A DNA stretch of 64,000 bases, taken from positions 1,104,798-1,168,797 of the forward strand of contig NZ_MVOI01000003.1 of NCBI RefSeq assembly GCF_002283555.1, given 5' to 3'. Below are positions 1 through 64,000 of the stretch, piece by piece (the first letter of the stretch is position 1; each line of letters starts with the position of its first letter). The translations under genes were made by a program, and so were the position numbers. The notes beneath the pieces were generated by a model that did no database searches, was not told where the DNA came from, and was given only the letters and a program-made list of their open reading frames with translations. The stretch comes from Rubrivirga sp. SAORIC476. GTDB lineage: Bacteria > Bacteroidota > Rhodothermia > Rhodothermales > Rubricoccaceae.

Positions 1-534
1 GATCTCGACCATGTCGGACCCGCCGACGCGGTTCGCCTGGATGGCGCCCTGGAGCGTGCTCACGTTCACCGGCGACTCGTCGATGTAGAGCGCCGCGTAG
101 ATCGGGCTCCCGACATCGTCGGCCTCGGCGCTGAGGCGGGCGAGGCGGGCGGCGCTGGCCCCCTCGGTCGCGGACACGGCCCGGACGACGGCGCCAGGCA
201 CCGTCGGGATCTCGACCTCCTCGGCCAGCCGCAGTCGGCCGTCGGCGCGGCGGGCGATCAGTTGGAGGGCGACGCGCTCGACCGTCTCGCGGCTCTTGAT
301 GAGCTGGATCAGGTTGTCGAACGCCGTCTGCGTGGTCAGGTAGTCGACCCGGCTGCCGCTCTCGGAGTCGATGGAGTAGCCGGACACGAAGCCCGTGTAG
401 AGGGTTGTCGAGGCGGCGTACTCGCGGGGCAGGTCGCGCGTGGCGAGGAAGACGACGGCGGCCATGCCGAGGGGCACGGCGGTCAGCAGCAGCCAGTGGC
501 GGCCGAGCAGCCGCAGGACGTGGAGCAGGCTCAT
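1..534 (-). CDS. Wzz/GumC-type polysaccharide chain-length protein, partial
   Basis: This is the N-terminal 178 residues of a protein that runs off the left edge of the window. It starts MSLLHVLRLLGRHW, followed by a hydrophobic segment at about residues 13-32, then a periplasmic region with the look of Wzz/GumC-type chain-length or export proteins (for example TLYTGFVSGYSIDSESGSR and a region predicted to coil). Family members sit in the inner membrane and set the length of, or help export, exopolysaccharide. The start codon overlaps the stop of the upstream tolC-like gene in an ATGA junction, so the two are probably translated together. The nearby ugd and sugar transferase support an exopolysaccharide role. 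The C-terminal half, including any tyrosine-kinase domain, is not visible. Confidence 0.72.
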   Translation of the reverse strand, partial: MSLLHVLRLLGRHWLLLTAVPLGMAAVVFLATRDLPREYAASTTLYTGFVSGYSIDSESGSRVDYLTTQTAFDNLIQLIKSRETVERVALQLIARRADGRLRLAEEVEIPTVPGAVVRAVSATEGASAARLARLSAEADDVGSPIYAALYIDESPVNVSTLQGAIQANRVGGSDMVEI

Positions 535-1259
535 CGACCCGGGGCGCTGGCGACGGCCGCCGGGGCGGCGGTCGGGGCGGCGGCCTGCGCGGTCAGCGCC
601 GACAGCGTGCCGCCGCACAGGCGGTCGAGTTGTCCGTAGGCCGTCAGGTAGTCGGTGCGCGCCGTCTCGAAGGCGGCCTGCGCCTCGGCGGCGATCTGGT
701 CGACGCGCGCCAGCTCGCCCACGGCGACGTCGCCCTGCACGAACTCGGCCTCGGCCATCGCCCGGTGCGTCCGCGCGGACTCCATGCCGCCGGAGCGGAC
801 GCCCACGAGGCGGTACGCGAGTTCGGTCCGCCGGTAGAGCGCGATCACGACCAGGTCCAGCTCTTCGTCGGCCTCGGCCTGGCGAGCGCGCGACTGCGCC
901 AGCTCGGCCTCGGCCTGCCGCGCCTCGTGGCGCCGCCCGAGCACGTCGTACAGCGACAGCCGCACGCTCACGCCCACGGTCGCGCCGACCGACAGCTGGT
1001 CCACCAGGTCGTTGCCATACGTCCCGGCCGTCGCCCCGACGTTGACGCCCAGGTTGTCGGTCCAGGCGCTGCGCGTCCGGTCCAGCTGGGCCTCGTTCTT
1101 GGCGACTGTCGCCGCCGCGTAGCGGACGGACGGGGACTGACGGTGGACCGCAGCGAGGACGGTGTCCAGCGTGGGGAGGGCCGGCAGGCCGTCGTCGGCC
1201 TGGGCGTGAGGGGCGGCCGCAGGGAGCGCGAGCGCGAGCAGGAGAAGGAAGCGATGCAT
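531..1259 (-). CDS. Short TolC-family outer membrane protein
   Basis: The protein has 242 residues and starts with a clear signal peptide (MHRFLLLLALALPAAAPHAQA). An upstream in-frame ATG at 1370 would place 37 basic residues before the signal peptide, so the start at 1259 is preferred. The mature part is helical and rich in Ala, Glu and Arg, with the TolC-like pattern of long helices around a beta segment (residues about 75-110). TolC channels span the outer membrane and periplasm. Here the length is about half that of a usual TolC (about 450 residues), so only one of the two internal repeats may be present. It overlaps the chain-length gene by four bases, which suggests a role as outer membrane partner in polysaccharide export. 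That role is inferred from context. Confidence 0.75.
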   Translation of the reverse strand: MHRFLLLLALALPAAAPHAQADDGLPALPTLDTVLAAVHRQSPSVRYAAATVAKNEAQLDRTRSAWTDNLGVNVGATAGTYGNDLVDQLSVGATVGVSVRLSLYDVLGRRHEARQAEAELAQSRARQAEADEELDLVVIALYRRTELAYRLVGVRSGGMESARTHRAMAEAEFVQGDVAVGELARVDQIAAEAQAAFETARTDYLTAYGQLDRLCGGTLSALTAQAAAPTAAPAAVASAPGR

Positions 1260-1320
1260 CAGGGTGTGGTTGGCTGACCGATCGCAACGTCCCCCGTCCT
1301 CTCTCTTTCTCCGGCCGCGT

Positions 1321-1353
1321 TTCGACGAACGCCCCGCCCGCTTCGACGAACGC
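1321..1353. promoter_or_regulatory. Two TTCGaCGAA sites, possible operator
   Basis: TTCGACGAACGC occurs at 1321-1332 and again at 1342-1353, 21 bases apart (two helical turns). TTCGaCGAA is itself a palindrome around a central A. The pair lies about 60-95 bases upstream of the tolC-like start on the minus strand. A similar set of three sits at 5927-5980 upstream of the LruC gene. A shared regulator is an inference. Confidence 0.4.
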
Positions 1354-1400
1354 TGGGCTGTCGTCGTCACCCTGCCCGCCTCGGGGCCGTCGTGCGACTA

Positions 1401-1440
1401 CAAAAAACGGGCGGCGGCTCCGAGAGCCACCGCCCGCCCA
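1401..1440 (-). terminator. Rho-independent terminator of ugd
   Basis: Read on the minus strand, a 12-bp stem (GGGCGGTGGCTC with GAGCCGCCGCCC, one mismatch) with a short loop is followed by CG and TTTTTT. It lies about 65 bases past the ugd stop and separates ugd transcripts from the downstream tolC-like gene. Confidence 0.85.
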
Positions 1441-1503
1441 TCCGCGCCCCGGCCCGACGTGTGGTGCCGTCGGTCCGTCCGTGACGGGCGCGGTCTCGGT
1501 CGG

Positions 1504-2955
1504 TCAGCCAACCTCCCGAGAAGGGATCGTGCGCGCCGTCCGCGAGCTCGCCAGGGCCGGGCGGTCGGCGAAGGGCGCGGCGTGCTCCACCGGGGCCGAC
1601 GGCGTCGGGCGGCCGATGGAGCGGTATGTGAAACCGGACGCGACCATCTGCGCCGGCTCGAACACGTTGCGGCCGTCGAACACGACGGGCTGGACCATCG
1701 ACCGGCGGACGCGCTCCATGTCGGGGCGCCGGAACTCGGGCCACTCGGTCGCGACCACCAGCGCGTCGGCGTCCTGGGCGGCCTCGTAGACCGTCGCGGC
1801 GTAGGTCAGCGAGCCCGGGCCGACCAGCGGCTCGCGGGCGAACGCGGCCTGCGTGGTCTCGACGGCCTCCGGGTCGAAAGCCACCACCTCGGCGCCGAGG
1901 CGGACGAACTCGCGGATCAGCACGTGGGCCGGCGCCTCGCGGACGTCGTCGGTGTGCGGCTTGAAGGCCAGGCCCCAGAGCGCGATGCGGCGGCCGTCGA
2001 GGCGGCCCGCGCCGTCCGCCAGCGCCTCCAGGACGTGGGGGACGAGGACGTGCTTCTGGGCGTCGTTGACGCGGAGGACCGCGTCCAGGATCTGGAAGTC
2101 GTAGCCCTCCTCGCGCGCCGTCCGGTGGAGCGCCTGCACGTCCTTCGGGAAGCACGAGCCGCCGAAGCCGATGCCCGCATAGAGGAACTTCGGCCCGATC
2201 CGGCTATCCGTCCCGATGCCTCGGCGCACCTGGTCCACGTCCGCCCCGACGCGGTCGCACAGGTTCGCGATCTCGTTCATGAACGTGATCTTGGTCGCCA
2301 GCAGAGCGTTGGCCGCGTACTTGGTCATCTCGGCGCTCTCCTCGTCCATCACGATCACCGGGTTGCCGGAGCGGACGAACGGTGCGTAGAGCCGCCGCAT
2401 GATCTCGCCCGCCGACGCCGACGACGTGCCCACGACGACGCGCTCGGGCTTCATGAAGTCGTCCACGGCCGCGCCCTCGCGGAGGAATTCGGGGTTCGAG
2501 ACCACGTCGAAGTCGACGCCCGCCGTCAGCCCGTGGGCCTCGACGGCCTCGGCCACGCGCCGGGCGGTGCCGACCGGCACGGTGCTCTTGTCGACCAGCA
2601 CTTTGTAGCCCCAGTCGTTGTCCGCGAGCAGCCGACCGATCTGGTCGGCCACGCCGAGCACGTACTGCAGGTCAGCCGAGCCGTCCTCGGCGGGCGGCGT
2701 CGGGAGTGCCAGGAAGACCACGTCGGTCGTTTCGACGGCCCCGGCCAGTTCGGTCGTGAACGTCAAGCGGCCCTCGCGGACGCCGCGGTCGAAGAAGACC
2801 TCGAGGCCGGGCTCGTAGATCGGGATGGCGCCGTTCTGGAGCGCGGTGACCTTGTCGGCGTCGATGTCGACGCAGCGGACCGTGTGGCCCATTTCGGCGA
2901 AGCAGGTGCCGGAAACCAGGCCGACGTAGCCGGTGCCGATGACGGAGATGTTCAT
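1504..2955 (-). CDS. ugd: UDP-glucose 6-dehydrogenase
   Basis: This 483-residue cytoplasmic enzyme oxidises UDP-glucose to UDP-glucuronate in two NAD-dependent steps, supplying uronic acid for exopolysaccharide. The N-terminus carries the NAD-binding motif GTGYVGLV (residues 7-14). The central dimerisation region has the family motif GFGGSCFPKD, with the catalytic cysteine at about residue 268. The C-terminal UDP-binding domain contains GLAFKPHTDD and RNVF. Length is slightly above the usual 430-450, mostly through a tail after about residue 445. The start is the ATG at 2955, right before the Rossmann fold. It follows the sugar transferase gene by 64 bases on the same strand and ends at a strong terminator. 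A GDP-mannose dehydrogenase specificity cannot be fully excluded. Confidence 0.93.
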   Translation of the reverse strand: MNISVIGTGYVGLVSGTCFAEMGHTVRCVDIDADKVTALQNGAIPIYEPGLEVFFDRGVREGRLTFTTELAGAVETTDVVFLALPTPPAEDGSADLQYVLGVADQIGRLLADNDWGYKVLVDKSTVPVGTARRVAEAVEAHGLTAGVDFDVVSNPEFLREGAAVDDFMKPERVVVGTSSASAGEIMRRLYAPFVRSGNPVIVMDEESAEMTKYAANALLATKITFMNEIANLCDRVGADVDQVRRGIGTDSRIGPKFLYAGIGFGGSCFPKDVQALHRTAREEGYDFQILDAVLRVNDAQKHVLVPHVLEALADGAGRLDGRRIALWGLAFKPHTDDVREAPAHVLIREFVRLGAEVVAFDPEAVETTQAAFAREPLVGPGSLTYAATVYEAAQDADALVVATEWPEFRRPDMERVRRSMVQPVVFDGRNVFEPAQMVASGFTYRSIGRPTPSAPVEHAAPFADRPALASSRTARTIPSREVG

Positions 2956-3019
2956 GAGTCTGAAGGGGGTGGCCGCGAGCGGCCGGGTGGCTGAAAAGCG
3001 GAGAGGGACCGGGAGCGGC

Positions 3020-3781
3020 CTAGACGTTTTCGCTCTGGAAGAGCGCGGGGACGGTCTTGAGGATCAGGCGGAGGTCGAAGCCCAGCCCGTGGCGCTCGGC
3101 GTAGGTGTTGTCGAGCGCGATGCGCTCCTGGGGCGAGACCTCGCCCGTCCCGCGCTGGGTGACCTGCCACAGACCGGTCAGCCCGGCGGGCGCCATCCAG
3201 CGCGCGACCGCGCCGTCGGCCGTGAGTTGCTCGGCCTCGTAGAGCGGCAGCGGCCGGTTGCCCACCAGCGACATGTCGCCGCGGAGCACGTTGACCAGCT
3301 GCGGCAGCTCGTCGATGCTCGTGTTGCGCAGGAAGCGGCCGACGCGCGTGATGCGGGGGTCGTTTTGGAGCTTGAAGAAGGCGGGCCCGGCAGCCTGCTG
3401 GCGGCGGTGCGCGGCCTCGCAGACCACCGCCCCGGCGTCGCCGACGAGCAGCGGCGAGCACGTCGCCCCCTCGGCCTCGGCCCCGAGGCGGGCACAGTCG
3501 GGGCAGCCGGTCGGGGCGGACACGGGCGCGGCGTACTGGTTGAGGTGCGCCAGGTCCTTGAGCCGCTGGTCGGCGTCCGGGTACATCGTCCGGAACTTGA
3601 AGAGGCGGAAGCGGCGATAGCCCGCGCCGACGCGCCACGAGGCATAGAACACCGGCCCGCGCGACTCCAGCCGGACGGCGAGGGCCGCCAGCAGCAGCAC
3701 AGGCGAGAGGACGACGAGCGCGCCTGCGGAGGCGACGATGTCGAAGGCGCGTTTGGCGCGGCTGGGGCGAGGAGTCAGCAT
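3020..3781 (-). CDS. Initiating sugar transferase (WcaJ/WbaP type)
   Basis: The 253-residue protein belongs to the bacterial sugar transferase family, which places the first sugar phosphate on undecaprenyl phosphate at the inner membrane. One hydrophobic segment lies at about residues 12-36, followed by the family block [11 protein letters not shown] and FKFRTM (61-66). Later come [20 protein letters not shown] (143-162), MSLVGNRP (170-177) and a GLTGLWQV block near the end. An unusual insert at about residues 85-130 holds four cysteines at 93, 96, 108 and 121 (CPDC, then single Cys), which could bind a metal. The start [14 protein letters not shown] follows the family pattern. It lies 35 bases after the LruC gene and before ugd. 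Confidence 0.9.
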
Positions 3782-3816
3782 CGGACGAAGGGTCTGAAAG
3801 AGAGCAGAAGCGTGGA

Positions 3817-5844
3817 CTAGCGCGCGAAGAGGTACCCGGCGTCGCGGTGGCCCGGCAGGTCGCGGTACCAGTCGTCGGCGGTGCTGCCGCCGGAGCGGGC
3901 CCAGGTCACGAACCGGAGATGCCCGGCGTCGAGCGGCGCGCGCTCCAGCGGGTAGGCGAAGGCCTCGGGCAGGTGGAGCGCCCACGGCAGCCCCTCGGCC
4001 GTCACGTAGGTGCGGGGTGTGCCGGGCTCCGTCGCGTCCGCGGAGGTGCCGAAGCGCGACGCGTCGGCCTTGGCGGTCGGGGCGCGGCCGGGCAGGTGGA
4101 CCTCGCGGCCCCGCTCGCCGTCGACCACCAGGAAGAGGTCCAGTTCGTCGAGACGGAGGGCCGAGACGGCGACCGGGCTCGACAGCGCGATGCGGACCGT
4201 CACCCGGCCGGCGTCGGTGCGCGGCGCCTCGCTCTGGGTGTTGACGAAGTAGCCGCCGGGGCGCTGCACCAGCGCGTAGGCGTCGTCGAAGAGGGGGACG
4301 ATCGCCAGCGACTGACCGCTCTCTGCGCCGCTCCCGGCCAGGGCGAACACGCCCCGCGTCAGCGACGCGCCGGTGACGGACGCGATGCCGCCCCGGGGGA
4401 TCGGGAGCGCCAGCACCAGCCCGTTCCGGTAGCCCGCGCCGATGGCCTGGACGGCGATCTCGGCGTCGATGCGCGTGGCGCGGTTCTGCGCGTCCAGCCC
4501 GACCGTCAGGTGGTAGTCGGCGACGAGGTCGTTGAAATCGTAGTCGCCGCGGCCGGGCCACAGGTCCTCGAAGGCGACCGAGCCGTCGGTCCCTTCGGCG
4601 GGCAGGTGCAAGACGGCGGCGACGGACGGGTCGTAGGGGTCGGCGTCGGAGCCGTTGAGGATGCCGTCGTTGTCGGCGTCGGCCGAGGGGTCGGAGCCCG
4701 GGTCGGTCACCGTCGGCACGTCGCCCGAGGCGATGGCCTCGACGGGGTTCGACGAGACGAAGAACACGGCGTCGTTGAAGTCCTGGTCGCAGACGAACGG
4801 GATGTCGTCCCGGCGGACGTCCTCGAAGCCGAGCAGCAGCAGTTCGCGCTCGTCGTCGCGCAGCAACACGTTGTGCTGGCGGAGCGAAGCGTCGGGCTCG
4901 GGGTTGAACGCCGGGTTCGAGTACACCACGTGCGTCCCGTCGCCGACGCCGCCGCCCGTCCACCCGTTAGCGACGAGAAACCAGCCGATGCCGGTGCCCG
5001 CCGGGAAGCGCCCGAGGCGGACCTTGTCGCCGGAGACGAGCCCGCCGCCGCTGCCCGCGAACGACACGTTCGGGAAGACGATCGTCCGGGCGTCGATCTG
5101 GGCGGCCGACTGCGGCGGCGCGCTCGCGTCGTAGGTGTAGTAGCCGAGCGCGTTGCGCCAGCCCGCGCCCTCGTGGACGAACGTGACCCACACGTCGGCC
5201 TCGTCGGTCAGCACCACGTCGGTGTCGTTGCCGTCGGCGAGGTACTGCGGGTGGGCGTCGGGGACGGGCGCGTTCTCGGGGAGGCTCGCGTTGAGCGTCG
5301 CCAGCAGGCCCGCGTCGATGGGGTCGCGCGTTGGCTCCAGGTAGTCCGGCACGCCATTGCCATCCCAGGTGCCGAGCGTTGCGAAGCCCGCCGCCATCCG
5401 CGCCGACGGCCCGGCCACGCGGCCGACCCCGACCGCCCGAGGCACGCCGCCGACCGTGCCGGCGGCGACGCCGCCCGACACCGTCAGCGCGACCGAGTCG
5501 GGCAGGCCGAGGTAGCGGGGCCGCGCCGTGAGCGCGTCGAGGTCGGCCGGGACGGCGAGCGACAGCACGAGGGTGCCGTCGGCCGGAGTGAGGCCGGTCG
5601 CCAGCCGCCGCCCGCTCGCGTCGTTGATGTCGACCGGCACGCCCGCCAGCGGACGCCCGGCGGTGTCGAGCGCCCGGACGCGGACCTCGACGGCGCGCGT
5701 GGTGGCGAAGTCGAACCCGGCCGGGACGGTCAGCCCGGCGAGGCCCTCCGCCTCGGGCGCGTCGGGGGCCGTGGCGTCACAGCCGACCAGGCCGCTGGCC
5801 GTGAGGGTGGCGAGGACGAAGAGAGCGAATCGGAGCGAGACCAT
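3817..5844 (-). CDS. LruC-domain lipoprotein (DUF4114/DUF4842)
   Basis: This 675-residue protein has a lipoprotein signal ending in the lipobox LVGC (lipid-anchored Cys22), followed by the linker DATAPDAPE. Residues about 35-120 resemble a beta-sandwich carrying a substituted amino-acid or sugar-binding loop. Residues about 200-370 match the DUF4114 pattern (ending near CDQDFNDAVFFV). Residues about 390-640 match DUF4842 (DADNDGILNGSDADP, then WPGRGDYDFNDLVADYH). This pairing defines LruC-type proteins, which are surface or outer membrane proteins of unknown function. Acidic DxDNDG stretches suggest calcium binding. It is first in a minus-strand run with the sugar transferase and ugd, which suggests a cell-surface polysaccharide link, but this is context only. 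Confidence 0.82.
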   Translation of the reverse strand: MVSLRFALFVLATLTASGLVGCDATAPDAPEAEGLAGLTVPAGFDFATTRAVEVRVRALDTAGRPLAGVPVDINDASGRRLATGLTPADGTLVLSLAVPADLDALTARPRYLGLPDSVALTVSGGVAAGTVGGVPRAVGVGRVAGPSARMAAGFATLGTWDGNGVPDYLEPTRDPIDAGLLATLNASLPENAPVPDAHPQYLADGNDTDVVLTDEADVWVTFVHEGAGWRNALGYYTYDASAPPQSAAQIDARTIVFPNVSFAGSGGGLVSGDKVRLGRFPAGTGIGWFLVANGWTGGGVGDGTHVVYSNPAFNPEPDASLRQHNVLLRDDERELLLLGFEDVRRDDIPFVCDQDFNDAVFFVSSNPVEAIASGDVPTVTDPGSDPSADADNDGILNGSDADPYDPSVAAVLHLPAEGTDGSVAFEDLWPGRGDYDFNDLVADYHLTVGLDAQNRATRIDAEIAVQAIGAGYRNGLVLALPIPRGGIASVTGASLTRGVFALAGSGAESGQSLAIVPLFDDAYALVQRPGGYFVNTQSEAPRTDAGRVTVRIALSSPVAVSALRLDELDLFLVVDGERGREVHLPGRAPTAKADASRFGTSADATEPGTPRTYVTAEGLPWALHLPEAFAYPLERAPLDAGHLRFVTWARSGGSTADDWYRDLPGHRDAGYLFAR

Positions 5845-5926
5845 GAGTCGGGAGGGCTGGGAGCGGACCGCGTCGTGCGGTCACGGCTCGCAGTCTCCGG
5901 CTCCGGCGCCCCACCTCGGGTGCCGC

Positions 5927-5980
5927 TTCGACCAACCGGCCCATGCTTCGACGAACGCCCCCCGGCGTCTCGACGAACGG
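5927..5980. promoter_or_regulatory. Three TTCGaCGAA-like sites, possible operator
   Basis: TTCGACCAACCG at 5927, TTCGACGAACGC at 5947 and CTCGACGAACGG at 5969 are spaced 20 and 22 bases apart, about two helical turns. They lie 83-136 bases upstream of the LruC gene start and just after the response regulator gene. The same motif occurs twice at 1321-1353. The response regulator next door is one possible binder only if it acts with another protein, since it has no DNA-binding domain. Confidence 0.42.
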
Positions 5981-5985
5981 CGCTC

Positions 5986-6366
5986 CTACCCCAGCCGACG
6001 GAACAGGTTGGCGATGCGCGCCATCAGTTCCTCGGGGTTGAACGGCTTCGCCACGAAGTCGTCGGCCCCGAGGCGGAGGCAGCGGATGCGGTCCGCGCTG
6101 GTGTCGCTGCCCGACAGGATGAGCAGCGGCAGCCGGGCCGTCCGCTCGTCGGCCCGGAGAGCCTCGGTGAACGCGAACCCGTCCAGGCCGGGCATCTTGA
6201 GGTCCGCCACGACGAGGTCCACGCCGCCCGCGCGGACCCGGTCCAGCGCGGCCGCCCCGTCCGCCGCCGACACGACCGCGTACTCGGCCCCGACGGCGCG
6301 GTCCAGAAACGCGAGCATGACGGGGTCGTCGTCGACGACCAGCACCGTTCGTGAGGAGTCGGGCAT
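5986..6366 (-). CDS. Single-domain response regulator
   Basis: This 126-residue protein is a lone receiver (REC) domain of the CheY type. The acidic pocket is in VVDDDP (residues about 10-15), the phosphoacceptor Asp is in VVADLKMPGLDGF, and the conserved Ser and Lys appear in LILSGSD and FVAKPFNPEE. There is no output domain, so it likely acts through protein contacts. The start ATG at 6366 gives the expected N-terminus MPDSSRTVLVVDDD; a start at 6435 would overlap the divergent kinase gene. It sits back to back with the hybrid kinase at 6434, whose C-terminal Hpt domain could be its phosphodonor. This pairing is inferred. Confidence 0.9.
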   Translation of the reverse strand: MPDSSRTVLVVDDDPVMLAFLDRAVGAEYAVVSAADGAAALDRVRAGGVDLVVADLKMPGLDGFAFTEALRADERTARLPLLILSGSDTSADRIRCLRLGADDFVAKPFNPEELMARIANLFRRLG

Positions 6367-6433
6367 GATGCGGGGGGAGGTGCCCTCTAGTTTACGCTGA
6401 GTTGGCCGATGCCATCGGTCGCTCCCTTTGCTC

Positions 6434-9400
6434 ATGCCGCTCTCCCGACGCGACCCCGCCCTGCTCTACGAGTTGTCGCTCGCCGTCGGGTCCTCGCTGG
6501 ACCCGCGGGAGGCCGCGCGGACGTTCGCGGCGGCCCTGGTGGAGCGCCTCGGGCTGGATGGCGCCGAGGTGTGGGCCGACACGTGCGCACTGGACGCCAC
6601 CGTGACGACCCACGGGCTCGACCTCCTCGTCCGCGTCGGCGAGCCGGTGCCGGTCTCCGAGGCGACGCGCGACGCGGCCCGCCACGCGCCTGCCCTGGCC
6701 GGCGCCACGGCGGTGCTGCCGCTCCCCGAGGTGGGCGTGCTCGCCTTCCATCGGGCCGACGAGCGACCGTTCATCGAGATCGAGGCCGACGCCCTCGGCC
6801 AGGTGGTCGACAAGTTCGCCGTGTCGCTGCGCGGCGCCCTCGCCCACTGCCAGCTCCAGCGCGGGACCGAGGAGCGCGACCGGGCCGAGAGCGCGAGCCG
6901 CCTCGCCGCCGAGCGGCTGGCGGCGCTGATCCGCACGTCCCCGGCGGCCGTCCTCGTCGAAACCGCCGACCGGCGCGTGACGCTCGCCAACCAGACCTTC
7001 TGCGATCTCTTCGGCATCCCTGCCCCGCCCGACGCCCTCGTGGGCATGGACTGCGCCGCCGCCGCGGACGAGTCGGCGGCGCTCTTCGCAGACCCGCCGG
7101 CCTTCCTCGCCAACGTCGACCGGCTGCTCGACGCCCGGGAGCGCGTCACCAGCGAGGTGCTGGAAATGGCCGACGGCCGGATGCTGGAGCGCGACTACGT
7201 CCCCATTCTGCTGGACGGGACCTACGCGGGGCACCTCTGGGAGTACCGCGACGTGACCGACCGCCTCCGCGGCGCACGCGAGATCGACCGCCTCCGCCAG
7301 TTCTACGAGTCCGTCCTGGAGTCCATCCCGGCCCAGCTGGCCGTGTTCGACCCGGACGGGCGCTACCTCTTCGTCACGCCGAGCGCGATCGGCGACCCGG
7401 AGCGGCGCGCGGCGGTGATCGGGCGGACCGACGAGGAGTATGCGGTCATGCGCGGCCTCCCGCCCGAGATCCCGGTGAAGCGCATGCAGACGATCCGCGA
7501 CGTGGCGGCCTCGCAGGAGCCCATCCAGTTCGAGGAGTCGTTCCGGACGCGCGAGGGCGCGATGCGCCACTTCGTCCGCTTCGTGAGCCCGGTCGTGGAC
7601 GAGGCCGGGACGACGACCCAGGTGCTCGGCTACGGGCTCGACATCACCGACCGGAAGGCGGCCGAGGAGGCGCTCGCAGCCAGCGAAGCCCTCAAGCGCG
7701 GCGTTTTCGAGTCGGCCCTGGACGCGGTCATCACCATCGACACGGCGGGGCGCATTCTCGAGTTCAACCCCGCCGCCGAGCGCACCTTCGGGCACCGCGC
7801 CGCCGACGTGATCGGCCACGTGATGGCGGACCTCATCGTGCCTCCGGCGCTGCGCGACGCGCACCGCGCGGGCATGGAGCGCTACCTCGCCACCGGCCAC
7901 GGCCCCGTCCTGGGCACGCGCATCGAGGTCCCTGCCCTCCGCGCCGACGGCTCCGAGTTCCCCTGCGAACTGGCCATCAACCCGGTCCGCCTCGACGACA
8001 ACCGCGAGGTGTTCACGGCCACGCTCCGCGACATCACCGAGCAGAAGGCGGCGCAGGACGCGCTCGCCGAGAGCGAGGGCCGCTACAAGCAGATCGTCGA
8101 GCACAGCCAGGACCTGATCTACCGGGCCGACCTCTCCGGACGGTTCACGTTCGCCAACGCCGTCGCCGCCCACCGCACGGGCCACCCCGAGGCGGACCTG
8201 ATCGGGATGCCGTTCTGGGACCTCGTCGCCGAGGACCAGCGCGCCGACGTGGTCGCGTTCTACGCCCGCCAGATCGCCGACCTGGAGCCCAACACGTACC
8301 TCGAACTGCCCATCGTGACGGCAGACGGCGAGACGGTGTGGATCGGGCAGAACGTGCAGTTGCTGATGGAGGACGGCGAGCCGGTGGGCGTGCAGGCGGT
8401 CGCCCGCGACGTGACCGAGCGCCGCCGCGTGATGGACGAGTTGGTGGCCGCCCGCGAGACGGCCGAGCGCGCCAGCCGCGCCCGCGAGGAGTTCCTCGCC
8501 AACATGAGCCACGAGATGCGGACGCCGCTCAACGCGGTCCTCGGCATGGGCGAGCTGCTCCGCGAGACGGCGCTCGACGGCGAGCAGCGCCACTTCCTCG
8601 ACGCCCTCTCGTTCTCGGCCGACCAGTTGCTGGCGCTCATCAACGACCTGCTGGACGTGGCCAAGATCGAGTCCGGCCAGATCCAGTTCGAGCGCGTCCC
8701 CTTCCGCCTCGACGAGGTGGTCGAGGGTGTGGCCGAGGCGCTCCGGTTCCGGGCAGCCGACAAGGGGCTCGCGCTGGCGCTCGACCTCGCCCCGGCGGTC
8801 CCGACCCGCCTCGTCGGCGACCCGGTGCGGCTCAACCAGATCCTCCTCAACCTGCTCTCGAACGCCGTCAAGTTCACCGAGCGCGGGCGCGTCCGCCTCT
8901 GCGTCGAGGTGGACGCGGTGCGCGACACGGAGGTCGCCCTGCGGTTCACCGTCGAGGACACCGGCGTCGGCATCCCGGAGGCCAAGCTGGCGGACGTCTT
9001 CGAGCGCTTCACGCAGGCCCGCAGCGACACCACGCGCCGGTTCGGCGGCACCGGCCTCGGGCTGGCCATCGTCAGGGAGCTGACCGAGCGGCAGGGCGGC
9101 ACGGTGACCGTCACGAGCACCGAGGGCCGGGGCAGCACGTTCGTGGTCTGCCTCGCGTTCGCCCTCGCCGAGTCGGCCCCGGAGGCGCTGCCGGACGCCG
9201 CCGAGGCGGACCTGACGGGCGCGCGGCTGCTGATCGTCGAGGACAACCCGCTCAACCAGTTCGTCGCCCGCCGGATGCTGGAAAGCTGGGGCGCCGCCGT
9301 CGAGGTGGCCGAGAACGGCCGCGAGGGCGTCGAGGCGGTCGAGGCCGCGCACGCCCAGGGGGCGCCGTTCGACCTCGTCCTGATGGACATCCAGATGCCC

Positions 9401-9988
9401 GAGATGGACGGCTTCGAGGCGACCCGCCGCATTCGCGGGCAGCACGCGGCGGCCGACCTGCCCGTCCTCGCGCTCACCGCGTCGGCGCTCGTCGAGCAGC
9501 GCGGCCAGATGGACGCCGCAGGCATGGACGGGCTCGTGCTGAAGCCGTTCAAGCCCGTCCACCTGCGCCGCGCCGTCGCCGCGCACCTCGGCCGCACGAC
9601 CGCCCCGCCCGACCCCGACGCGACCGCGGGCGCCGCCGACACGCTCGTGGACCTGGCGCAGTTGGAGGAGAACGTCGAGGGCGACCACCCCTTCATGCTG
9701 CGCCTGATCGACCTGTTCATCGACCTCGTGCCTGTCTCGGTCCGCACCCTGGAGACAGCCCTCGCCACCGACGACCTGGAGGGCCTGGCGTCGGCGGCTC
9801 ACAAGCTGAAGTCGTCGGCCGGGATCCTGGGCATCGGCCCGCTCCACGCGCTGCTATCCGAGGTCGAGCGGCTCGCCACCGAGGGCCAGCCCGCCCGCCT
9901 CCCCGAGACCGTCGAAGCCACCGTCGCCACGGCCGCCGCCGCGGTCGACGAGTTGCACCGCCTTCGCCCCACCCTCACGACACCATGA
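6434..9988 (+). CDS. Multi-PAS hybrid sensor histidine kinase with REC and Hpt
   Basis: This 1184-residue protein carries a complete phosphorelay in one chain. Residues about 1-160 resemble a GAF-like sensory region. Four PAS domains follow at roughly 165-275, 285-405, 415-535 and 540-660, with PAC-type ends such as YGLDITDRKAAEEAL and TLRDITEQKAAQDAL. The H-box FLANMSHEMRTPLN has His at about 693. The ATPase domain shows the N-box LNLLSNAVKF and GTGLGLAI. A receiver domain starts near 930 (LLIVEDNP) with Asp at about 985 in LMDIQMPEMDG. An Hpt domain ends the protein with AHKLKSSAG (His about 1123). There is no membrane segment, so it probably senses a cytoplasmic signal. Its stop overlaps the start of the LytTR regulator. 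The ATG at 6434 was chosen over a TTG two codons upstream. Confidence 0.94.
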   Translation: MPLSRRDPALLYELSLAVGSSLDPREAARTFAAALVERLGLDGAEVWADTCALDATVTTHGLDLLVRVGEPVPVSEATRDAARHAPALAGATAVLPLPEVGVLAFHRADERPFIEIEADALGQVVDKFAVSLRGALAHCQLQRGTEERDRAESASRLAAERLAALIRTSPAAVLVETADRRVTLANQTFCDLFGIPAPPDALVGMDCAAAADESAALFADPPAFLANVDRLLDARERVTSEVLEMADGRMLERDYVPILLDGTYAGHLWEYRDVTDRLRGAREIDRLRQFYESVLESIPAQLAVFDPDGRYLFVTPSAIGDPERRAAVIGRTDEEYAVMRGLPPEIPVKRMQTIRDVAASQEPIQFEESFRTREGAMRHFVRFVSPVVDEAGTTTQVLGYGLDITDRKAAEEALAASEALKRGVFESALDAVITIDTAGRILEFNPAAERTFGHRAADVIGHVMADLIVPPALRDAHRAGMERYLATGHGPVLGTRIEVPALRADGSEFPCELAINPVRLDDNREVFTATLRDITEQKAAQDALAESEGRYKQIVEHSQDLIYRADLSGRFTFANAVAAHRTGHPEADLIGMPFWDLVAEDQRADVVAFYARQIADLEPNTYLELPIVTADGETVWIGQNVQLLMEDGEPVGVQAVARDVTERRRVMDELVAARETAERASRAREEFLANMSHEMRTPLNAVLGMGELLRETALDGEQRHFLDALSFSADQLLALINDLLDVAKIESGQIQFERVPFRLDEVVEGVAEALRFRAADKGLALALDLAPAVPTRLVGDPVRLNQILLNLLSNAVKFTERGRVRLCVEVDAVRDTEVALRFTVEDTGVGIPEAKLADVFERFTQARSDTTRRFGGTGLGLAIVRELTERQGGTVTVTSTEGRGSTFVVCLAFALAESAPEALPDAAEADLTGARLLIVEDNPLNQFVARRMLESWGAAVEVAENGREGVEAVEAAHAQGAPFDLVLMDIQMPEMDGFEATRRIRGQHAAADLPVLALTASALVEQRGQMDAAGMDGLVLKPFKPVHLRRAVAAHLGRTTAPPDPDATAGAADTLVDLAQLEENVEGDHPFMLRLIDLFIDLVPVSVRTLETALATDDLEGLASAAHKLKSSAGILGIGPLHALLSEVERLATEGQPARLPETVEATVATAAAAVDELHRLRPTLTTP

Positions 9989-10698
9989 CCTGCCTCGTCG
10001 TCGACGACGATCCCATCGCGCGGGCGCTCGTCGAACGCTTCGTCGAGCGCCACGACGCGCTCACCCTGGTCGGCGCCTGCGAGGACGCCGTCGAGGCGGC
10101 CAACGTGGTCGCCCGCCGCCGCGCAGCCGAGATGCCGCTGGAGCTCCTGTTCCTCGACGTCGAGATGCCCGACATGTCGGGTCTGGAGCTGGCGGAAGCC
10201 ATCGGCGCCGGGCCGTCGGGGTCGCGCCCCCAGGTGATCCTGATCACGTCCAAGGAGGAGTACGCCCGCGAGGCGTTCGACGTGGAGGTGACCGACTACC
10301 TGATCAAGCCGCCCACGTACGGGCGCTTCGTGAAGGCCGTCGAGCGCGCCCTCGCCCGCACCGAGGCCGCGCCGTCGGCCCCGGCCGACCCCGACACGCT
10401 GTTCGTCAAGGCCGACGGGCGGCTGGTCCGTCTCGACCTTCGGGAGGTGGCGTGGATCGAGGCGCAGAAAGACTACGTGCTCTTCCACACCGAGGCCAGG
10501 GACCACCTCGTCCACTCGACGATGAAGGCGTTGGAGGCGCGGCTGCCGGACGCGTTCGTGCGCGTCCACCGCTCCTACCTCGTCCGCCTCGACCGCATCG
10601 GGGACGTGGAGGACTCGTCTCTGGTGGTCGGCCGGAAGGTGATCCCGGTCGGGGCCACCTACCGGGGCCCGCTGCTGGAGCGGCTCAACACGCTCTGA
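9985..10698 (+). CDS. LytTR-family response regulator
   Basis: This 237-residue protein has an N-terminal receiver domain (acidic residues in VVDDDP, phosphoacceptor in LLFLDVEMPDMSG, Lys in YLIKPP) and a C-terminal LytTR DNA-binding domain from about residue 135. The latter shows the family pattern: LFVKADGRLVRLDLREV, VAWIEAQKDYV, MKALEARLP and FVRVHRSYLV. Such regulators are typical transcription factors in this group of bacteria. The start ATG overlaps the stop of the hybrid kinase (ATGA), so the two are very probably partners with fixed stoichiometry. Target promoters cannot be read from the sequence. Confidence 0.95.
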   Translation: MTCLVVDDDPIARALVERFVERHDALTLVGACEDAVEAANVVARRRAAEMPLELLFLDVEMPDMSGLELAEAIGAGPSGSRPQVILITSKEEYAREAFDVEVTDYLIKPPTYGRFVKAVERALARTEAAPSAPADPDTLFVKADGRLVRLDLREVAWIEAQKDYVLFHTEARDHLVHSTMKALEARLPDAFVRVHRSYLVRLDRIGDVEDSSLVVGRKVIPVGATYRGPLLERLNTL

Positions 10699-10724
10699 GG
10701 CATGGGGCGGGGCCTCCGGTCGGC

Positions 10725-10744
10725 CCGCCTCGGCACCGAGGCGG
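10725..10744. repeat. CCGCCTCGG palindrome, convergent-gene hairpin
   Basis: CCGCCTCGG, two bases, then CCGAGGCGG form a 9-bp perfect stem between the convergent LytTR and aminotransferase genes. Similar palindromes occur at 34256, 53134 and 57847. It may act as a bidirectional transcription end; there is no T run. Confidence 0.6.
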
Positions 10745-10755
10745 ACCGAGCCGCC

Positions 10756-11973
10756 CTACCGCAGCCCCGTCACGCCGGCCTCGATGCGATCACAGGCGCG
10801 CATCAAGGTGTCGAGGTCGGTGGCGTAGGAGAGCCGGACGCCCGCGTCGGAGCCGAACGCCTCGCCGGGGACGAGCGCCACGTCGTGCGCTTCGAGGAGG
10901 TAGGTGCAGAGCGAGACGCTGCCCGTGATCTCCGTGCCGTCGGGCGTCGTGCGGCCGTACAGCGCCGACACGTCCGGGAAGAGGTAGAAGGCGCCCTGGG
11001 GCGTCGGGCAGGTGACGCCGTCGAGCGCGCGGAGGCGGGCCAGGACGGCGTCGCGGCGCTCGCGGAAGGCGGCGACCATCGTGTCGATGGGCTCGGCGCC
11101 GAGCGTGAAGGCGGCCATCGCGGCGTACTGCGTGATGGACGACGGGCCGCTGGTGAGCTGGCTCTGGATCTTGGCCGTCGCGCCGGACCACCATGCGGGT
11201 GCGGCGAGGTAGCCCAGCCGCCAGCCCGTCATGGCGAAGACCTTCGAGAAGCCGTTGACGGTCGCCGTCCGGTGCCCCATGCCGTCGAGCGCGCCGAAGG
11301 CCGCGAAGGTCGCGTCGAACACGACGCGCTCGTAGATCTCGTCCGAGATGATCGCGACGTGCTCGTGGCGACGCAGGACGGCCGCGAGGCCCTCCAGTTC
11401 GTCGGGCGAGTAGACCGCGCCGGTCGGGTTGGACGGGCTGTTGAGGATCAGCACGCGCGTCCGCTCGGTGATGGCGGCCTCCAGCTGGTCGGGCGTGAGC
11501 TTGTACTCTGCGGCCGCGGTGGCCTCCACGGCGACGGGCGTGGCGCCCGCGAGGCGGGCCATCTCGGGGTAGCTCACCCAGTACGGCGCCGGGATCAGGA
11601 CCTCATCGCCGGGCTGGCAGATGGCGAGCAGCGCCTGGGCGACGGACTGCTTGGCGCCGTTCGAGCAGACGACCTGGGCGGCGGTCACGTCGAGCCCGTT
11701 CTCCGTCCGCAGCTTCTCGGCGATGGCCTCGCGCAGCTCCGGGATGCCGGGGTTGGGCGTGTAGCTGAAGCGCTCGTCGCGGAGCGCCTGGTGGGCGGCC
11801 TCGACGATGGGGGCGGGTGTCGGGAAGTCGGGCTCGCCGGCCGAGAGGGCGATCACGTCGCGGCCCTCGCGGCGCAGTGCGGCGGCGCGTCCGGAGATCG
11901 CCAGCGTCGCCGACGGCTGCATGGCCGCGACGCGCGGGCTGAGGGTGTCGAGGGCGGGGGCCGGGGTCGTCAT
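10756..11973 (-). CDS. PLP-dependent class I aminotransferase (aspartate type)
   Basis: The 405-residue protein has the fold type I aminotransferase pattern of aspartate aminotransferase subgroup Ib. N-terminal LSAGEPDFPTP is diagnostic of the group. SNGAKQSVAQAL, NSPSNPTG and SDEIYE follow in order. The PLP lysine is in NGFSKVFAMTGWRLGY (about residue 244), with RLSYA near the C-terminus holding the carboxylate-binding Arg. It probably transfers amino groups between aspartate or a related amino acid and 2-oxoglutarate in the cytoplasm. The start ATG at 11973 gives MTTPAPALDTLSPRV, matching family length. Substrate range (aspartate, prephenate or others) cannot be told. It is the last gene of a minus-strand run that begins at DUF3822. 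Confidence 0.93.
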   Translation of the reverse strand: MTTPAPALDTLSPRVAAMQPSATLAISGRAAALRREGRDVIALSAGEPDFPTPAPIVEAAHQALRDERFSYTPNPGIPELREAIAEKLRTENGLDVTAAQVVCSNGAKQSVAQALLAICQPGDEVLIPAPYWVSYPEMARLAGATPVAVEATAAAEYKLTPDQLEAAITERTRVLILNSPSNPTGAVYSPDELEGLAAVLRRHEHVAIISDEIYERVVFDATFAAFGALDGMGHRTATVNGFSKVFAMTGWRLGYLAAPAWWSGATAKIQSQLTSGPSSITQYAAMAAFTLGAEPIDTMVAAFRERRDAVLARLRALDGVTCPTPQGAFYLFPDVSALYGRTTPDGTEITGSVSLCTYLLEAHDVALVPGEAFGSDAGVRLSYATDLDTLMRACDRIEAGVTGLR

Positions 11974-12411
11974 GGAGGCGTGGAAGGGGCGGCGCAAGGT
12001 AGGCCGGTCCGCCTCGGGGGGGCGACGGGCGGCGCTCTGGAAGCGCTTCTCTTCGCGGAGTCAGGCAGCCGGTGAGCGAGGGGGCGCGGTCGAGGGCCTC
12101 GCGGACCGCCTCGAGGAGGTCACGGGGCGCCTCGACACTGTCTGGGGGCGTGTCGGAGGCGACGGGGGCCGTGTCGGAGAGCTCCGATGCCGTGTCGGAA
12201 GGCTCCGATGCCGTGCCGGGGGGCTCCGATGCCGTGCCGGAGGGCTCCGATGCCGTGCCGGAGGGCTCTGACGCCGTGTCGGGGGGCTCCAACGCCGTCT
12301 CGGAGGGCTCTGATGCCGTCTCGGAGGGCTCCGATGCCGTCTCGGAGGGCTCCGATGCCGTCTCGGAGGGCTCCGATGCCGTCTCGGATTGCCTTCACAA
12401 TCAGCGGCGCG
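11974..12411. other. Intergenic region with minisatellite
   Basis: These 438 bases between the aminotransferase and coaD hold no recognisable gene. About half is a 21-bp tandem repeat (listed separately). The repeat length is a multiple of three and lacks stops, so all six frames stay open there, but none has a convincing start or a protein-like flank. On the minus strand a frame beginning with GTG at 12398 would read RDGIGAL repeats. Confidence 0.6.
12182..12391. repeat. 21-bp tandem repeat, ten copies
   Basis: Ten copies of a 21-bp unit (CTCCGATGCC followed by GTCTCGGAGGG) begin at 12182, 12203, 12224 and so on to 12371, in exact register. The distal four copies are nearly identical (GTCTCGG). 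Proximal copies differ (GTGTCGG or GTGCCGG), and two or three decayed copies lie at 12130-12181. This looks like a minisatellite that expands at its coaD-proximal end. There are no spacers, so it is not a CRISPR. Confidence 0.9.
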
Positions 12412-12912
12412 TCACGGTCGGGGGGTGTCGCGGAGGCCCGCGAGCGCCTCTACCACGACCGGCGGCACGAACGAGGACACGTCCCCCCCCCACCGGTGGA
12501 TGTCGCGGACGATGGAGGCGGCCACGAACGTGTGGGCCTCGGCCGGCATCAGGAAGACGGTCTGGAGCTCCGGGTGGAGGCGCCGGTTGGCGAGCGCCAT
12601 CCGAAACTCGTAGTCGAAGTCGGACACCTGCCGGAGGCCGCGCACGAGGGCGACGGCGCCGGTCGCGCGGGCGTGGTCCACGAGGAGTCCCTCGAAGGCG
12701 GTCACCGAGATCCGGTCGTGGCCGTCGAGGTCGGCGACGCAGGCCTGCACGAGGCCGACGCGGTCCTCGATGGAGAAGAGCGTCTGCTTGGAGGCGTTGA
12801 CGGCGACGGTGACCTCGATCCGGTCGAACACGTGGAGGGCCCGCTCGAGCACGTCCAGGTGACCGTACGTGACGGGGTCGAAGGTGCCGGGGTAGAGGGC
12901 GAGGCGTTCCAC
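12412..12912 (-). CDS. coaD: Phosphopantetheine adenylyltransferase
   Basis: The 166-residue enzyme transfers AMP from ATP to 4'-phosphopantetheine, the next to last step of coenzyme A synthesis. It starts with the family motif YPGTFDPVTYGHLD, whose Thr10 and His18 bind the nucleotide. VRGLRQVSDFDYEFRMA and VFLMPAEAHTFVAASIVRDI complete the signature. The start codon is GTG at 12912, fixed by the position of the motif. It follows rsmD on the same strand with a 52-base gap, an order common in Bacteroidota. Confidence 0.97.
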   Translation of the reverse strand: MERLALYPGTFDPVTYGHLDVLERALHVFDRIEVTVAVNASKQTLFSIEDRVGLVQACVADLDGHDRISVTAFEGLLVDHARATGAVALVRGLRQVSDFDYEFRMALANRRLHPELQTVFLMPAEAHTFVAASIVRDIHRWGGDVSSFVPPVVVEALAGLRDTPRP

Positions 12913-12964
12913 AGAGGTGCGGGAGGTGCGATGCGGGAAGATCGGTCCCCGGCGCGCACTCTGC

Positions 12965-13507
12965 TCATTCCTCCCTCCCCCCTTCGAACACGCTCAGGAC
13001 GGTGCGGCCGTAGGCGCGCGTCCACACGAGGCCGTCGGCCTCGGCGAAGTCGTGGCGGGCGTCGTGCTCCAGGACGAACAGGCCGCCCGACGCGAGGTGC
13101 GGGCGGGCGGCAGAGGGAAGCGTCGGCAGCTCGGCCAGCGCGTAGGGCGGGTCGGCGAGGATGAGGTCGAACTCGCCCGCGAGGCGCCCGAGGTGAACCA
13201 GGGCGTCGGCGCGGACGGTGGCGACGCGGTCCAGCACGCCGAGCGACTGGGCGTTGCGGCGGGCGAGGGCGAGCGTCGGGCCGTGGCGCTCGACGAGGGT
13301 GGCGTGGGTGGCGCCGCGGCTCACGGCCTCCAGCCCCAGCGCGCCGCTACCTGCGAACAGGTCGAGCACCCGCGCCCCGCCGAGGTCGATCCGCGACTGA
13401 AGTGCGCTGAAGAGGGCCTCGCGGACGCGGTCCGCCGTCGGGCGCGTCCGGTCGCCCTTGGGCGCCTCGATGGGGCGCCGGGCCAGCGTGCCGCCGGTGA
13501 TTCTCAT
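12965..13507 (-). CDS. rsmD: 16S rRNA (guanine966-N2)-methyltransferase RsmD
   Basis: This 180-residue SAM-dependent methyltransferase modifies G966 of 16S rRNA during 30S assembly. MRITGGTLARRPI at the N-terminus, RPTADRVREALFSAL, the SAM-binding motif VLDLFAGSGALGLEA and the catalytic motif LADPPYAL are all in the expected order. The start at 13507 gives the standard MRI(T)GG N-terminus; an upstream ATG at 13543 would add 12 residues without family support. It is flanked by DUF3822 and coaD in one minus-strand run. Confidence 0.96.
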   Translation of the reverse strand: MRITGGTLARRPIEAPKGDRTRPTADRVREALFSALQSRIDLGGARVLDLFAGSGALGLEAVSRGATHATLVERHGPTLALARRNAQSLGVLDRVATVRADALVHLGRLAGEFDLILADPPYALAELPTLPSAARPHLASGGLFVLEHDARHDFAEADGLVWTRAYGRTVLSVFEGGREE

Positions 13508-13577
13508 GGCGAGGTACCGGGTCCCGAACAGACGGAAGGGCACCGCCGCGCCTCGTGCTCCGCGGCCTGTCCCATCC

Positions 13578-14459
13578 TTACAGGGCTGCGCCGAGGACGG
13601 GGGTGAAGGCGGCCAACTCCGCAGGATCGGCCTCGGGGCGGCGCCGGAACGGGCTGAAGGGGTCGATCCAGGTCGCCTCCGCGCCGGTGAACTCGGCGGT
13701 CAGGTCCAGGCGCTCGTCGGTGGCGTCGTCGCCGTAGACGCGGAGGCCTGCGAGGTCGGCGGTGCCGATGCCCGCCTGCTGGAGGGCGGCGAGCGCGAAG
13801 TAGGCCGTGTCGGCAGGCGCCGTGCTGGGGCCGTGCGTGCCGAAGAGGAAGACGCCGTCACGGGCGACGGCCACCTCGGTGTGCTCGGAGAAGGCCCCGA
13901 CCACCAGCGAGGCGCCCGGGCCGGCCACGGCGGCAGCGGCCCGCGTCGAGTCGGCGAGGTCGTAGCCGCCGACGCCGAGCACCTCGGCGAGGCGCGCGAG
14001 GCGGACGTGGACGGTCTCGTCGACGTGCACCACGTGGACCCACTCGCGGTCGCCCTGCGGCGTCGCCTCGACGCGGACCGAGCGCGACCGGACGCGGACC
14101 GCCTGGGTGGGCGAGAGGTCGGCGAGGAGCGCGGTCTCCTGCCGGAGCTGCCCGGCCCGAACGTCCGGGGCGAGGGCGACGGGGAGGCGCGAGAAGAACG
14201 ACGTCGTCACGGTCGGGTGCGCCGCGAGGACCAGCGTGTCGGCCGCGGTCCCGCCGAGGCCTTCCACGAGCGCCTCGGCCACGGTCTCCAGCGCGGCGCC
14301 GTTGCCGGTTTCGAAGATGGCGCGCTCGGCGTCGAAGTCGAAGTCGGCGGCGCCGAGGCGACGGAGGGAGGGGCCGGTCTCGCCGGGGACGACCTCGGCG
14401 AAGCGGAGCGTCCGCCCGCTGAGGCCGGCGACAGCGACGGCGCGGGCGGGTTCGCTCAT
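13578..14459 (-). CDS. DUF3822 family protein
   Basis: This 293-residue protein fits DUF3822, a family found mainly in Bacteroidota and usually encoded beside rsmD and coaD. That gene order is seen here. The recognition rests on size, position and the pattern of two similar halves (residues about 1-130 and 140-290), reminiscent of the actin/ASKHA fold (for example LVVGAFSEHTEVAVARDGVFL). No signal peptide or membrane segment is visible. Function is unknown; a link to ribosome maturation or CoA is only suggested by neighbours. It starts four bases after the pseudopilin-like gene. Confidence 0.72.
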   Translation of the reverse strand: MSEPARAVAVAGLSGRTLRFAEVVPGETGPSLRRLGAADFDFDAERAIFETGNGAALETVAEALVEGLGGTAADTLVLAAHPTVTTSFFSRLPVALAPDVRAGQLRQETALLADLSPTQAVRVRSRSVRVEATPQGDREWVHVVHVDETVHVRLARLAEVLGVGGYDLADSTRAAAAVAGPGASLVVGAFSEHTEVAVARDGVFLFGTHGPSTAPADTAYFALAALQQAGIGTADLAGLRVYGDDATDERLDLTAEFTGAEATWIDPFSPFRRRPEADPAELAAFTPVLGAAL

Positions 14460-14463
14460 CGGA

Positions 14464-14940
14464 TTACTCCCAGGAGGCCGCGTTGCGGAGGGACGGGTTC
14501 GGGTCGCGGGAGCCGATCGAGTCGGCCTCGCTGTCCGGGTCGGCGAGCCAGTAGATCTCGACGCCGGTCGTGTCGCTGACGAGTTCGTAGAGGAACGGCG
14601 TGCCGGAGCGCGGCGAGACCGCGAGCGAGTCGGCCATCGGGGGCCCGAGGCGCTCCTCTTCGCCGCCGGCCTGGGCCGCGAACACCGAGTCGGTGCGCGC
14701 GAACAGGACGAGCGAGTCGAGGGTGGACGGGTAGTTCCCGAGCGAGTCGCGGTAGGAGATCAGAGCCGTGCGGACGTCCGACATGCGCTCGCGGGTCAGG
14801 TCCGTTTCGCGCTGGGCCGCCGCCGCCCGCTGCGCCGGGACCACCGTGACGAAGAAGAGCACGACGCAGAGGCCGATGATGAGGAGGCCGAGGAGGGCGC
14901 GAATCGCGAGGTCGGATCCGCTGGCGCCAGTGTTGGCCAT
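14464..14940 (-). CDS. Membrane-anchored pseudopilin-like protein
   Basis: The 158-residue protein has a short N-terminus, one membrane segment at about residues 13-33 (ALLGLLIIGLCVVLFFVTVV), then a periplasmic domain. Residues about 40-75 resemble the stalk helix and loop of GspG-type pseudopilins (RMSDVRTALISYRDSLGNYPSTLDSL). It lacks the GFTLIE prepilin cleavage motif, so processing by prepilin peptidase is doubtful. The start ATG at 14940 sits right before the membrane helix. It is the first gene of the run through DUF3822, rsmD and coaD, separated from DUF3822 by four bases. Function unknown. Confidence 0.68.
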   Translation of the reverse strand: MANTGASGSDLAIRALLGLLIIGLCVVLFFVTVVPAQRAAAAQRETDLTRERMSDVRTALISYRDSLGNYPSTLDSLVLFARTDSVFAAQAGGEEERLGPPMADSLAVSPRSGTPFLYELVSDTTGVEIYWLADPDSEADSIGSRDPNPSLRNAASWE

Positions 14941-15100
14941 CAGGAGGCGGGGTGGGTCGAGAGAGGGGATGAGGCCGGGTCCGGCCGGCTGCACAGGATA
15001 CCCCCGGCGCGGCCGGATTGGCAAGACGGCGGGCCTCCCCAGACCCCGCAGCCGCGGGTAGGTTGCTCCCTCCGCCTCCGCCTGTCCTGCTACGCACCCC

Positions 15101-15877
15101 GTGACCCGCCTCAGCGTCAACCTGAACAAGGCCGCCCTCATGCGCAACGCGCGCGGCGGCGACCGCCCCGACCTCTCCCGCCTCGGTCGCCTCGCCGTGG
15201 AGGCCGGGGCCGTCGGCCTGACGCTGCACCCCCGGCCCGACGGCCGCCACGCGCTCGACAGCGACGTGGCCGCGCTCGCGGCGTGGCTCCCGGCAGCGGG
15301 CCACGAACTCAACGTGGAGGGCAACCCGTTCGAGGGTCCCGCCACCCACGGGGACTACGCGTTTCCGGGCTTCATGGCGCTCCTCCGCCAGACGCGCCCC
15401 ACGCAGGCGACGCTCGTGCCGGACGCGCAGGGCCAGCGCACCAGCGACCACGGCTGGGACCTCACCCGCGACGGCCCCCGCCTCCGCCCGCTCGTCGCCG
15501 AGCTTCGGGCGCAGGGCGCGCGCGTGAGCCTCTTCCTCGACCCCGACCCGGCCGCCGTCCGCGTCGCCGCCGACCTCGGGGCCGACCGCGTGGAGCTCTA
15601 CACCGGCCCCTACGCCTGGGCCCACGCCCGTGGCGACGCCGAGGCGGAACTCGACCGCCACCGCGCCGCCGCGGAGACCGCCGCAGAAGTGGGGCTGACC
15701 GTCAACGCGGGGCACGACCTCGACCTCGGCAACCTCGCCCCTTACCTCCGTGCCGTGCCCGGTGTCGCGGAGGTCTCCATCGGGCAGGCCCTCCTCGCCG
15801 ACGCGCTCGTGATGGGGCTCGACGCGACCGTCCGCGCCTACGTCGAGGTGATCCAGACGGCGCACGACGCGGCGTGA
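15101..15877 (+). CDS. pdxJ: Pyridoxine 5'-phosphate synthase
   Basis: This 258-residue TIM-barrel enzyme condenses 3-amino-2-oxopropyl phosphate with 1-deoxyxylulose 5-phosphate to form pyridoxine 5'-phosphate in the DXP-dependent vitamin B6 route. The family starts LSVNLNKAALMRNARGG, with a later GLTLHPRPDGRH (usually GITVHLREDRRH), ELNVEGNP, LVPDAQGQRTSDHGWDL and LTVNAGHDLDLGNL. The first of these is more divergent than usual, but the catalytic Glu and His positions look kept. It begins with GTG at 15101. The PLP made here serves enzymes such as the nearby aminotransferase. Confidence 0.95.
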   Translation: MTRLSVNLNKAALMRNARGGDRPDLSRLGRLAVEAGAVGLTLHPRPDGRHALDSDVAALAAWLPAAGHELNVEGNPFEGPATHGDYAFPGFMALLRQTRPTQATLVPDAQGQRTSDHGWDLTRDGPRLRPLVAELRAQGARVSLFLDPDPAAVRVAADLGADRVELYTGPYAWAHARGDAEAELDRHRAAAETAAEVGLTVNAGHDLDLGNLAPYLRAVPGVAEVSIGQALLADALVMGLDATVRAYVEVIQTAHDAA

Positions 15878-15901
15878 GCCCCAGGCTCCGCCCGTTCCCA
15901 C

Positions 15902-15956
15902 GTTTCGAAACACCCTCCTGGGAAGTCGAGACGACCTGAGACGAGGCCTTCCCAGG
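15902..15956 (+). terminator. Hairpin after pdxJ
   Basis: A 10-bp palindrome GTTTCGAAAC (15902-15911) is followed by CCTGGGAAG (15917-15925) and its complement CTTCCCAGG (15948-15956) with a 22-base loop. No T run follows. It could end pdxJ transcripts or lie in the leader of the next cassette. Confidence 0.4.
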
Positions 15957-16071
15957 CGAAGAGCAAAGTCGTGCCTCAGGAACGATTTGCCTCCCTATCG
16001 CAGGCCTGACGGGGCAAAATCCGAGAACGGAACGGCTCTCGCTTGGCGTGTGCGCGCCCTCCCGTGCTCTC

Positions 16072-16599
16072 ATGCCTCAGACCCTGCTGGCCCTCGCAGC
16101 CATTCTCATGTTCTCGTATTTCGCGCTGTCGCAGCATTCGGCGACGGCCGATGTGGAGCGGTTCGCGATCACGGGCGAGATCGAGATGGCCGCCGCGCGG
16201 CTGGCGCGGCAGCGACTCGCCACCATCACGGCGCGGGCCTTCGACGAGGCGGACGTCGGCGAGAGCCGCGTGCGCACCAGCCCGACCGGCCTCTCCCCCC
16301 TCGGCCCGGACGACGGCCTCCTGACGGAGACCTCCGAGGCCGACTACGACGACGTCGACGACGCGCACGGGGCCCCGGCACGCGCCGTCTCCGCGCCCTG
16401 GATGGACGAGACGATCGCGTTCACCGACTCCGTGTCGGTCCGCTACGTCGCCGTCGGCACCTCGGGCATCACGTTCTCCGGGACGCCGACGCTGATGAAG
16501 GAGGTCACCGTGACGGTCCGCGCAGCGCCCCAGGGATTCGTGGGGCGGCCTGAGATCGCGGCCACCCTGTCCCAGGTCGTCACCCCGAGCTCCAACTAG
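16072..16599 (+). CDS. Pilin-like protein, cassette A gene 1 (PilV/MshD-like)
   Basis: The 175-residue protein starts MPQTLLALAAILMFSYFALS, a membrane helix at the very N-terminus, followed by a helical stalk (about 28-60) and a beta-rich domain. The sequence YDDVDDAHG at 92-100 resembles the DxDDVDD(Y/W) motif of MshD/PilV minor pilins. No GFTLIE prepilin site is present and only three residues precede the helix. It is paralogous to the gene at 19908, which starts MPQTLLAIAAIF and has FDDVDDWAG at the same place. It lies four bases before cassette A gene 2. Role inferred: minor subunit of a pilus-like or secretion-like fibre, or an unrelated assembly using the same architecture. Confidence 0.7.
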   Translation: MPQTLLALAAILMFSYFALSQHSATADVERFAITGEIEMAAARLARQRLATITARAFDEADVGESRVRTSPTGLSPLGPDDGLLTETSEADYDDVDDAHGAPARAVSAPWMDETIAFTDSVSVRYVAVGTSGITFSGTPTLMKEVTVTVRAAPQGFVGRPEIAATLSQVVTPSSN

Positions 16600-16603
16600 C
16601 CCC

Positions 16604-17539
16604 ATGGCCTTCCTCCTCGATCACCTGACCGCCATCCTGGTGGGGTCCCTCCTGCTGGTCGGGCTCCTGTTCATCCAGCAGCGCAACAGCACCTCGGCCG
16701 TCGAGTCGACGATTCGGTACCAGACCGAGTCCCAGGCGACCGCGTTCGTGGAGACGCTCGCCCGCGACCTCGAGAACGCACGGACGCGCGACCAGTCGCG
16801 GACGGCCCTGGGCCCCTACGAGGCCGACTCCCTCGGCGGCTCGACCGTCCGCTCGCTCGGCCTGCACCTCTTTCCGGGCACCGCCGACACCGAGTGGATC
16901 CAGTTCGTGACCCTCGCCGACCCGGAGGCCAGCGCCGACGACGACGCCACGACCACCTCCGACCTGATCGCGGTGGCCTACCGCATGGAGCCGACCGGCG
17001 AGCAGGTCACGGCCAGCGGCCAGATCCGCAACCTCCACCGCATCGTCCGCTACGTGTACGACGGGACCGGCACCGGCACCGGGTCCTGGCTGCCCGAGGG
17101 GGCCAGCCCGCCCACCGTGGTCGGGTTCCGGGTGAACGCGCTCCCCGGCGGCACGAGCGGCCGCATCACGACGCTGCCGCCTCGCGTGGACCTGACGGTC
17201 GAGATGGCCTTCGAGACGCCCAGCCGCCGCGCGGCGGACCAGACCTCGCGAGCCGAGAACGGCCTCACGCGCCAGGGGGCGACGGCGCGCATCTACGCCG
17301 CTGGCACCGGCAACCTGTCGCTGCCGCCGTCCCAGGGCAGCACCCTGATCCCCCGCGTGCCGTGGGTCCCGGCGGTCCCGCCGCCGCCGCCGCCCTCGCC
17401 GCCGCCGCCGGGTGGTCCCGGCCCGGGCACCCCGACTCCGCCGCCGCCGCCGCCGCCGGGCCCGAGCACCCCGCCGCCGCCGCCGACCCCGGCGCCCCCT
17501 CCCTTCGACACGACCGGCACCAGTGCCGGCGGCCTCTAG
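16604..17539 (+). CDS. Pilin-like protein with proline tail, cassette A gene 2 (PilW-like)
   Basis: The 311-residue protein starts MAFLLDHLTAILVGSLLLVG with a membrane helix at about 8-25, a stalk helix to about 70 (ATAFVETLARDLENARTR) and a beta-rich domain, as in PilW/GspJ minor pilins but without the prepilin cleavage motif. From about residue 258 it turns into a proline-rich tail of PPPPPP blocks with Gly, Ser and Thr. The paralogue at 20438 has the same N-terminus (MTFLLDNLTAIVVG) but a glycine-rich tail instead. The tail may span or stiffen a linker at the cell surface. It starts four bases after gene 1 and ends 12 bases before gene 3. Confidence 0.7.
   Translation: MAFLLDHLTAILVGSLLLVGLLFIQQRNSTSAVESTIRYQTESQATAFVETLARDLENARTRDQSRTALGPYEADSLGGSTVRSLGLHLFPGTADTEWIQFVTLADPEASADDDATTTSDLIAVAYRMEPTGEQVTASGQIRNLHRIVRYVYDGTGTGTGSWLPEGASPPTVVGFRVNALPGGTSGRITTLPPRVDLTVEMAFETPSRRAADQTSRAENGLTRQGATARIYAAGTGNLSLPPSQGSTLIPRVPWVPAVPPPPPPSPPPPGGPGPGTPTPPPPPPPGPSTPPPPPTPAPPPFDTTGTSAGGL
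17379..17505 (+). repeat. Proline-rich coding repeat
   Basis: CCG-rich runs encode blocks of five to seven prolines separated by Ser, Gly or Thr at the C-terminus of cassette A gene 2. At the same place in the paralogue there is a glycine repeat. Confidence 0.8.
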
Positions 17540-17551
17540 ACCTCTCCTTCC

Positions 17552-19609
17552 ATGGGACGCGCCCTTCTGATCATCGTCCTTGCTGCCGTCCTCGGCGGGA
17601 GTTACCTCACCATCAACTCGCTGAGCGCGCGCAACGAGACGCTCGGGCGCCGCTCGGGCGCCCAGGCGACCATGCTCGCCCGGCAGATCTCAGAGAGCGG
17701 CATGGCCATCGCCCTGTCGGAGGTGACCCAGTACGATGGGTTCTCGAACGACGGCCTCTTCCCGAGTGAGCGCGACTACAACGACGGGACGATCCGCTTC
17801 GAGTCCTACGACGACTCGCTGACCCCGTCGACGCCCAACGGGCAGCGCATTTCGGTGCGGGTGAGCGGCGAGTTCGGCGGCGCGACGCACCGCCTCGCGA
17901 GCGTCTACGAGCTCGACCCGATGGACTTCCCCGGCCCGGTCTGGCTGGACGTGCCCCACGCCGTCGCCGCGGTCCACGCCAACGCCGAGCTGTCCGGCGG
18001 CGACTTCGGCTACACGCCGCAGGTGGACCCCCAGAAGTACAATGACCTGGAGATCTCGGAGTTCGGCTTCACGCTCGACGGCGTCCGGGCGGCGTTCGCC
18101 GGTGCCTCCGACGTGGTCGCCCCGGGCGCGTCGCTCCCGGCCTGGGACATGGGCGGCACCACCAACGACGGCAAAGGCCGCACCGCCGACCTCGGCGCGG
18201 GCGTGACCACGGCCGACGGCCTGTACTACGCGCTCCGCAACGCCGTCGACACAAGCGACGGCGACCAGGTGATGGCGGGCGGCCTGACGGTCACGGGCTC
18301 GCAGACGCTCGGCACCGCGCCGCAGTCGATCACGCGCATCGAGGGCCCGCTCACGGTCGGCCCCGGCGCCCGCCTCTCCGGCGAGGGCGCGCTCCTGATC
18401 GAGGGCGACCTCGTGGTGCGCGGCCGGCTCGACTGGGACGGCCTCGTCGTCGTCCGCACCGAGGCGGACCACCTGACCGTGGACCTCACCGGCCCGACCA
18501 CCATCGACGGCGCGCTGGTGGTGGCGCAGGAGGCCTACCCGCCGGGCGGCCACAGCGACCTGACCGTCTTCCGCCAGCCCGACGGCAACTGGACCAAGGC
18601 CTGGGGCCGCCGTGAGGCCGGGCCGGGCGCCCTCCACGCGACGCCGCGCGGCCTCACGCCCGAGTGGCCCTTCTGGAACCACATCCACAAGTTCGACCAC
18701 CCCACCCCGGGCGACGTCGACTACACCAACCGACGCCGCGGCGAGATCCACCTCGTCGACGACGACGCGGGCGATCCGCAGGAGAGCTACACCGGCCTCC
18801 GCGAACTGCTCGACCACCTCGGCTCGACGCCCGTCCAGGTCGAGTTCGCCAACGTCGGCGCCAACGGCCAGTCCATCGTCGAGGTGGAGGTCGACGGCGA
18901 GACGCCGATGCAGCGCGGCCTGAACCTGGGCTTCGCCGGGACCGACCTCCAGGGCGCGACCCGGTACCGCTCGAAGACGTTCCCGGCCGAGGACCTGGAG
19001 CGGCTCGTGATCCGGCCGCAGAGCCTCCGGTCGTTCCAGAAGCTCTGGGACTCGGCGGGCGTCTGCTCCGAGTCGCCGATCCCCGAGTGGCCCGTCTGCG
19101 TGGGCCTCCACCGCAACGACCGCGAGGGCGCGCTGACGGTCCGCATCCGGCGGGCCAGCGGCGGCGTGGCGCTCTACGAAGCGGCGGTCTACTGGCACAT
19201 GCAGGTCGGCTCGGAGGAGGCCCAGTACCAGGCCGAGTTGGACGCCTGGCGCACGGGCGTCAGCGACGGCTCCATCCCCTTCGGCACGGACCTCACGATG
19301 GGCCCGAACACGGCCATCACCTACGAGCTCGGCCCCGTCGTCTCGCTCGCCGAGAAGGTCGGGTTCGACGGCAACGAGGTGGTCCACGTCTCGACCGAAA
19401 GCAGCCTCGACGAGGCGCCCCGCGCCTCGGCCGGCCGGCCGTCGGCCCCTCCCACGACGCCCACGCCCGGCAACCCCGACCCGGACGGCGACGGACTGGT
19501 GGAGGTGTGCCACATGCCGGGCACCGGGGCCGAGAGCGACCTCGTCGTGAGCGTCCTCTCGATCGCGATCCACCTCGGACACGGCGACCCGTTCGGGACC
19601 TGCACGTAG
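17552..19609 (+). CDS. Large membrane-anchored exoprotein, cassette A gene 3 (PilX-like N-terminus)
   Basis: The 685-residue protein begins MGRALLIIVLAAVLGGSYLT, a membrane helix, followed by a stalk helix (about 33-60, AQATMLARQISESGMAIALS) as in PilX-type proteins. A large beta domain follows, with marks shared with the paralogue at 21468: PGPVWLDVPHA near 130, a repetitive segment GALLIEGDLVVRGRLDW near 285, AYPPGGHSDLTVFR near 325 and AAVYWHMQVG near 545. A Thr/Pro linker (about 628-645) leads to a C-terminal motif with C653 and H654, then HLGHGD and C684. That Cys/His pattern recurs three times in the paralogue. It is the last gene of cassette A, followed by a hairpin. Function unknown; a tip or structural subunit of a surface fibre is my best guess. 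Confidence 0.72.
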   Translation: MGRALLIIVLAAVLGGSYLTINSLSARNETLGRRSGAQATMLARQISESGMAIALSEVTQYDGFSNDGLFPSERDYNDGTIRFESYDDSLTPSTPNGQRISVRVSGEFGGATHRLASVYELDPMDFPGPVWLDVPHAVAAVHANAELSGGDFGYTPQVDPQKYNDLEISEFGFTLDGVRAAFAGASDVVAPGASLPAWDMGGTTNDGKGRTADLGAGVTTADGLYYALRNAVDTSDGDQVMAGGLTVTGSQTLGTAPQSITRIEGPLTVGPGARLSGEGALLIEGDLVVRGRLDWDGLVVVRTEADHLTVDLTGPTTIDGALVVAQEAYPPGGHSDLTVFRQPDGNWTKAWGRREAGPGALHATPRGLTPEWPFWNHIHKFDHPTPGDVDYTNRRRGEIHLVDDDAGDPQESYTGLRELLDHLGSTPVQVEFANVGANGQSIVEVEVDGETPMQRGLNLGFAGTDLQGATRYRSKTFPAEDLERLVIRPQSLRSFQKLWDSAGVCSESPIPEWPVCVGLHRNDREGALTVRIRRASGGVALYEAAVYWHMQVGSEEAQYQAELDAWRTGVSDGSIPFGTDLTMGPNTAITYELGPVVSLAEKVGFDGNEVVHVSTESSLDEAPRASAGRPSAPPTTPTPGNPDPDGDGLVEVCHMPGTGAESDLVVSVLSIAIHLGHGDPFGTCT

Positions 19610-19630
19610 TCTCCGAGCCGCCTCGTTTTC

Positions 19631-19666
19631 CCACGCCGCCGTGTCCCTCTGGATGCGGCGGCGTGG
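19631..19666 (+). terminator. Hairpin after cassette A
   Basis: CCACGCCGCCG (19631-19641) pairs perfectly with CGGCGGCGTGG (19656-19666) across a 14-base loop, 21 bases past the gene 3 stop. No T run follows, so termination strength is uncertain. Confidence 0.55.
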
Positions 19667-19907
19667 CCGTTCAGGGCGGGTCCGCTTCGAAGCCGGGCAG
19701 GGGTGCCGGTACAAAGCACACAGAGAGAGGTAACCCGCTCCCGCTCAGTCACTTTCCCCCTCGAAGGGGAGAGGGCGCCCGGAGACTACCCAGCGGCCTG
19801 GTGGAACCGAATCGCTCCATCTCGGCGCAGAATTGTGGTTGCACGCCGGAGCGCCGACGCGGGCACGGAAGTCGCGAGGGCATAGGACTGCCCCGGCTCC
19901 CTCCTCC
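19667..19907 (+). promoter_or_regulatory. Leader region of cassette B
   Basis: This gap lies between the cassette A hairpin and cassette B. It contains a near-palindrome TCCCCCTCGAAGGGGA at 19755-19770 (pattern TCCCCnTCGAnGGGGA) and a less GC-rich stretch near 19825-19850. A separate promoter for cassette B is plausible. No clear TTTG or TAnnTTTG pair was found. Confidence 0.3.
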
Positions 19908-20441
19908 ATGCCTCAGACGCTCCTCGCCATCGCGGCCATCTTCTGCTTCGGGCTGCTCGCCCTCGGGCGGCAGCGGCACGATAACGACCTCACGCGGCAC
20001 ACGATCGCGATGGAGGCGGAGCTTGCTGCCGTGGACGCGGCCACGGCGCGGATGACGGCCATCGAGCGGCTGGCCTTCGACGAGGAGGACATCGACCGGA
20101 CCGGCATCCGGGCGCAGCCATCCTCGACGCCCCTCGGGCCCGACGGCGGCGAGACCTCCCCGGCCGACTTCGACGACGTGGACGACTGGGCGGGCAGCGA
20201 CGCCACCACCGACGTGCCTGTCGGCGCGGGCTCGCTCCGCTTCCGCACGACTGTGCGCGTCCGCTACGTGAACAACCTCGCGCCGACCACGCCCTCCGCC
20301 AGCGCGACGCTGACCAAGGAGATCCTCGTCAGCGTGGTGGAAGTGCCCGAGGGCACCATGGACCGGGCCCCAGCCGAGGCGTCGCTCCGCCGCGTGGTCA
20401 CGCCCGCCGGCATCGCCTCCCGCACCCCGCCGTCCCCATGA
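19908..20441 (+). CDS. Pilin-like protein, cassette B gene 1 (PilV/MshD-like)
   Basis: The 177-residue protein is the paralogue of the gene at 16072. Both begin MPQTLLA(L/I)AAI with a membrane helix, then a charged stalk, then a DDVDD motif (FDDVDDW at 88-94), then a beta domain ending in a basic stretch and VVTP. Here the stalk is more polar (RQRHDNDLTRHT). No prepilin peptidase site is visible. The stop overlaps the start of gene 2 (ATGA), a tighter link than the four-base gap in cassette A. Same inferred role as its paralogue. Confidence 0.7.
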   Translation: MPQTLLAIAAIFCFGLLALGRQRHDNDLTRHTIAMEAELAAVDAATARMTAIERLAFDEEDIDRTGIRAQPSSTPLGPDGGETSPADFDDVDDWAGSDATTDVPVGAGSLRFRTTVRVRYVNNLAPTTPSASATLTKEILVSVVEVPEGTMDRAPAEASLRRVVTPAGIASRTPPSP

Positions 20442-21406
20442 CGTTCCTCCTCGACAACCTGACGGCCATCGTCGTCGGCACCGTGCTGATCGGCGCGCTG
20501 TTCGTGCTCCAGCAGCGCGGGCAGCAGACCGCCGTGGCGGCCGTCCAGCTCCAGCAGGCGCAGACGCAGGCCAACACCTTCACCACGACCGTCGAGCGGG
20601 AGTTGGAGAACGCACGCAGCCGCGCCGAGACGGAGCGGATTTACCAGGTCGCGTCCGGCGCGAGCCGCTTCGGCACGGACCGCTACCGCTTCGGCATCCG
20701 TCAGGCGACTGCCTCCGACGGCACGGTCTACACGAGCCAGCTCGTCTTCCCGACCCACAGCGACCCGGACGCCCTCGACGCCTCGCCGATCCAGACGGTG
20801 ATCTACGAGGTGACCGAGACCGCCGGGACCGCACGCGTGGACAACCGCGACCGGCCACTGCTCGAGGTGGCCCGGTTCGAGTTTCCACGCGGCGGCCCGC
20901 TCCGCCGGACGGGCGTCTACACCCGCATCGTGGACTTCGACGTGACGGCGTTCGCCGCCGACGGCACCGAGGTCACGGCGCAGGCCCAGATGGCCGAGAC
21001 GCCGGTCCGCGTCCACGTCGAACTCCGCTTCGCGCCCGACGTGGTGAGGCAGCAGACCAGCGATCAGGCCCGGGACATGGTCACCTCGACCCGCCTCGCC
21101 CGCACCGCGCGCGTGACCGGCGCGCTGGCTCAGACCGGCGACGCGCCCGTGGACGCCACCCTCCCGGGCGGCCTCCCGCCGCTCCTGCCCGGCGACCCTG
21201 GCTTCGTGGCGGGGTCGTCGCCCTCCTCTGCGCCTCCCCCGACCACGGGCGGCGGCGGCCAGGGCGGCTCCGGTGGCCAGGGCGGCTCCGGCGGCCACGG
21301 CGGCTCCGGCGGCCACGGCGGCCACGGCGGCTCCGGCGGCCAGGGCAGCGGCGGCGGCCAGGGCGGCTCCGGCGGCCAGGGCGGCTCCGGCGGCATCGGT
21401 ACCTGA
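20438..21406 (+). CDS. Pilin-like protein with glycine tail, cassette B gene 2 (PilW-like)
   Basis: The 322-residue protein is the paralogue of the gene at 16604: N-terminal membrane helix in MTFLLDNLTAIVVGTVLIGA, stalk helix with TVERELENARSRAE (about 48-61), beta domain to about 265. From about residue 270 it becomes a repeat of GGSGGQ and GGSGGH units to the end. Glycine-rich tails of this kind are flexible and can be adhesive or carry a domain away from the membrane. The contrast with the proline tail of the paralogue means the tail type changed while the core was kept. It precedes gene 3 by 61 bases. Confidence 0.7.
   Translation: MTFLLDNLTAIVVGTVLIGALFVLQQRGQQTAVAAVQLQQAQTQANTFTTTVERELENARSRAETERIYQVASGASRFGTDRYRFGIRQATASDGTVYTSQLVFPTHSDPDALDASPIQTVIYEVTETAGTARVDNRDRPLLEVARFEFPRGGPLRRTGVYTRIVDFDVTAFAADGTEVTAQAQMAETPVRVHVELRFAPDVVRQQTSDQARDMVTSTRLARTARVTGALAQTGDAPVDATLPGGLPPLLPGDPGFVAGSSPSSAPPPTTGGGGQGGSGGQGGSGGHGGSGGHGGHGGSGGQGSGGGQGGSGGQGGSGGIGT
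21247..21394 (+). repeat. Glycine-rich coding repeat
   Basis: An 18-bp unit (GGCGGCTCCGGCGGCCAG or CAC for the last codon) repeats about eight times with small deletions, encoding GGSGGQ or GGSGGH. Length change by slippage is likely between strains. Confidence 0.85.
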
Positions 21407-21467
21407 CCGCGCCGTTCAGCCCCACGGCCCACCCCTTTCGTTCACAGTCTCGACCCTCCCCAAACCC

Positions 21468-23846
21468 ATGGGACGCTATCTCCTTTTCCTCGTCCTCGCT
21501 GCCGTCGTCGGCGGCGGCCTGCTCACGCTCAGCATGCGAGGCACGCTCTCGGGCTCCCTCCAGCAGCACGCTGAAACCCAGGCGGACGTGCTCGCCCGCG
21601 AGATCGCCGAGGCGGGCCAGAGCGTCGCCCTGAGCGAGATGGTCGGCGGGGGGGCCTTCCGCGACCCCACCGTCCGCCTCGGCGACTCGCAGGACTACGA
21701 GGGCGGCCAGTTCCAGATCGAGTACATCCCCGGCGCCGGCGGCGCCGAGGCCACGCTCCGGGTGACCGGCTCCCACGGCGGCGCCATCCACACCATCGAG
21801 AGCACCTACGCGATCCAGCCGCTCGACGCGCCGGGGCCGCTCTGGCTCGACGTGCCCTACGCGACCGCCTCGGCGGTCGGCGGCACGAAGATCTCGGGCA
21901 ACGGGCACGACGTGCAGTTCGACCGCCGCAAGCACGACGACCTCGAACTGGAAAGCCTCCTCCCGCTCGACGACATCGACGATGACATCGGAGCGGCCAT
22001 GGGGACCGCGCACAGCAACCTCTCGGTACCGGCCGCCGACGCCTGGGCGGGCACCGGCGGCCTCCTCGACGGCCTCAACGTGGACGACGCGGAGGGCCTC
22101 TACCAGAAGGCGCTCGGCGCCCTCGACACCGACAACGGCGACATCCGGTACGACGGCGACTGGACGGTCGGCGCCCCGGCCGCGATGGCGTCCGGTCGCG
22201 GGACGACGTTCGGCGGCGGCCCGCTCGCCACCGTGCCGATGCTGGGCGCCCGCGTGGCCACGTTCGCCTTCGCGCCCGCCGCGATGCTCCCGGCCGCCGC
22301 GGCGCCCGGCGGCACCCTCCCCGACGCCACCTTCGGCACGGCCGCCAGCGGCACCCAGATCACGCTCTTCGACGGCGACCTCACCGTCGCCGGGTCGCTC
22401 TCCGGCCACGGCGTCCTGCTGGTCGGCGGCGCGCTGACGGTGTTGCCGGGCGCCGACCTCACGTGGAACGGCATCGTGATCGTGCACGGCACCGACGCGG
22501 TGCTGCCGATCGATCTCGACGGCGTCGTGGACGTGACCGGCATGATGGTGGTCGTCCACGAGGCGTTCCCGCCGGGCGGCCACCTCGACGTGTCGGTGTA
22601 CCGCGCGCAGGCGGGCATGAACCCCGCCATCCCCAAGGGCGACGTCTCGGAGCAGCAGTACCCCTGGACGACCAAGCCGGGCTTCCCCTTCCACCAGCAC
22701 ATGCACGCCTTCGACATCACGCCGGCGTCCGCGCCGCGAGGCGACCGGGTGTTCTTCACCGAGAGCGGCGTCGGCCGGCACGAGAGCGTGGTCCAGTTCA
22801 AGGAGTTCCTGTCGCGCTTCGGCGCCACGCCGGTCTACCTGACCTTCGGCAACCCGCAGAACGACGGGCACTCGCGCTTCCGGCTGGACGTCGCCGGCGC
22901 CGACGGCACCGAGGGCGTGTTGAAGCGCTCCGTGCAGGCGGGCTTCGGCCGCTTCGCGGCGGCGGGCAACGACCTGCGCACGAAGTCCTTCCCCGCCAAC
23001 GCGCTCCGCGCCTTCGACGTGGACGTGCTGAGCCTGCGCGCCCTCAAGAAGGGCTTCGACGACCCCGCGTGCGTCGAGTGGCCCATCTGCATCGGGCAGG
23101 ACTGGAACCGCCGCGGCGCCCTCGCGGTGCGCGTCCACCGCGCCAGCGACGACGCGCGGCTCTACGAGTCGACCCTCTACTGGCACATGCGGACCGACGA
23201 GATCGCGACGCACGCCGCCGAGGAGGAGGCGTGGCGCACCAAGATCCGCAACGGCGAGGCGTTCGGCGCACACCTGAGCTTCGGCCCGGATGTCACGCTG
23301 ACGTTCGACATCCGCGAGGTCGCCGAGCTGTCGGAGCGGCTCAACTTCGACGGCACCCAGGTGGTGCTCGTGTCCTCTTCGACGTCGCACAAGACGGCCG
23401 CGGAGATGCGGGCCGGAGACGGCTCGGGCTCGAACGCCGTCTGCCACGTCTCTGCGAGTGGGAACCAGAACACGCTCACCCTGGACGCGAGCAGCTTGCA
23501 GAACCACCTCGCCCACGGCGACCTGCCCGGTGTCTGCCAGTTGCCCCCGGGCTGCGCGTCGCCCGGCGACCAGGTCCAGATCTGCAACAAGCCCAACGGT
23601 CAGGGCATCTGGCGCGATCGAACGGTCGACTGCGACAAGGTCCAGAATCACCTCAACCACGGGTGCCGCCTGGGCACGTGTGAGGCCAACGGCCTGCCCA
23701 CCACGGCGCCTCCGGGCGGCGGCAACGCCACCGTGACGATCTGCCTGCTGGGCGCCGAGATCCAGATCAGCACGTCCGCCCTGGACGGCTACCTCGCCCT
23801 CGGGGCCACGGTCGGCTCGTGCTCCGGCGGCTCCGGCGGCTCGTGA
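21468..23846 (+). CDS. Large membrane-anchored exoprotein, cassette B gene 3 (PilX-like N-terminus)
   Basis: The 792-residue protein is the paralogue of the gene at 17552. It begins MGRYLLFLVLAAVVGGGLLT (membrane helix) with a stalk helix (ETQADVLAREIAEAGQSVAL). Shared blocks include PGPLWLDVPYA near 123, GVLLVGGALTVLPGADLTWNG near 320, AFPPGGHLDVSVYR near 365 and STLYWHMRTD near 570. The C-terminus holds three Cys/His copies: C659 to C690 with HLAHGD, C706 to C738 with HLNHG, and a decayed third, C759 to C785, without His. It then ends in GGSGGS. The start ATG at 21468 gives the same N-terminus as its paralogue. A surface or periplasmic structural role is inferred; no enzyme motif was recognised. 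Confidence 0.72.
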   Translation: MGRYLLFLVLAAVVGGGLLTLSMRGTLSGSLQQHAETQADVLAREIAEAGQSVALSEMVGGGAFRDPTVRLGDSQDYEGGQFQIEYIPGAGGAEATLRVTGSHGGAIHTIESTYAIQPLDAPGPLWLDVPYATASAVGGTKISGNGHDVQFDRRKHDDLELESLLPLDDIDDDIGAAMGTAHSNLSVPAADAWAGTGGLLDGLNVDDAEGLYQKALGALDTDNGDIRYDGDWTVGAPAAMASGRGTTFGGGPLATVPMLGARVATFAFAPAAMLPAAAAPGGTLPDATFGTAASGTQITLFDGDLTVAGSLSGHGVLLVGGALTVLPGADLTWNGIVIVHGTDAVLPIDLDGVVDVTGMMVVVHEAFPPGGHLDVSVYRAQAGMNPAIPKGDVSEQQYPWTTKPGFPFHQHMHAFDITPASAPRGDRVFFTESGVGRHESVVQFKEFLSRFGATPVYLTFGNPQNDGHSRFRLDVAGADGTEGVLKRSVQAGFGRFAAAGNDLRTKSFPANALRAFDVDVLSLRALKKGFDDPACVEWPICIGQDWNRRGALAVRVHRASDDARLYESTLYWHMRTDEIATHAAEEEAWRTKIRNGEAFGAHLSFGPDVTLTFDIREVAELSERLNFDGTQVVLVSSSTSHKTAAEMRAGDGSGSNAVCHVSASGNQNTLTLDASSLQNHLAHGDLPGVCQLPPGCASPGDQVQICNKPNGQGIWRDRTVDCDKVQNHLNHGCRLGTCEANGLPTTAPPGGGNATVTICLLGAEIQISTSALDGYLALGATVGSCSGGSGGS

Positions 23847-23904
23847 CCCAGGCGTCTCCTTCGAGCCATTAGGGACGACGGACGGTCGGCCGATACTCCG
23901 GGCC

Positions 23905-24801
23905 ATGGCGCCCGCCCCGCTCTCGTTTCCCCTCCCCGCCGCCCGGGCCCTCTCGAACCTCCGGTTCGGGATGGTCTGGGCGGCGGCGATGGTGGTCGCC
24001 CTCGACGTCTGGTTCCACCTCGGCGGCGGCGTGGCCTCCCCCGACCTCGCGGGGTGGTTCGACGCGGCGAGCGAGCGCGGGCTCGGCTCGTGGCTGTCGG
24101 TCACGCAGACGGTGCTGGTCGCCCTCACGCTGTGGGTCGTCGTCGCGGTCGTACGGCGGACCGGCGCGTCGCGGGCACGCGTGGCGGGGTGGGTCGCGCT
24201 CGCGACCTTCGTGTCGTACCTCGCCCTGGACGACGGCACCCAGATTCACGAGCGGGTGGGACGAGCCTTCGGAGCCTCGGAGGCGAGCGAGCGCGGGGTC
24301 GGGGCGGCGTTCCCGAGCTACTACTGGCAACTCGTGCTCGGGCCGGTGTTCGCGGGCGCAGGTCTGTTCATGGCCGTCTTCCTGTGGCGCGAGTTCCGGG
24401 GAAGCGATCTCTGGCGGCTCGTCGGCGGCGCGTTCGCCCTCCTGGGCACGGCCGTCGCCATCGACTTCGTCGACGGCCTCCCGGATGGGCACCCCCTCGA
24501 CCTGATCGGGCGCGTGGGGTCGATGGCCCGCGTCGAGGCGGTGGCGGAGACCTCGTTCCGCCTGCCGGGGCCCGCGGTGGTCCTCCACCTCTCGCGGATC
24601 GTGGAGGAGAGCCTCGAAATGGTGGCGATGACGCTCCTCTGGGTCGCCTTTCTGACGCACCTGACGCACCTCGCGGGGGGCCTCCTCCTGACATGGACGC
24701 CGCAGGAGCCGACTTCGTCGCGCATCCTCCGGGCCGACCTCGCCGAGCGCCTGGCGGCGACCGAGCCCGAGCGGACGGCGGCCGTGCTCGCCGAAGAGTG
24801 A
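23905..24801 (+). CDS. Multi-pass membrane protein of unknown function
   Basis: The 298-residue protein has about six hydrophobic segments (near residues 22-40, 65-85, 95-112, 140-160, 172-190 and 235-255). Two polar motifs stand out between them: LALDDGTQIHERVG (about 111-124) and RIVEESLEMVAM (about 232-243), rich in acidic and His residues that could bind a metal in or near the membrane. The last 40 residues are soluble and charged. I do not recognise the family. It is transcribed toward era, with a 55-base gap, and may share its transcript. Confidence 0.75.
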   Translation: MAPAPLSFPLPAARALSNLRFGMVWAAAMVVALDVWFHLGGGVASPDLAGWFDAASERGLGSWLSVTQTVLVALTLWVVVAVVRRTGASRARVAGWVALATFVSYLALDDGTQIHERVGRAFGASEASERGVGAAFPSYYWQLVLGPVFAGAGLFMAVFLWREFRGSDLWRLVGGAFALLGTAVAIDFVDGLPDGHPLDLIGRVGSMARVEAVAETSFRLPGPAVVLHLSRIVEESLEMVAMTLLWVAFLTHLTHLAGGLLLTWTPQEPTSSRILRADLAERLAATEPERTAAVLAEE

Positions 24802-24856
24802 CCCGCGGCGAACGGGGCACGACGTCGCGCGTTCGGATGGTTCGCCCCCGCCCCGC

Positions 24857-25921
24857 ATGACTCCCGACGCCCCTCTCGACCCCGACTCCCCCCACCTCGG
24901 CCCCGAGGCAGAGGAGGCTCGCCCCACCCTCGCCACGCCCGACGAGGCCGCGGAGGCCTACGGCGTCCCCGTGCCCGCCGCCGACGCGCCGCCGCCCACC
25001 CACCAGAGCGGCTACGTCGCCATCGTGGGCGCGCCCAACGTGGGCAAGTCCACGCTGCTGAACCGGTGGCTGGGGACGAAGCTGTCCATCGTGTCGCCCC
25101 GGCCGAGCACGACGCGCAACCGCGTCCTCGGCATCCTGACCGCCGAGGCGGGCGAGGTGGAGGCCCGCCCTGCGGGCTACCAGTTGGTGCTGCTCGACAC
25201 GCCCGGCGTCGTCCGCCCCAAGTACCGCCTCCACCAGCACATGATGCGCGACGTCGACCGCTCGCTCGGCGACGCCGACGTGACGGTCTTCCTGGCGGAC
25301 GCCACCGAAACGCGCCTCACGCACGACGCGCTGAGCGCTGCCGAGCGCGTCCAGAACGCCCGCGGGCCGGTCCTGCTGGCGCTCAACAAGGTCGACAAGC
25401 TGGGCCTGGTGGACGAGGCGCTGCCGCTCGTGGAGCTCTACACCGAGGCGCTCGGCCGCGCGCCCGACGCCGTCGTCCCGATCTCCGCGCGGACGGGCGC
25501 CGGGACCGACGCGCTGCTGGAGCTGGTGCTGGACCGCATCCCCGAAGGCCCGCCTTACTACCCGGCCGACCAACTCTCGGAGCACCCGGAGCGCTTCTTC
25601 ATCTCTGAGATCGTCCGCGAGGCCATCTTCCACCGCTTCCGCGACGAGGTCCCGTACGCGACGCAGGTGGTGGTGGTGACCTACCAGGAGCGCGAGGGCA
25701 AGAAGGACTTCGTGGCCTGCGACATCGTCGTCGAGCGGGACTCGCAGAAGGCGATCCTGATCGGCAAGGGCGGGCAGGCGCTCAAGCACCTCGGGCGCGC
25801 GGCGCGCGAGGAGATGGAGGCCTTCCTCGGCCGCGGCGTCTACCTGCAGCTGTTCGTCAAGACGCGGGCCGACTGGCGCGACAAGGAGGGGCACCTCCGC
25901 GAGTACGGCTTCGGCGCCTGA
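24857..25921 (+). CDS. era: GTPase Era
   Basis: Era is a GTPase that binds the 3' end of 16S rRNA and acts in 30S subunit maturation. The 354-residue protein has G1 GAPNVGKST (58-66), the switch region with STTRNR, G3 DTPGV, G4 NKVDK and G5 SARTGAG. The C-terminal KH domain carries the RNA-binding loop IGKGGQALKHLG. It also holds the usual VPYATQVVV and ISEIVREAIFHRFRDE blocks. An N-terminal extension of about 48 acidic, Pro-rich residues is unusual for Era (typically about 300 residues). It contains an LGPEAEEA segment encoded by a CCTCGGCCCCGAGG palindrome. Confidence 0.97.
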   Translation: MTPDAPLDPDSPHLGPEAEEARPTLATPDEAAEAYGVPVPAADAPPPTHQSGYVAIVGAPNVGKSTLLNRWLGTKLSIVSPRPSTTRNRVLGILTAEAGEVEARPAGYQLVLLDTPGVVRPKYRLHQHMMRDVDRSLGDADVTVFLADATETRLTHDALSAAERVQNARGPVLLALNKVDKLGLVDEALPLVELYTEALGRAPDAVVPISARTGAGTDALLELVLDRIPEGPPYYPADQLSEHPERFFISEIVREAIFHRFRDEVPYATQVVVVTYQEREGKKDFVACDIVVERDSQKAILIGKGGQALKHLGRAAREEMEAFLGRGVYLQLFVKTRADWRDKEGHLREYGFGA

Positions 25922-25945
25922 CCCGGACCTCTCCCCGATACACCC

Positions 25946-25984
25946 GCGGCCGGACGCTGCCTCTCCAGGCGAGCGTCCGGCCGC
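25946..25984. terminator. Bidirectional hairpin between era and T9SS exoprotein
   Basis: GCGGCCGGACGCT (25946-25958) pairs perfectly with AGCGTCCGGCCGC (25972-25984) over a 13-base loop. It lies between two convergent genes. There is no T run on either side, so it may be a hairpin end protecting mRNA or a Rho-assisted stop. Confidence 0.7.
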
Positions 25985-26005
25985 GAGCCGTTCAGACCGG
26001 CGCCG

Positions 26006-29000
26006 TCAGCGGACGACGGTGAGCCGCTCGGTCGCCACCACGGACCCGGCCGCGAGCCGGACCACGTAGACGCCCGGCGCCCACGCCCTAGCGTCCACCG
26101 CCACCTCGAAGCGGCCCGCCTCGGTCGGCCCGTCGGCCACCACGGCGACCTCGCGGCCCAGCGCGTCGTAGACGGCCACGCGCACCACCGCGGCCTCGGC
26201 CACCTCGTAGGCCACCGTCGCCCGGCCCGGCGCCGGGTTCGGGTACGGCGCCCGGAGCGTCGTCGCAGCCGGGAGCGCCACCGAGGCGGACGGAGCCGCG
26301 GCCACGGTCGCGGGCGCGTCGCTCGTCACGCCGGTCTCGCCGACCGTCACCGTCGCCTCGCCGACGACTGCGTCGCTCGCCTGGACCGTCGCCAGCGCCG
26401 CCGAGGCGCTCTTGTCGAAGGCGTAGCTCGCCACCGCCAGCGTGTCCACGCTCTGCGTGCCGACGTAGCGCCGGTACGTGTAGGTGCCGTCCGCGGCGCC
26501 CGCCTGGAGCACGATCCGCGTCGCGCGGGCCACCGCCTCGTCCGGGGCGAGGGTCAGCGCCGCGGCGCTCTGGACCTCGGAGGTCGTGCCGCCGGGCGTC
26601 GTGAGCGTGGTCCACGTCTGCGTCGTCACCGTCTGGCCGGTCGGGTTGTTGATCTCGTACTTGATGCGGAAGTCGCCGCCCTCCGGCCCGACCACGACGG
26701 CGCCGACGGGCTCGAAGCGCGACAGCGCGACGCCGACCGAGGTGATGGAGAGTGCCACGTCGGTGGCCGACACCGTCACGTCGCCGACCACGCCGAGGGG
26801 CAGGTCGACTGTGTCGAAGGCACCCACACAGGCCGTGGCGCAGGTCACGAGCGTGTAACTCTCGCCCGGCGACGGCACGAAGCCGTCCACGAACGTCACC
26901 GCCAGCGTGCCGCCGAGGGTGCCCGTGTCGGTCGCCGCGAGCTGGTCGTACTCGGTGCCCACCGCCAGCCCGCCGATCTCGACGTCCAGCCGGGCGTCGG
27001 TGTCGAGCGTGATCGAGCCGTCGATGGTCAGCACGCCCGGGGACAGGCCGGGGGCGAGGACGCCGCCCACGAGCGGCGGCGACGGCAGGTCGAGCGTCCC
27101 GGTCCCGGCCAGCGTGCCGGTGTTGGTCAGCGGACCGCCGAACCGGAGCGCGCCGCCGGGCAGGCGTACCGTGCCCCGGTTGTCGAACGGCACGCCGACG
27201 ACGCCCTCCGTCCCCGCCTCGGAGCGCTCGAAGACCCCCAGGTTGGTGAAGCTGCCGCTCCCCTCGACGTTGTCACCCAGCGCCGCCTCGAAGAGGTAGA
27301 GGCCGTTGTTGAAGAACGAGCCGTTGATCCGGAGGTCGCCGCCCGTGTGGCGGATGAGTCCCGAGTTGCGGAGCGTGCCCGTGTAGGTGTGCGCGCCACC
27401 GACGAGGTCCAGCTCGGCGCCGCTCTCGATGATGATCTGGGACGCGTTGATCGTGCCCGTGCCCCACGTCCCGCTGGCAAGGCGTCGGCTGATCGTGAGC
27501 CGACGGATGTTGTCGAGCAGCGTCGTGGACGCCCCCTGGCCGAACGCGAACAGGGTGCGGACCACCACATCGGCGCCGCCGAAATCGACCTTGCCGTACA
27601 CGTCGAGCGTGCGGAAGCGGAGCGTCCCGCCCGGCTCGTACTCGACCTGCGCGTTGATGCCGGGCACCAGAAGCTCACGCACCGGCGCCCCACCGGGCAG
27701 GCGCAGCAAGCCCGCGTAGTGCGTCACCGTCCCGGCGTTGACGGCCCCGGCGGAGAGATCCACCAGGTCGAAGTTGGAGTTGACCTCCAGCGCGCCCACC
27801 CGGATATCCGCCGCACTCGTGAGCGTGCTCACCGCGCTCGAACTGCCGTAGAGCCCCAGCGTGCCGCCTCCGCGGACCGTCGTGGCCGCGTCGATGGCGA
27901 GGTCCTGGTTGAAGAGCTCGATCATGGTCCCGGTCGGGATGAGGATGCTGGCCTCGTTTATCGAGATGCCCCCCGGCTCGATGCCGGTGTTCAGCTGGAG
28001 CGTGCCCGCCAGCACGCGCACGTCGCCGCCGTCGATGGCGAGCGAGTCCGGCACCAGCCGCACCGTGTCGAAGGACGGGAACGGGAAGGGCCCGATGCTG
28101 GCGTCCGACTGGAGCGTCCCCTGCACGACCAGCGCGCCCGGCCCCGCGATCTGGTTCGAGTTGCTGTAGGCCCGGAAGAGGCCCTCAGGCAGGATCACGA
28201 GATCGCCCGAAGCGGGCGTCGGGTCGTTGACGTTAGAGCCGAGGGTGAGCCGCAGGTTCGTCCACTCGAGGATGCCCGCGACCTCCATCCGCCCCTTGAT
28301 GTGATTGTTTCCTCTCGACAGCACCGTCGCGCCCGGTGAAACGGTGAACACGCCCGCCGTCTCGATCGTCCCGCTGTTCCAATCCATCTCGCCGGTGACG
28401 GTCAGGTCGGCGAGGTTGCGGAGCCCGTCCACGTTGGCGGATTGCAGTGCGACGGTTTCGACCGAGGCCGAGCCGCCGTTGAAGTCGATGGTGCCGAACG
28501 AGTCGAACGTGATGACGGAGCTGAGGTCGAATGTGGCGGGGGCACCGGTGAACGTGATGTCGCCCGGTACCGGCCCCCCGCTGCCCAGCGGCCGGGCATC
28601 GACGCGCATGGCGTCGAGAGAGGACGCTGCGGAGCCGTCGACGAGCATCAGGCCGCCACCCGTCATCCACAACGCGGGGGAGGTGACGGTTGAGCCGGTG
28701 AGGTCGCACGTCTCTCCCAGGCTGTTGTTGCACTCGACGGTCCCCACCGAGAGGGCGGTGGAGGTCGCAATGCCATCGGTAATGCGCAGTCGGCCGGTGC
28801 CGCCGATCTGAGTCGAGGCATCGGCGGTGATGGCGTCTGTGCCCACCTCGGCATCGATGCTGAACTGTCGGCCGGGACTGATCTCCAGAACACCAGTGCC
28901 CACGTAGCCGGTGCCTCGAAGCACGGCGTTGCCTTCCACCTGCAAGGCGCCGATGAACCGACTCTCGTCCAGTGTGACGACTGTGCCTGCAGGCAAGATG

Positions 29001-29176
29001 GCCGTGTGGTCCGTGCTGAGGGGGTGGAAGCACGGAGGCCCGGGGCTGACCTCGATGCAGTTGTTCCAGTTTGTGCCAGTGGTCCAGTCACCAGCGCCCC
29101 CGGCGGTCCAGACGAAGGTCTGGGCAGAGGGTGAGGCCGAGACAGCGGTTAGAAAGAGAAAGAGAAGGATGCGCAT
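26006..29176 (-). CDS. Large secreted beta-strand repeat protein with T9SS sorting domain
   Basis: The 1056-residue protein has a signal peptide (MRILLFLFLTAVSASPSAQ). The mature start FVWTAGGAGDWTTGTNWNN is typical of proteins with autotransporter-like beta repeats. Residues about 40-760 are made of short beta strands rich in Gly, Thr and Asn with repeating TLTxA, IxxGGxxRxxG and TNTGTLAGTGTL blocks, consistent with a right-handed beta-helix. A domain at about 820-950 holds an Ig-like segment. The last 80 residues are a T9SS type A sorting domain (PYPNPAPGRATVAYEV, VYDALGREV, PGVYVVRLAAG, RLTVVR), which targets proteins to the outer surface. The start at 29176 was chosen for the signal peptide. 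Ligand unknown; adhesin or surface structure is inferred. Confidence 0.85.
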   Translation of the reverse strand: MRILLFLFLTAVSASPSAQTFVWTAGGAGDWTTGTNWNNCIEVSPGPPCFHPLSTDHTAILPAGTVVTLDESRFIGALQVEGNAVLRGTGYVGTGVLEISPGRQFSIDAEVGTDAITADASTQIGGTGRLRITDGIATSTALSVGTVECNNSLGETCDLTGSTVTSPALWMTGGGLMLVDGSAASSLDAMRVDARPLGSGGPVPGDITFTGAPATFDLSSVITFDSFGTIDFNGGSASVETVALQSANVDGLRNLADLTVTGEMDWNSGTIETAGVFTVSPGATVLSRGNNHIKGRMEVAGILEWTNLRLTLGSNVNDPTPASGDLVILPEGLFRAYSNSNQIAGPGALVVQGTLQSDASIGPFPFPSFDTVRLVPDSLAIDGGDVRVLAGTLQLNTGIEPGGISINEASILIPTGTMIELFNQDLAIDAATTVRGGGTLGLYGSSSAVSTLTSAADIRVGALEVNSNFDLVDLSAGAVNAGTVTHYAGLLRLPGGAPVRELLVPGINAQVEYEPGGTLRFRTLDVYGKVDFGGADVVVRTLFAFGQGASTTLLDNIRRLTISRRLASGTWGTGTINASQIIIESGAELDLVGGAHTYTGTLRNSGLIRHTGGDLRINGSFFNNGLYLFEAALGDNVEGSGSFTNLGVFERSEAGTEGVVGVPFDNRGTVRLPGGALRFGGPLTNTGTLAGTGTLDLPSPPLVGGVLAPGLSPGVLTIDGSITLDTDARLDVEIGGLAVGTEYDQLAATDTGTLGGTLAVTFVDGFVPSPGESYTLVTCATACVGAFDTVDLPLGVVGDVTVSATDVALSITSVGVALSRFEPVGAVVVGPEGGDFRIKYEINNPTGQTVTTQTWTTLTTPGGTTSEVQSAAALTLAPDEAVARATRIVLQAGAADGTYTYRRYVGTQSVDTLAVASYAFDKSASAALATVQASDAVVGEATVTVGETGVTSDAPATVAAAPSASVALPAATTLRAPYPNPAPGRATVAYEVAEAAVVRVAVYDALGREVAVVADGPTEAGRFEVAVDARAWAPGVYVVRLAAGSVVATERLTVVR

Positions 29177-29642
29177 TCCGCAGGAGGAGGAAAGAGAGCC
29201 GTTGCACGGTCGATCCCCTGGGACCGCCGAATGTGTTGCTAGCCCATTCGTCGTTTGGCAGCCGGGAGGGTCACGGGTCGTCGTCGCCGCACACGAATCA
29301 CTCAGACCACGCTCACGACTCCCCTCCCCACCATGTGCGAGTGGCGCCGTCAGCCGCCCAGGCTCGCCGATCACGAGCGGCCCGTCCCTCCACCTCGGCG
29401 ACCGTGCGCCCCCTCCGCAGAGAGCCCCGAGGCGGGGAGAGCCAACCCATCAACAGGTGGATTCGGAACGCATCCATGCCGTCCGACTGGGGAAGAGCCT
29501 GAGTTTCAAGGGCTAGCGCTTCCCTAGGCCAGCGTTGCAGCCTCTTTTTGAGCCGGGAGGACGCCACCGCCGCCGCCTGCACGTAGTTTTGGGCCTGTGG
29601 TTTGTAGAGAGTGGCCGGTGTGCCCTCTCGCCGTCGTTCGTC
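29177..29642. other. Divergent intergenic region between exoprotein and mltD-like gene
   Basis: These 466 bases hold no gene I can support. They contain the upstream regions of both divergent genes. A TAGTTTTG box is listed separately. A long-loop complement (CCTCGG near 29391 with CCCCGAGG near 29427) was seen but is weak. Confidence 0.55.
29584..29591 (+). promoter_or_regulatory. Possible -7 promoter box of the mltD-like gene
   Basis: TAGTTTTG fits the Bacteroidota -7 consensus TAnnTTTG and lies about 52 bases before the chosen start. No TTG or TTTG box was found at the expected distance upstream, so confidence is low. Confidence 0.28.
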
Positions 29643-31799
29643 ATGCGTTTCTCCCTTTTCTCCTCCGCCATGCCCCGCAGCCTTTTCGTCGCGGCACTCG
29701 TCGCCGTGGCGCCGGCTCTCAGCGTCCATGCCCAGACGGCACGGACGGACACCGCGCCGGTGCGCGCCGCTCAGGCTCTCGAAGCCTCTGCCGACGCCCG
29801 CCTGCCCGAGTCCGTCCCTGCCGACGCGCCCTCGGACGCTGAGCTCGCCCGCCGCCTCTCCGCCTTCTACGCCCGCCAGGCCGACCTCCTCCAGGCCGAC
29901 GCCGACGGCGATGTCGCGCGCTACACAATCCTCCTGGACGACCTCGTGGCCGATGTCCAGGCCGCGGCCCTCCGGCCGGGGATGCTCACCCAGCCGCGCT
30001 TCCGCGACCTCTTCGGCTCCGTCATGACGGAGTACGAGCGCTACTACGACCGCACGCTGGTCGACCGCGGCGACGTGTACGCCATCCGCGCGGCGGGCAC
30101 GCGCGCCATCGAGCGCGGCTTCGACGAGGGCACGCCCCTCCTGGAGCACGTCACGCTCCCCGACGTGGACACCTTCGTGGCGACGATCCCGATGGACATC
30201 AACCCGGAGGTCGAGCGCTACATCCAGTTCCTGCTCAACCGCCCCAGCCACGTCCAGCGCCTCCGCTCGCGCGCCGACACGTACTTCCCGATGGTCGAGC
30301 GCATCCTCGCCGAGGAGGGCGTGCCGGACGAGATGAAGTACCTCGCGATGGTCGAGAGCGCCCTCAACCCGGTCGCGCGCAGCCACATGGCGGCCGCCGG
30401 CATGTGGCAGTTCATCTCGGCCACGGGCCGCGCCTACGGCCTCCGCGCCGAGCGCGAGGTGGACGACCGCCTCGACCCCGAGGCGTCCACGCGCGCCGCG
30501 GCCCGTCACCTCCGCGACCTGTACGACCGCTTCGGAAGCTGGCACCTCGCGCTGGCGGGCTACAACTGCAACCCGGCCGTGATCGCCCGCGGCGTCCGCC
30601 GCTTCGAGGAGCGGACGGGCCAGACGGCGACGTTCTGGGACATCGACCACGTGATCCCGCGCGAGACGCGCGCCTACGTGCCGATGTTCATCGCGACGGC
30701 GCTCATCCTCTCCAACCCGGACGCCTACGGCTTCCCGGCCCACGAGCCCGGCCCGTCGTACGTGTTCGACCAGATCCCGGTCGCCGGGGGCACCCGCCTC
30801 CGTGACGTGTCCCGCATCATCGACGTCGACGAGTCGGTGCTGGCCGCGCTGAACCCGTCGCTGCGCCAGAGCCGCGTGCCGAACGTCCGCGTGCCCCACA
30901 TGCTTCGGATCCCGATGGGGACCTACGTGGAGCACGCCGAGGCCCTCGACCGTCTCGCGCCGCCGGAGGCCTCGGGCGAGCGCTTCGCCGCCGGGTCGGT
31001 GTCGTACGGCCCGCGCGCCGTTCGCCCGCTGGCGCCGCAGGAGCACAGCGAGGCCGTCGCCGCGCTGGTCGCGCGCCGCGAGGTGCGCCGGGCGCATCAG
31101 GCGCCGGTGCGCCGCGCCGTCCGCGATGAGCCCGTGGTGCGCTACGCCGCGACGACGCCGACGAGCGTGCCGCAGGCCCAGCAGGCCGCCGAGCAGCAGA
31201 TCGCGGAGGCGCGTGAGGCCGAGGCCCGCGACGCTGCCCGCGCCCAGGCCGAGGCCGTCCGCCTCGTGGCGACCGCCGCCGCGGCTCCCGCGGAGCCCGA
31301 GATCGTGGAGGACCTCGACATCGCGACGCCGCAGCCGACCGAGGCGCCCGCCGCCGTCGCGGTCACCTTCACGCCGCCGCCGCCGCCCGCCCCCAGCACG
31401 GCGCCGCCGGTCCGCACGGTCAGCGTGACCTCTGAGCGGACCACGACCCACACGGTCCAGCGTGGCGAGTACCTCCTCCGCATCGCCCGCCAGTACGGCA
31501 TGTCGCTCGACGAGCTCCGGGCGCTCAACCCCGGCGTGGGCGACAACGTCCGCGTCGGCCAGCGGCTCCGCGTGAGCGGCACCCCGGCCCCCTCCGCAGC
31601 CTCCGCAGCCCCGGCGCCGCGCGCTGCCGCGCCGGCCCGCGCGACGACCCACCGCGTCGCATCGGGCGACCACCTCACCAACATCGCCCGCCGCTACGGC
31701 GTCACGGTGTCGCAGCTCAAGGAGTGGAACAACCTCTCCTCGGACGTGATCCACGTCGGCCAGCGCCTCCGCGTCACCGCGCGGGGCTCGCGGGGCTGA
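29643..31799 (+). CDS. mltD: Lytic murein transglycosylase with two LysM domains (MltD-like)
   Basis: This 718-residue periplasmic enzyme cuts peptidoglycan between MurNAc and GlcNAc, forming 1,6-anhydro ends. A signal peptide lies at about residues 1-30 (a second ATG at 29670 is also possible). The SLT domain follows at about 225-350: EEGVPDEMKYLAMVESALNP with catalytic Glu238, HMAAAGMWQFISATGRAYGL, and LALAGYNCNP. A Pro/Ala linker of about 130 residues ends in two LysM repeats starting near 602 (THTVQRGEYL) and 668 (THRVASGDHL), which bind peptidoglycan. The order matches MltD, which is usually shorter (about 450 residues). A strong terminator follows. Confidence 0.93.
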   Translation: MRFSLFSSAMPRSLFVAALVAVAPALSVHAQTARTDTAPVRAAQALEASADARLPESVPADAPSDAELARRLSAFYARQADLLQADADGDVARYTILLDDLVADVQAAALRPGMLTQPRFRDLFGSVMTEYERYYDRTLVDRGDVYAIRAAGTRAIERGFDEGTPLLEHVTLPDVDTFVATIPMDINPEVERYIQFLLNRPSHVQRLRSRADTYFPMVERILAEEGVPDEMKYLAMVESALNPVARSHMAAAGMWQFISATGRAYGLRAEREVDDRLDPEASTRAAARHLRDLYDRFGSWHLALAGYNCNPAVIARGVRRFEERTGQTATFWDIDHVIPRETRAYVPMFIATALILSNPDAYGFPAHEPGPSYVFDQIPVAGGTRLRDVSRIIDVDESVLAALNPSLRQSRVPNVRVPHMLRIPMGTYVEHAEALDRLAPPEASGERFAAGSVSYGPRAVRPLAPQEHSEAVAALVARREVRRAHQAPVRRAVRDEPVVRYAATTPTSVPQAQQAAEQQIAEAREAEARDAARAQAEAVRLVATAAAAPAEPEIVEDLDIATPQPTEAPAAVAVTFTPPPPPAPSTAPPVRTVSVTSERTTTHTVQRGEYLLRIARQYGMSLDELRALNPGVGDNVRVGQRLRVSGTPAPSAASAAPAPRAAAPARATTHRVASGDHLTNIARRYGVTVSQLKEWNNLSSDVIHVGQRLRVTARGSRG

Positions 31800-31846
31800 A
31801 CCGGTGGACGCACGACGGGCCGCGAGCCCGTCGCCGGATCGACTGC

Positions 31847-31882
31847 AGCGCGCCGCTCCTCCGGGGGCGGCGCGCTTTTTTT
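31847..31882 (+). terminator. Rho-independent terminator of the mltD-like gene
   Basis: AGCGCGCCGC (31847-31856) pairs with GCGGCGCGCT (31867-31876) across a 10-base loop and runs into TTTTTTT. Confidence 0.9.
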
Positions 31883-31914
31883 CGGTCTCGCTCCGGCCTC
31901 ACGGAGCGAGACCG
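31883..31914. repeat. Second perfect hairpin after the terminator
   Basis: CGGTCTCGCTCCG (31883-31895) and CGGAGCGAGACCG (31902-31914) form a perfect 13-bp stem with a six-base loop, directly after the terminator T run. It may terminate the convergent minus-strand gene. Confidence 0.65.
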
Positions 31915-31957
31915 ACCGCGCGACCCCACGGACCGATCCTCATGCACCTCTCGCCCG

Positions 31958-32650
31958 CTACGCCTCGCCCCAGGCGCCGATGAGGCCGAGCAGCTTGCGC
32001 TTGGCGACCGGCACCAGCGTGGCATCCACGGGCAGGTCCACCTCGGCGTCGAGGCGGAAGGCGGCAGGCGCGGGCAGGTCGGGCGCGACTTCGGCGAGCG
32101 TGGACTTCCAGTCAGAGGGTGGGGCCATCGGGTCCAGGACCGTGTCCAGGCGCTCGGTGCGCAACGCGCGGTACGGCCCGTCGGGCGCGGCCAGCGGCGA
32201 GACGCGGTAGCGCAGCACACACACCGAGGCGACGTCACGGACCAGCAGGAAGCCCTCGTCGCGATACGACGGGACCACGCCGACGGCACGGAGCGCGGCC
32301 CGCTCGGCGACGAACTCGTAGAGCGTTCGGCCTTCCCGGATGGCGCCCGCGATCTGGGGCAACGCCCAGCGCGCCAGTCCGACAGCCACCGGCGCCTCGG
32401 GGCCGCTGCGGACCAACCGCCCCGCCTCCCAGTCCACGTCCACGACGGGGCCGGCGTGGGTCTCGACCGACGCTGCCCCGGCGACGAGCGCCGCGAGGCC
32501 GCGATGGAGCGTCACGAGGTCGCCCAGCCATGGTGAGATCTGGTTGGAGCGGAAGGCGGCGCGGGTCTCGGCGAGGCCCGCGAGGATGCGGTAGCGCGCG
32601 GCCTCGGCGTCGGAGGCGGCATCGAACAGACGGAACGAGAGGGCAGGCAT
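31958..32650 (-). CDS. Conserved-looking protein of unknown function
   Basis: The 230-residue protein has no signal peptide or membrane segment. It has an N-terminal helical half (FRLFDAASDAEAARYRILAG, about 5-24, and WLGDLVTLHRGLAALVAG) and a C-terminal mixed half (SYRDEGFLLVRDVASVCVLRYRVSPL, about 125-150; LDAEVDLPVDATLVPVAKRKLLGLIG near the end). Codon use matches real genes of the window, and the frame has the expected third-position bias. I do not recognise the family. The start at 32650 (MPALSFRLF) is preferred over an ATG eight codons upstream. It is divergent from murA. Confidence 0.7.
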   Translation of the reverse strand: MPALSFRLFDAASDAEAARYRILAGLAETRAAFRSNQISPWLGDLVTLHRGLAALVAGAASVETHAGPVVDVDWEAGRLVRSGPEAPVAVGLARWALPQIAGAIREGRTLYEFVAERAALRAVGVVPSYRDEGFLLVRDVASVCVLRYRVSPLAAPDGPYRALRTERLDTVLDPMAPPSDWKSTLAEVAPDLPAPAAFRLDAEVDLPVDATLVPVAKRKLLGLIGAWGEA

Positions 32651-32908
32651 GACGTCGGGGGGACATTCGTTCACTGATTCTTCTCAACAACCGGGCCATC
32701 GTGCCAGTCCCTTCGACGTGCCCTCCGAGCATCGGGCCGTTTCGTGGAGCGCACGGGGTGGACAGCCCCCCCTGGAGGCGACCTAGCTTCCTGGTTTCCC
32801 GTCGGCTCCAGCTGCCCTGCGCGTCCCTCGAACCCTCGCACGGGGTCGCCGCGTTCGACCGAGCCCCTTTTTTTCGGCCCTCCCGGCCTCCTCCACTCGA
32901 CTCCTCAC

Positions 32909-34234
32909 ATGGACAAGCTCGTCATCCAGGGCGGCGCCCCTCTCCAGGGCACGCTGCACGTCGGCGGCTCGAAGAACACCGCGCTCCCGCTCATGGCCGC
33001 GGCCGTTCTCGCCGACGGCGTGACCACGATCCACAACATCCCGGTCCTCAAGGATGTCGCCACGTTCTCGAACGTGATCCGCGTGACCGGCTGCACGATC
33101 GACTGGTCCCCGGACGACGACCCGAACACGCCGGAGACCATCACCATCGACGCGTCCAACATCCACCACTTCGAGGCGCCGTACGACCTCGTCAAGCAGA
33201 TGCGGGCGTCGTTCTACATGCTGGGCGCGTTGCTCGGCCGCGGCGGCAAGGCGCGCGTGTCGCTGCCCGGTGGCTGCGCCTGGGGCCCGCGCCCGGTCGA
33301 CCTCCACATCAAGGGCATGGAGGCGCTCGGCGCGACGGTTCGCGAGGAGGCGGGCTACGTGATCGCCGAGGCCCCCGGCGGCCGCCTCCCCGGCGGGCGG
33401 ATGCGCTTCGAGCCCGTCTCCGTGGGCGCGACCATCAACGTGATGCTGGCGGCCGTGACGGCCGAGGGCGAGTCGGTGCTGGAAAACTGCGCCGCCGAGC
33501 CGGACGTGGTCGTCTTCGGCGAGATGCTGCAGGCGATGGGCGCCCAGATCGAGGGCCTCGGCACCGACACGATCACGATCCAGGGCGTCGAGACGATGAA
33601 CGCGGTCGAGTTCACCAACTGCCCCGACCGCATCGAGCTGGGCACCTACATGATGGCGGCGGCCATGGCGACGCCCGCCGGGGAGGTCTTCCGGATCACC
33701 GGCGCCAACCCGGACCACCTCGGCCCGGCATTCACCGACTACTTCCGCGAGACCGGCGTGCCGTTCGAGTTCAAGGGCGACGTGGTCGAGGTCACGGGCG
33801 TGGAGACCATCCGGCCGGTGTCCATCGAGACGGCCCCGTTCCCCGGCTTCGCGACCGACCTCCAGGCCCAGTGGACCGTGATGATGACGCAGGCCGACGG
33901 CCCGTCGACGGTCCGCGACACGGTCTACACGGACCGCTTTAAGCACGTCCCCGAGCTGCGCCGCCTGGGCGCTGACCTCAAGGTGGACGGCGACACGGTC
34001 CACGTGGCGGGCAACACGCGCCCCCTCTCCGGCGCGACGGTCATGAGCACCGACCTGCGCGCGAGCGTCTCGCTGGTGATGGCCGGCATGGTCGCCCAAG
34101 GCGAGACGGACGTGCTCCGCATCTACCACCTGGACCGCGGCTACGAGCGCCTGGAGGGCAAGCTCCAGCGCGCCGGCATCGACGTGGTGCGCAAGGAGTA
34201 CGACGAGGCCCACTCGGAGGGCATCCCGGCCTAG
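32909..34234 (+). CDS. murA: UDP-N-acetylglucosamine 1-carboxyvinyltransferase
   Basis: MurA transfers enolpyruvate from phosphoenolpyruvate to UDP-GlcNAc, the first committed step of peptidoglycan synthesis in the cytoplasm. The 441-residue protein has the substrate-binding Lys22-Asn23 in [10 protein letters not shown] and the active-site loop [15 protein letters not shown] with catalytic Cys123, the residue that fosfomycin targets. [18 protein letters not shown] and [14 protein letters not shown] complete the family signature. The start ATG at 32909 gives the standard [10 protein letters not shown]-terminus. A 10-residue insert near residues 65-75 ([11 protein letters not shown]) is longer than in most homologues. 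Confidence 0.97.
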
Positions 34235-34255
34235 CTCGCCCTGTCCCCATCGGCT

Positions 34256-34288
34256 CCGCCCGCCTCGGTGTCCTGCCGAGGCGGGCGG
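34256..34288. terminator. CCGCCTCGG-type hairpin after murA
   Basis: CCGCCCGCCTCGG (34256-34268) pairs perfectly with CCGAGGCGGGCGG (34276-34288) over a seven-base loop between the convergent murA and hmuS genes. It belongs to the dispersed palindrome family also seen at 10725, 53134 and 57847. Confidence 0.7.
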
Positions 34289-34295
34289 TGTCGTC

Positions 34296-35348
34296 TTAGC
34301 CGACCGGCTCGGCGCGCGTCAGCGTCGCCAGCACGGCCCGCCACTCCTCCCGCTCGGCGCGGCCCGGCTTCCGCTCCCCGAACACCTGGACGACGGCCTC
34401 GCCGCGGGCGTCGTACAGCTCCAGCGCCGTCACGTCGCCGTCCTCGGTCGGCTTCGTGACGATCCAGGCGTCCGCGATGGCGGTCTCGTCGAGGTGGAGG
34501 TTGAAGCCGGGGTCGAGCACGTTGTACCACGGCCCCCGCTCGACGAGCTTCGCGACCGGCCCGGTGTGGATCTGGACGCACCCGCGGTTGCCGACGAACA
34601 CCATGATCGGGACCTCGTCGGCGGCGGCGGCCTCCAGCGTCTGGCGGATGGCACCGGGCGCGACGCGCTCAGTGAACCGTCCCTCTGCGAGCCGCAGCGC
34701 CTGTGCCCGCCCGACGCGATGCCGCCCGAGGAGCTGGAAGAAGTCGTGGGTATCCTGCAGCTCCGCCCAGTCGGCCAGGAGCGCGTCGCGGTCGATCTCG
34801 GCGTCGGGGCGGTCGGCGGTCGGGGCCGGGCGCGGCTCCGTCTCCGGAGCCCCTGCCTCCGCCTCGGCGAACCGCTCGACGAGGGCGGCGAAGGCGTCGA
34901 GGTCGCTCTTGCGCGTGCAGAACACCTTGTGGACCGCGTCGCCGTGGGCGTCGAAGAACTGCAGGCTCCGGCGCAGGCCGTCGGCGCTGCCGTCCCAGGG
35001 CGTCGCGACGGCGTACGCGAACCGCCAGCGGCCGAGGAACAGCCGCAGGTCGATGTCCTTGCCCAGCACCTGGCCCATCCGGTGCGCCAGGCCCGTGTGC
35101 ACGTCGTCGTAGACGCCGGTCTTCTCGTGGACGCAGGCGTCGTTGCGCGTGAGCGCCATCACCGGCCCGAGCGCTTCGAGCGCGTGGAAGAGGTCCTCGA
35201 ACTCCGGGCGGAGCCGGGTCGCCGGGCCGTCGACGCCGGTCGCGACCAGGGCGGCCTCGTTGGTGTCCAGGTCCCGGGCGGCGGTGCGGATGCGGGTGGT
35301 GGGGTGCTCGGCGCGGAACGCCGCGTAGCGGTCTCGGAGGTCGGTCAT
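34296..35348 (-). CDS. hmuS: Hemin-degrading factor HmuS/HemS
   Basis: The 350-residue cytoplasmic protein belongs to the HemS/HmuS/ChuS family, which binds heme delivered by the ABC transporter and releases iron or passes heme on. It has the two structural repeats of the family, residues about 20-175 and 190-345. ALGPVMALTRNDACVHEKTGVY (about 60-81) and EVPIMVFVGNRGCVQIHTGPV (about 245-265) occupy equivalent places. WYNVLDPGFNLHLDE and KVFCTRKSDLDAFAALVERF are characteristic. The start overlaps the hmuV stop in ATGA, so it is the last gene of the hmu operon. Confidence 0.94.
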   Translation of the reverse strand: MTDLRDRYAAFRAEHPTTRIRTAARDLDTNEAALVATGVDGPATRLRPEFEDLFHALEALGPVMALTRNDACVHEKTGVYDDVHTGLAHRMGQVLGKDIDLRLFLGRWRFAYAVATPWDGSADGLRRSLQFFDAHGDAVHKVFCTRKSDLDAFAALVERFAEAEAGAPETEPRPAPTADRPDAEIDRDALLADWAELQDTHDFFQLLGRHRVGRAQALRLAEGRFTERVAPGAIRQTLEAAAADEVPIMVFVGNRGCVQIHTGPVAKLVERGPWYNVLDPGFNLHLDETAIADAWIVTKPTEDGDVTALELYDARGEAVVQVFGERKPGRAEREEWRAVLATLTRAEPVG

Positions 35349-36169
35349 GGGAGCGTGGGAAGCGTCAGGGGAACGAGGGGAAGGGCGCCGTCCGGCACGG
35401 GGACGACGAGCGGGCAGGCCGCGCACGGGTGGTCGGTCACGACGACCGTCATCCCGAAGGCGCGGGCGACGACGTCGGCGGTCAGAACCTCGCGGGGCGG
35501 GCCGCAGGCGACGAGGCGGCCGGCGGCGAGGACCGCCACCCGGTCGGCGTACTGGGCGGCGTGGTTGAGGTCGTGGAGGACGGCGAGCACGCCGACGCCC
35601 TCCGCCGCCCGGTCCCGGGCGGTTCGCAGGACCGCGTGCTGGTGGGCGATGTCGAGCGCGCTCGTGGGCTCGTCGAGCAGGAGGTAGCGCGTCTCGCCCG
35701 GGCCCGCCTCGGCGTCGAGCTGGGCGAGCGCCCGGGCGAGGTGGACCCGCTGCTGCTCCCCGCCGGAGAGCGTCTGGTAGCGGCGCGCGGCGAGGGCCTC
35801 GACCCCGCCGGCCCGCATGGCCCGGAAGGCCGCGTCGAGGTCGGCGGCCTGCCCGGCTCGGTGCGGCGTCCGCCCCAGGAGGACGACCTCCAGCACCGAA
35901 AAGTCGAACGGCAGCGTCGACGCCTGGGGCATCACGGCGCGCCGGAGCGCGAGCGTGCGCGGCTCGATCTCCGCCAGCGGCCGGCCCCCCAGCGTCGCGC
36001 CCCCGGTGGTGGGCGGGGTCTCCCCTGCGATCACGCGGAGCGCCGTCGTCTTGCCAGCCCCGTTGGGGCCGACGACGGCGAGCACCTCGCCGGGCCGCAC
36101 GTCGAGGGAGACGTCCGACAGGAGCGTCGCCTGGCCGACCCGGACCGTCGCGGAGGAGAGCGTGAGCAT
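35345..36169 (-). CDS. hmuV: Heme ABC transporter ATP-binding protein
   Basis: The 274-residue ATPase powers heme import with HmuU and HmuT. Walker A GPNGAGKTT lies at 34-42, the Q loop near VMPQAST, the ABC signature LSGGEQQRVHLA and Walker B YLLLDEPTSALD follow, and the switch His is in AVLHDLNHAAQYADR. Length is typical for the FecE/HmuV group. It lies three bases after hmuU and overlaps hmuS by four bases. Confidence 0.96.
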   Translation of the reverse strand: MLTLSSATVRVGQATLLSDVSLDVRPGEVLAVVGPNGAGKTTALRVIAGETPPTTGGATLGGRPLAEIEPRTLALRRAVMPQASTLPFDFSVLEVVLLGRTPHRAGQAADLDAAFRAMRAGGVEALAARRYQTLSGGEQQRVHLARALAQLDAEAGPGETRYLLLDEPTSALDIAHQHAVLRTARDRAAEGVGVLAVLHDLNHAAQYADRVAVLAAGRLVACGPPREVLTADVVARAFGMTVVVTDHPCAACPLVVPVPDGALPLVPLTLPTLP

Positions 36170-36172
36170 GAG

Positions 36173-37303
36173 TTAAAGGGCGGGCCGCTGGCGGAGCAGG
36201 AGCCACAGGAAGAAGGGCGCGCCGGCGAGGGCCGTCACGATGCCGATGGGGACCTCGACGGGCGCGAGGACGGTCCGCGCGAGCAGGTCCGCGGCGACGA
36301 GCAGGAGCGCGCCCGTGAGGGCGGAGGCGGGCAGCAGCGCCCGGTGGTCCGGCCCCAGCCCGAGGCGGACCAGGTGCGGCGCCACCAACCCGATGAACCC
36401 GACCAGTCCGGCCGCCGCCGTCGCCACGCCGACCGCCAGGGCCGAGCCGACCACGACGAGCCCCTTGACGCGCTCGGTGCGCACCCCGAGGTGGCCCGCC
36501 TCGGCCTCGCCGAGCAGGAGCGCGTTGAGCGGCCGCGCCAGGCGCGGCGCGGCCAGCACGACAGCGCCGATGAGCGGCGCCACGACGGCGAGCGTGCCCC
36601 ACGTCGCGCCGCCCAGGCTGCCGAGCGTCCAGAACGTCAGGTCCCGCAGCTGGCCGTCGTCGGCGAACAGGACCAGGACGCCGACGCCTGCCCCGCACAG
36701 CGCGTTGACCGCGATGCCGGCCAGCAGCATCGTCGCCACCGACGTGCGCCCGCCGCGCGTGGCGATCCGGTAGACCACGGCCGTCGTCGCGAGCCCGCCC
36801 GCGAACGCCGCCACGGCCACGAGCGCCGGCCCCAGCGCGAGCGCCGTCACGCCGACCGTCGAGGCGAGCACGATGGCCGTCGCCGCGCCCAGCGCCGCCC
36901 CACTCGACACGCCGACCAGGCCGGGATCGGCGAGCGGGTTGCGGAAGAGCCCCTGCATCAGCGCCCCGCTGACGGCCAGCCCGGCTCCGACGAGCACGCC
37001 GAGCAACACGCGCGGCAGCCGAATCGCCAACAGCACGGCCTCCTGCTGCGCCGTCCCGCCGGCCACGTCAAGGCCGAGCGCCCCGGCCAGCGCGGCCAGC
37101 ACCGCCGACGGCGGCACGCGGACGGCCCCGACGCCGACGGAGATCACGCACGCGACGACGAGCGCGGCGCTCAGCCCGCCCAGCGCGAGGCGCACCCGCC
37201 GCGCGCGGTGCTCGGCCGCGCGGGCGAGCGCCGCCGCGCCTTCGACGGGCGCCTCGTCCGAGGCGTGGTCGAACGCGGGGGCGAGGGAGGCCACGGCACT
37301 CAT
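36173..37303 (-). CDS. hmuU: Heme ABC transporter permease
   Basis: The 376-residue inner membrane protein is a FecCD/BtuC-type permease with about ten hydrophobic segments. The family signature RLPRVLLGVLVGAGLAVSGA (about 95-114) and MQGLFRNPLADPGLVGVSSGAALGA are clear. GFIGLVAPHLVRLGLGPDHRALLPAS near the C-terminus holds the coupling helix that contacts HmuV. An extra 40 residues at the N-terminus are polar. The start overlaps the stop of hmuT in a four-base junction. Confidence 0.95.
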   Translation of the reverse strand: MSAVASLAPAFDHASDEAPVEGAAALARAAEHRARRVRLALGGLSAALVVACVISVGVGAVRVPPSAVLAALAGALGLDVAGGTAQQEAVLLAIRLPRVLLGVLVGAGLAVSGALMQGLFRNPLADPGLVGVSSGAALGAATAIVLASTVGVTALALGPALVAVAAFAGGLATTAVVYRIATRGGRTSVATMLLAGIAVNALCGAGVGVLVLFADDGQLRDLTFWTLGSLGGATWGTLAVVAPLIGAVVLAAPRLARPLNALLLGEAEAGHLGVRTERVKGLVVVGSALAVGVATAAAGLVGFIGLVAPHLVRLGLGPDHRALLPASALTGALLLVAADLLARTVLAPVEVPIGIVTALAGAPFFLWLLLRQRPAL

Positions 37304-38235
37304 CGGCTCCCGGCGTCGGCCAGCGCCCGGGCCAGCTCGGCCACCCCCTCGCCGAACCGCGGTCCCAGGCCGAGCAGGAGCGCGTCGTCGACGGCGACCA
37401 CGCGGCGCGCGGCACCGGCCGGTGTCTGCGCCAGGCCGGGCTGCGCGAACAGGCCCTCCGCGCCGCCCAGGCTCTCCAGCCCGCGCGACGGGATCACGAC
37501 CACGTCCGGCTGGGCCGCGGCGACGGCCTCGGCCGTGAGCGGGACCGCGCCCTCGGCATCGGCCGCGTTCTCGGCGCCCGCCAGCCGGAGCACGACGTCG
37601 GCAGCCGTCCCGGTGCCGAACACCTGGACGAGCCCGGCGCCCCGCGCGTAGACGAACAGGACGCGGGGCGGCGTGGCCGGACGGAGCGCCTCAGCGTCGG
37701 CGAGCTGGCGGCGCATCCGGCCGACGAGCGAGTCCGCCTCGGCGGCGCGGCCGAGGACCCGGCCGAGCGCCTGCACGCGGGCGACCGCCTCCTCGACGGT
37801 GCTCGGCGTGGGCACGCGCACGACCGGCACGCCCGAGGCCTCGATCTGGCCCAGGACCGCCGGCGGCCCGGTCTCGTCGGACGCCAGCACCATCGTCGGC
37901 GTCAGGGACAGGACGCCCTCGGCCGAGGTCTGGCGGAAGTAGTTCAGCCGCGGCATCTCCAGCACCGCCGCCGGGTACAGGCTCGACTGGTCCGTCCCGA
38001 CGACGCGGTCCCCGAGGCCGAGGGCGTAGACGGTCTCGGTGATCGGTCCGCCCAGTACCACCACGCGCGAGGCGTCGAGCGACGCGGGGTCCACGTCGGC
38101 CAGCATCGGCGCGGCCAGCACGGACTCGCCGGCCGTCGTGTCGGGGGCCGGAGCGTCCGCGCGGTCCGGTGAGGAGGCCTCGCCGCACCCGACCAGCGGG
38201 GCGGCGAGGAGCAGGGTCAGGAGGAAGGCGCGCAT
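37300..38235 (-). CDS. hmuT: Heme-binding lipoprotein of the ABC transporter
   Basis: The 311-residue periplasmic-binding protein is lipid-anchored: lipobox LVGC with Cys17. It has the type III binding-protein layout of two lobes joined by a long helix: RVVVLGGPITETVYALGLGDRVVGTDQSS (first lobe), PTMVLASDETGPPAVLGQIEASGVPVVRV, then the linker helix and second lobe ending AELARALADAGSR. It hands heme from the outer membrane receptor to HmuU. The gene overlaps hmuY by one base and hmuU by four. Confidence 0.93.
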   Translation of the reverse strand: MRAFLLTLLLAAPLVGCGEASSPDRADAPAPDTTAGESVLAAPMLADVDPASLDASRVVVLGGPITETVYALGLGDRVVGTDQSSLYPAAVLEMPRLNYFRQTSAEGVLSLTPTMVLASDETGPPAVLGQIEASGVPVVRVPTPSTVEEAVARVQALGRVLGRAAEADSLVGRMRRQLADAEALRPATPPRVLFVYARGAGLVQVFGTGTAADVVLRLAGAENAADAEGAVPLTAEAVAAAQPDVVVIPSRGLESLGGAEGLFAQPGLAQTPAGAARRVVAVDDALLLGLGPRFGEGVAELARALADAGSR

Positions 38236-38948
38236 CAGTCCTCCGTCGTCTCGAATCCGCGCGAGCCGTCCGGCTGGACGACGTACTCGAACGTGTAGTA
38301 GCGGCTCGCGTCCGTCTGCGGGTTCGGCGTGGCCGGGTTGCCCTGGTAGTAGCTCAGGATGCGGACCTTGGCGTAGTCGCCGTCGCCCGTCGTCAGGACG
38401 ATCGTCCGGCCCGCGACCGGGACGATCAGGTTGGTCGCCGAGCTGTAGCTGTACCAGCCGTTGTCGGACCCGGTGCAGATCGCGTAGGGCGCGCCCGGGA
38501 AGGTGCCGCCGGGCGTCTCGACGGCGGGGCAGTTGGCGTTCGCTCCGTCCGCCGCGTAGCCCGTCGCCGGGGCCTCGGTGACGTCGGCGAAGGCCTCCGT
38601 GAGGACCTGGGCCGTGCCCCCGCCCGGCCCGCTCGTCCCGCCGTTGACGATGATCGTCGTGCCGCGGAAGCCGAGGTCCCAGGCGGTCCCGGTCGAGTCG
38701 GCGGCGCGCACGGCAGCGTCGGTCTCGGACGACGAGAGAACGATCTCGCCCGTGTCGAGGTCGAAGAGCGTGAACAGGTTGTTGGCGAGCGGGGCACCCG
38801 TGTTCGGGTCGCGACCCGAGGTCGGGTCGGCCTCCACGTCGGTGGCGGTCTGGACGTTGAGGGGCGTGGGCTCGGACTCCGGACCGGTGGAGTCGCAGGC
38901 CGAGAGGACGAGAGCGCCCGTGAGGGCGAGAAGCAAGAGGCGAGACAT
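38235..38948 (-). CDS. hmuY: HmuY-family heme-binding lipoprotein
   Basis: The 237-residue lipoprotein has lipobox LSAC (Cys18) followed by DSTGPESEPTPLN. HmuY proteins capture heme outside the cell and pass it to HmuR. The mature part is beta-rich, with family blocks LFDLDTGEIVLSSSETD, SGTAWDLGFRGTTIIVNGGTSGPG (about 88-111), GWYSYSSATNLIVPVAGRTIVLTTGDGDYAKVRILSYY and SRYYTFEYVVQPDGSR. The start gives the expected signal. It is encoded right after hmuR, as in known hmu operons. Confidence 0.9.
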   Translation of the reverse strand: MSRLLLLALTGALVLSACDSTGPESEPTPLNVQTATDVEADPTSGRDPNTGAPLANNLFTLFDLDTGEIVLSSSETDAAVRAADSTGTAWDLGFRGTTIIVNGGTSGPGGGTAQVLTEAFADVTEAPATGYAADGANANCPAVETPGGTFPGAPYAICTGSDNGWYSYSSATNLIVPVAGRTIVLTTGDGDYAKVRILSYYQGNPATPNPQTDASRYYTFEYVVQPDGSRGFETTED

Positions 38949-38980
38949 GAGAGAGCGCCAGCGGCGCGATTCGGGGGGAG

Positions 38981-41299
38981 TTAAAACGAGAGGCCGAGCG
39001 ACGCGAAGACGGTGCGCCCGGGCATGGAGGGGACGAGCGTGGCCCGCGTGACGTCGGCGAGGTTGTTGACCCCGAACTGAGCGTCGAGGCGGCCGACAGG
39101 GAGCGCGATGGTGCGCGTGAGGGTGAGGTCGAGGACCCCGTAGCCGGCGACGAACTCGTCGTCGCGGTTGGCGAGGCCGTTGCCGTCGAGGTCGCGGTAG
39201 CCGTAGCGGCTCCGCCAGCGGCCCCGCAGCGAGGCCGAGGCGGGCCCCCGCGTGAGCGTCGCACGGACCGTGGCCGCGTGCGGCGACCGCCCGAACAGCC
39301 CGCCGTAGTCCCCGACGCCGAGGCGCACCTCGCGCCCGTCGGGGTCACGACCGAAGACGGTCCCGGTGGCGAGGGCGTCCACGACGTCGCGGTCGCGGGC
39401 CTGGAGGAACTGGTAGCTCGCGGTCAGGTCGAGTCCCTCCGCCGGCCGGGCCGTGACCTGCGCGTCCAGCCCCCGCGTGACGATGCGGTCGAGGTTGAAG
39501 TAGCCGAAGACCGACTGCCCGTTCGTCTTCTGCGCGACCGGCTGGGTCTCGATCAAGTCCGACACCTCGTTCCAGAACCCGCCGAGTTCGACCGAGAGGC
39601 CCGGCACCACGTCGACCGAGACACCCGCGTTGAGCGCGACGGAGCTTTCCGCCTCGATGGCGCCGAGCGCCGACGGGTCGAGGAAGACCTGAGCGATCTG
39701 CCCCTGGGCCTGCAACTCCGCCACGCCCTCCGCCAGCCGCGTCGAGCCGAACACGCTGTAGCCGGCGGCAGCGTTCGTGAACGCGAGGTAGAGCTGGCGG
39801 AAGGCTGGGGCCTTGAAGCCGCTCCCCACGCTCGCCCGCAGCCGCACCGCCGGGCTCGGGCGGACGATGGCCGAGAGCTTCGGCGTCAGCCGCGCCGCGT
39901 AGTCCGTGTGGGCGTCGAACCGCGCGCTCGCGGTGACCGCCAGGAGGCGCGACGGGGCCCACTCGTGCTGGGCGAAGGCGTACCCCTGCTGCGCGCTCGG
40001 GGCCTGGCCCGAGGCATCCGGCGCGTACCGGTCGCCCGCCAACCGCTCGTCGATCACGCCGACGCCCGCGACGGTGAGGTGGCGGGCGCTCCACGCGGCG
40101 TCGACCTGGGCCTCGGCCTTCGCGTAGCGCTGGTCGAAGTCGTCGGCATAGCTCAGCGCGCCGTCGGACTGGCGGCGATGGCGCGTCTCGGTGGCGTAAC
40201 GCGCGCCGTAGAGCGTCGTCGTGAGGCGGAGGCGGTCGCCCAGCGGGACCGTCACCTCGGGATGGAGGCTCCAGTCGATCCGGCTCGCCGTGTCATCGTA
40301 GGGCACCTCGGCCCCGTCTTCGACCCCGGCGAACGCGCCCGCCTGGTCCTGAGCCGCCAGCCGGGCCCCGAGGCGCATCCGCGCCGCCCCCAGGTCGGCA
40401 CTCGCCCGGAGGTCGGCCGTCCAGTCGGTGAAGGCCGGGGTCGTCGGGCCGAAGGCGTCCGGCGTCAGGTCGTAGCCGTCCGACCCGTAGCGGTTGACGA
40501 GCGCGCGGGCTGCCCACCCACGCCGGCCGACGGCCACCTCGGCGGTCGCGTCGGACTGCCCGTACGACCCGGCGCGGAGCCGGACGCTGCCGGTCTCCAG
40601 GCCCGGTGCCGGGAGGTCGGTCACGAGGTTGACGACGCCCGCGAGGGCCTCGCTCCCATAGAGCGACGACGAGGGCCCCTCGACCACCTCCACCCGCGAC
40701 ACGCCCGCGACGGTCAGCCGGTCGAGGTCGAGCGTGCCGGCCGTCCGCCCGACGACTGGCTCGCCGTCGAGCAGCACGAGGGTGTAGTCGGACGCGAAGC
40801 CCTGCACCTGAAGCCCGGTCCCGTGGTCGTCGAACAGGAACAGCCCCGGCACCGCCTCCAGCACCTCCCCGAGGCGGATCGCCCCCTGCTGCCGCATCTC
40901 TGTCGCGTCGACGACGGTGGTAGGCACGGACACGTCTTCGAGCGCGCGGGCCGTCCGTGTGGCCGTCACCACCACCGTGCCCGTCTCGACCGGCGCCTCG
41001 TCGAGGCGGACCTCGACACGCTCGGTCTTTCCGGGCCGCACCTCGACGGCCACCTCCGCTGAGGCGAAGCCGACCGCCGAGACCGTCAGCACGAGGCGGC
41101 CCTCGGGGAGATCTGCGAGGGTGAACCGGCCGTCGCCGTCTGCGGCGGTGCCTCGGCTCTGCGCGACCAGCCAGACCGTCGCGCCCGGGATGGCCTGCCC
41201 GGTGGCCGAGGCCGTCACCCGCCCCTCCACCTGCCCGCGCGACTGCGCCGCGGCCGGAAGGCCAACGCTGATCAGGAGGACGGCGGCGAGGACGCGCAT
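38981..41299 (-). CDS. hmuR: TonB-dependent heme receptor
   Basis: The 772-residue outer membrane protein imports heme using TonB energy. After a signal peptide (MRVLAAVLLISVGLPAAAQ) comes a carboxypeptidase-like domain (about 22-100: GQVEGRVTASATGQAIPGATVWL), usual in Bacteroidota receptors. The plug domain has ALEDVSVPTTVVDATEMRQQGAIRLGEVLEAVPGLFLFD, and the beta barrel of about 22 strands ends in SLGLSF with terminal Phe. A TonB box lies before the plug. The start at 41299 was chosen for the signal peptide. It heads the operon hmuR-Y-T-U-V-S. Confidence 0.94.
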   Translation of the reverse strand: MRVLAAVLLISVGLPAAAQSRGQVEGRVTASATGQAIPGATVWLVAQSRGTAADGDGRFTLADLPEGRLVLTVSAVGFASAEVAVEVRPGKTERVEVRLDEAPVETGTVVVTATRTARALEDVSVPTTVVDATEMRQQGAIRLGEVLEAVPGLFLFDDHGTGLQVQGFASDYTLVLLDGEPVVGRTAGTLDLDRLTVAGVSRVEVVEGPSSSLYGSEALAGVVNLVTDLPAPGLETGSVRLRAGSYGQSDATAEVAVGRRGWAARALVNRYGSDGYDLTPDAFGPTTPAFTDWTADLRASADLGAARMRLGARLAAQDQAGAFAGVEDGAEVPYDDTASRIDWSLHPEVTVPLGDRLRLTTTLYGARYATETRHRRQSDGALSYADDFDQRYAKAEAQVDAAWSARHLTVAGVGVIDERLAGDRYAPDASGQAPSAQQGYAFAQHEWAPSRLLAVTASARFDAHTDYAARLTPKLSAIVRPSPAVRLRASVGSGFKAPAFRQLYLAFTNAAAGYSVFGSTRLAEGVAELQAQGQIAQVFLDPSALGAIEAESSVALNAGVSVDVVPGLSVELGGFWNEVSDLIETQPVAQKTNGQSVFGYFNLDRIVTRGLDAQVTARPAEGLDLTASYQFLQARDRDVVDALATGTVFGRDPDGREVRLGVGDYGGLFGRSPHAATVRATLTRGPASASLRGRWRSRYGYRDLDGNGLANRDDEFVAGYGVLDLTLTRTIALPVGRLDAQFGVNNLADVTRATLVPSMPGRTVFASLGLSF

Positions 41300-41323
41300 G
41301 AGGGAGTGGCTTGAGGCCCGGAT

Positions 41324-41367
41324 CACTATCTGGACTCAGTCTAAGTTTAGATCAGATCCAGATAGTG
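41324..41367 (-). promoter_or_regulatory. 44-bp palindrome upstream of hmu operon, likely iron or heme operator
   Basis: CACTATCTGGA at the left and TCCAGATAGTG at the right form perfect 11-bp arms. They share their centre (between 41345 and 41346) with an inner TCTAA/TTAGA. The palindrome lies 25-68 bases upstream of the hmuR start in an AT-rich island in otherwise GC-rich DNA. Such a site fits an operator for a Fur, DtxR or similar regulator, overlapping the promoter. The regulator is inferred. Confidence 0.6.
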
Positions 41368-41476
41368 TGCCTCCCTGAACTTCACGCACTCTGGATCGAC
41401 GAGTCCTTCGGGCACGACCCACCTCCTGCCCGCCTCTCAGGCCGCCCCTCCCTTCCCTCACCGACCAGACGCACGA

Positions 41477-41505
41477 AGGCCCGTCCGCACGGGGCAGACG
41501 GGCCT
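41477..41505 (-). terminator. Terminator hairpin of crtI
   Basis: AGGCCCGTC (41477-41485) pairs with GACGGGCCT (41497-41505), loop 11 bases. On the minus strand it is followed by only TTC, so the U tract is weak. Confidence 0.55.
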
Positions 41506-41533
41506 CCTATTCTCAGCGCCTCCCGAGAGAGCC

Positions 41534-43072
41534 TCAGCCGGCCACCAAGTCCTCGGGGTCGGGCACGACCGTGTCCAGCACACGAGCCGACGAGAGCACC
41601 CCCGGCATCCCCGCGCCCGGGTGCGTCCCCGCGCCGACGAGGTAGAGCCCGTCCACGTCCTCGCTGGCGTTGTGGGGGCGCATGTAGGCGCTCTGCATGA
41701 GTTGCGGCTCCAGCGAGAACGCGGCGCCCTTGACCGAGAGGTAGTCGTCGAGGAAGCCCTGCGGGGTGAGGGTCAGGCTGGCCGTCACGTGTTCGCTCAG
41801 GCCGGGCAGCACGGTCGCCTCCAGGTACGCCTCGACCTTCTGACGGTACACCTCGGTCTCCGTGGACCAGTCGGTGCCCGAGTCGAGGTGCGGGACCGGC
41901 GAGAGGACGTAGAACGTGTCGTGGCCCGCCGGCGCCATGCTGGGGTCCGTCGCCGTCGGGCGGTGGAGGTAGAGCGAGAAGTCGTCGGCCAGGACCTTCT
42001 TGTGGAAGATGTCGTCGAGGAGCGCCTTGTAGCGCTCGCCCAGCAGGATGGTGTGGTGGGCGACGTCGTCGTAGGTCTTGTCCGTCCCGAAGTACCAGAC
42101 GAAGAGGCTCATCGAGTGCTTGGCCTTCGCCAGCTTGGCATCGGTCCACGTGGTCCGGTGTTCCGGGGCGACCAGCTTCTGGTAGGTCCAGGCCGCGTCG
42201 GCGTTGGACACGACCACCTCCGCCTCGATGGACTCCCCGGACGCCAGGCGAACGCCCGTCGCCCGAGGCTTCCCCGCGCTCGCGTCGACGGTGATCTCCT
42301 CGACGGTCTCGCCGAGGCGGAGGGTGCCGCCGTGGCGCGCGAACAGGTCGGCCATCCCCGTCACGATGGCGCCGGTGCCGCCCATCGCATACCACACCCC
42401 CCAGTGGCGCTCCAAGTACGCGATGAGCGCGTAGATGCTCGTCGTCGAGAACGGGTTGCCGCCGACGAGCAACGGGTGGAAGCTGAACACCTTCCGCAGC
42501 CGACGGTCCTCGATGTACTTCGAGACGAGCCCGTAGACCGTCCGGTGGCTCTCCAGCGCCACCATGGACGGGATGATCTTGGCCATGTGTGCGGCCCGGT
42601 CGAACGGGACGTGGCCGAGTTCGAGGAAGCCGGTCTCGAAGATGGTCTCGCTCTTGGCCAGGAAACGGCGGTAGCCCGCCACGTCGGCCGGGTTGAACCG
42701 GGCGATCTCGGCCTCCATCGCATCCTGGTCGCCGGTGTAGTCGAACACGCTCCCATCGTCGAAGCGGATGCGGTAGAACGGCGTCGTGGGGACGAAGTCG
42801 AGGTGCGCCTCGCGCGACTCGTCGAACAGCGCCCACAGCTCGTCGAACAGGAACGGCGCCGTGATGAGCGTCGGCCCCATGTCGAAGGTGTAGTGCCCTG
42901 GCGTGCCGTCTGTGCCCGTTCCGGGGACGCGCTCGACACGCGCCCGCCCGCCCGGCTGGTCGAGGCGGTCGACGATGGTGACGCGGTAGCCGCGTGCGAG
43001 CAGGCGGAGGGCCGCCGCGAGCCCTCCGAAGCCCGCGCCGATGACGACGGCATCGGGCGCGTCGGGAGCCAC
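41534..43072 (-). CDS. crtI: CrtI-type carotenoid desaturase
   Basis: This is an FAD-dependent phytoene or related carotenoid desaturase of about 512 residues, acting at the membrane in carotenoid synthesis. The FAD-binding motif VVIGAGFGGLAAALRLLARG sits right after the chosen GTG start at 43072. TFDMGPTLITAPFLFDELWALF and PFYRIRFDDGSVFDYTGD follow. The C-terminal motif has LYLVGAGTHPGAGMPGVLSSA. An ATG at 43246 would add 58 residues unlike the family, and the AT-rich DNA between 43205 and 43240 looks like promoter. The exact step (phytoene desaturation or a later one) cannot be told. It is divergent from a LOV histidine kinase. Confidence 0.9.
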   Translation of the reverse strand: MAPDAPDAVVIGAGFGGLAAALRLLARGYRVTIVDRLDQPGGRARVERVPGTGTDGTPGHYTFDMGPTLITAPFLFDELWALFDESREAHLDFVPTTPFYRIRFDDGSVFDYTGDQDAMEAEIARFNPADVAGYRRFLAKSETIFETGFLELGHVPFDRAAHMAKIIPSMVALESHRTVYGLVSKYIEDRRLRKVFSFHPLLVGGNPFSTTSIYALIAYLERHWGVWYAMGGTGAIVTGMADLFARHGGTLRLGETVEEITVDASAGKPRATGVRLASGESIEAEVVVSNADAAWTYQKLVAPEHRTTWTDAKLAKAKHSMSLFVWYFGTDKTYDDVAHHTILLGERYKALLDDIFHKKVLADDFSLYLHRPTATDPSMAPAGHDTFYVLSPVPHLDSGTDWSTETEVYRQKVEAYLEATVLPGLSEHVTASLTLTPQGFLDDYLSVKGAAFSLEPQLMQSAYMRPHNASEDVDGLYLVGAGTHPGAGMPGVLSSARVLDTVVPDPEDLVAG

Positions 43073-43204
43073 CGGGACGGGCGGGCCCTCGGTGCGAAGG
43101 CGGGCGTCGGGGCGAACGGCGAGGCGGCGGATCCAGGACACGAAATCGGGTGGTGCGGGGCAGCCGAGTACCCGAGCCCTCGCGCCACCGTTCCACCTGG
43201 AATC

Positions 43205-43260
43205 CCCCCCGGGAACCATAGGGCAATACCTTATGTGCAAGAGCACCGCGCGACGCGCGG
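43205..43260. promoter_or_regulatory. Shared divergent promoter region of crtI and LOV kinase
   Basis: An AT-richer segment (CAATACCTTATGTGCAA at 43224-43240) lies next to a palindrome, CCGCGCG-A-CGCGCGG at 43246-43260. The position between two divergent genes suggests promoter plus operator. No clear -35/-10 pair with correct spacing was found. Confidence 0.4.
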
Positions 43261-43353
43261 ACTGGTCCCTGGATCTGACCCGCTAGCGCCCTGGACGCCC
43301 TCCCGCTCTCCGCTCTGCCCTTCCCCGCGCTCCGGCTCGATGCCGAGGGGTGC

Positions 43354-45018
43354 GTGGCGGAGGTCAACGATCTCGCGCGCGATCTCTTTCCCGCGTCCCC
43401 GGTCGGGCGAGCCGTGTCGTCGCTTTTCGCCGAAGGGGCGGCGCTTCCGGACGCCCCCTCCGCGCTGGCGGGGTGGCTGGGAGAAGGCCGACCTTTGAGC
43501 GTGGCAGGCGCCACGGGGCAGGTTCGGTTTCAGGCTCGAGCGAGCGCCTGGGAGAACGGCGGGCTCGTGGTGCTCGTGAGCCTCGCGGTGGAGGGCCCTC
43601 GCGAGATCGACGTGGACCTGCTCGCCCAGGCCGTCGACGCGGCGGACAACGCGGTGGTCATCGCCGACGTCCGCCACCCGGACGCTCCCCTGGTCTACGC
43701 CAACGAGTACTTCCTGCGCTTCACCGGCTACGAGACCCACGAGGTGATCGGGCGGAACTGCCGCTTCCTCCAGATGCACCGCGGCGAGTACGACAGCACG
43801 GGCGACGGACAGGAGGAGGCGCTGGACCGGATCCGTCACGGCATCGCGCACGCCGAACCCGTCCCGGGCGTGGTGCTGCGCAACTACCGCAAGGACGGGA
43901 CGCTGTTCTACAACGAGCTCTTCCTGACGCCCGTGCGCGACGCCGCTGGCGTGATGACCCACATCATCGGCGTGCAGAACGACGTGACCTCCCGCATCGA
44001 GGCGATGCGGGAGCGGATGCAGGCGGCAGAGCGCCTCCAGAGCCTGTTCTCCGCCGCCGCCGTCCCGCTGGGGCTGCTGGAGCGCACGCCGGACGGCGAG
44101 TTGCTGCACGTCCTCCACAACGACGCCTCGCGCGACGCCCTCGGCCTCGGCGGCGAAGGGGGCGCGACGTTGGAGGCCATCGGCGAAGACGCCGTCGCCC
44201 GCTGGATGGCAGCTGCCGAGTCGGCCCGCCGATCCGGCGAGCCGGTCCGGTTCGACGTCTCGCTCGACGGCGACGACCGGACGTTCGAGGTCTTCCTCTC
44301 GCCCGTCCGCCCCGATGCCGAGCCAGACGCGCCGGAGCGCTTCCTCTACCTCGCCGCCGACGTGACCTCGGGGCGGGCCGCCGTGGAGGACCTGCTCCAC
44401 GTCTCGAACCACCAGATGAAGCGCATCGCGCAGGACATCCACGACGGGCTCGGGCAGTCGCTCACGGGCGCAGCCATGATCGCGACCGCGCTCGCGCGCG
44501 ACCTCCAGGGCACGCCCCAGGCTGCCGACGGCGCTCGCCTGCGGGACCTCCTGATCCGGTCCCAGAGCCAGCTCCGTTCCTTCGCCCTCGGTCTGGACCC
44601 CGTCGACCTCGACCGCCTCGGGATGGGAGAGGCGCTCGGACGCCTTGCTGCCGATGCCCAGGAGGTGCTCCGGGTCGACGTGGTCGTCGAGGACCGGCTG
44701 GCGGGGTTCCACCTGCACGACGAGGCCATGCTGGACTTTTACCGCATCGCCCAGGAGGCCCTGACCAACGCCGCCCGCCACGGTCGGGCGCGGACCGTCC
44801 GCCTCGCGCTCGACCGCGCCGAGGACGACGTGGTGCTGGCCATCGAAGACGACGGGCACGGCATCCAGCTGGCCCGCCCCAGCAACGACGGCATGGGCCT
44901 GCGCACCATGCGCGCCCGTGCCCAGCGACACGGGGGCACGCTCGCGATCGCTCCCCGGGCCGAGGGCGGCACCCGCGTCGAGCTGTCCACCCCCGCCGAG
45001 CGGGTCGGCGGGCGCTGA
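43354..45018 (+). CDS. LOV-domain blue-light sensor histidine kinase
   Basis: The 554-residue protein (from a GTG start) has a degenerate N-terminal PAS domain, then a LOV domain at about 88-205. The LOV flavin motif GRNCRFLQ holds the photoactive Cys136, and NYRKDGT, NELFL and GVQNDVT keep the FMN-contacting Asn and Gln. A second PAS region is at about 215-335. A HisKA_3-type dimer domain follows (RIAQDIHDGLGQSLTGAA, His phosphoacceptor) and an ATPase domain with the N-box FYRIAQEALTNAARHG and GMGLRTMRARA. The PAS-like sequence continues upstream to a CTG at 43291, so the true start may be there. No partner regulator is adjacent; it is divergent from crtI, so light control of carotenoids is a natural guess. 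Confidence 0.92.
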   Translation: MAEVNDLARDLFPASPVGRAVSSLFAEGAALPDAPSALAGWLGEGRPLSVAGATGQVRFQARASAWENGGLVVLVSLAVEGPREIDVDLLAQAVDAADNAVVIADVRHPDAPLVYANEYFLRFTGYETHEVIGRNCRFLQMHRGEYDSTGDGQEEALDRIRHGIAHAEPVPGVVLRNYRKDGTLFYNELFLTPVRDAAGVMTHIIGVQNDVTSRIEAMRERMQAAERLQSLFSAAAVPLGLLERTPDGELLHVLHNDASRDALGLGGEGGATLEAIGEDAVARWMAAAESARRSGEPVRFDVSLDGDDRTFEVFLSPVRPDAEPDAPERFLYLAADVTSGRAAVEDLLHVSNHQMKRIAQDIHDGLGQSLTGAAMIATALARDLQGTPQAADGARLRDLLIRSQSQLRSFALGLDPVDLDRLGMGEALGRLAADAQEVLRVDVVVEDRLAGFHLHDEAMLDFYRIAQEALTNAARHGRARTVRLALDRAEDDVVLAIEDDGHGIQLARPSNDGMGLRTMRARAQRHGGTLAIAPRAEGGTRVELSTPAERVGGR

Positions 45019-45334
45019 GTCAGGAGGGCAGCTCCCAGCTTTTTCGAGAGGCGGACACGAACCCGGGCATCGGTCCGTTTCGAGGAGGCTACCTCCTGCG
45101 GTTGTGTGTGTCCGCAGGACGCCGGTCGGGGCGCCACCTTCTCGAAGGGGCGCCCCGATCTCGTTTCTAGCCGTGCCGCGCCCGGAGGGGTCGCCCTCGG
45201 CAGAGTGTCTCGATCTCGTGTCGGACCACGGGGTCGGGCACCATGCCACGCCTCGACTCGTTGGACAGGCCGCCCCACGTCATCCTCCGGTGGGCGCTCC
45301 ACCGCCGACCCGTTCCCTTCCGATCCGATCCCCC
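45019..45334. other. Structured intergenic region before htrA
   Basis: These 316 bases hold no gene. They contain nested complementary segments: GCGGACAC (45051-45058) with GTGTCCGC (45108-45115), enclosing AGGAGG-CTA-CCTCCT. The terminator-like hairpin at 45126 follows. They may form a 3' UTR structure or a small RNA. Confidence 0.45.
45126..45158 (+). terminator. Hairpin downstream of LOV kinase
   Basis: TCGGGGCGCCACCTTC pairs with GAAGGGGCGCCCCGA with one bulged base and a TC loop, about 15 pairs. TCTCGTTTCT follows, a weak U-rich tract. Confidence 0.65.
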
Positions 45335-46858
45335 ATGTCCGACGTCAAGCGCAAAGCCTCTGTCGCGCTCCTCGTCGCCGCCGCAGTGCTCGGCGGCATC
45401 GTCTTCGTCACCTCCGCAGCCAACCTGACCGGGCTCAGCAGCCTCTTCGGCCAGGCCGGCGCCCAGACTGCGGACGTCCCCGCGGACGCCGTCGCCACGG
45501 CCGAGGACCTCGGCCAGGCGTTCTCCTCGGTCGCCGAGGCGGTCAACCCGGCGGTCGTGCAGGTCCAGTCCACGCGCGTGCTCGCCCAGGGCGGCGCCAA
45601 CCCGATGTCGCCGTTCGGCGGGATGTCGCCGTTTGGTGGCGGCGACGGCACGCAGAGTGGCCTGGGCAGCGGCGCCTTCATCTCCGACGACGGCTACATC
45701 GTGACCAACAACCACGTCATCGAGGACGCCGACGAGCTGATCGTGGCCCTCTTTGACGGCCGCGAGTTTGAGGCCGAGGTGGTCGGGGCCGACCCGTTCT
45801 CCGACCTGGCCGTGCTCAAGGTGGATGGCGAGGGCTTCCCGACGCTCTCCTTCGGCGACTCGGACGCGCTCCGCGTCGGGCAGTGGGTGCTGGCCTTCGG
45901 CAGCCCGCTCTCGGCCGACCTCTCGAACACGGTCACCAGCGGCATCGTGTCGAGCCTCGGCCGCTTCTCGGGCGCCCCCGACCCGCGCGGCCGGACCACC
46001 ATCTCGAACTACATCCAGACCGACGCGGCCGTCAACCCGGGCAACTCGGGCGGTCCGCTGGTCAACCTCCGCGGCGAGATCGTCGGCATCAACTCGGCCA
46101 TCGCCACGCGGACCGGCACCTACAACGGCATCTCGTTCGCCATCCCGTCCAACATCGTCCGCTCGACCGTCGAGCAGATCATCGACACGGGCACGGTCGA
46201 GCGCGGCTACCTCGGCATCTCGTTCAACGAGGCGTCTCCGGCGCTGCGGCGCCTGTACGGCGTCGGGCCAGGCGCGGCCAACATCGCCGACATCGCGCCG
46301 GACGCCACTGGCCGCACGCCGGCCGCTGACGCGGGCCTCCAGCCCGACGACCTGATCACGGCCATCGACGGCGTGGAGCTGACCGACAGCCGCCAGATCG
46401 TGTCGCTGATCTCCAGCAAGCGCCCCGGCGATGTGGTCGAGATCACGTACAACCGGGAGGGCACCGAGGGCGTCGCCCGCGTGACGCTCGGCCGCCGCCC
46501 GTCCGACGAGCAGATCAGCCAGGGCCCGTCCTCGGCGCCCGACCGCGACCCGGCGCCAACGTTGAAGCCCGCCTCGGTCGAGATGCTGGGCCTGACGCTG
46601 GAGACGGTCACGCCGAGCCTCGCCCGCCAGCTCGGCGAGGACATCACTGGTGTCGCCGTGACGGACATCGAGCGGACCAGCGAGGCCTACCGCGACGCCA
46701 ACATCCGTCCGGGCATGGTGATCACCGAGGTGGACCGCGAGCCGGTCGCCTCGGTCGATGAGTTCGAGGCTGCCGTGGCTGCGGTAGAGGAGGGCGAGTC
46801 CTTCCTCATCCGCGTGCGGGCCGGGGCGAGCTCGTTCCTGACGGCGCTCACGAAGTAG
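45335..46858 (+). CDS. htrA: HtrA/Deg-family serine protease
   Basis: This 507-residue periplasmic protease-chaperone degrades or refolds damaged proteins. One N-terminal membrane or signal segment lies at about 8-30. The trypsin-like domain has the triad His127 (IVTNNHVIED), Asp157 (DPFSDLAVLKV) and Ser238 (NPGNSGGPL). Two PDZ domains follow, at about 285-385 (RGYLGISFNEASPALRRLYG) and 410-500 (MLGLTLETVTPSLARQLGED). A Gly/Pro-rich loop (PMSPFGGMSPFGGGDG, about 89-104) is the LA loop region. The start ATG at 45335 matches the family. Confidence 0.96.
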   Translation: MSDVKRKASVALLVAAAVLGGIVFVTSAANLTGLSSLFGQAGAQTADVPADAVATAEDLGQAFSSVAEAVNPAVVQVQSTRVLAQGGANPMSPFGGMSPFGGGDGTQSGLGSGAFISDDGYIVTNNHVIEDADELIVALFDGREFEAEVVGADPFSDLAVLKVDGEGFPTLSFGDSDALRVGQWVLAFGSPLSADLSNTVTSGIVSSLGRFSGAPDPRGRTTISNYIQTDAAVNPGNSGGPLVNLRGEIVGINSAIATRTGTYNGISFAIPSNIVRSTVEQIIDTGTVERGYLGISFNEASPALRRLYGVGPGAANIADIAPDATGRTPAADAGLQPDDLITAIDGVELTDSRQIVSLISSKRPGDVVEITYNREGTEGVARVTLGRRPSDEQISQGPSSAPDRDPAPTLKPASVEMLGLTLETVTPSLARQLGEDITGVAVTDIERTSEAYRDANIRPGMVITEVDREPVASVDEFEAAVAAVEEGESFLIRVRAGASSFLTALTK

Positions 46859-46895
46859 AGACGTCTCTTCTCTCCGACGACCGCGCCGGGTCTAG

Positions 46896-46930
46896 GACCC
46901 CGCTCGATGTGTCGGGCGGGGTCTCTTTGT
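46896..46930 (+). terminator. Terminator of htrA
   Basis: GACCCCGC (46896-46903) pairs with GCGGGGTC (46916-46923) and is followed by TCTTTGT. Confidence 0.7.
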
Positions 46931-47005
46931 GTCCGAGCGACTGGTCGCAGGCGGTCGGCGGCGGAGGAAGCGGGGCGTTCGGTCCCCACTGAGGCGCCCG
47001 ACCCG

Positions 47006-48664
47006 TCACCCGAGGTGGGCCAGGCGGGACTGCCAGTCGACGCCGTTGCGGACCTCCTCGGGCGTCGGCATCGCGCCCCGCGCCATGAGGCGGTGCGCCG
47101 TGGCGGCGTCCTTGTCGCGCCCGACCGCCGCGACGGCTCGGACCTCCCCTCCCTCGACGTAGGCGGCGACGAACTCCCGATCGGCAAGGGAGCCGTCGAT
47201 GATCACCTCGTCCCAGTCCTCGACGTGGCCGACGTAGCGAAGGCTGACGCCGAACTGGCCCGTCCAGAAGAAGGGGACGGCGTCGAAGGGTGTGCGGGGC
47301 AGCGTCGGGTCGGCCTCGTGCAGAAGGCCGCGGGCGGCGGCGCGGCCATGCTGCTGGGCCAGCCGCCAGTGCTCGATGCGAACCCTCCGCCCGAGCCGGG
47401 CCTCAGGGAACGCCGCCACGTCGCCCGCCGCGAACAGCCCGGGCGCGGCCTGGAGGTACGCGTCGACCTCGATCCCCCCGTCCTCGCGCACGAACGGCGC
47501 GCGGCTCAGGAAGTCCGTCGCCGGGCGGACGCCGACGCCCATCACCACCACGTCCGCCGCGACGGCGTCCTCGCCGAGGGCAACGCGGAGGCGCGTCGGC
47601 GGCCCCACCTCGGGATCGGAGTGGACCGTCTCGATGCGCTCGACGCTCGCCCCGAGGCGGAAGGTGACGCCCTTGGCCTCGGCGGCCTCTCGGAACACCT
47701 GGCCGACCTCTGTGCCGAGGATGCCCTCGAACGGCGTCGTCTCCTGGCCGATCACGGTCACGTTCAGCCCGCGGCCGACCAGCGACGAGGCGGCCTCCAT
47801 CCCGATGAACGAGGCGCCTATGAGGACGACGGAGGTCGCGTCTCCGACCCGCGAGACGAGGGCCTGCGCGTCCTGCCAGGACCGGAGCACGAGCACGCCG
47901 TCGAGGTCGGCGCCGGGGATGGGCAGGCGGCGGGGAACGCCGCCCGTGGCGACGAGCGCGGCGTCGTAGGTGATGGGGTCGCCTTCGGCAAACGTGACCG
48001 TCCGCGTGTCGGGGTCGAGAGCCGTGACCGTGCGGTCGGTCCAGAGCTCGATGCCGTGTTGCTCGAAAAACGAGCCGTCGCGGAGGCGGAGCGCGTCGTC
48101 GGCGGTGCCCCCGCCGAGGTAGCCCTTCGAGAGGGCGGTCCGGTCGTAGGGCGGGCGCGTCTCCTGCGAGACCATCACGAGGCGCCCGCGATAGCCCTGC
48201 TGGCGGAGCGCCTCGGCGCAGGCCTCGCCCGCCGACCCCGCTCCGAGAATGAGCAGGAGCCGGTCGTCTGCGTCCAGGTCGATGTCGGTCATCGCAGGCG
48301 TCTCGCCGTCACTCTCGCGGTAGGCGATGCCCTTGCCGTGTGCGTCGGCGTCGGCGGGCACGCGGACGAGCACGTCCTCGCCCTCGACGCGAACCTCGAA
48401 GGTGCGCAGGGCGTCCGGCGCGGGCGGCTCGCACAGCGCCCCCGAGGCCACGTCGAACGCGGCGTGGTGCCACGGGCAGACGACGGTCGTGCCGTCGAGG
48501 ACGCCGGTCGCCAGCGGCGCGCCGTAGTGGGTGCAGAAGGCGGTGCAGGCATGGAAGGCGCCGTCGACGCGCGAGAGGAGCACCTCGGTGCCGTCGGCCG
48601 ACACCTGGCGCATCTCGCCGTCGGCGAGGTCGGCGGTGGAAGCGACGCGGACGAAGTCGGGCAT
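47006..48664 (-). CDS. Rieske-domain FAD/NAD(P) oxidoreductase (AIFL-like)
   Basis: The 552-residue protein joins an N-terminal Rieske domain to a pyridine nucleotide-disulfide reductase. The 2Fe-2S ligands are Cys44-His46 (CTHYGAPL) and Cys63-His66 (VVCPWHHAAF). The FAD motif is LLILGAGSAGEACAEAL near residue 137, the NAD motif VVLIGASFIGMEAASSL near 285, and the second FAD contact GLFAAGDVAAFPE near 425. The same order is seen in animal AIFL and bacterial ferredoxin reductase-like proteins; the electron partner is unknown. The 2Fe-2S ferredoxin encoded at 53813 is one candidate. Start at 48664 (MPDFVRVAS) was chosen over an ATG nine codons upstream. Confidence 0.92.
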   Translation of the reverse strand: MPDFVRVASTADLADGEMRQVSADGTEVLLSRVDGAFHACTAFCTHYGAPLATGVLDGTTVVCPWHHAAFDVASGALCEPPAPDALRTFEVRVEGEDVLVRVPADADAHGKGIAYRESDGETPAMTDIDLDADDRLLLILGAGSAGEACAEALRQQGYRGRLVMVSQETRPPYDRTALSKGYLGGGTADDALRLRDGSFFEQHGIELWTDRTVTALDPDTRTVTFAEGDPITYDAALVATGGVPRRLPIPGADLDGVLVLRSWQDAQALVSRVGDATSVVLIGASFIGMEAASSLVGRGLNVTVIGQETTPFEGILGTEVGQVFREAAEAKGVTFRLGASVERIETVHSDPEVGPPTRLRVALGEDAVAADVVVMGVGVRPATDFLSRAPFVREDGGIEVDAYLQAAPGLFAAGDVAAFPEARLGRRVRIEHWRLAQQHGRAAARGLLHEADPTLPRTPFDAVPFFWTGQFGVSLRYVGHVEDWDEVIIDGSLADREFVAAYVEGGEVRAVAAVGRDKDAATAHRLMARGAMPTPEEVRNGVDWQSRLAHLG

Positions 48665-48772
48665 GGGATCGCGGAGAGGGGGCAGCGTCACGAGTGACGG
48701 GTGCTCGGGTTCCGGGAGAGGGCGTCGGTCAGGGTCCGCCCGCTGGTACCTTCCGTCCCCGCCCGCCTCGCC

Positions 48773-49216
48773 ATGTCTGCCGACGTCCGCGCCCTGATCG
48801 ACCGCATCGCCACCGCCCTCGGGCCGGAGGCCACGCCCGAGCGCGTCGAGCGCGTCGCCCGGGCTGTCCTGGACGCCCGTGCTCCGACTGCCCCGGCGCG
48901 TGCTCCCGCCCTGGCTCCTCGGTCTCCGGACGGGCCCGCCACGGGCGCGACGCGCGTCGTGGTGACCGCCTACGGGCAGGACCAGCCGGGCGTGCTGGCC
49001 GCTATCACGGCCGAGCTGTCGGCATCGGGCGCCAACATCCTGGACGTGTCGCAGAAGGTGCTCCAGGGCTACTTCACCGTCGTTCTCGTCGCGGACCTGT
49101 CAGAGGGCACCGACCTCGGCGCCGTCCGCGACGTGCTCACCTCTCGCGGCGAGGCGATGGGCGCACGGGTGTTGCTCCAGCACGAAGAGCTGTTCCAGGC
49201 GATGCATCGGCCATGA
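48773..49216 (+). CDS. ACT-domain protein (UPF0237-like)
   Basis: The 147-residue protein has a helical N-terminus (MSADVRALIDRIATALGPE) and a Pro/Ala linker, then an ACT domain at about 65-147: VVVTAYGQDQPGVLAAITAEL, ASGANILDVSQKVLQGYFTVVLVADLS, then MGARVLLQHEELFQAMHRP. This matches UPF0237, a regulatory ACT group that binds a small ligand, usually an amino acid. UPF0237 genes are commonly next to UPF0210, which lies just downstream here after an inserted gene. Confidence 0.85.
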   Translation: MSADVRALIDRIATALGPEATPERVERVARAVLDARAPTAPARAPALAPRSPDGPATGATRVVVTAYGQDQPGVLAAITAELSASGANILDVSQKVLQGYFTVVLVADLSEGTDLGAVRDVLTSRGEAMGARVLLQHEELFQAMHRP

Positions 49217-49220
49217 GCGG

Positions 49221-49249
49221 GGAGGGATTTGGGGTGCGGGATGAGGAGG
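49221..49249 (+). repeat. Left arm of inverted repeat around the four-helix-bundle gene
   Basis: GGAGGGAT (49221-49228), GGGGTGCGG (49231-49239) and AGGAGG (49244-49249) are complementary, in nested order, to segments at 49651-49683. Confidence 0.7.
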
Positions 49250-49278
49250 GACGGGCAGAAACGCCTGCTCCTTCCTTC

Positions 49279-49644
49279 GTGACGGAGCCCGAGATCCAGA
49301 GCTACGAAGATCTCCGCGTCTGGCAGAAAGGAGTTGTGCTCTGCGAACTGGTGTATGGCATCACCCGATCATTTCCCGGCACCGAGCGATTCGAGCTGAC
49401 GAGCCAACTGTGTCGAGCAGCCGTCTCCGTCCCTTCGACCATCGCGGAAGGCTGGGGACGTGGGTCGAAGGCCGAGTACGCCCGCTTCCTCAAGATCGCG
49501 CGCGGGTCGCTATTCGAACTGCGCCCCCAGCTCATCATCGCTGAGCGCATCGGTCTCTGTCCGCCGGAGACAGTAGCCACGTCCCTTCGAACCGTCGACC
49601 AGATCCGCCGCATGCTCCACGGCCTCGTCCGCTCGCTGGGCTGA
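49279..49644 (+). CDS. Four-helix-bundle protein (23S rRNA IVS type)
   Basis: The 121-residue protein belongs to the four-helix-bundle/IVP family first described from intervening sequences of 23S rRNA genes. The family block SYEDLRVWQKGVVLCELVYG is followed by LTSQLCRAAVSVPSTIAEGWGRGSKAEYARFLKIARGSLFELRPQL. The GTG start gives family length; an ATG at 49213, overlapping the ACT gene stop, would add 22 residues that lie across the left inverted repeat. It sits between UPF0237 and UPF0210, which are usually neighbours, inside nested inverted repeats. Function is unknown; RNA binding has been suggested for the family. Confidence 0.88.
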   Translation: MTEPEIQSYEDLRVWQKGVVLCELVYGITRSFPGTERFELTSQLCRAAVSVPSTIAEGWGRGSKAEYARFLKIARGSLFELRPQLIIAERIGLCPPETVATSLRTVDQIRRMLHGLVRSLG

Positions 49645-49650
49645 GCTCGA

Positions 49651-49683
49651 CCTCCTCCGCACCCCTCCATCCCGCATCCCTCC
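49651..49683 (+). repeat. Right arm of inverted repeat around the four-helix-bundle gene
   Basis: CCTCCT (49651-49656), CCGCACCCC (49657-49665) and ATCCCTCC (49676-49683) complement the left arm. The arm ends exactly at the base before the UPF0210 start codon. Confidence 0.7.
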
Positions 49684-51066
49684 ATGCCTCTCTCCCTCGG
49701 CGAAATCCTCGACACCGTTCGGATGACCGAGGCGGACGCGTTCGACATTCGGACGGTCACGCTGGGCGTCAGCCTGCGGGGATGCGCCAGCCGCGACCCC
49801 GAGTCGACGCGGCGCAACATCTACGACCGGGTCACGCGGGCGGCCGACCACCACCTGGCCGCGGCGCAGGAGGTCGAGAAGCGGTACGGCGTGCGGATCG
49901 CCAACAAGCGCGTCTCGATCACGCCCGCCGCCCTCGCCGCCGACGGGTTCTCGCCCGCCGACTTCGTCCGCCTCGCGGAGACGTTGGACAAGGCGGCCGG
50001 CGAAGTCGGAGTCGACTACCTCGCCGGGTTCAGCGCGCTCGTCGAGAAGGGCATGACGCCCGGCGATGCCGCCCTCATCGAGGCGCTGCCCGAGGCGCTC
50101 GCGACGACCGCCCGCGTGTGCGCCTCCGTCGCCTGCGGGAGCACGCCGGCCGGGATCAACGCGGACGCCGTGCTCCGGGTCGCCCACGCGATCAAGGGAA
50201 TGGCCGCGCGGACCGCCGACCGCGACTCGATCGGGTGCGCCAAGTTCGTCGCCTTCTGCAACGCCGTCGGCGACAACCCCTTCGTGGCGGGCGCTTTCCA
50301 CGGGCCGAGTGAAGCCGGGCTGGCCCTCAACGTCGGCATCTCGGGGCCAGGGGTCGTGCTCCGCGCCATCGAGGCGCTGGGGCCGACGGCCGACTTCGGA
50401 GCGGTCACGGACGCCGTCAAGACGGCCGCCTTCAAAATCACGCGCGCCGGAGAGCTCATCGGGCGCCGCGTGGCCGAGGAGTTGGCCCAGCGCTCGGGCC
50501 AGCACGTGCCGTTCGGCGTCGTCGACATCTCGCTCGCGCCGACGCCCGCCGAGCGCGACTCCGTGGGCGACGTGCTGAAGGCGTTTGGCCTGGAGCACGT
50601 CGGCGCGCCCGGCACGACGGCGGCGCTGGCGATGCTCAACGAGGCCGTCAAGCGGGGCGGGCTGATGGCCGCGCGCCACGTCGGCGGGCTGTCGGGCGCC
50701 TTCATCCCGGTCTCCGAGGATCAGGCCATGATCGAGGCGGCGGCGGCGGGACACCTGACCATCGAGAAGCTGGAGGCCATGAGCGCCATCTGCTCGGTCG
50801 GGCTCGACATGGTCGCCATCCCCGGCGACACGTCCGCCGAGACCATCGCGGGCATCCTGTTCGACGAGTTCGCCATCGGGATGATCAACGACAAGACGAC
50901 GGCCGTGCGGCTGCTCCCGGTCGCCGGGAAGGGCGTCGGCGAGTGGGCGGATTACGGGGGCCTGCTCGGGCGAGCGCCCATCCAGCCGGTCTCGCAGGCC
51001 TCGAACGTGGTGTTCGCGCGGCGCGGTGGCCGCATCCCGGCGCCGATCCGGAGCCTCACGAACTGA
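49684..51066 (+). CDS. UPF0210/PFL family protein
   Basis: The 460-residue protein matches UPF0210 (DUF711), a conserved cytoplasmic family of unknown function with structural similarity to glycyl-radical enzyme-like barrels. Family blocks are DIRTVTLGVSLRGCASRD, RIANKRVSITPAALAA, YLAGFSALVEKG, NVGISGPGVVLRAIE and GLDMVAIPGDTSAETIAGILFDE. Its usual neighbour is the ACT protein UPF0237, found just upstream across the inserted four-helix-bundle gene. Its start codon abuts the right inverted repeat. Confidence 0.93.
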   Translation: MPLSLGEILDTVRMTEADAFDIRTVTLGVSLRGCASRDPESTRRNIYDRVTRAADHHLAAAQEVEKRYGVRIANKRVSITPAALAADGFSPADFVRLAETLDKAAGEVGVDYLAGFSALVEKGMTPGDAALIEALPEALATTARVCASVACGSTPAGINADAVLRVAHAIKGMAARTADRDSIGCAKFVAFCNAVGDNPFVAGAFHGPSEAGLALNVGISGPGVVLRAIEALGPTADFGAVTDAVKTAAFKITRAGELIGRRVAEELAQRSGQHVPFGVVDISLAPTPAERDSVGDVLKAFGLEHVGAPGTTAALAMLNEAVKRGGLMAARHVGGLSGAFIPVSEDQAMIEAAAAGHLTIEKLEAMSAICSVGLDMVAIPGDTSAETIAGILFDEFAIGMINDKTTAVRLLPVAGKGVGEWADYGGLLGRAPIQPVSQASNVVFARRGGRIPAPIRSLTN

Positions 51067-51084
51067 CGACGCCGCGGCGGACGG

Positions 51085-51759
51085 TCAGTCGAGCGGCGGA
51101 CCGCCCGCGTCGACGACCGGGGTGTCGGCCGGGATGCGCAGTTCCACCACACCATCGAAGCGGGGAAGCCCCGGCAGGGTGTACGACGTGTACGTGACCC
51201 TGACCTGCTTGTAGACGAACGTCCCGGTCAGCGTCCCGACGAAGTCGCCGGCGGCGTCCCGGGCGAGTGTCAGCGTTCCCTGCTCGAGGCCATAGAAGAA
51301 CTGCGGCGTCCGCTCGTCGCGGAGCCCGCTCACCACCACGTCGTCGCGGTTGATGCAGCCCTCGGGGTAGAGCGCCCCGTGGCGCTTCTTGACCTCGAAC
51401 GTCCCCTCGCGGAGTTCCGTCCCCGGGATATCGAGACTGACCACATAGGGGCCGTCCGACGCTGAGACGCTGAGCGAGTGGAGCACGGTCGGGCCGCAGG
51501 AGACGGTCTCGCCCGTCGGCGTGCTGTAGCTCCCTTCCCCGACGGCGTAGTACGTGGTGAGGTCGGGCGGCGGCGTTGCGAACGCCACGGTGGTGTCGGG
51601 CGCGGTGAGGCTGACCACGATCCCAGCGGAGGCCGTGGTTGGCGTGACAGGCGCTCTGAGCACACCGCCGTCGGGCGAACCGCTATCGAGTGCAGGGGCC
51701 GTGGCATCGCAACCAGCGAGAGCGACCAGAACGAGGACGAGCGAAGCGAGACGGTGCAT
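51085..51759 (-). CDS. Small lipoprotein of unknown function
   Basis: The 224-residue protein has a signal peptide with lipobox LAGC (Cys17) followed by DATAPALDSGSPDGG, a context also seen in the LruC lipoprotein (CDATAP). The rest is beta-rich with two cysteines (about 86 and 135) that could form a disulfide. SCGPTVLHSLSVSASDGPYVVSLDIPG and TGTFVYKQVRVTYTSY are notable. I do not recognise the family. Directly upstream lies a pair of tandem CTATAG repeats. Confidence 0.75.
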   Translation of the reverse strand: MHRLASLVLVLVALAGCDATAPALDSGSPDGGVLRAPVTPTTASAGIVVSLTAPDTTVAFATPPPDLTTYYAVGEGSYSTPTGETVSCGPTVLHSLSVSASDGPYVVSLDIPGTELREGTFEVKKRHGALYPEGCINRDDVVVSGLRDERTPQFFYGLEQGTLTLARDAAGDFVGTLTGTFVYKQVRVTYTSYTLPGLPRFDGVVELRIPADTPVVDAGGPPLD

Positions 51760-51780
51760 GGCGAAAGAGGAGGGAAAGAG

Positions 51781-51818
51781 GAGAGCACACTATAGAATGG
51801 AGAGCACGCTATAGAAAG
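51781..51818 (-). promoter_or_regulatory. Tandem 19-bp repeat with CTATAG, likely promoter/operator
   Basis: Two adjacent 19-bp copies, GAGAGCACACTATAGAATG (51781-51799) and GAGAGCACGCTATAGAAAG (51800-51818), differ at only two positions. Each contains the palindrome CTATAG. They lie 22-59 bases upstream of the lipoprotein start, so duplicate promoter boxes or regulator sites are likely. Confidence 0.5.
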
Positions 51819-51910
51819 GCACCGCCCCCTGCCCTTGAGCCAGGAAGCCCCTGGTCGACGGACGGGGGCTGGCCCCAGGGAAGGAGCGATCCGACCGTCG
51901 CCTCCCTCCA

Positions 51911-51924
51911 CCTCGGCGCCGAGG
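51911..51924. repeat. CCTCGGCGCCGAGG palindrome
   Basis: A perfect 14-bp palindrome in the gap between the lipoprotein and the membrane protein, flanked on the right by CGGGCGGG. It resembles the dispersed CCGCCTCGG/CCGAGGCGG hairpin. Confidence 0.5.
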
Positions 51925-51986
51925 CGGGCGGGACGGAGACAGAAAGGGCAATGATTCGGTGACCCGGCGGACGGAACGGACGACGG

Positions 51987-53126
51987 TTGAATCGTTCGAG
52001 GGCGGTTCTCTCCGCCACCTCATTGTCCACCTCTGTCGATCCGTCCCTTTCCACCACTGCGGTCCCGAAAGGGAGCGCGCTGCTCCGGCTCGCGCAGACC
52101 GAGCGGCAGTTCCTCATCCTGATCGGGCTGGCGTTCTTCGCCGCGGGCGCCGCGTTCCCGTACCCGGACATCGCCCGGTGGCTGGGCTTCGGGCTGGCGG
52201 CCTACTCGGCCATCGCCAACGACTCCATCCAGACGGTCGGCGTGTTCATCGCGTCCAACAAGGCGCGGCCGTGGTGGCTGCTGTGGCTGTTCATCGGCGG
52301 CGTCTTCTTGGTGACGGCGTTCTACGGCTGGAGCACGATGGACGGCGACGTGAGCTACGGGCGCCTCGCCTCGAAGGGCTTCGAGACGGCGCCTGCGTCG
52401 TTCACCTTCCTCCAGGTCGCGGCCCCCATCTTCCTGCTCCTCATCACCCGGATGCGGATGCCGGTCTCGACGACCTTCCTGCTGCTGTCGTGCTTCGCGA
52501 CGACGCCGGACGGCATCTGGGACGTGCTGACGAAGAGCCTCTGGGGCTACGTCGTCGCCTTCGCGACTGCCCTCGTGGCCTGGCTCGTGGTCGGGCGGCT
52601 GATGCGACGCGTCGAGCAGACGCCGATGCACCCGGTCTGGTACCCGCTCCAGTGGCTCGCGACGGGCACGCTCTGGGCGACGTGGATCATGCAGGACGCC
52701 GCCAACCTGGCCGTCTACCTCCCGCGCCAACTCTCGGCGACCGACTTCGGCGTGTTCGTGGGCGTCATCCTCGCGGGCCTCGCGGTGCTGCTCTACCTCC
52801 GCGGCGACAAGATCCAGCGCGTCGTGGACGAGAAGTCGAGCGTGGAGGACATCCGCTCGGCGACCGTCATCGACTTCGTCTACGCGATCATCCTGTTCGG
52901 CTTCAAGGAGGTCTCCACCATCCCGATGTCGACGACCTGGGTGTTCATCGGCCTGCTCGCCGGGCGCGAGTTGGTTCTGAGCCTGCGCGGGGCCAGCGAC
53001 CGGCCGCTGCGCGACGGGCTCCGGCTGGCGGGTCGCGACGTCGCCTACTGCACGGCCGGGCTGGTGATCTCGGTTGTGCTCGCGTACGCTGCCAACCCGG
53101 CCTTCCGCGCAGGCCTGTTCGAGTAG
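51987..53126 (+). CDS. Multi-pass membrane protein with PiT-like repeats
   Basis: The 379-residue protein has about nine hydrophobic segments. Two similar blocks, MRMPVSTTFLLLSCFATTPDGIWDVL (about 153-178) and EVSTIPMSTTWVFIGLLAGRELVLSL (about 310-335), resemble the inverted P(V/M)STT repeats of inorganic phosphate (PiT) transporters. Family assignment is by this pattern only, and the usual PiT signature GANDVAN is not seen. The start is unclear: TTG at 51987 is used; a TTG at 52023 is also possible. Substrate unknown. Confidence 0.7.
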   Translation: MNRSRAVLSATSLSTSVDPSLSTTAVPKGSALLRLAQTERQFLILIGLAFFAAGAAFPYPDIARWLGFGLAAYSAIANDSIQTVGVFIASNKARPWWLLWLFIGGVFLVTAFYGWSTMDGDVSYGRLASKGFETAPASFTFLQVAAPIFLLLITRMRMPVSTTFLLLSCFATTPDGIWDVLTKSLWGYVVAFATALVAWLVVGRLMRRVEQTPMHPVWYPLQWLATGTLWATWIMQDAANLAVYLPRQLSATDFGVFVGVILAGLAVLLYLRGDKIQRVVDEKSSVEDIRSATVIDFVYAIILFGFKEVSTIPMSTTWVFIGLLAGRELVLSLRGASDRPLRDGLRLAGRDVAYCTAGLVISVVLAYAANPAFRAGLFE

Positions 53127-53133
53127 CGCCCGG

Positions 53134-53161
53134 CCCGCCTCGGCAGCGACACCGAGGCGGG
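53134..53161. repeat. CCCGCCTCGG palindrome
   Basis: CCCGCCTCGG (53134-53143) and CCGAGGCGGG (53152-53161) form a perfect 10-bp stem, loop eight bases, after the membrane protein stop. Same family as 10725, 34256 and 57847. Confidence 0.6.
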
Positions 53162-53196
53162 CGGATCCCGGACGGATGCCGGGTCGTCCCGAGGGC

Positions 53197-53811
53197 ATGA
53201 GTACGCTCCCCGCCCGCCTCGCCCCGACCACCCCCGACGGCTTCACGGCCCGCACCGTCCGCCAGACGTGGCACGTGCCGCACCCGCGCGACGCCGTCTG
53301 GACGTGGCTGACCGACCCGGCGACCTTCGTCGACGGACAGATCCCGCCGTACCGCGTCGAGTTCGTCGCCCCGAGCGGGCGCGACGGCGGCTTCGGCGAG
53401 GGCGTCTGGACGGCCCACCACGGGCCGGGCCTGCTGGCGGCCGGTCGGCTGGGCGAGCACGTCGCCCCCGGACCGGGGCGAACGGCCTACCGAGACCTCG
53501 TCTACGGCTACGGCTCGTACGTCGGCTCGCTGCGGCTGGCCCGCCCGACGCGCCTCCAGATCTGGGCCGACGCCGACGGCGACGACGCCACCGAGGTCCG
53601 CCTCCAGTTCGACGCCGATGTGCGGGACGGGCTCGGCCTCGCGTGGGACGCGCTCATGCAGACGTTCTGGTCCGGCTTCGGCGCCGCGCTGACCACCCAG
53701 GTCGCCGCTCGGATCGAGGGGGCGCCGCCGACGACCTGGCGCGGCCCGGCCGTCCGCGCGCTCGCGGGAGCGGCCCTCGCAACCGGCCTCGTCCTCGGCC
53801 TCCGCCGCTGA
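53197..53811 (+). CDS. SRPBCC-fold protein with C-terminal membrane segment
   Basis: The 204-residue protein resembles the SRPBCC (START/Bet v1) superfamily: TWHVPHPRDAVWTWLTDPATFVDG (about 24-47) is the usual opening strand and helix, followed by a beta-sheet and a long C-terminal helix (LAWDALMQTFWSGFGAALTTQVAARIEG, about 149-176). Such folds bind a hydrophobic ligand. A short hydrophobic segment at about 185-203 may anchor it. The ferredoxin gene follows one base after its stop, so they probably share a transcript. Ligand unknown. Confidence 0.75.
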   Translation: MSTLPARLAPTTPDGFTARTVRQTWHVPHPRDAVWTWLTDPATFVDGQIPPYRVEFVAPSGRDGGFGEGVWTAHHGPGLLAAGRLGEHVAPGPGRTAYRDLVYGYGSYVGSLRLARPTRLQIWADADGDDATEVRLQFDADVRDGLGLAWDALMQTFWSGFGAALTTQVAARIEGAPPTTWRGPAVRALAGAALATGLVLGLRR

Positions 53812-53812
53812 C

Positions 53813-54133
53813 GTGCCGACGCTGACCGTCACCGACCGCGACGGCCAGGTCCACCGCCTCGACGTGCCCGCGGGGACCGTCCTCCGGCAGGTCCTCCTCG
53901 ACGCCGACCTCTCGCCCTACACCGCGCTCACGGCCCGCGCCAACTGCGGCGGACGCGGGCTCTGCGCGACCTGCGGCGTGTTCGCCACCCCGCCCCCGGA
54001 GCCGATGCACTGGCACGACCGGATGGCCGCGGCATGGGGCTACCCGCGCCTTTCCTGCCAGATTCGCGTCGAGGCGGACCTGGCGGTCGAGATCCCGAGC
54101 AAGGTGGTCTGGGGTGCCCGGCGTCCGAGTTAG
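53813..54133 (+). CDS. 2Fe-2S ferredoxin
   Basis: The 106-residue protein has a plant-type 2Fe-2S domain with ligands Cys45, Cys51, Cys54 and Cys82 (ANCGGRGLCATCG, then RLSC), spaced C-x5-C-x2-C-x27-C. It carries electrons to an unknown partner. It starts with GTG one base after the SRPBCC gene stop. Its stop overlaps the convergent exoprotein gene by four bases, so no terminator fits between them. Confidence 0.93.
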   Translation: MPTLTVTDRDGQVHRLDVPAGTVLRQVLLDADLSPYTALTARANCGGRGLCATCGVFATPPPEPMHWHDRMAAAWGYPRLSCQIRVEADLAVEIPSKVVWGARRPS

Positions 54134-56991
54134 CGAACGACCGTGAGCCGCGTCGTCGCGGAAAACGCGCCCGCCTGCATCCGCACGACGTACGTCCCGG
54201 CCGCCAGCGCGCCCGGCGCCACCACGGCCTCGTGGCTGCCCGCCTCGGTCACCCCGTCGGCCAGCACGGCCACGCGGCGGCCCAGCACGTCCCAGACGGA
54301 GACCTCCACCGGGCCCGCCTCGGGCACCGCGTAGGGGATGCGCACCGCTCCTGGCGCCGGGTTCGGGACCGGCAGCCCGAGCACGAACTCCGCCGGCACG
54401 GTCGCGGCCTGCGCACCCGCCGTCGCCACGTCGGGGCTGCCCTCGTCGGCCCCGATGTCCGGGGCGCCCGCCGGGCGCGGGTCGCCGTCGATGTCGACGG
54501 CCACGCCGATGTCCACGCCGGCCGCCTGGAGCGCGGCCGCCGTCGTGTGGAGATCGCCCTGTCGAGCGTTCGCGAAGCCGAGTGCCGCCTCGATGGAGCC
54601 CATGCCCTCGGTGCCGTCCGGGTCGTAGGCATCGAGCCCGGCGACGTACGCCCAGAACGTGCCATACAGGTCCCCCTCGATCCGCCCGATGGCGACCTCC
54701 GACGAGTACGCGTTGTGGTCGCTCACGAGGGGCCGCGAGGCGCTCGAGATCCACACCGGCACGGCGCGGCCGGTCGCCTCCCAGGCGTTGTTCTGCACGG
54801 TCGCGTTCGGCGAGGCCTGGAGGCGTAGCGTGAACCCGCGCCCGGCGACGATGTGGCCGAGCACCGACGCGGAGTTGTGGACGATCCGCCAGCCCGGCGC
54901 GTTGTTGAGCCGGATCGCGTAGCCGTTGCGCACCGGCGAGGGGAAGATCGCGACCGTGTTGTTGACGATCTCCGCACCGGCCGTCCCGCTGCCTCCCGAG
55001 ATGTCGATGCCGTCCCATCGGGTGAAAATGCGGTTCTGGCGGATCGCCGTCGCCCCGGTGATGCGGATCAGCTCCAGCGCGTCCGTCCGCGTGTCGAGAC
55101 GATTGCGGATGATCAGCGGCGCCTCCAGCTCGTCGAGGGAGAAGCCGTCGCTCAGCGCGTCGACCGTGTTCTCGACGAGGCGGACGTCGGTCGGCTCCGC
55201 CCCGCTCTCGCCCTTCAACTGGACCGCCGAGTCGACCCCGTCGAACGTGTTGCCGATCAGGTAGAGCCCGGCGCCGGTCAACGGCGTCCCCGTGCGGACG
55301 GCGAAGCCGCCGATGCGCGGCGGCGTCCCGGTGCGCGTTCCGCCGGTGAACACGTTGTCGAGCACGCGCACCCCGGTGACATCGTCGCCGAGGAGGAGGG
55401 CGGTCTGGTACGTGGCGTTCGTGGCGTGGAAGGTGAGCCCGACGACCGCGACGTGGGTCGCCCGGTCGAGCGATACCGCGTAGTTGTCGGCGAGGCCCGT
55501 CGCCGGGGGCGGCGCGATGACCACGCTCGCGGGATCGCCCGAGGCGGTCGTGATCGTGACTCGCGCCATCGCGGACGTGCCCTGGATGGGGCCGATCTCG
55601 ACGCGCTCGGCGTACGTGCCCGCTTCCATCTCCATCCGGACGTTGCCGCTGACGCCCCGCTGGGCGAGCGCGGCCACGGCGTCGGTGAGCGTCGGGAAGT
55701 CGGACGAGGGCGTGCCGACCGAGTACGTGCCGGCCAGCGGCGAGGCCGTCGTCGCGATGAAGGCGACGGCGCCGGGGTCGACCGGCGTCAGCGCGGCACG
55801 GTCCTGCCCGTCGATGTCCTCGGCGACGCCCACATCCGTGCCGAAGGCATCGACGAAGGTCGAGGTAGGGGTGTAGTCAGGCGTGAACTGCGGGTCGAGG
55901 AGCGCCGAATGATCCTCGTTCCCGCTCTCGCCGGACTGGTCGTCGAGGCTGTCTCCGAACTCGGCCACGGTCTCGAAGTCCAGCGGCACCGTAGTGGCAT
56001 TCCGCCGCACGCGCCCGACGACGGTCCCGCCGGTCCAGAACACGTTGGCGTCCGAGTGCAGGGTGGTGCTCGACCGGCCCGTCGTGAACTGCGCCACGAA
56101 CGGGATGCCCTGCTGGGAGACCAGGATGTTGTCGAACAGATCGGCCGGGACGCCCGCGGTCTCGGAGGCGTCGGCGTAGCTGTAGAACATCGCGTAGAGG
56201 GCCGTCCCCGTGCCCGCGACGAGCGTGTTGTGGACGAAGACGAGGCCCCCGTTGACGTCGACGGCATCGGCGTCGGACACCACGATGTTGTTCTCGAAGA
56301 GCCCGTTCTTGACGTACTCCAATCCATTGAAGCGGCGGCCCGAATAGAACAGCCCGAGTTGGGTCGCTGTGATCCGGTTTCGGCGGAACCGGTTTTCCCG
56401 CGTCGCCCGCACGCTCATCCCCTGCTCGACCTCGAAGATGGCGTTGTCCTCGACGTAGAGGTCGGCCGGCCCCCCGGAGTAGAGGAGGGAGAGTCCCACC
56501 TGGAAGCCAGAGACCTCGTTGCCCCGGATGGACGTGAGCGCCCCCCCGCTCCCAGAGCCCTGAATCCCGTACGTGCCGCTCGGGCTCGCACCCGCGGCGA
56601 GTCGGAACACCGACGACTCGATCACAAGCGACGTGGTCGTGGAGGTCGCGAAGGCCGTCGTGCTGGTCTCGAACGTGAGGTCGCGGACGGTCAGCGAGGT
56701 CCCGCCGAAGTCGACGCGCGACGTGAGCGTGACGTCGGCCGCGTCGGCGGTCGACGACGTGATCGTGAGGTGGTCGCCAGTGCCCGTCGAGGCCCAGGCG
56801 TCGATCGTGGCCCCGGCGTAGGCGCCCGGCGCGAACGCGAACGTCACGGCGGCCGACGCCCCCTGAGCGTCGAGGTCGGCGGCGGCGGCAGCCAGTGTGG
56901 CGTAGTCGCCCGGGATGGCGTAGGTCCCCGCGAGCTGCGCCGAGGCGGGCAGGGCCACGAGGAGGAGAGCGAGCACGGCGGCGAGACGCAT
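54130..56991 (-). CDS. Secreted parallel beta-helix protein with T9SS sorting domain
   Basis: The 953-residue protein has a signal peptide (MRLAAVLALLLVALPASAQ). It consists of two similar halves, residues about 20-440 and 445-870. Each starts LAGTY(A/S)(I/V)...(Y/F)xTLxxAxxxLxxxG and ends (D)xGVAxDIDG followed by a Pro-rich closing segment. Each half has the repeating strand pattern of a right-handed beta-helix (pectate-lyase-like), with VxxNxI and GLxxxxN turns. The last 80 residues are a T9SS sorting domain (PVPNPAPGAVRIPYAV, VWDVLGRRVAVL, GTYVVRMQAG, RLTVVR). The start at 56991 was chosen for the signal peptide. Probably surface-located; a polysaccharide-binding or -cleaving role is possible but no catalytic residue was identified. 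Confidence 0.87.
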   Translation of the reverse strand: MRLAAVLALLLVALPASAQLAGTYAIPGDYATLAAAAADLDAQGASAAVTFAFAPGAYAGATIDAWASTGTGDHLTITSSTADAADVTLTSRVDFGGTSLTVRDLTFETSTTAFATSTTTSLVIESSVFRLAAGASPSGTYGIQGSGSGGALTSIRGNEVSGFQVGLSLLYSGGPADLYVEDNAIFEVEQGMSVRATRENRFRRNRITATQLGLFYSGRRFNGLEYVKNGLFENNIVVSDADAVDVNGGLVFVHNTLVAGTGTALYAMFYSYADASETAGVPADLFDNILVSQQGIPFVAQFTTGRSSTTLHSDANVFWTGGTVVGRVRRNATTVPLDFETVAEFGDSLDDQSGESGNEDHSALLDPQFTPDYTPTSTFVDAFGTDVGVAEDIDGQDRAALTPVDPGAVAFIATTASPLAGTYSVGTPSSDFPTLTDAVAALAQRGVSGNVRMEMEAGTYAERVEIGPIQGTSAMARVTITTASGDPASVVIAPPPATGLADNYAVSLDRATHVAVVGLTFHATNATYQTALLLGDDVTGVRVLDNVFTGGTRTGTPPRIGGFAVRTGTPLTGAGLYLIGNTFDGVDSAVQLKGESGAEPTDVRLVENTVDALSDGFSLDELEAPLIIRNRLDTRTDALELIRITGATAIRQNRIFTRWDGIDISGGSGTAGAEIVNNTVAIFPSPVRNGYAIRLNNAPGWRIVHNSASVLGHIVAGRGFTLRLQASPNATVQNNAWEATGRAVPVWISSASRPLVSDHNAYSSEVAIGRIEGDLYGTFWAYVAGLDAYDPDGTEGMGSIEAALGFANARQGDLHTTAAALQAAGVDIGVAVDIDGDPRPAGAPDIGADEGSPDVATAGAQAATVPAEFVLGLPVPNPAPGAVRIPYAVPEAGPVEVSVWDVLGRRVAVLADGVTEAGSHEAVVAPGALAAGTYVVRMQAGAFSATTRLTVVR

Positions 56992-57152
56992 GGGGACGAG
57001 GCGAAGACGTGAGCACAGTCGGCTGCTCAATCTAGAGTTCGCCCTGCCGGGCCTCGTCCACCCGCTATTTCGGACTCATCTCGGCGATCGCCCGAGGGCG
57101 CCTCCCCCACCCCGGTGAGGCCGCGAGCCGAGTCGGCGCGCTAGGTTGGGTC

Positions 57153-57833
57153 ATGGCCTCTGCCCCGTTCGTCCGCGCCCCGTCCGTCCCGTCCGCCATC
57201 GGACTGGTGGTCGCCAACGTGGTACCGCTGGTCGGCGTGCTCTGGTTCGGGTGGGACCTGTTCGGGGTGATGTGGCTGTACTGGGCCGAGAACGGCATCA
57301 TCGGCGCGTACGCGCTGCTCCGGATCCTGACCGCGTCCGGCGAGGGACACGGCCAGAAGCTGTTCATGGGGCCGTTTTTCGCCGTCCACTTCGGCGGCTT
57401 CTGGGCCGTCCATGGCGCATTCGTGGTGAGCCTGTTCGGCGACGGTCGGGGACCGATCACCGGGTTCGTCGAGAACGTCCCGTGGGAGGGTCTCGTCCCG
57501 CTGGTGCTGAGCCACGGCGCGTCGTTCGTGCTCAACTACCTCGGCAAGGGGGAGTGGCGCGAGGCGACGCCGATGGTCGAGATGTTCCGGCCGTACGGGC
57601 GCGTCATCCTGCTCCACATCGTGCTGATCGTGGGCGGCTTCCTCGTCCAGTCGACCGGCTCAGGCGTTCTGGCGCTCGCGCTACTGGTCGCGTTCAAGAC
57701 AGCCCTCGACCTCGGCGTCCACCTCGTCGGCCACCGGCGGCGGTTCGAGAAGCTGGCCATCGAGGAAGCAGACCCCGAGGCGACGACGCTCCGCGTGGAC
57801 CGGCACCCCGCTCTGGGGCGGCGGGCGGGCTGA
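57153..57833 (+). CDS. DUF6498-like membrane protein
   Basis: The 226-residue protein has about five hydrophobic segments (near 15-32, 38-60, 78-95, 120-140 and 150-185). The blocks LFGVMWLYWAENGIIGAYALLRIL (about 36-59), FFAVHFGGFWAVHGAFVV and VLSHGASFVLNYLGKGEW match my memory of DUF6498, a membrane protein group of unknown function. It starts at an ATG that gives a short cytoplasmic N-terminus. Confidence 0.75.
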   Translation: MASAPFVRAPSVPSAIGLVVANVVPLVGVLWFGWDLFGVMWLYWAENGIIGAYALLRILTASGEGHGQKLFMGPFFAVHFGGFWAVHGAFVVSLFGDGRGPITGFVENVPWEGLVPLVLSHGASFVLNYLGKGEWREATPMVEMFRPYGRVILLHIVLIVGGFLVQSTGSGVLALALLVAFKTALDLGVHLVGHRRRFEKLAIEEADPEATTLRVDRHPALGRRAG

Positions 57834-57846
57834 GCAACCGGTGTGC

Positions 57847-57866
57847 CCGCCTCGGCACCGAGGCGG
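57847..57866. repeat. CCGCCTCGG palindrome
   Basis: CCGCCTCGG (57847-57855), two bases, CCGAGGCGG (57858-57866), between convergent genes. Identical core to the one at 10725-10744. Confidence 0.65.
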
Positions 57867-57897
57867 AGCGAGTTGGGAGACGCCGGGTGCCTGTCGA

Positions 57898-58854
57898 TCA
57901 GAACCGGAACCGGTCGCTCCCCGGCGGGGGCGTCCAGTCGGCGCCCGGCTCGAACGTCTCCCACGCGAGGCGGCTCACGGCGCGGATGAGGTCGTAGCCC
58001 GCGTTGTCGGGCGCGTAGCGCGTGTCGGCCTGCTCCTTCGTGACCACCATCAGCAGGTACGGGCCGGAGGGCGCGTGGACGTAGAGGACCTCGCTGCGCG
58101 ACTGGCTGACGGCGCCCTGCTTGCTGGCGACCTGCACGCTCGGCGGCAGCGCCGCGATCGCCTCGTCGTCGTAGTGCGTGCGGGTGAGCAGCCGGTGCAT
58201 CTCCAGGTCGGCCGCGGGCGAGACGGCCTCGCCGTCGACGATGCGGCGGACCAGCTCGGCCATCTCGCGGGGCGTCGTCTGGCCCCAGCCGTAGCGCTCC
58301 CAGTCGCCCCGGCGCCCGGCCGTGCGGCTGTTGACGCGCGTGCCCTCGAAGCCCTCCGCCGCGAGCCACGCGTTGATGGCCTCGCCGGTCACCATGCCCT
58401 GGAGCCACAGGCTCGCCGTGTTGTCGGACGCGGCCAGCATCTGCTCGACCGCCGAGTGGAGGTACACCGTCGACGAGTCGCGGAGTTGGGCGAACAGCTC
58501 GCCCGAGTCCTCGCCGTAGCGGAGCGAGTCGCGGAAGGTGAGTTCGGTGTCGAGCGCGAGCGTGCCGGCCTCGATCTGCTCGAAGACGCCCACGAGGATC
58601 GGCACCTTGACGATGCTGGCTGTCGGGAAGAGGTCGTCGGGCCGGAGCGCGGCCTCGCGGCCCGTCGGCAGGTGGCGGAGGTAGACCCCCACGACGCCGT
58701 TGAAGCCGTCCGCCAGCGCGTCGAGGCGGGCCTGGAGGGCGGCGTCGGCGCGCGGCACGGGCCAGGGCGGACCGGCGACGGCGGCCGGGCGGGTCGCGGT
58801 GCAGCCGCTGGCGAGCAGCACGAGCACGATGAGGGCGGGAGCGAGACGCAGCAT
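57898..58854 (-). CDS. Class A beta-lactamase-like lipoprotein (serine hydrolase)
   Basis: The 318-residue protein has a lipoprotein signal ending LASGC (Cys18). The serine beta-lactamase/PBP-like fold is shown by SxxK as Ser80-Ile-Val-Lys83 (FPTASIVKVPIL) and the SDN loop Ser143-Asp-Asn145 (AASDNTASLWLQG). Near the C-terminus, VASKQGAVSQSRSEVLYVHAPSGPYLLMVVTKEQ holds the KTG-like element (here KQG). Such proteins cleave beta-lactams or act on peptidoglycan; the variant KTG and lack of an obvious Glu166 block leave the role open. Its stop faces the DUF6498 gene, with a palindrome between them. Confidence 0.87.
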   Translation of the reverse strand: MLRLAPALIVLVLLASGCTATRPAAVAGPPWPVPRADAALQARLDALADGFNGVVGVYLRHLPTGREAALRPDDLFPTASIVKVPILVGVFEQIEAGTLALDTELTFRDSLRYGEDSGELFAQLRDSSTVYLHSAVEQMLAASDNTASLWLQGMVTGEAINAWLAAEGFEGTRVNSRTAGRRGDWERYGWGQTTPREMAELVRRIVDGEAVSPAADLEMHRLLTRTHYDDEAIAALPPSVQVASKQGAVSQSRSEVLYVHAPSGPYLLMVVTKEQADTRYAPDNAGYDLIRAVSRLAWETFEPGADWTPPPGSDRFRF

Positions 58855-58893
58855 CGGGGCGTTGGCGGAGACCGCCGCCCAACCTAGCCCGCC

Positions 58894-59082
58894 GTGACCG
58901 AGGTCGAAGTCGACTTTTCCTGCCCGTACTGCTTCGCGCCGATCAGCATGCTGCTCGACCCCAGCGTCCACGCCCAGACGTACGTCGAGGACTGCGAGGT
59001 CTGCTGCCACCCCATCGAGGTCGCCTACGAAGCCGACGGCGAGGGCATCACCGCGTTCGAGGTGCAACGGCTGGAGGAGTGA
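58894..59082 (+). CDS. CPXCG-motif cysteine-rich mini-protein
   Basis: The 62-residue protein matches the CPXCG family: CPYC at 10-13 and CEVC at 34-37 (plus Cys38), the usual four zinc ligands, with acidic ends. Start is GTG at 58894. Function unknown; proteins of this size often act as small zinc-binding modules. It is divergent from the beta-lactamase-like gene. Confidence 0.9.
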   Translation: MTEVEVDFSCPYCFAPISMLLDPSVHAQTYVEDCEVCCHPIEVAYEADGEGITAFEVQRLEE

Positions 59083-59116
59083 GGGCTCAGGGACGACGGG
59101 TGGTGGGGACGAGCCG

Positions 59117-61063
59117 TCACTCCTCTCCCCTTCGGGGCAGGGTCATCACGAAGGTCGCGCCCTGGCCGAGGCGGCTGAAGACCTGGAGCGTGCCTCCGTG
59201 GCCTTCGGTCACGATGTCATACGCGAGCGACAAGCCGAGCCCCGTGCCTGTCCCGGCGGGCTTGGACGTGAAGAACGGCTCGAAGACGCGCGCGCAGTGC
59301 GCCGCCGGGATCCCGACACCGTTGTCCTCGACGCGGATCTGGACCACGTCGCCGAGGTCCTCCGTCGATAGGCGGACGGTTGGCACGAAGCCGTCCCCGG
59401 CGGCCTCGGCGTGTCGCTCGACCGCCCAGCGAGCGTTCTCCAGGAGGTTGACGATCACGCGTTGGATGGAGGCGGCTTCCAGTTCGACCGGGAGCAGATC
59501 GCCGTAGTGCCGCTCGACCCGGACGCCGTCGGCCTGTCCGAGCGAGTTCGAGACCGCCCGCTCCATCAGCTCGTGCACATCGGTCGGCCGCCGCTCGCCG
59601 CCCACGTCGCGGACGTGCCCCATGAGGCCGCGGACGATGGCCTCGGCCCGGCGCGCGTGGTCCCGCACCCGGCGGGTGTTGTCGACGATGGCCTCCAGGT
59701 CCTCCCGGACCGCCTCCCGGTCGGGCGCCTCACCCGTCGTGCGCGCCTCGTCGACCGTCGCCAGCAGGTCCATCGCCAGGTCGGCGTTGAGCGCCGCGAA
59801 GTTGGCGACGAAGTTGAGCGGGTTCTGGATCTCGTGGGCGAGGCCGGCCGACAACCGCCCGAGGGACGCCATCTTCTCGGCCTGGACCAGCTGGGTCTGG
59901 GCGGACCGCAGCTCGCGGAGGGTCTCCGAGAGTTCCTCGTTGGCCGCGCCCAACTCGTCGGTGCGGATGCGCGCCATCTCGGCCTCCTGCTGGGCGCGCT
60001 CCGCCTCGGCCCGGATCTCGACGGTCTGGATGCGGCTGCGGGCCTGGGCCGAGAGCAGGGCCTCGCGGAGCCCCTGGAACGCGCGGAGGTGAGCGAGGGC
60101 GGCGGCGGGGTCCCCGTCGGCCTCGCAGGCGTCGGCGAGCGCCGCGTGGGCTTCGGCGGCGCGTGGTTCGGCACCCGCCGTCTCCGCGATGCCGAGCGCC
60201 TCTTCGAGCGCGGGCCGCGCGTCGCCGGGGCGCCCCATGGCCGTCAGCGTCCGCCCGATCGCGATCAGGGTGGTCGCCTGGGACTGCCGGTTGCCGCTGC
60301 CGGTGCGCAGGCGGAGCGCGTCGCGGAAGAAGGCGAGCGCCTCGTCGTCCGCTCCGCGCTGGTGGGCGAGGATGCCGAGGTCATGGAGCGCGCGCGCCTC
60401 AGTCAGCAGCACCCCCTCCTCGCGGGCCAGCCGGAGCGCAGCCTCGTGGTGGGCTTTCGCCTCCTCGAAGCGGCCGAGGGTGCGGAGGGCGCCGCCGAGC
60501 GCCGTGTGTGCTCGTGCCTGCCCGCCCGCATGGTCGAGGTCGGCGAAGATCCGCAGGGCGGCCTCGCCGTGTTCGAGGGCGCGGTCCGGCTGGTCGAGTT
60601 CGATGTAGGTGTTGCCCAGCCCGCTGCGGACCCACGCCTCCTGCTCGCGAGCCCCGAGCGCCCGCGCCACGCGTAGGTTCTCGTGGGCGAGGTCGAGCGC
60701 CTCGTCGTAGTGCCCGAGGCTGACGTGGACGGACGAGAGCGCGCCGAGGGCGAGCGACCGGCCGGAAAGGTCGCCGAGCGGCTCAATGGCGGTCAGCGCG
60801 CGCGTCAGCAGGTCGAGCGCCTCCTCGTGTTCGGACAGCATGTGGCGCGCGAAGCCCTCGTAGGCCTGCGCGAACGCCAGCACGAGCGGGTCGCCGTCGG
60901 CGAGGTCGCGGGCCTCGTGCGCCAGCGCCAGCACCCGGTCGGGTCGATCGGGGATCGACGCCAGCGCCTCCCGGAGGCGGTCGGCGACGGGCCCGGGCGC
61001 AAGCATCCCCGACGCGAACGCGTCGCGGGTGATCGGTGCGGGCAGCGGGACGTCCTCGGCCAT
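59117..61063 (-). CDS. TPR sensor histidine kinase
   Basis: The 648-residue cytoplasmic protein has about seven tetratricopeptide repeats in its first 350 residues (for example DEALDLAHENLRVARALGAREQEAWVRSGLGN). A coiled-coil linker follows (about 360-410, RAQQEAEMARIRTDELGAANEELSETLRELRSAQTQLVQAEKMASLGRL). The H-box GRLSAGLAHEIQNPLNFVANF and the ATPase domain with VNLLENARWAV and GTGLGLSLAYDIV complete the kinase. The TPR part probably binds a protein partner that controls activity. No response regulator is next to it. The start ATG at 61063 gives the N-terminus MAEDVPLPAP. Confidence 0.93.
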   Translation of the reverse strand: MAEDVPLPAPITRDAFASGMLAPGPVADRLREALASIPDRPDRVLALAHEARDLADGDPLVLAFAQAYEGFARHMLSEHEEALDLLTRALTAIEPLGDLSGRSLALGALSSVHVSLGHYDEALDLAHENLRVARALGAREQEAWVRSGLGNTYIELDQPDRALEHGEAALRIFADLDHAGGQARAHTALGGALRTLGRFEEAKAHHEAALRLAREEGVLLTEARALHDLGILAHQRGADDEALAFFRDALRLRTGSGNRQSQATTLIAIGRTLTAMGRPGDARPALEEALGIAETAGAEPRAAEAHAALADACEADGDPAAALAHLRAFQGLREALLSAQARSRIQTVEIRAEAERAQQEAEMARIRTDELGAANEELSETLRELRSAQTQLVQAEKMASLGRLSAGLAHEIQNPLNFVANFAALNADLAMDLLATVDEARTTGEAPDREAVREDLEAIVDNTRRVRDHARRAEAIVRGLMGHVRDVGGERRPTDVHELMERAVSNSLGQADGVRVERHYGDLLPVELEAASIQRVIVNLLENARWAVERHAEAAGDGFVPTVRLSTEDLGDVVQIRVEDNGVGIPAAHCARVFEPFFTSKPAGTGTGLGLSLAYDIVTEGHGGTLQVFSRLGQGATFVMTLPRRGEE

Positions 61064-61154
61064 GCGGGAGTCTACGCCCCAGGTATCGGACGAGGTTGCG
61101 CCGACGACCGGGTCTCCGGGGAGCCGCTCTCCTCCAGCCTGTCGCGACGAGGCC

Positions 61155-62831
61155 CTACTTCTTGAACCGCCGCACCAGCGCCTCGATCTGCGGGTCCGGC
61201 AGCGGCAGTACTGACGACGCAGGCGCGGCGGCGGTCGCGGTCGGCGAGGTCGCAGCTGGCGAGGACGCAGGCGTCGGGCGGTCGACCGTCGGGTTGCCCG
61301 CTCGCGCGACGAGGCGCGCCTCGATCTCGTCCATCCACGACCCGTCACCGGACGGCTGGCCCCGCCTCGGCGACGCGGTCGGTGTGGGCACCGAGGCGGG
61401 CGCGGCGGACCCGCGCGCCCGGTCCCCCCCTCGTCTCCCGCTCGCCGCCGCCAGTGCCTGCCCCGCGTCGTCGTTGAGCGGCGCCGTCTCGAAGGCGACG
61501 CGCTTCAGGTTGACGAGGTGCATCGGCGTCACGTTGTCGCTCGTGATCGACCCGCCGACGGTGCCCGGCCCGAGCGTCATGGCGGGGAAGAGCGCCGTCG
61601 TCATGCCCACCGAGCCGAGCGCGGCGACCGTGTTGACGACGATCCGCATGGACGGCTTGCGGAGCGCGAACTGCTCGATCACGCGGTCGGACGTGGCGTG
61701 GAGGGCCAGCGTGTGGCCGATGCCGCCGAACTCCAGGATCTCGATGCACCGCGCGCAGCCATTCTCCCAGCCGTCGGCCGCATAGAAGGACAGGATGGGC
61801 GAGAGCGTCTCCATCGACAGCGGCTCGTCCGGCCCGACCGCGTCGACCTCGGCGATGAGCGCGCGGGCGGACTCGGAGACGGAGAACCCGGCCATCTCCG
61901 CGATCCGGCGCGGGCTCTTGCCCACGATGCCCGCGTTGAAGCGCCCGCCCGGCTTGATGATGGCGCGCAGCTTCGCCGCCTCGTCGGCCGAGCAGACGTG
62001 GCCGCCGCGCTGGCGGAGCGCGTCGAGCAGGCGCTGCCGGATGGGCGCATCGGCGACCACCGAGCGCTCGGTGGAGCAGAGGGTCCCCCAGTCGAACGAG
62101 GTGCCTGTCAGGATGTCGGCCGCCGCCTTCTCCACGTTGGCGCTGCGGTCGACGTAGGCCGGCACGTTGCCCGAGCCGACGCCGTAGGCGGGCTTGCCCT
62201 TCGAGTAGGCCGCGCGGACCATCGGCCCGCCGCCGGTGGCCAGGATCACGTCGGTCTCCGGGTGCTCCAGGAGCGCGTTCGTCCCGGCAAGCGTGACCCC
62301 GCCTTCGCCGCCACCGAGGCAGGCGATCAGGCCCTCGGGTGCGCCCGCGGCGACCGCCGCCTCGGCGACCACGCGGGTCGCCTCGATCGTGCAGCGGACG
62401 GCGCTCGGGTGCGGGCTCATCACGATCCCGCAGCGTGCCTTGACCGAGATGATCGCCTTGTAGAAGGCCGTCGCGGTCGGGTTGGTCGACGGCACGAGCG
62501 CGGCCACCACGCCCATCGGGCTGGCGACGGTCCAGACGCTGCCGTCGTCGCTCTTGGCGATGACGCCGGCCGTCTTCATGCCCTCCATCCGCGCGGCCAG
62601 CGTCCGGGTCGCGAAGAGGTTTTTCTGCTCCTTGCTCTCGGGCTTGCCGAAGCCGGTCTCGTCGTGGGCCATCTGCCCGAGCCGCTTCGCCTCGGCAGCC
62701 CCGGCCTCGACCATGGCCGCAACGATGCGGTCCACGGTGGCCTGATCGGCGGTCTTGAACTGCTTGGTCGCGACGTGCGCCGCGTGGACGGCGTCGCGGG
62801 CGTCCTGGATGGAGAGGAGGTCGGCGTCCAT
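61155..62831 (-). CDS. CoA-acylating aldehyde dehydrogenase with long C-terminal tail
   Basis: The 558-residue enzyme belongs to the EutE/PduP/AdhE-N acylating aldehyde dehydrogenases, which convert an aldehyde, CoA and NAD(P)+ to acyl-CoA. Key blocks are ASPMGVVAALVPSTNPTATAFYK, MSPHPSA, LATGGGPMVRAAYSKGKPAYGVGSGN and GTSFDWGTLCSTERSVV with catalytic Cys252. The core ends near residue 455 (LKRVAFETA). After it comes a Pro/Ala-rich tail of about 100 residues that holds two amphipathic helices, SWMDEIEARLVARA and DPQIEALVRRFKK at the very end. The last resembles the encapsulation helix of PduP (ELETLIRTIL). No shell protein gene is in the window. Confidence 0.9.
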   Translation of the reverse strand: MDADLLSIQDARDAVHAAHVATKQFKTADQATVDRIVAAMVEAGAAEAKRLGQMAHDETGFGKPESKEQKNLFATRTLAARMEGMKTAGVIAKSDDGSVWTVASPMGVVAALVPSTNPTATAFYKAIISVKARCGIVMSPHPSAVRCTIEATRVVAEAAVAAGAPEGLIACLGGGEGGVTLAGTNALLEHPETDVILATGGGPMVRAAYSKGKPAYGVGSGNVPAYVDRSANVEKAAADILTGTSFDWGTLCSTERSVVADAPIRQRLLDALRQRGGHVCSADEAAKLRAIIKPGGRFNAGIVGKSPRRIAEMAGFSVSESARALIAEVDAVGPDEPLSMETLSPILSFYAADGWENGCARCIEILEFGGIGHTLALHATSDRVIEQFALRKPSMRIVVNTVAALGSVGMTTALFPAMTLGPGTVGGSITSDNVTPMHLVNLKRVAFETAPLNDDAGQALAAASGRRGGDRARGSAAPASVPTPTASPRRGQPSGDGSWMDEIEARLVARAGNPTVDRPTPASSPAATSPTATAAAPASSVLPLPDPQIEALVRRFKK

Positions 62832-63090
62832 GGAGCATCGGGCGGGCGGGCCGAAAGGTACCCCGGCCGATGGGCGCTCCCGGCGTCGCCTCGGCGTGAC
62901 GGCTTCCTTCCGTGGACGGCGGGCAGGGCGCGGACGGATCCCAGTCCGTACCGTGGGGTTACGGGACCGCCGGGGACCGCTACGACTCACCCCGCGCGAG
63001 TCACCCGTTCACCGTTCATACGGGGTCGAATGTAAAATCATGGCGGTGGCACGCCGTTTGCCGTCCCCTGTGCGCGACTCTCTCTCGACC
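62832..63090 (+). promoter_or_regulatory. Upstream region of the KaiC-like gene
   Basis: This gap between divergent genes has an AT-richer patch at about 63007-63045 (including TTCACCGTTCAT and GAATGTAAAATCATGG). A TGTAAAAT box about 60 bases before the ATG could be a -10 element. Nothing else was recognised. Confidence 0.35.
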
Positions 63091-64000
63091 ATGACCGCCG
63101 CCACCCCCTCCCCCTCCGGCCTCGCCGCCGTCGACCGCCAGTGGGGCGGGCTGGCGGCCGGGCGCACCTACCTCCTCGTCGGCCGTGCGGGCGCCGGGCG
63201 TTCCGCGCTCGCCTTGCAGACGGTCCGCGCTGCTGCGGATGCGGGCCAGCGCTGCCTCGTCATCTCGCCGCGCTCGCCCGACGAGCTCGTCGAGGTGGGG
63301 CACGAGGTCGGCCTGGACCTGGCCGCGGCCCACACGGCGGGCACGCTCCGTCTGCTTCGCATTCCGAAAGCCGCGGACCTCGCCGCGCGCGGCTCCGAGG
63401 GCCTGGCGAAGTCGTACCGCGACCTCGTCGCCCTGGTCGCCTCCGACGACCCGGCGCGCGTCGTCATCGAGGACTTTACGCCGCTCGTCCAGTTCGACAC
63501 GTTCGAGCGCTTCCACGACGCCTTCGCCGGGCTCGTCGGCGCGCTCCGCGAACAGGGCGTGACGCTCGTCATCGGCCTGGGCGACCCGGCCAACGACGCC
63601 TCCCGCCGCCTCCTCGACGTGGTCGAGGGGCTGGTCGACGGCACCATCCACCTCGGCGCTGGGGGCGACCTCGTGCTGGGCACGCCCGGCCGGGCCGACT
63701 ACCCATCCAACGACGGCGCATCGGTCGATGCCGTGCCGCCGCCCGCTCCGGAACCGCCAGCGGCCGTCGCACTGCCTGCGCCGCCCGCTCCCGCGCCGTC
63801 GCCCCTGCCGGATCCGGTCGCCGCCGAGCCAGAACCGACGGCGTTCGCACCCGCCCCGACCTCGTCGGAGCCGCCCTCGCCGGAGCCCGCCAGCCCGGAT
63901 CACTCGACGACATTCGCGCCCAGCCCGGCTGGCGAGCCGGAATCGTCCTTCGCCCCCCCCTTCGCCCCGGAGACCTCCGCACCGACGGTCCCGCCCGAGC
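63091..64000 (+). CDS. RecA/KaiC-like ATPase fold protein with altered Walker A, partial
   Basis: The first 303 residues are visible; the gene runs off the right edge. Residues about 8-205 have the RecA/KaiC-like layout: GGLAAGRTYLLV, then a P-loop GRAGAGRS (31-38) in which Arg37 replaces the Walker A Lys, ARVVIEDFTPLVQFDTFERFHDAFAG with a Walker B-like VVIEDF, and GVTLVIGLGDP. From about residue 210 it becomes a Pro/Ala/Glu-rich tail (PPPAPEPPAAVALPAPP and similar) to the edge. The Arg substitution suggests weak or no ATP hydrolysis. Function unknown. Confidence 0.75.
   Translation, partial: MTAATPSPSGLAAVDRQWGGLAAGRTYLLVGRAGAGRSALALQTVRAAADAGQRCLVISPRSPDELVEVGHEVGLDLAAAHTAGTLRLLRIPKAADLAARGSEGLAKSYRDLVALVASDDPARVVIEDFTPLVQFDTFERFHDAFAGLVGALREQGVTLVIGLGDPANDASRRLLDVVEGLVDGTIHLGAGGDLVLGTPGRADYPSNDGASVDAVPPPAPEPPAAVALPAPPAPAPSPLPDPVAAEPEPTAFAPAPTSSEPPSPEPASPDHSTTFAPSPAGEPESSFAPPFAPETSAPTVPPE

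What the first reader, a model, noticed from the sequence alone, without database searches (positions are those of the whole stretch)
61155..61480. Aldehyde dehydrogenase tail resembling a microcompartment targeting peptide
After the catalytic core the protein carries a Pro/Ala linker and two amphipathic helices. The last, IEALVRRF, lines up with the PduP targeting helix LETLIRTI in pattern. Enzymes of this family are often packed in bacterial microcompartments, none of which is described by me for this lineage.
Basis: partly seen in the sequence, partly recalled or inferred. Interest (0 to 1): 0.58.

Follow-up and report, generated by a model that had tools for sequence, protein, structure and literature searches.

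The report
Scattered microcompartment for DNA-sugar breakdown
The tail of this enzyme looks like a packing tag for a protein-shelled cell compartment whose shell genes do exist in the genome but are scattered over it, and the likely partner enzyme, which splits the sugar of DNA into acetaldehyde, carries a tag of its own in the same bacteria.

Summary
The 558-aa acylating aldehyde dehydrogenase (ALDH) ends in two conserved short helices joined by disordered, fast-changing linkers. The genome has bacterial microcompartment (BMC) shell genes: two BMC-H and three BMC-P, in three places, none beside the ALDH. Over 114 genomes of the order, BMC-H and ALDH occur together (46 both, 3 BMC-H only, 2 ALDH only, 63 neither). 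The likely signature enzyme is deoxyribose-5-phosphate aldolase (DERA), which makes acetaldehyde, the presumed ALDH substrate. Every DERA examined in shell-bearing genomes of the order (35 of 35) has an N-terminal helix-linker extension; none of 34 from shell-less genomes passes the same (post hoc) test. Elsewhere in the phylum it is 34 of 36 against 0 of 8. PduL is absent (0 of 9 family genomes). Best reading: a dispersed, FRAG-like metabolosome with SPU-like chemistry, in which terminal helices route unlinked gene products into one shell. FRAG BMCs were published without an obvious signature enzyme, so this gives a testable function. Shell assembly, targeting and activity are inferred, not shown; phylogenetic independence is limited (4 changes on the DERA tree, 2 on well-supported branches).

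The parts
61155..62831 (-). Acylating (acetaldehyde-type) aldehyde dehydrogenase, 558 aa, proposed BMC cargo
   Evidence: TIGR02518 532.7 bits (cut-off 620.1, so below it), PF00171 over cut-off; Cys253 (P0001 numbering) invariant in 37 sequences
61347..61469 (-). Linker 1 (P0001 residues 456-496), fast-changing, mostly predicted disordered
   Evidence: mean pairwise identity 0.19, gap fraction 0.37; pLDDT < 50 at 465-497
61302..61337 (-). Helix 1 (P0001 residues 500-511) of the conserved motif GSWMDEIEARLxxRAGN
61212..61289 (-). Linker 2 (P0001 residues 516-541)
   Evidence: mean pairwise identity 0.14; pLDDT < 50 at 513-543
61161..61196 (-). Helix 2 (P0001 residues 547-558), terminal amphipathic encapsulation-peptide-like helix PDxQIxxLIRRFKK

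Best explanation
The ALDH tail is a doubled encapsulation peptide. It takes the enzyme into a simple BMC made of two kinds of BMC-H and three kinds of BMC-P whose genes are scattered in the genome. The same organelle takes in deoxyribose-5-phosphate aldolase by an N-terminal helix. [quoted passage not shown] the ALDH turns the trapped acetaldehyde plus CoA and NAD+ into acetyl-CoA and NADH before it leaks or does damage. Shown by sequence: the shell genes, the tails and their conservation, the co-occurrence, the enzyme family assignments. Inferred: shell assembly, targeting, substrate, and how CoA and NAD+ are recycled, since no PduL is found and no phosphotransacylase is general.
For: Shell genes in the own genome. 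ALDH x BMC-H over 114 genomes: 46/3/2/63 (Fisher 1e-25, not corrected for kinship); 52 of 114 have BMC-P, mostly three copies. In G027, a one-contig genome, the BMC-H pair, BMC-P pair, lone BMC-P, ALDH and DERA lie at 4.33, 3.55, 4.27, 1.39 and 4.02 Mb. Two helices with disordered linkers in ALDH and DERA (helices 3-14 and 26-37). DERA extension (motif GA.R.G in the 50 aa before the core): 35 of 35 shell-bearing, 0 of 34 shell-less genomes; outside the order (GA.R) 34 of 36 strong BMC-H-positive, 0 of 8 negative. The shell-less sister of G023, G022, shows a degenerate extension and a frame break in DERA. The DERA is a true deoC (TIGR00126, 287.4 bits, cut-off 117.3). A phosphopentomutase-family gene lies in 7 of 11 BMC-P-pair stretches, 17 bp from a co-directed BMC-P in G089. 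A 48%-identical ALDH lies in one clustered locus with two deoC genes bearing N-terminal leaders, two BMC-H and PduL (L026).
Against: No experiment. Co-occurrence rests on few independent events: 4 changes on the DERA tree, 2 independent pairs on well-supported branches, too few for a sign test. The extension motifs were chosen after seeing the sequences. The ALDH-tail profile matches DERA helix A only moderately: 14 of 34 above the shuffled 95% level against 3 of 36, and the own genome's DERA is not among them; its helix A is only at the 54th percentile of hydrophobic moment. G028 has an EP-like DERA start without shell, orthologous ALDH or GA.R.G motif. G117 and G235 have shell genes without the DERA extension. 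G026 has shell and extended DERA but no ALDH found. PduL is missing in 9 of 9 family genomes; PTA over cut-off in 6 of 20 shell-bearing and 0 of 20 shell-less genomes, without an obvious terminal helix in the three read.
Confidence: 0.72

Rival explanations
1. The tail is an encapsulation peptide and the shell is real, but the aldehyde comes from another enzyme (for example an alcohol dehydrogenase or another aldolase); DERA's extension has another role.
For: No enzyme gene is fused or constantly adjacent to the shell genes. Several published BMC types lack a known signature enzyme (PMC8217296 section 8). The class I aldolase FbaB (a PF01791 protein) is a frequent neighbour of the lone BMC-P.
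Against: DERA's extension follows the shell in 35 of 35 against 0 of 34, and 34 of 36 against 0 of 8 genomes. FbaB-type aldolases occur in shell-bearing and shell-less genomes alike. The ALDH is closest to acetaldehyde-type models.
Confidence: 0.14
2. The helices drive cytosolic clusters or condensates of ALDH and DERA, or subunit contacts, rather than entry into a closed shell.
For: The PduP peptide drives condensation of cargo and repeats of it strengthen partitioning (PMC12339742, passages). The tail here is doubled.
Against: This does not explain why helices and shell genes are kept and lost together.
Confidence: 0.07
3. The tail has nothing to do with a compartment; the shell genes are vestigial or serve an unrelated role and co-occurrence reflects shared descent.
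For: The genes are unlinked and few independent losses are seen. BMC-H pairs sit among other genes with fixed neighbours such as a YbbR-like gene.
Against: Shell genes are intact and score well over cut-off; 41 of 50 relatives of the ALDH from named genomes contain shell genes in the fetched stretch.
Confidence: 0.05

Closest known systems
FRAG BMCs (Sutter et al. 2021, PMC8217296)
   Same: Shell genes in several genome places remote from enzymes, a BMC-P triplet, AldDh mostly not beside shell genes
   Different: Published as lacking an obvious signature enzyme; here an extended DERA and a doubly tagged ALDH are proposed as cargo in trans. The order is not named in the paper's main text. Shell subclades were not compared
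SPU BMCs (Axen et al. 2014, PMC4207490; Sutter et al. 2021)
   Same: DERA plus acetaldehyde-type AldDh; proposed DNA-sugar catabolism
   Different: SPU genes are clustered and include an RpiB-type isomerase, mostly PduL; here no clustering and no PduL in 9 of 9 family genomes; RpiB was not searched
HO BMC of Haliangium ochraceum (PMC8217296)
   Same: BMC-P triplet; in some genomes a pfam01791 aldolase elsewhere in the genome with an EP-like N-terminal extension: the nearest published precedent for DERA targeted in trans
   Different: HO has a main locus and BMC-T shell proteins; here only single-domain BMC-H and BMC-P were found
Clustered deoC-ALDH-BMC-H-PduL locus in a Clostridiales MAG (L026)
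   Same: ALDH 48% identical, two deoC proteins with N-terminal leaders, BMC-H pair beside the ALDH
   Different: All in one stretch, with PduL

Membership tests
BMC (shell organelle) | Genes for hexameric (PF00936) and pentameric (PF03319) shell proteins in the genome | tested here: met
   2 and 3 hits over cut-off
BMC (shell organelle) | A closed shell forms and holds the enzyme | not testable with these tools
   needs microscopy or purification
Encapsulation peptide | Terminal amphipathic helix of about 15-20 aa on a poorly conserved disordered linker (definition read in PMC8217296 and PMC12339742 passages) | tested here: met
   ALDH helix 2; helix 1 less amphipathic
Encapsulation peptide | Directs cargo into a shell | not testable with these tools
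   fusion experiment needed
BMC-type acylating ALDH | Relatives encoded beside shell genes | tested here: met
   41 of 50 fetched loci (L019-L068) contain a shell gene; the nine without are L019-L025, L030, L066
FRAG BMC | Shell genes in several separate places, remote from enzymes | tested here: met
FRAG BMC | BMC-P triplet | tested here: met
   3 PF03319 in G000 and most shell-bearing genomes of the order
FRAG BMC | Shell proteins fall in the FRAG subclades | not tested
   the catalogue's HMMs were not available
SPU BMC | DeoC-type aldolase as cargo | tested here: inconclusive
   extended DERA follows the shell, but is not in the shell loci of the order and is unproven as cargo
SPU BMC | RpiB-type isomerase (pfam02502) | not tested
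   no search made
SPU BMC | Enzymes clustered with shell genes | tested here: not met
   separate places in the genomes of the order that I mapped
Canonical metabolosome core | PduL phosphotransacylase (PF06130) | tested here: not met
   0 of 9 family genomes; control rings in E. coli

The most novel reading that the evidence does not exclude
The dispersed BMCs of this phylum, and perhaps FRAG BMCs generally, are deoxyribose-5-phosphate (DNA-scavenging) organelles encoded in trans from four or five unlinked loci, held together only by terminal helices on DERA and ALDH, and working without a PduL-type phosphotransacylase so that acetyl-CoA itself, or another route, leaves the shell.
Probability: 0.45. 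Interest if true: 0.8.

Novelty: new variant of a known kind. Interest (0 to 1): 0.66.

Why it matters
The 2021 catalogue of BMCs leaves the function of FRAG BMCs open and lists them among types with no obvious signature enzyme (PMC8217296 sections 8 and 12). A candidate signature enzyme, visible only through its added N-terminal helix and not by gene neighbourhood, makes that question testable, and shows how cargo of scattered BMC genes can be found: look for terminal extensions that come and go with the shell. It would also make much of the order Rhodothermales and other parts of the phylum bearers of a DNA-sugar organelle.

Tried and rejected
Class I aldolase FbaB (a PF01791 protein near the lone BMC-P; the name is recalled) as the signature enzyme: rejected because such aldolases also occur in shell-less genomes. 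PduL as recycling enzyme: none in 9 family genomes. PTA as recycling enzyme: over cut-off in 6 of 20 shell-bearing and 0 of 20 shell-less genomes, no obvious terminal helix on the three read; so not general. My early thought (note) that tailless proteobacterial ALDHs mark the absence of a BMC was wrong: L055-L062, L064 and L065 have a BMC-H beside the ALDH. Cobalamin- or glycyl-radical signature enzymes and RpiB were not searched. Codon-usage gene calls for two genomes failed at first and a second run called some shadow frames in the GC-rich own genome; I rely mainly on genes confirmed by family hits or BLAST groups. A search for other cargo by a profile of the helix was not done, for lack of searches. 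Sign test on independent pairs: too few pairs.

Rows dropped or not examined. The BMC-H-positive genomes outside the order that I passed on were 42 of 65, with 38 BMC-H-negative ones (limit 80 handles). Of the 39 strong positives 36 were examined (G155, G332, G364 not); of the negatives, 8 of the 17 with any match were examined, the rest being remote. Of three weak positives two were examined, neither with the motif. In the order, 35 of the 48 shell-bearing genomes with a DERA match were read for the extension; three (G090, G093, G096) have no match. G037 (remote, 36% identity) was dropped from the tree and table. G035, with ALDH and three BMC-P but no BMC-H found, was counted as shell-bearing; G021, with one weak BMC-P, as shell-less. 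G022 has no readable extension in frame and scored as absent by default; it was then read by hand.

Full report
What is there. The window's minus strand at 61155-62831 encodes a 558-aa ALDH. Its best curated models are acylating: TIGR02518 acetaldehyde dehydrogenase (acetylating) 532.7 bits, under its cut-off of 620.1; AdhE 456.8; SauS 292. The cysteine at the expected catalytic position (253 in P0001 numbering; the role is recalled from the family) is invariant in 37 sequences. The part after residue 450 or so holds two conserved helices and two fast-changing linkers: identity over 25 sequences of the order 0.67 and 0.43 for the helices, 0.19 and 0.14 for the linkers. AlphaFold2 models both helices, separated by stretches of very low confidence. 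The last helix is strongly amphipathic, the first only mildly so.

Shell genes. The own genome has two adjacent single-domain BMC-H genes (C6:509.8-510.4 kb), two adjacent BMC-P genes (C6:455.4-455.9 kb) and one lone BMC-P (C4:120.7-121.0 kb), all over the curated cut-offs; no double-domain BMC-T was seen. The ALDH lies on another contig (C3). Its neighbours are a TPR/histidine-kinase-like ORF (by eye) and a KaiC-like ATPase, and further on genes whose groups recur near the ALDH in other genomes; by their starts I take these for accB, accC, gcvH, guaA and efp (recalled, no family search).

Co-occurrence. In the 114 genomes of the order, BMC-H is found in 49, BMC-P in 52, and the ALDH at E <= 1e-40 in 49, of which one (G028, 37% identity) is a distant relative. 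Both BMC-H and ALDH: 46; BMC-H only: 3 (G026, G036, G085); ALDH only: 2 (G035, G104, both drafts with BMC-P); neither: 63. Fisher's exact p is 1e-25, but genomes are related. The places are separate in the genomes I mapped, including one-contig genomes. All nine genomes of the family have the ALDH and none has PduL.

Relatives. Of 50 relatives from named genomes, 41 have a shell gene in the fetched stretch. The nine without are five near relatives (L019-L023; these look like genomes of the same family), L024, L025 and two short contigs. Firmicutes relatives mostly end in one helix of the form SDDQIMNVVNEVI; proteobacterial ones (e.g. L055-L062) have no tail although a BMC-H is adjacent, so a tail is not needed in every such ALDH. 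The Clostridiales stretch L026 carries, in one row, two deoC genes with N-terminal leaders, the ALDH, two BMC-H and PduL.

The partner. Looking for an aldehyde source I found that the family's deoC-type DERA (own genome C3:2037553-2038389, minus; TIGR00126 287.4 bits) has about 60 residues before the core: a helix MTDQQKAALADRL, a linker, and a segment ending GAxRxG. AlphaFold2 models helices 3-14 and 26-37 with low-confidence stretches between and after. In DERA loci of the order read so far, GA.R.G is present in 35 of 35 shell-bearing and 0 of 34 shell-less genomes (pattern chosen). Shell-less genomes G020, G021 and G022 keep what look like remnants of the extension, in G022 with a frame break, as expected after recent loss, though draft errors are possible. 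G028 lacks shell and keeps a start MTDAQIDQLISRF that is the best match of all to the ALDH-tail profile. As a group, extensions in shell-bearing genomes match that profile better than those of shell-less genomes (medians -0.7 and -9.7 bits; Mann-Whitney 1.7e-6), but only 14 of 34 exceed the shuffled 95% level, so I claim likeness of kind, not proof of a common signal.

Beyond the order. In an even sample of 395 genomes of the phylum 80 have BMC-H. Among 36 strong positives outside the order whose DERA was read, 34 have the extension, often with leaders such as MENSEIERIIQLVLKDY or MHQKEIDRLVQSILNQ; of 8 negatives none has it. Positives and negatives fall largely in different families, so this too is confounded by kinship. 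In five genomes of one family DERA lies about 8-14 kb from the BMC-H pair; in the four of these whose fetched stretch includes DERA this is in a block of shared gene order. A YbbR-like gene follows the BMC-H pair there as in the order. Whether those genomes also have the ALDH was not searched.

Upstream and downstream steps. A phosphopentomutase-family gene (NCBIfam deoB 401.9 bits, cut-off 341.2, in G091) lies in 7 of 11 fetched BMC-P-pair stretches; the own genome's copy was grouped by BLAST and by a Pfam Metalloenzyme hit. Whether this nearness is more than conserved gene order was not tested. PTA_PTB is over cut-off in 6 of 20 shell-bearing and 0 of 20 shell-less genomes. How CoA and NAD+ are recycled is therefore open.

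Literature. I read sections 6 and 8 and passages of PMC8217296, and passages of PMC4207490, PMC12339742 and PMC8346489; other papers were seen in listings only. FRAG BMCs are described there as scattered, with a BMC-P triplet and without an obvious signature enzyme; SPU as DeoC-based; and for HO, a distant pfam01791 gene with an EP-like N-terminal extension in some genomes, which is the nearest precedent. Searches for microcompartments together with Rhodothermaeota, FRAG BMC, deoxyribose-phosphate aldolase, Rhodothermales genera, Ignavibacteria/Bacteroidota terms and DeoC terms listed no paper that, from title and abstract start, reports this link; the library lacks most subscription papers and preprints.

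Verdict. It works like an SPU metabolosome and is organised like a FRAG one; I do not file it as SPU because clustering was tested and not met, and call it FRAG-like only, because shell subclades were not compared.

Noticed in passing
L007:10114-10605, L166:8415-8915 and the second BMC-H of other genomes: The second BMC-H has a conserved C-terminal extension (TVRELRALAR...GREIARATKAELL); SAP and Rho_N models match it only below cut-off (14.7 and 12.7 bits). A nucleic-acid-binding shell tail would be odd and interesting.
   Followed up: partly
L007:10602-11657; L166:8923-9909; L328:7280-8191: A YbbR-like gene directly follows the BMC-H pair both in the order and in a distant family of the phylum.
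   Followed up: no
window 63091-64000 (+), continuing beyond the window (L009:3889-5484): A 531-aa KaiC-like ATPase (PF06745) with a Pro/Ala-rich stretch, divergent from the ALDH; relatives lie near the ALDH in several genomes.
   Followed up: no
L006:5842-6333 and 6453-6899: Two related small proteins (163 and 148 aa, shared WLCYAGLGN motif) without a family hit over cut-off, next to the BMC-P pair in the own genome.
   Followed up: no
L264 (G028): A shell-less genome (83% complete) whose DERA begins with a helix that is the best match of all to the ALDH-tail profile: relic, missed shell genes, or another use.
   Followed up: no
L262 (G022): DERA with a degenerate leader and a frame break in the shell-less sister of a shell-bearing genome.
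   Followed up: partly
L055-L062, L064, L065: Mostly Burkholderiales-type genomes with an ALDH of the same family lacking any tail but with BMC-H directly upstream.
   Followed up: no
window 59117-61062 (-): Next to the ALDH, an ORF that reads like a TPR-containing histidine kinase (by eye; no family search).
   Followed up: no
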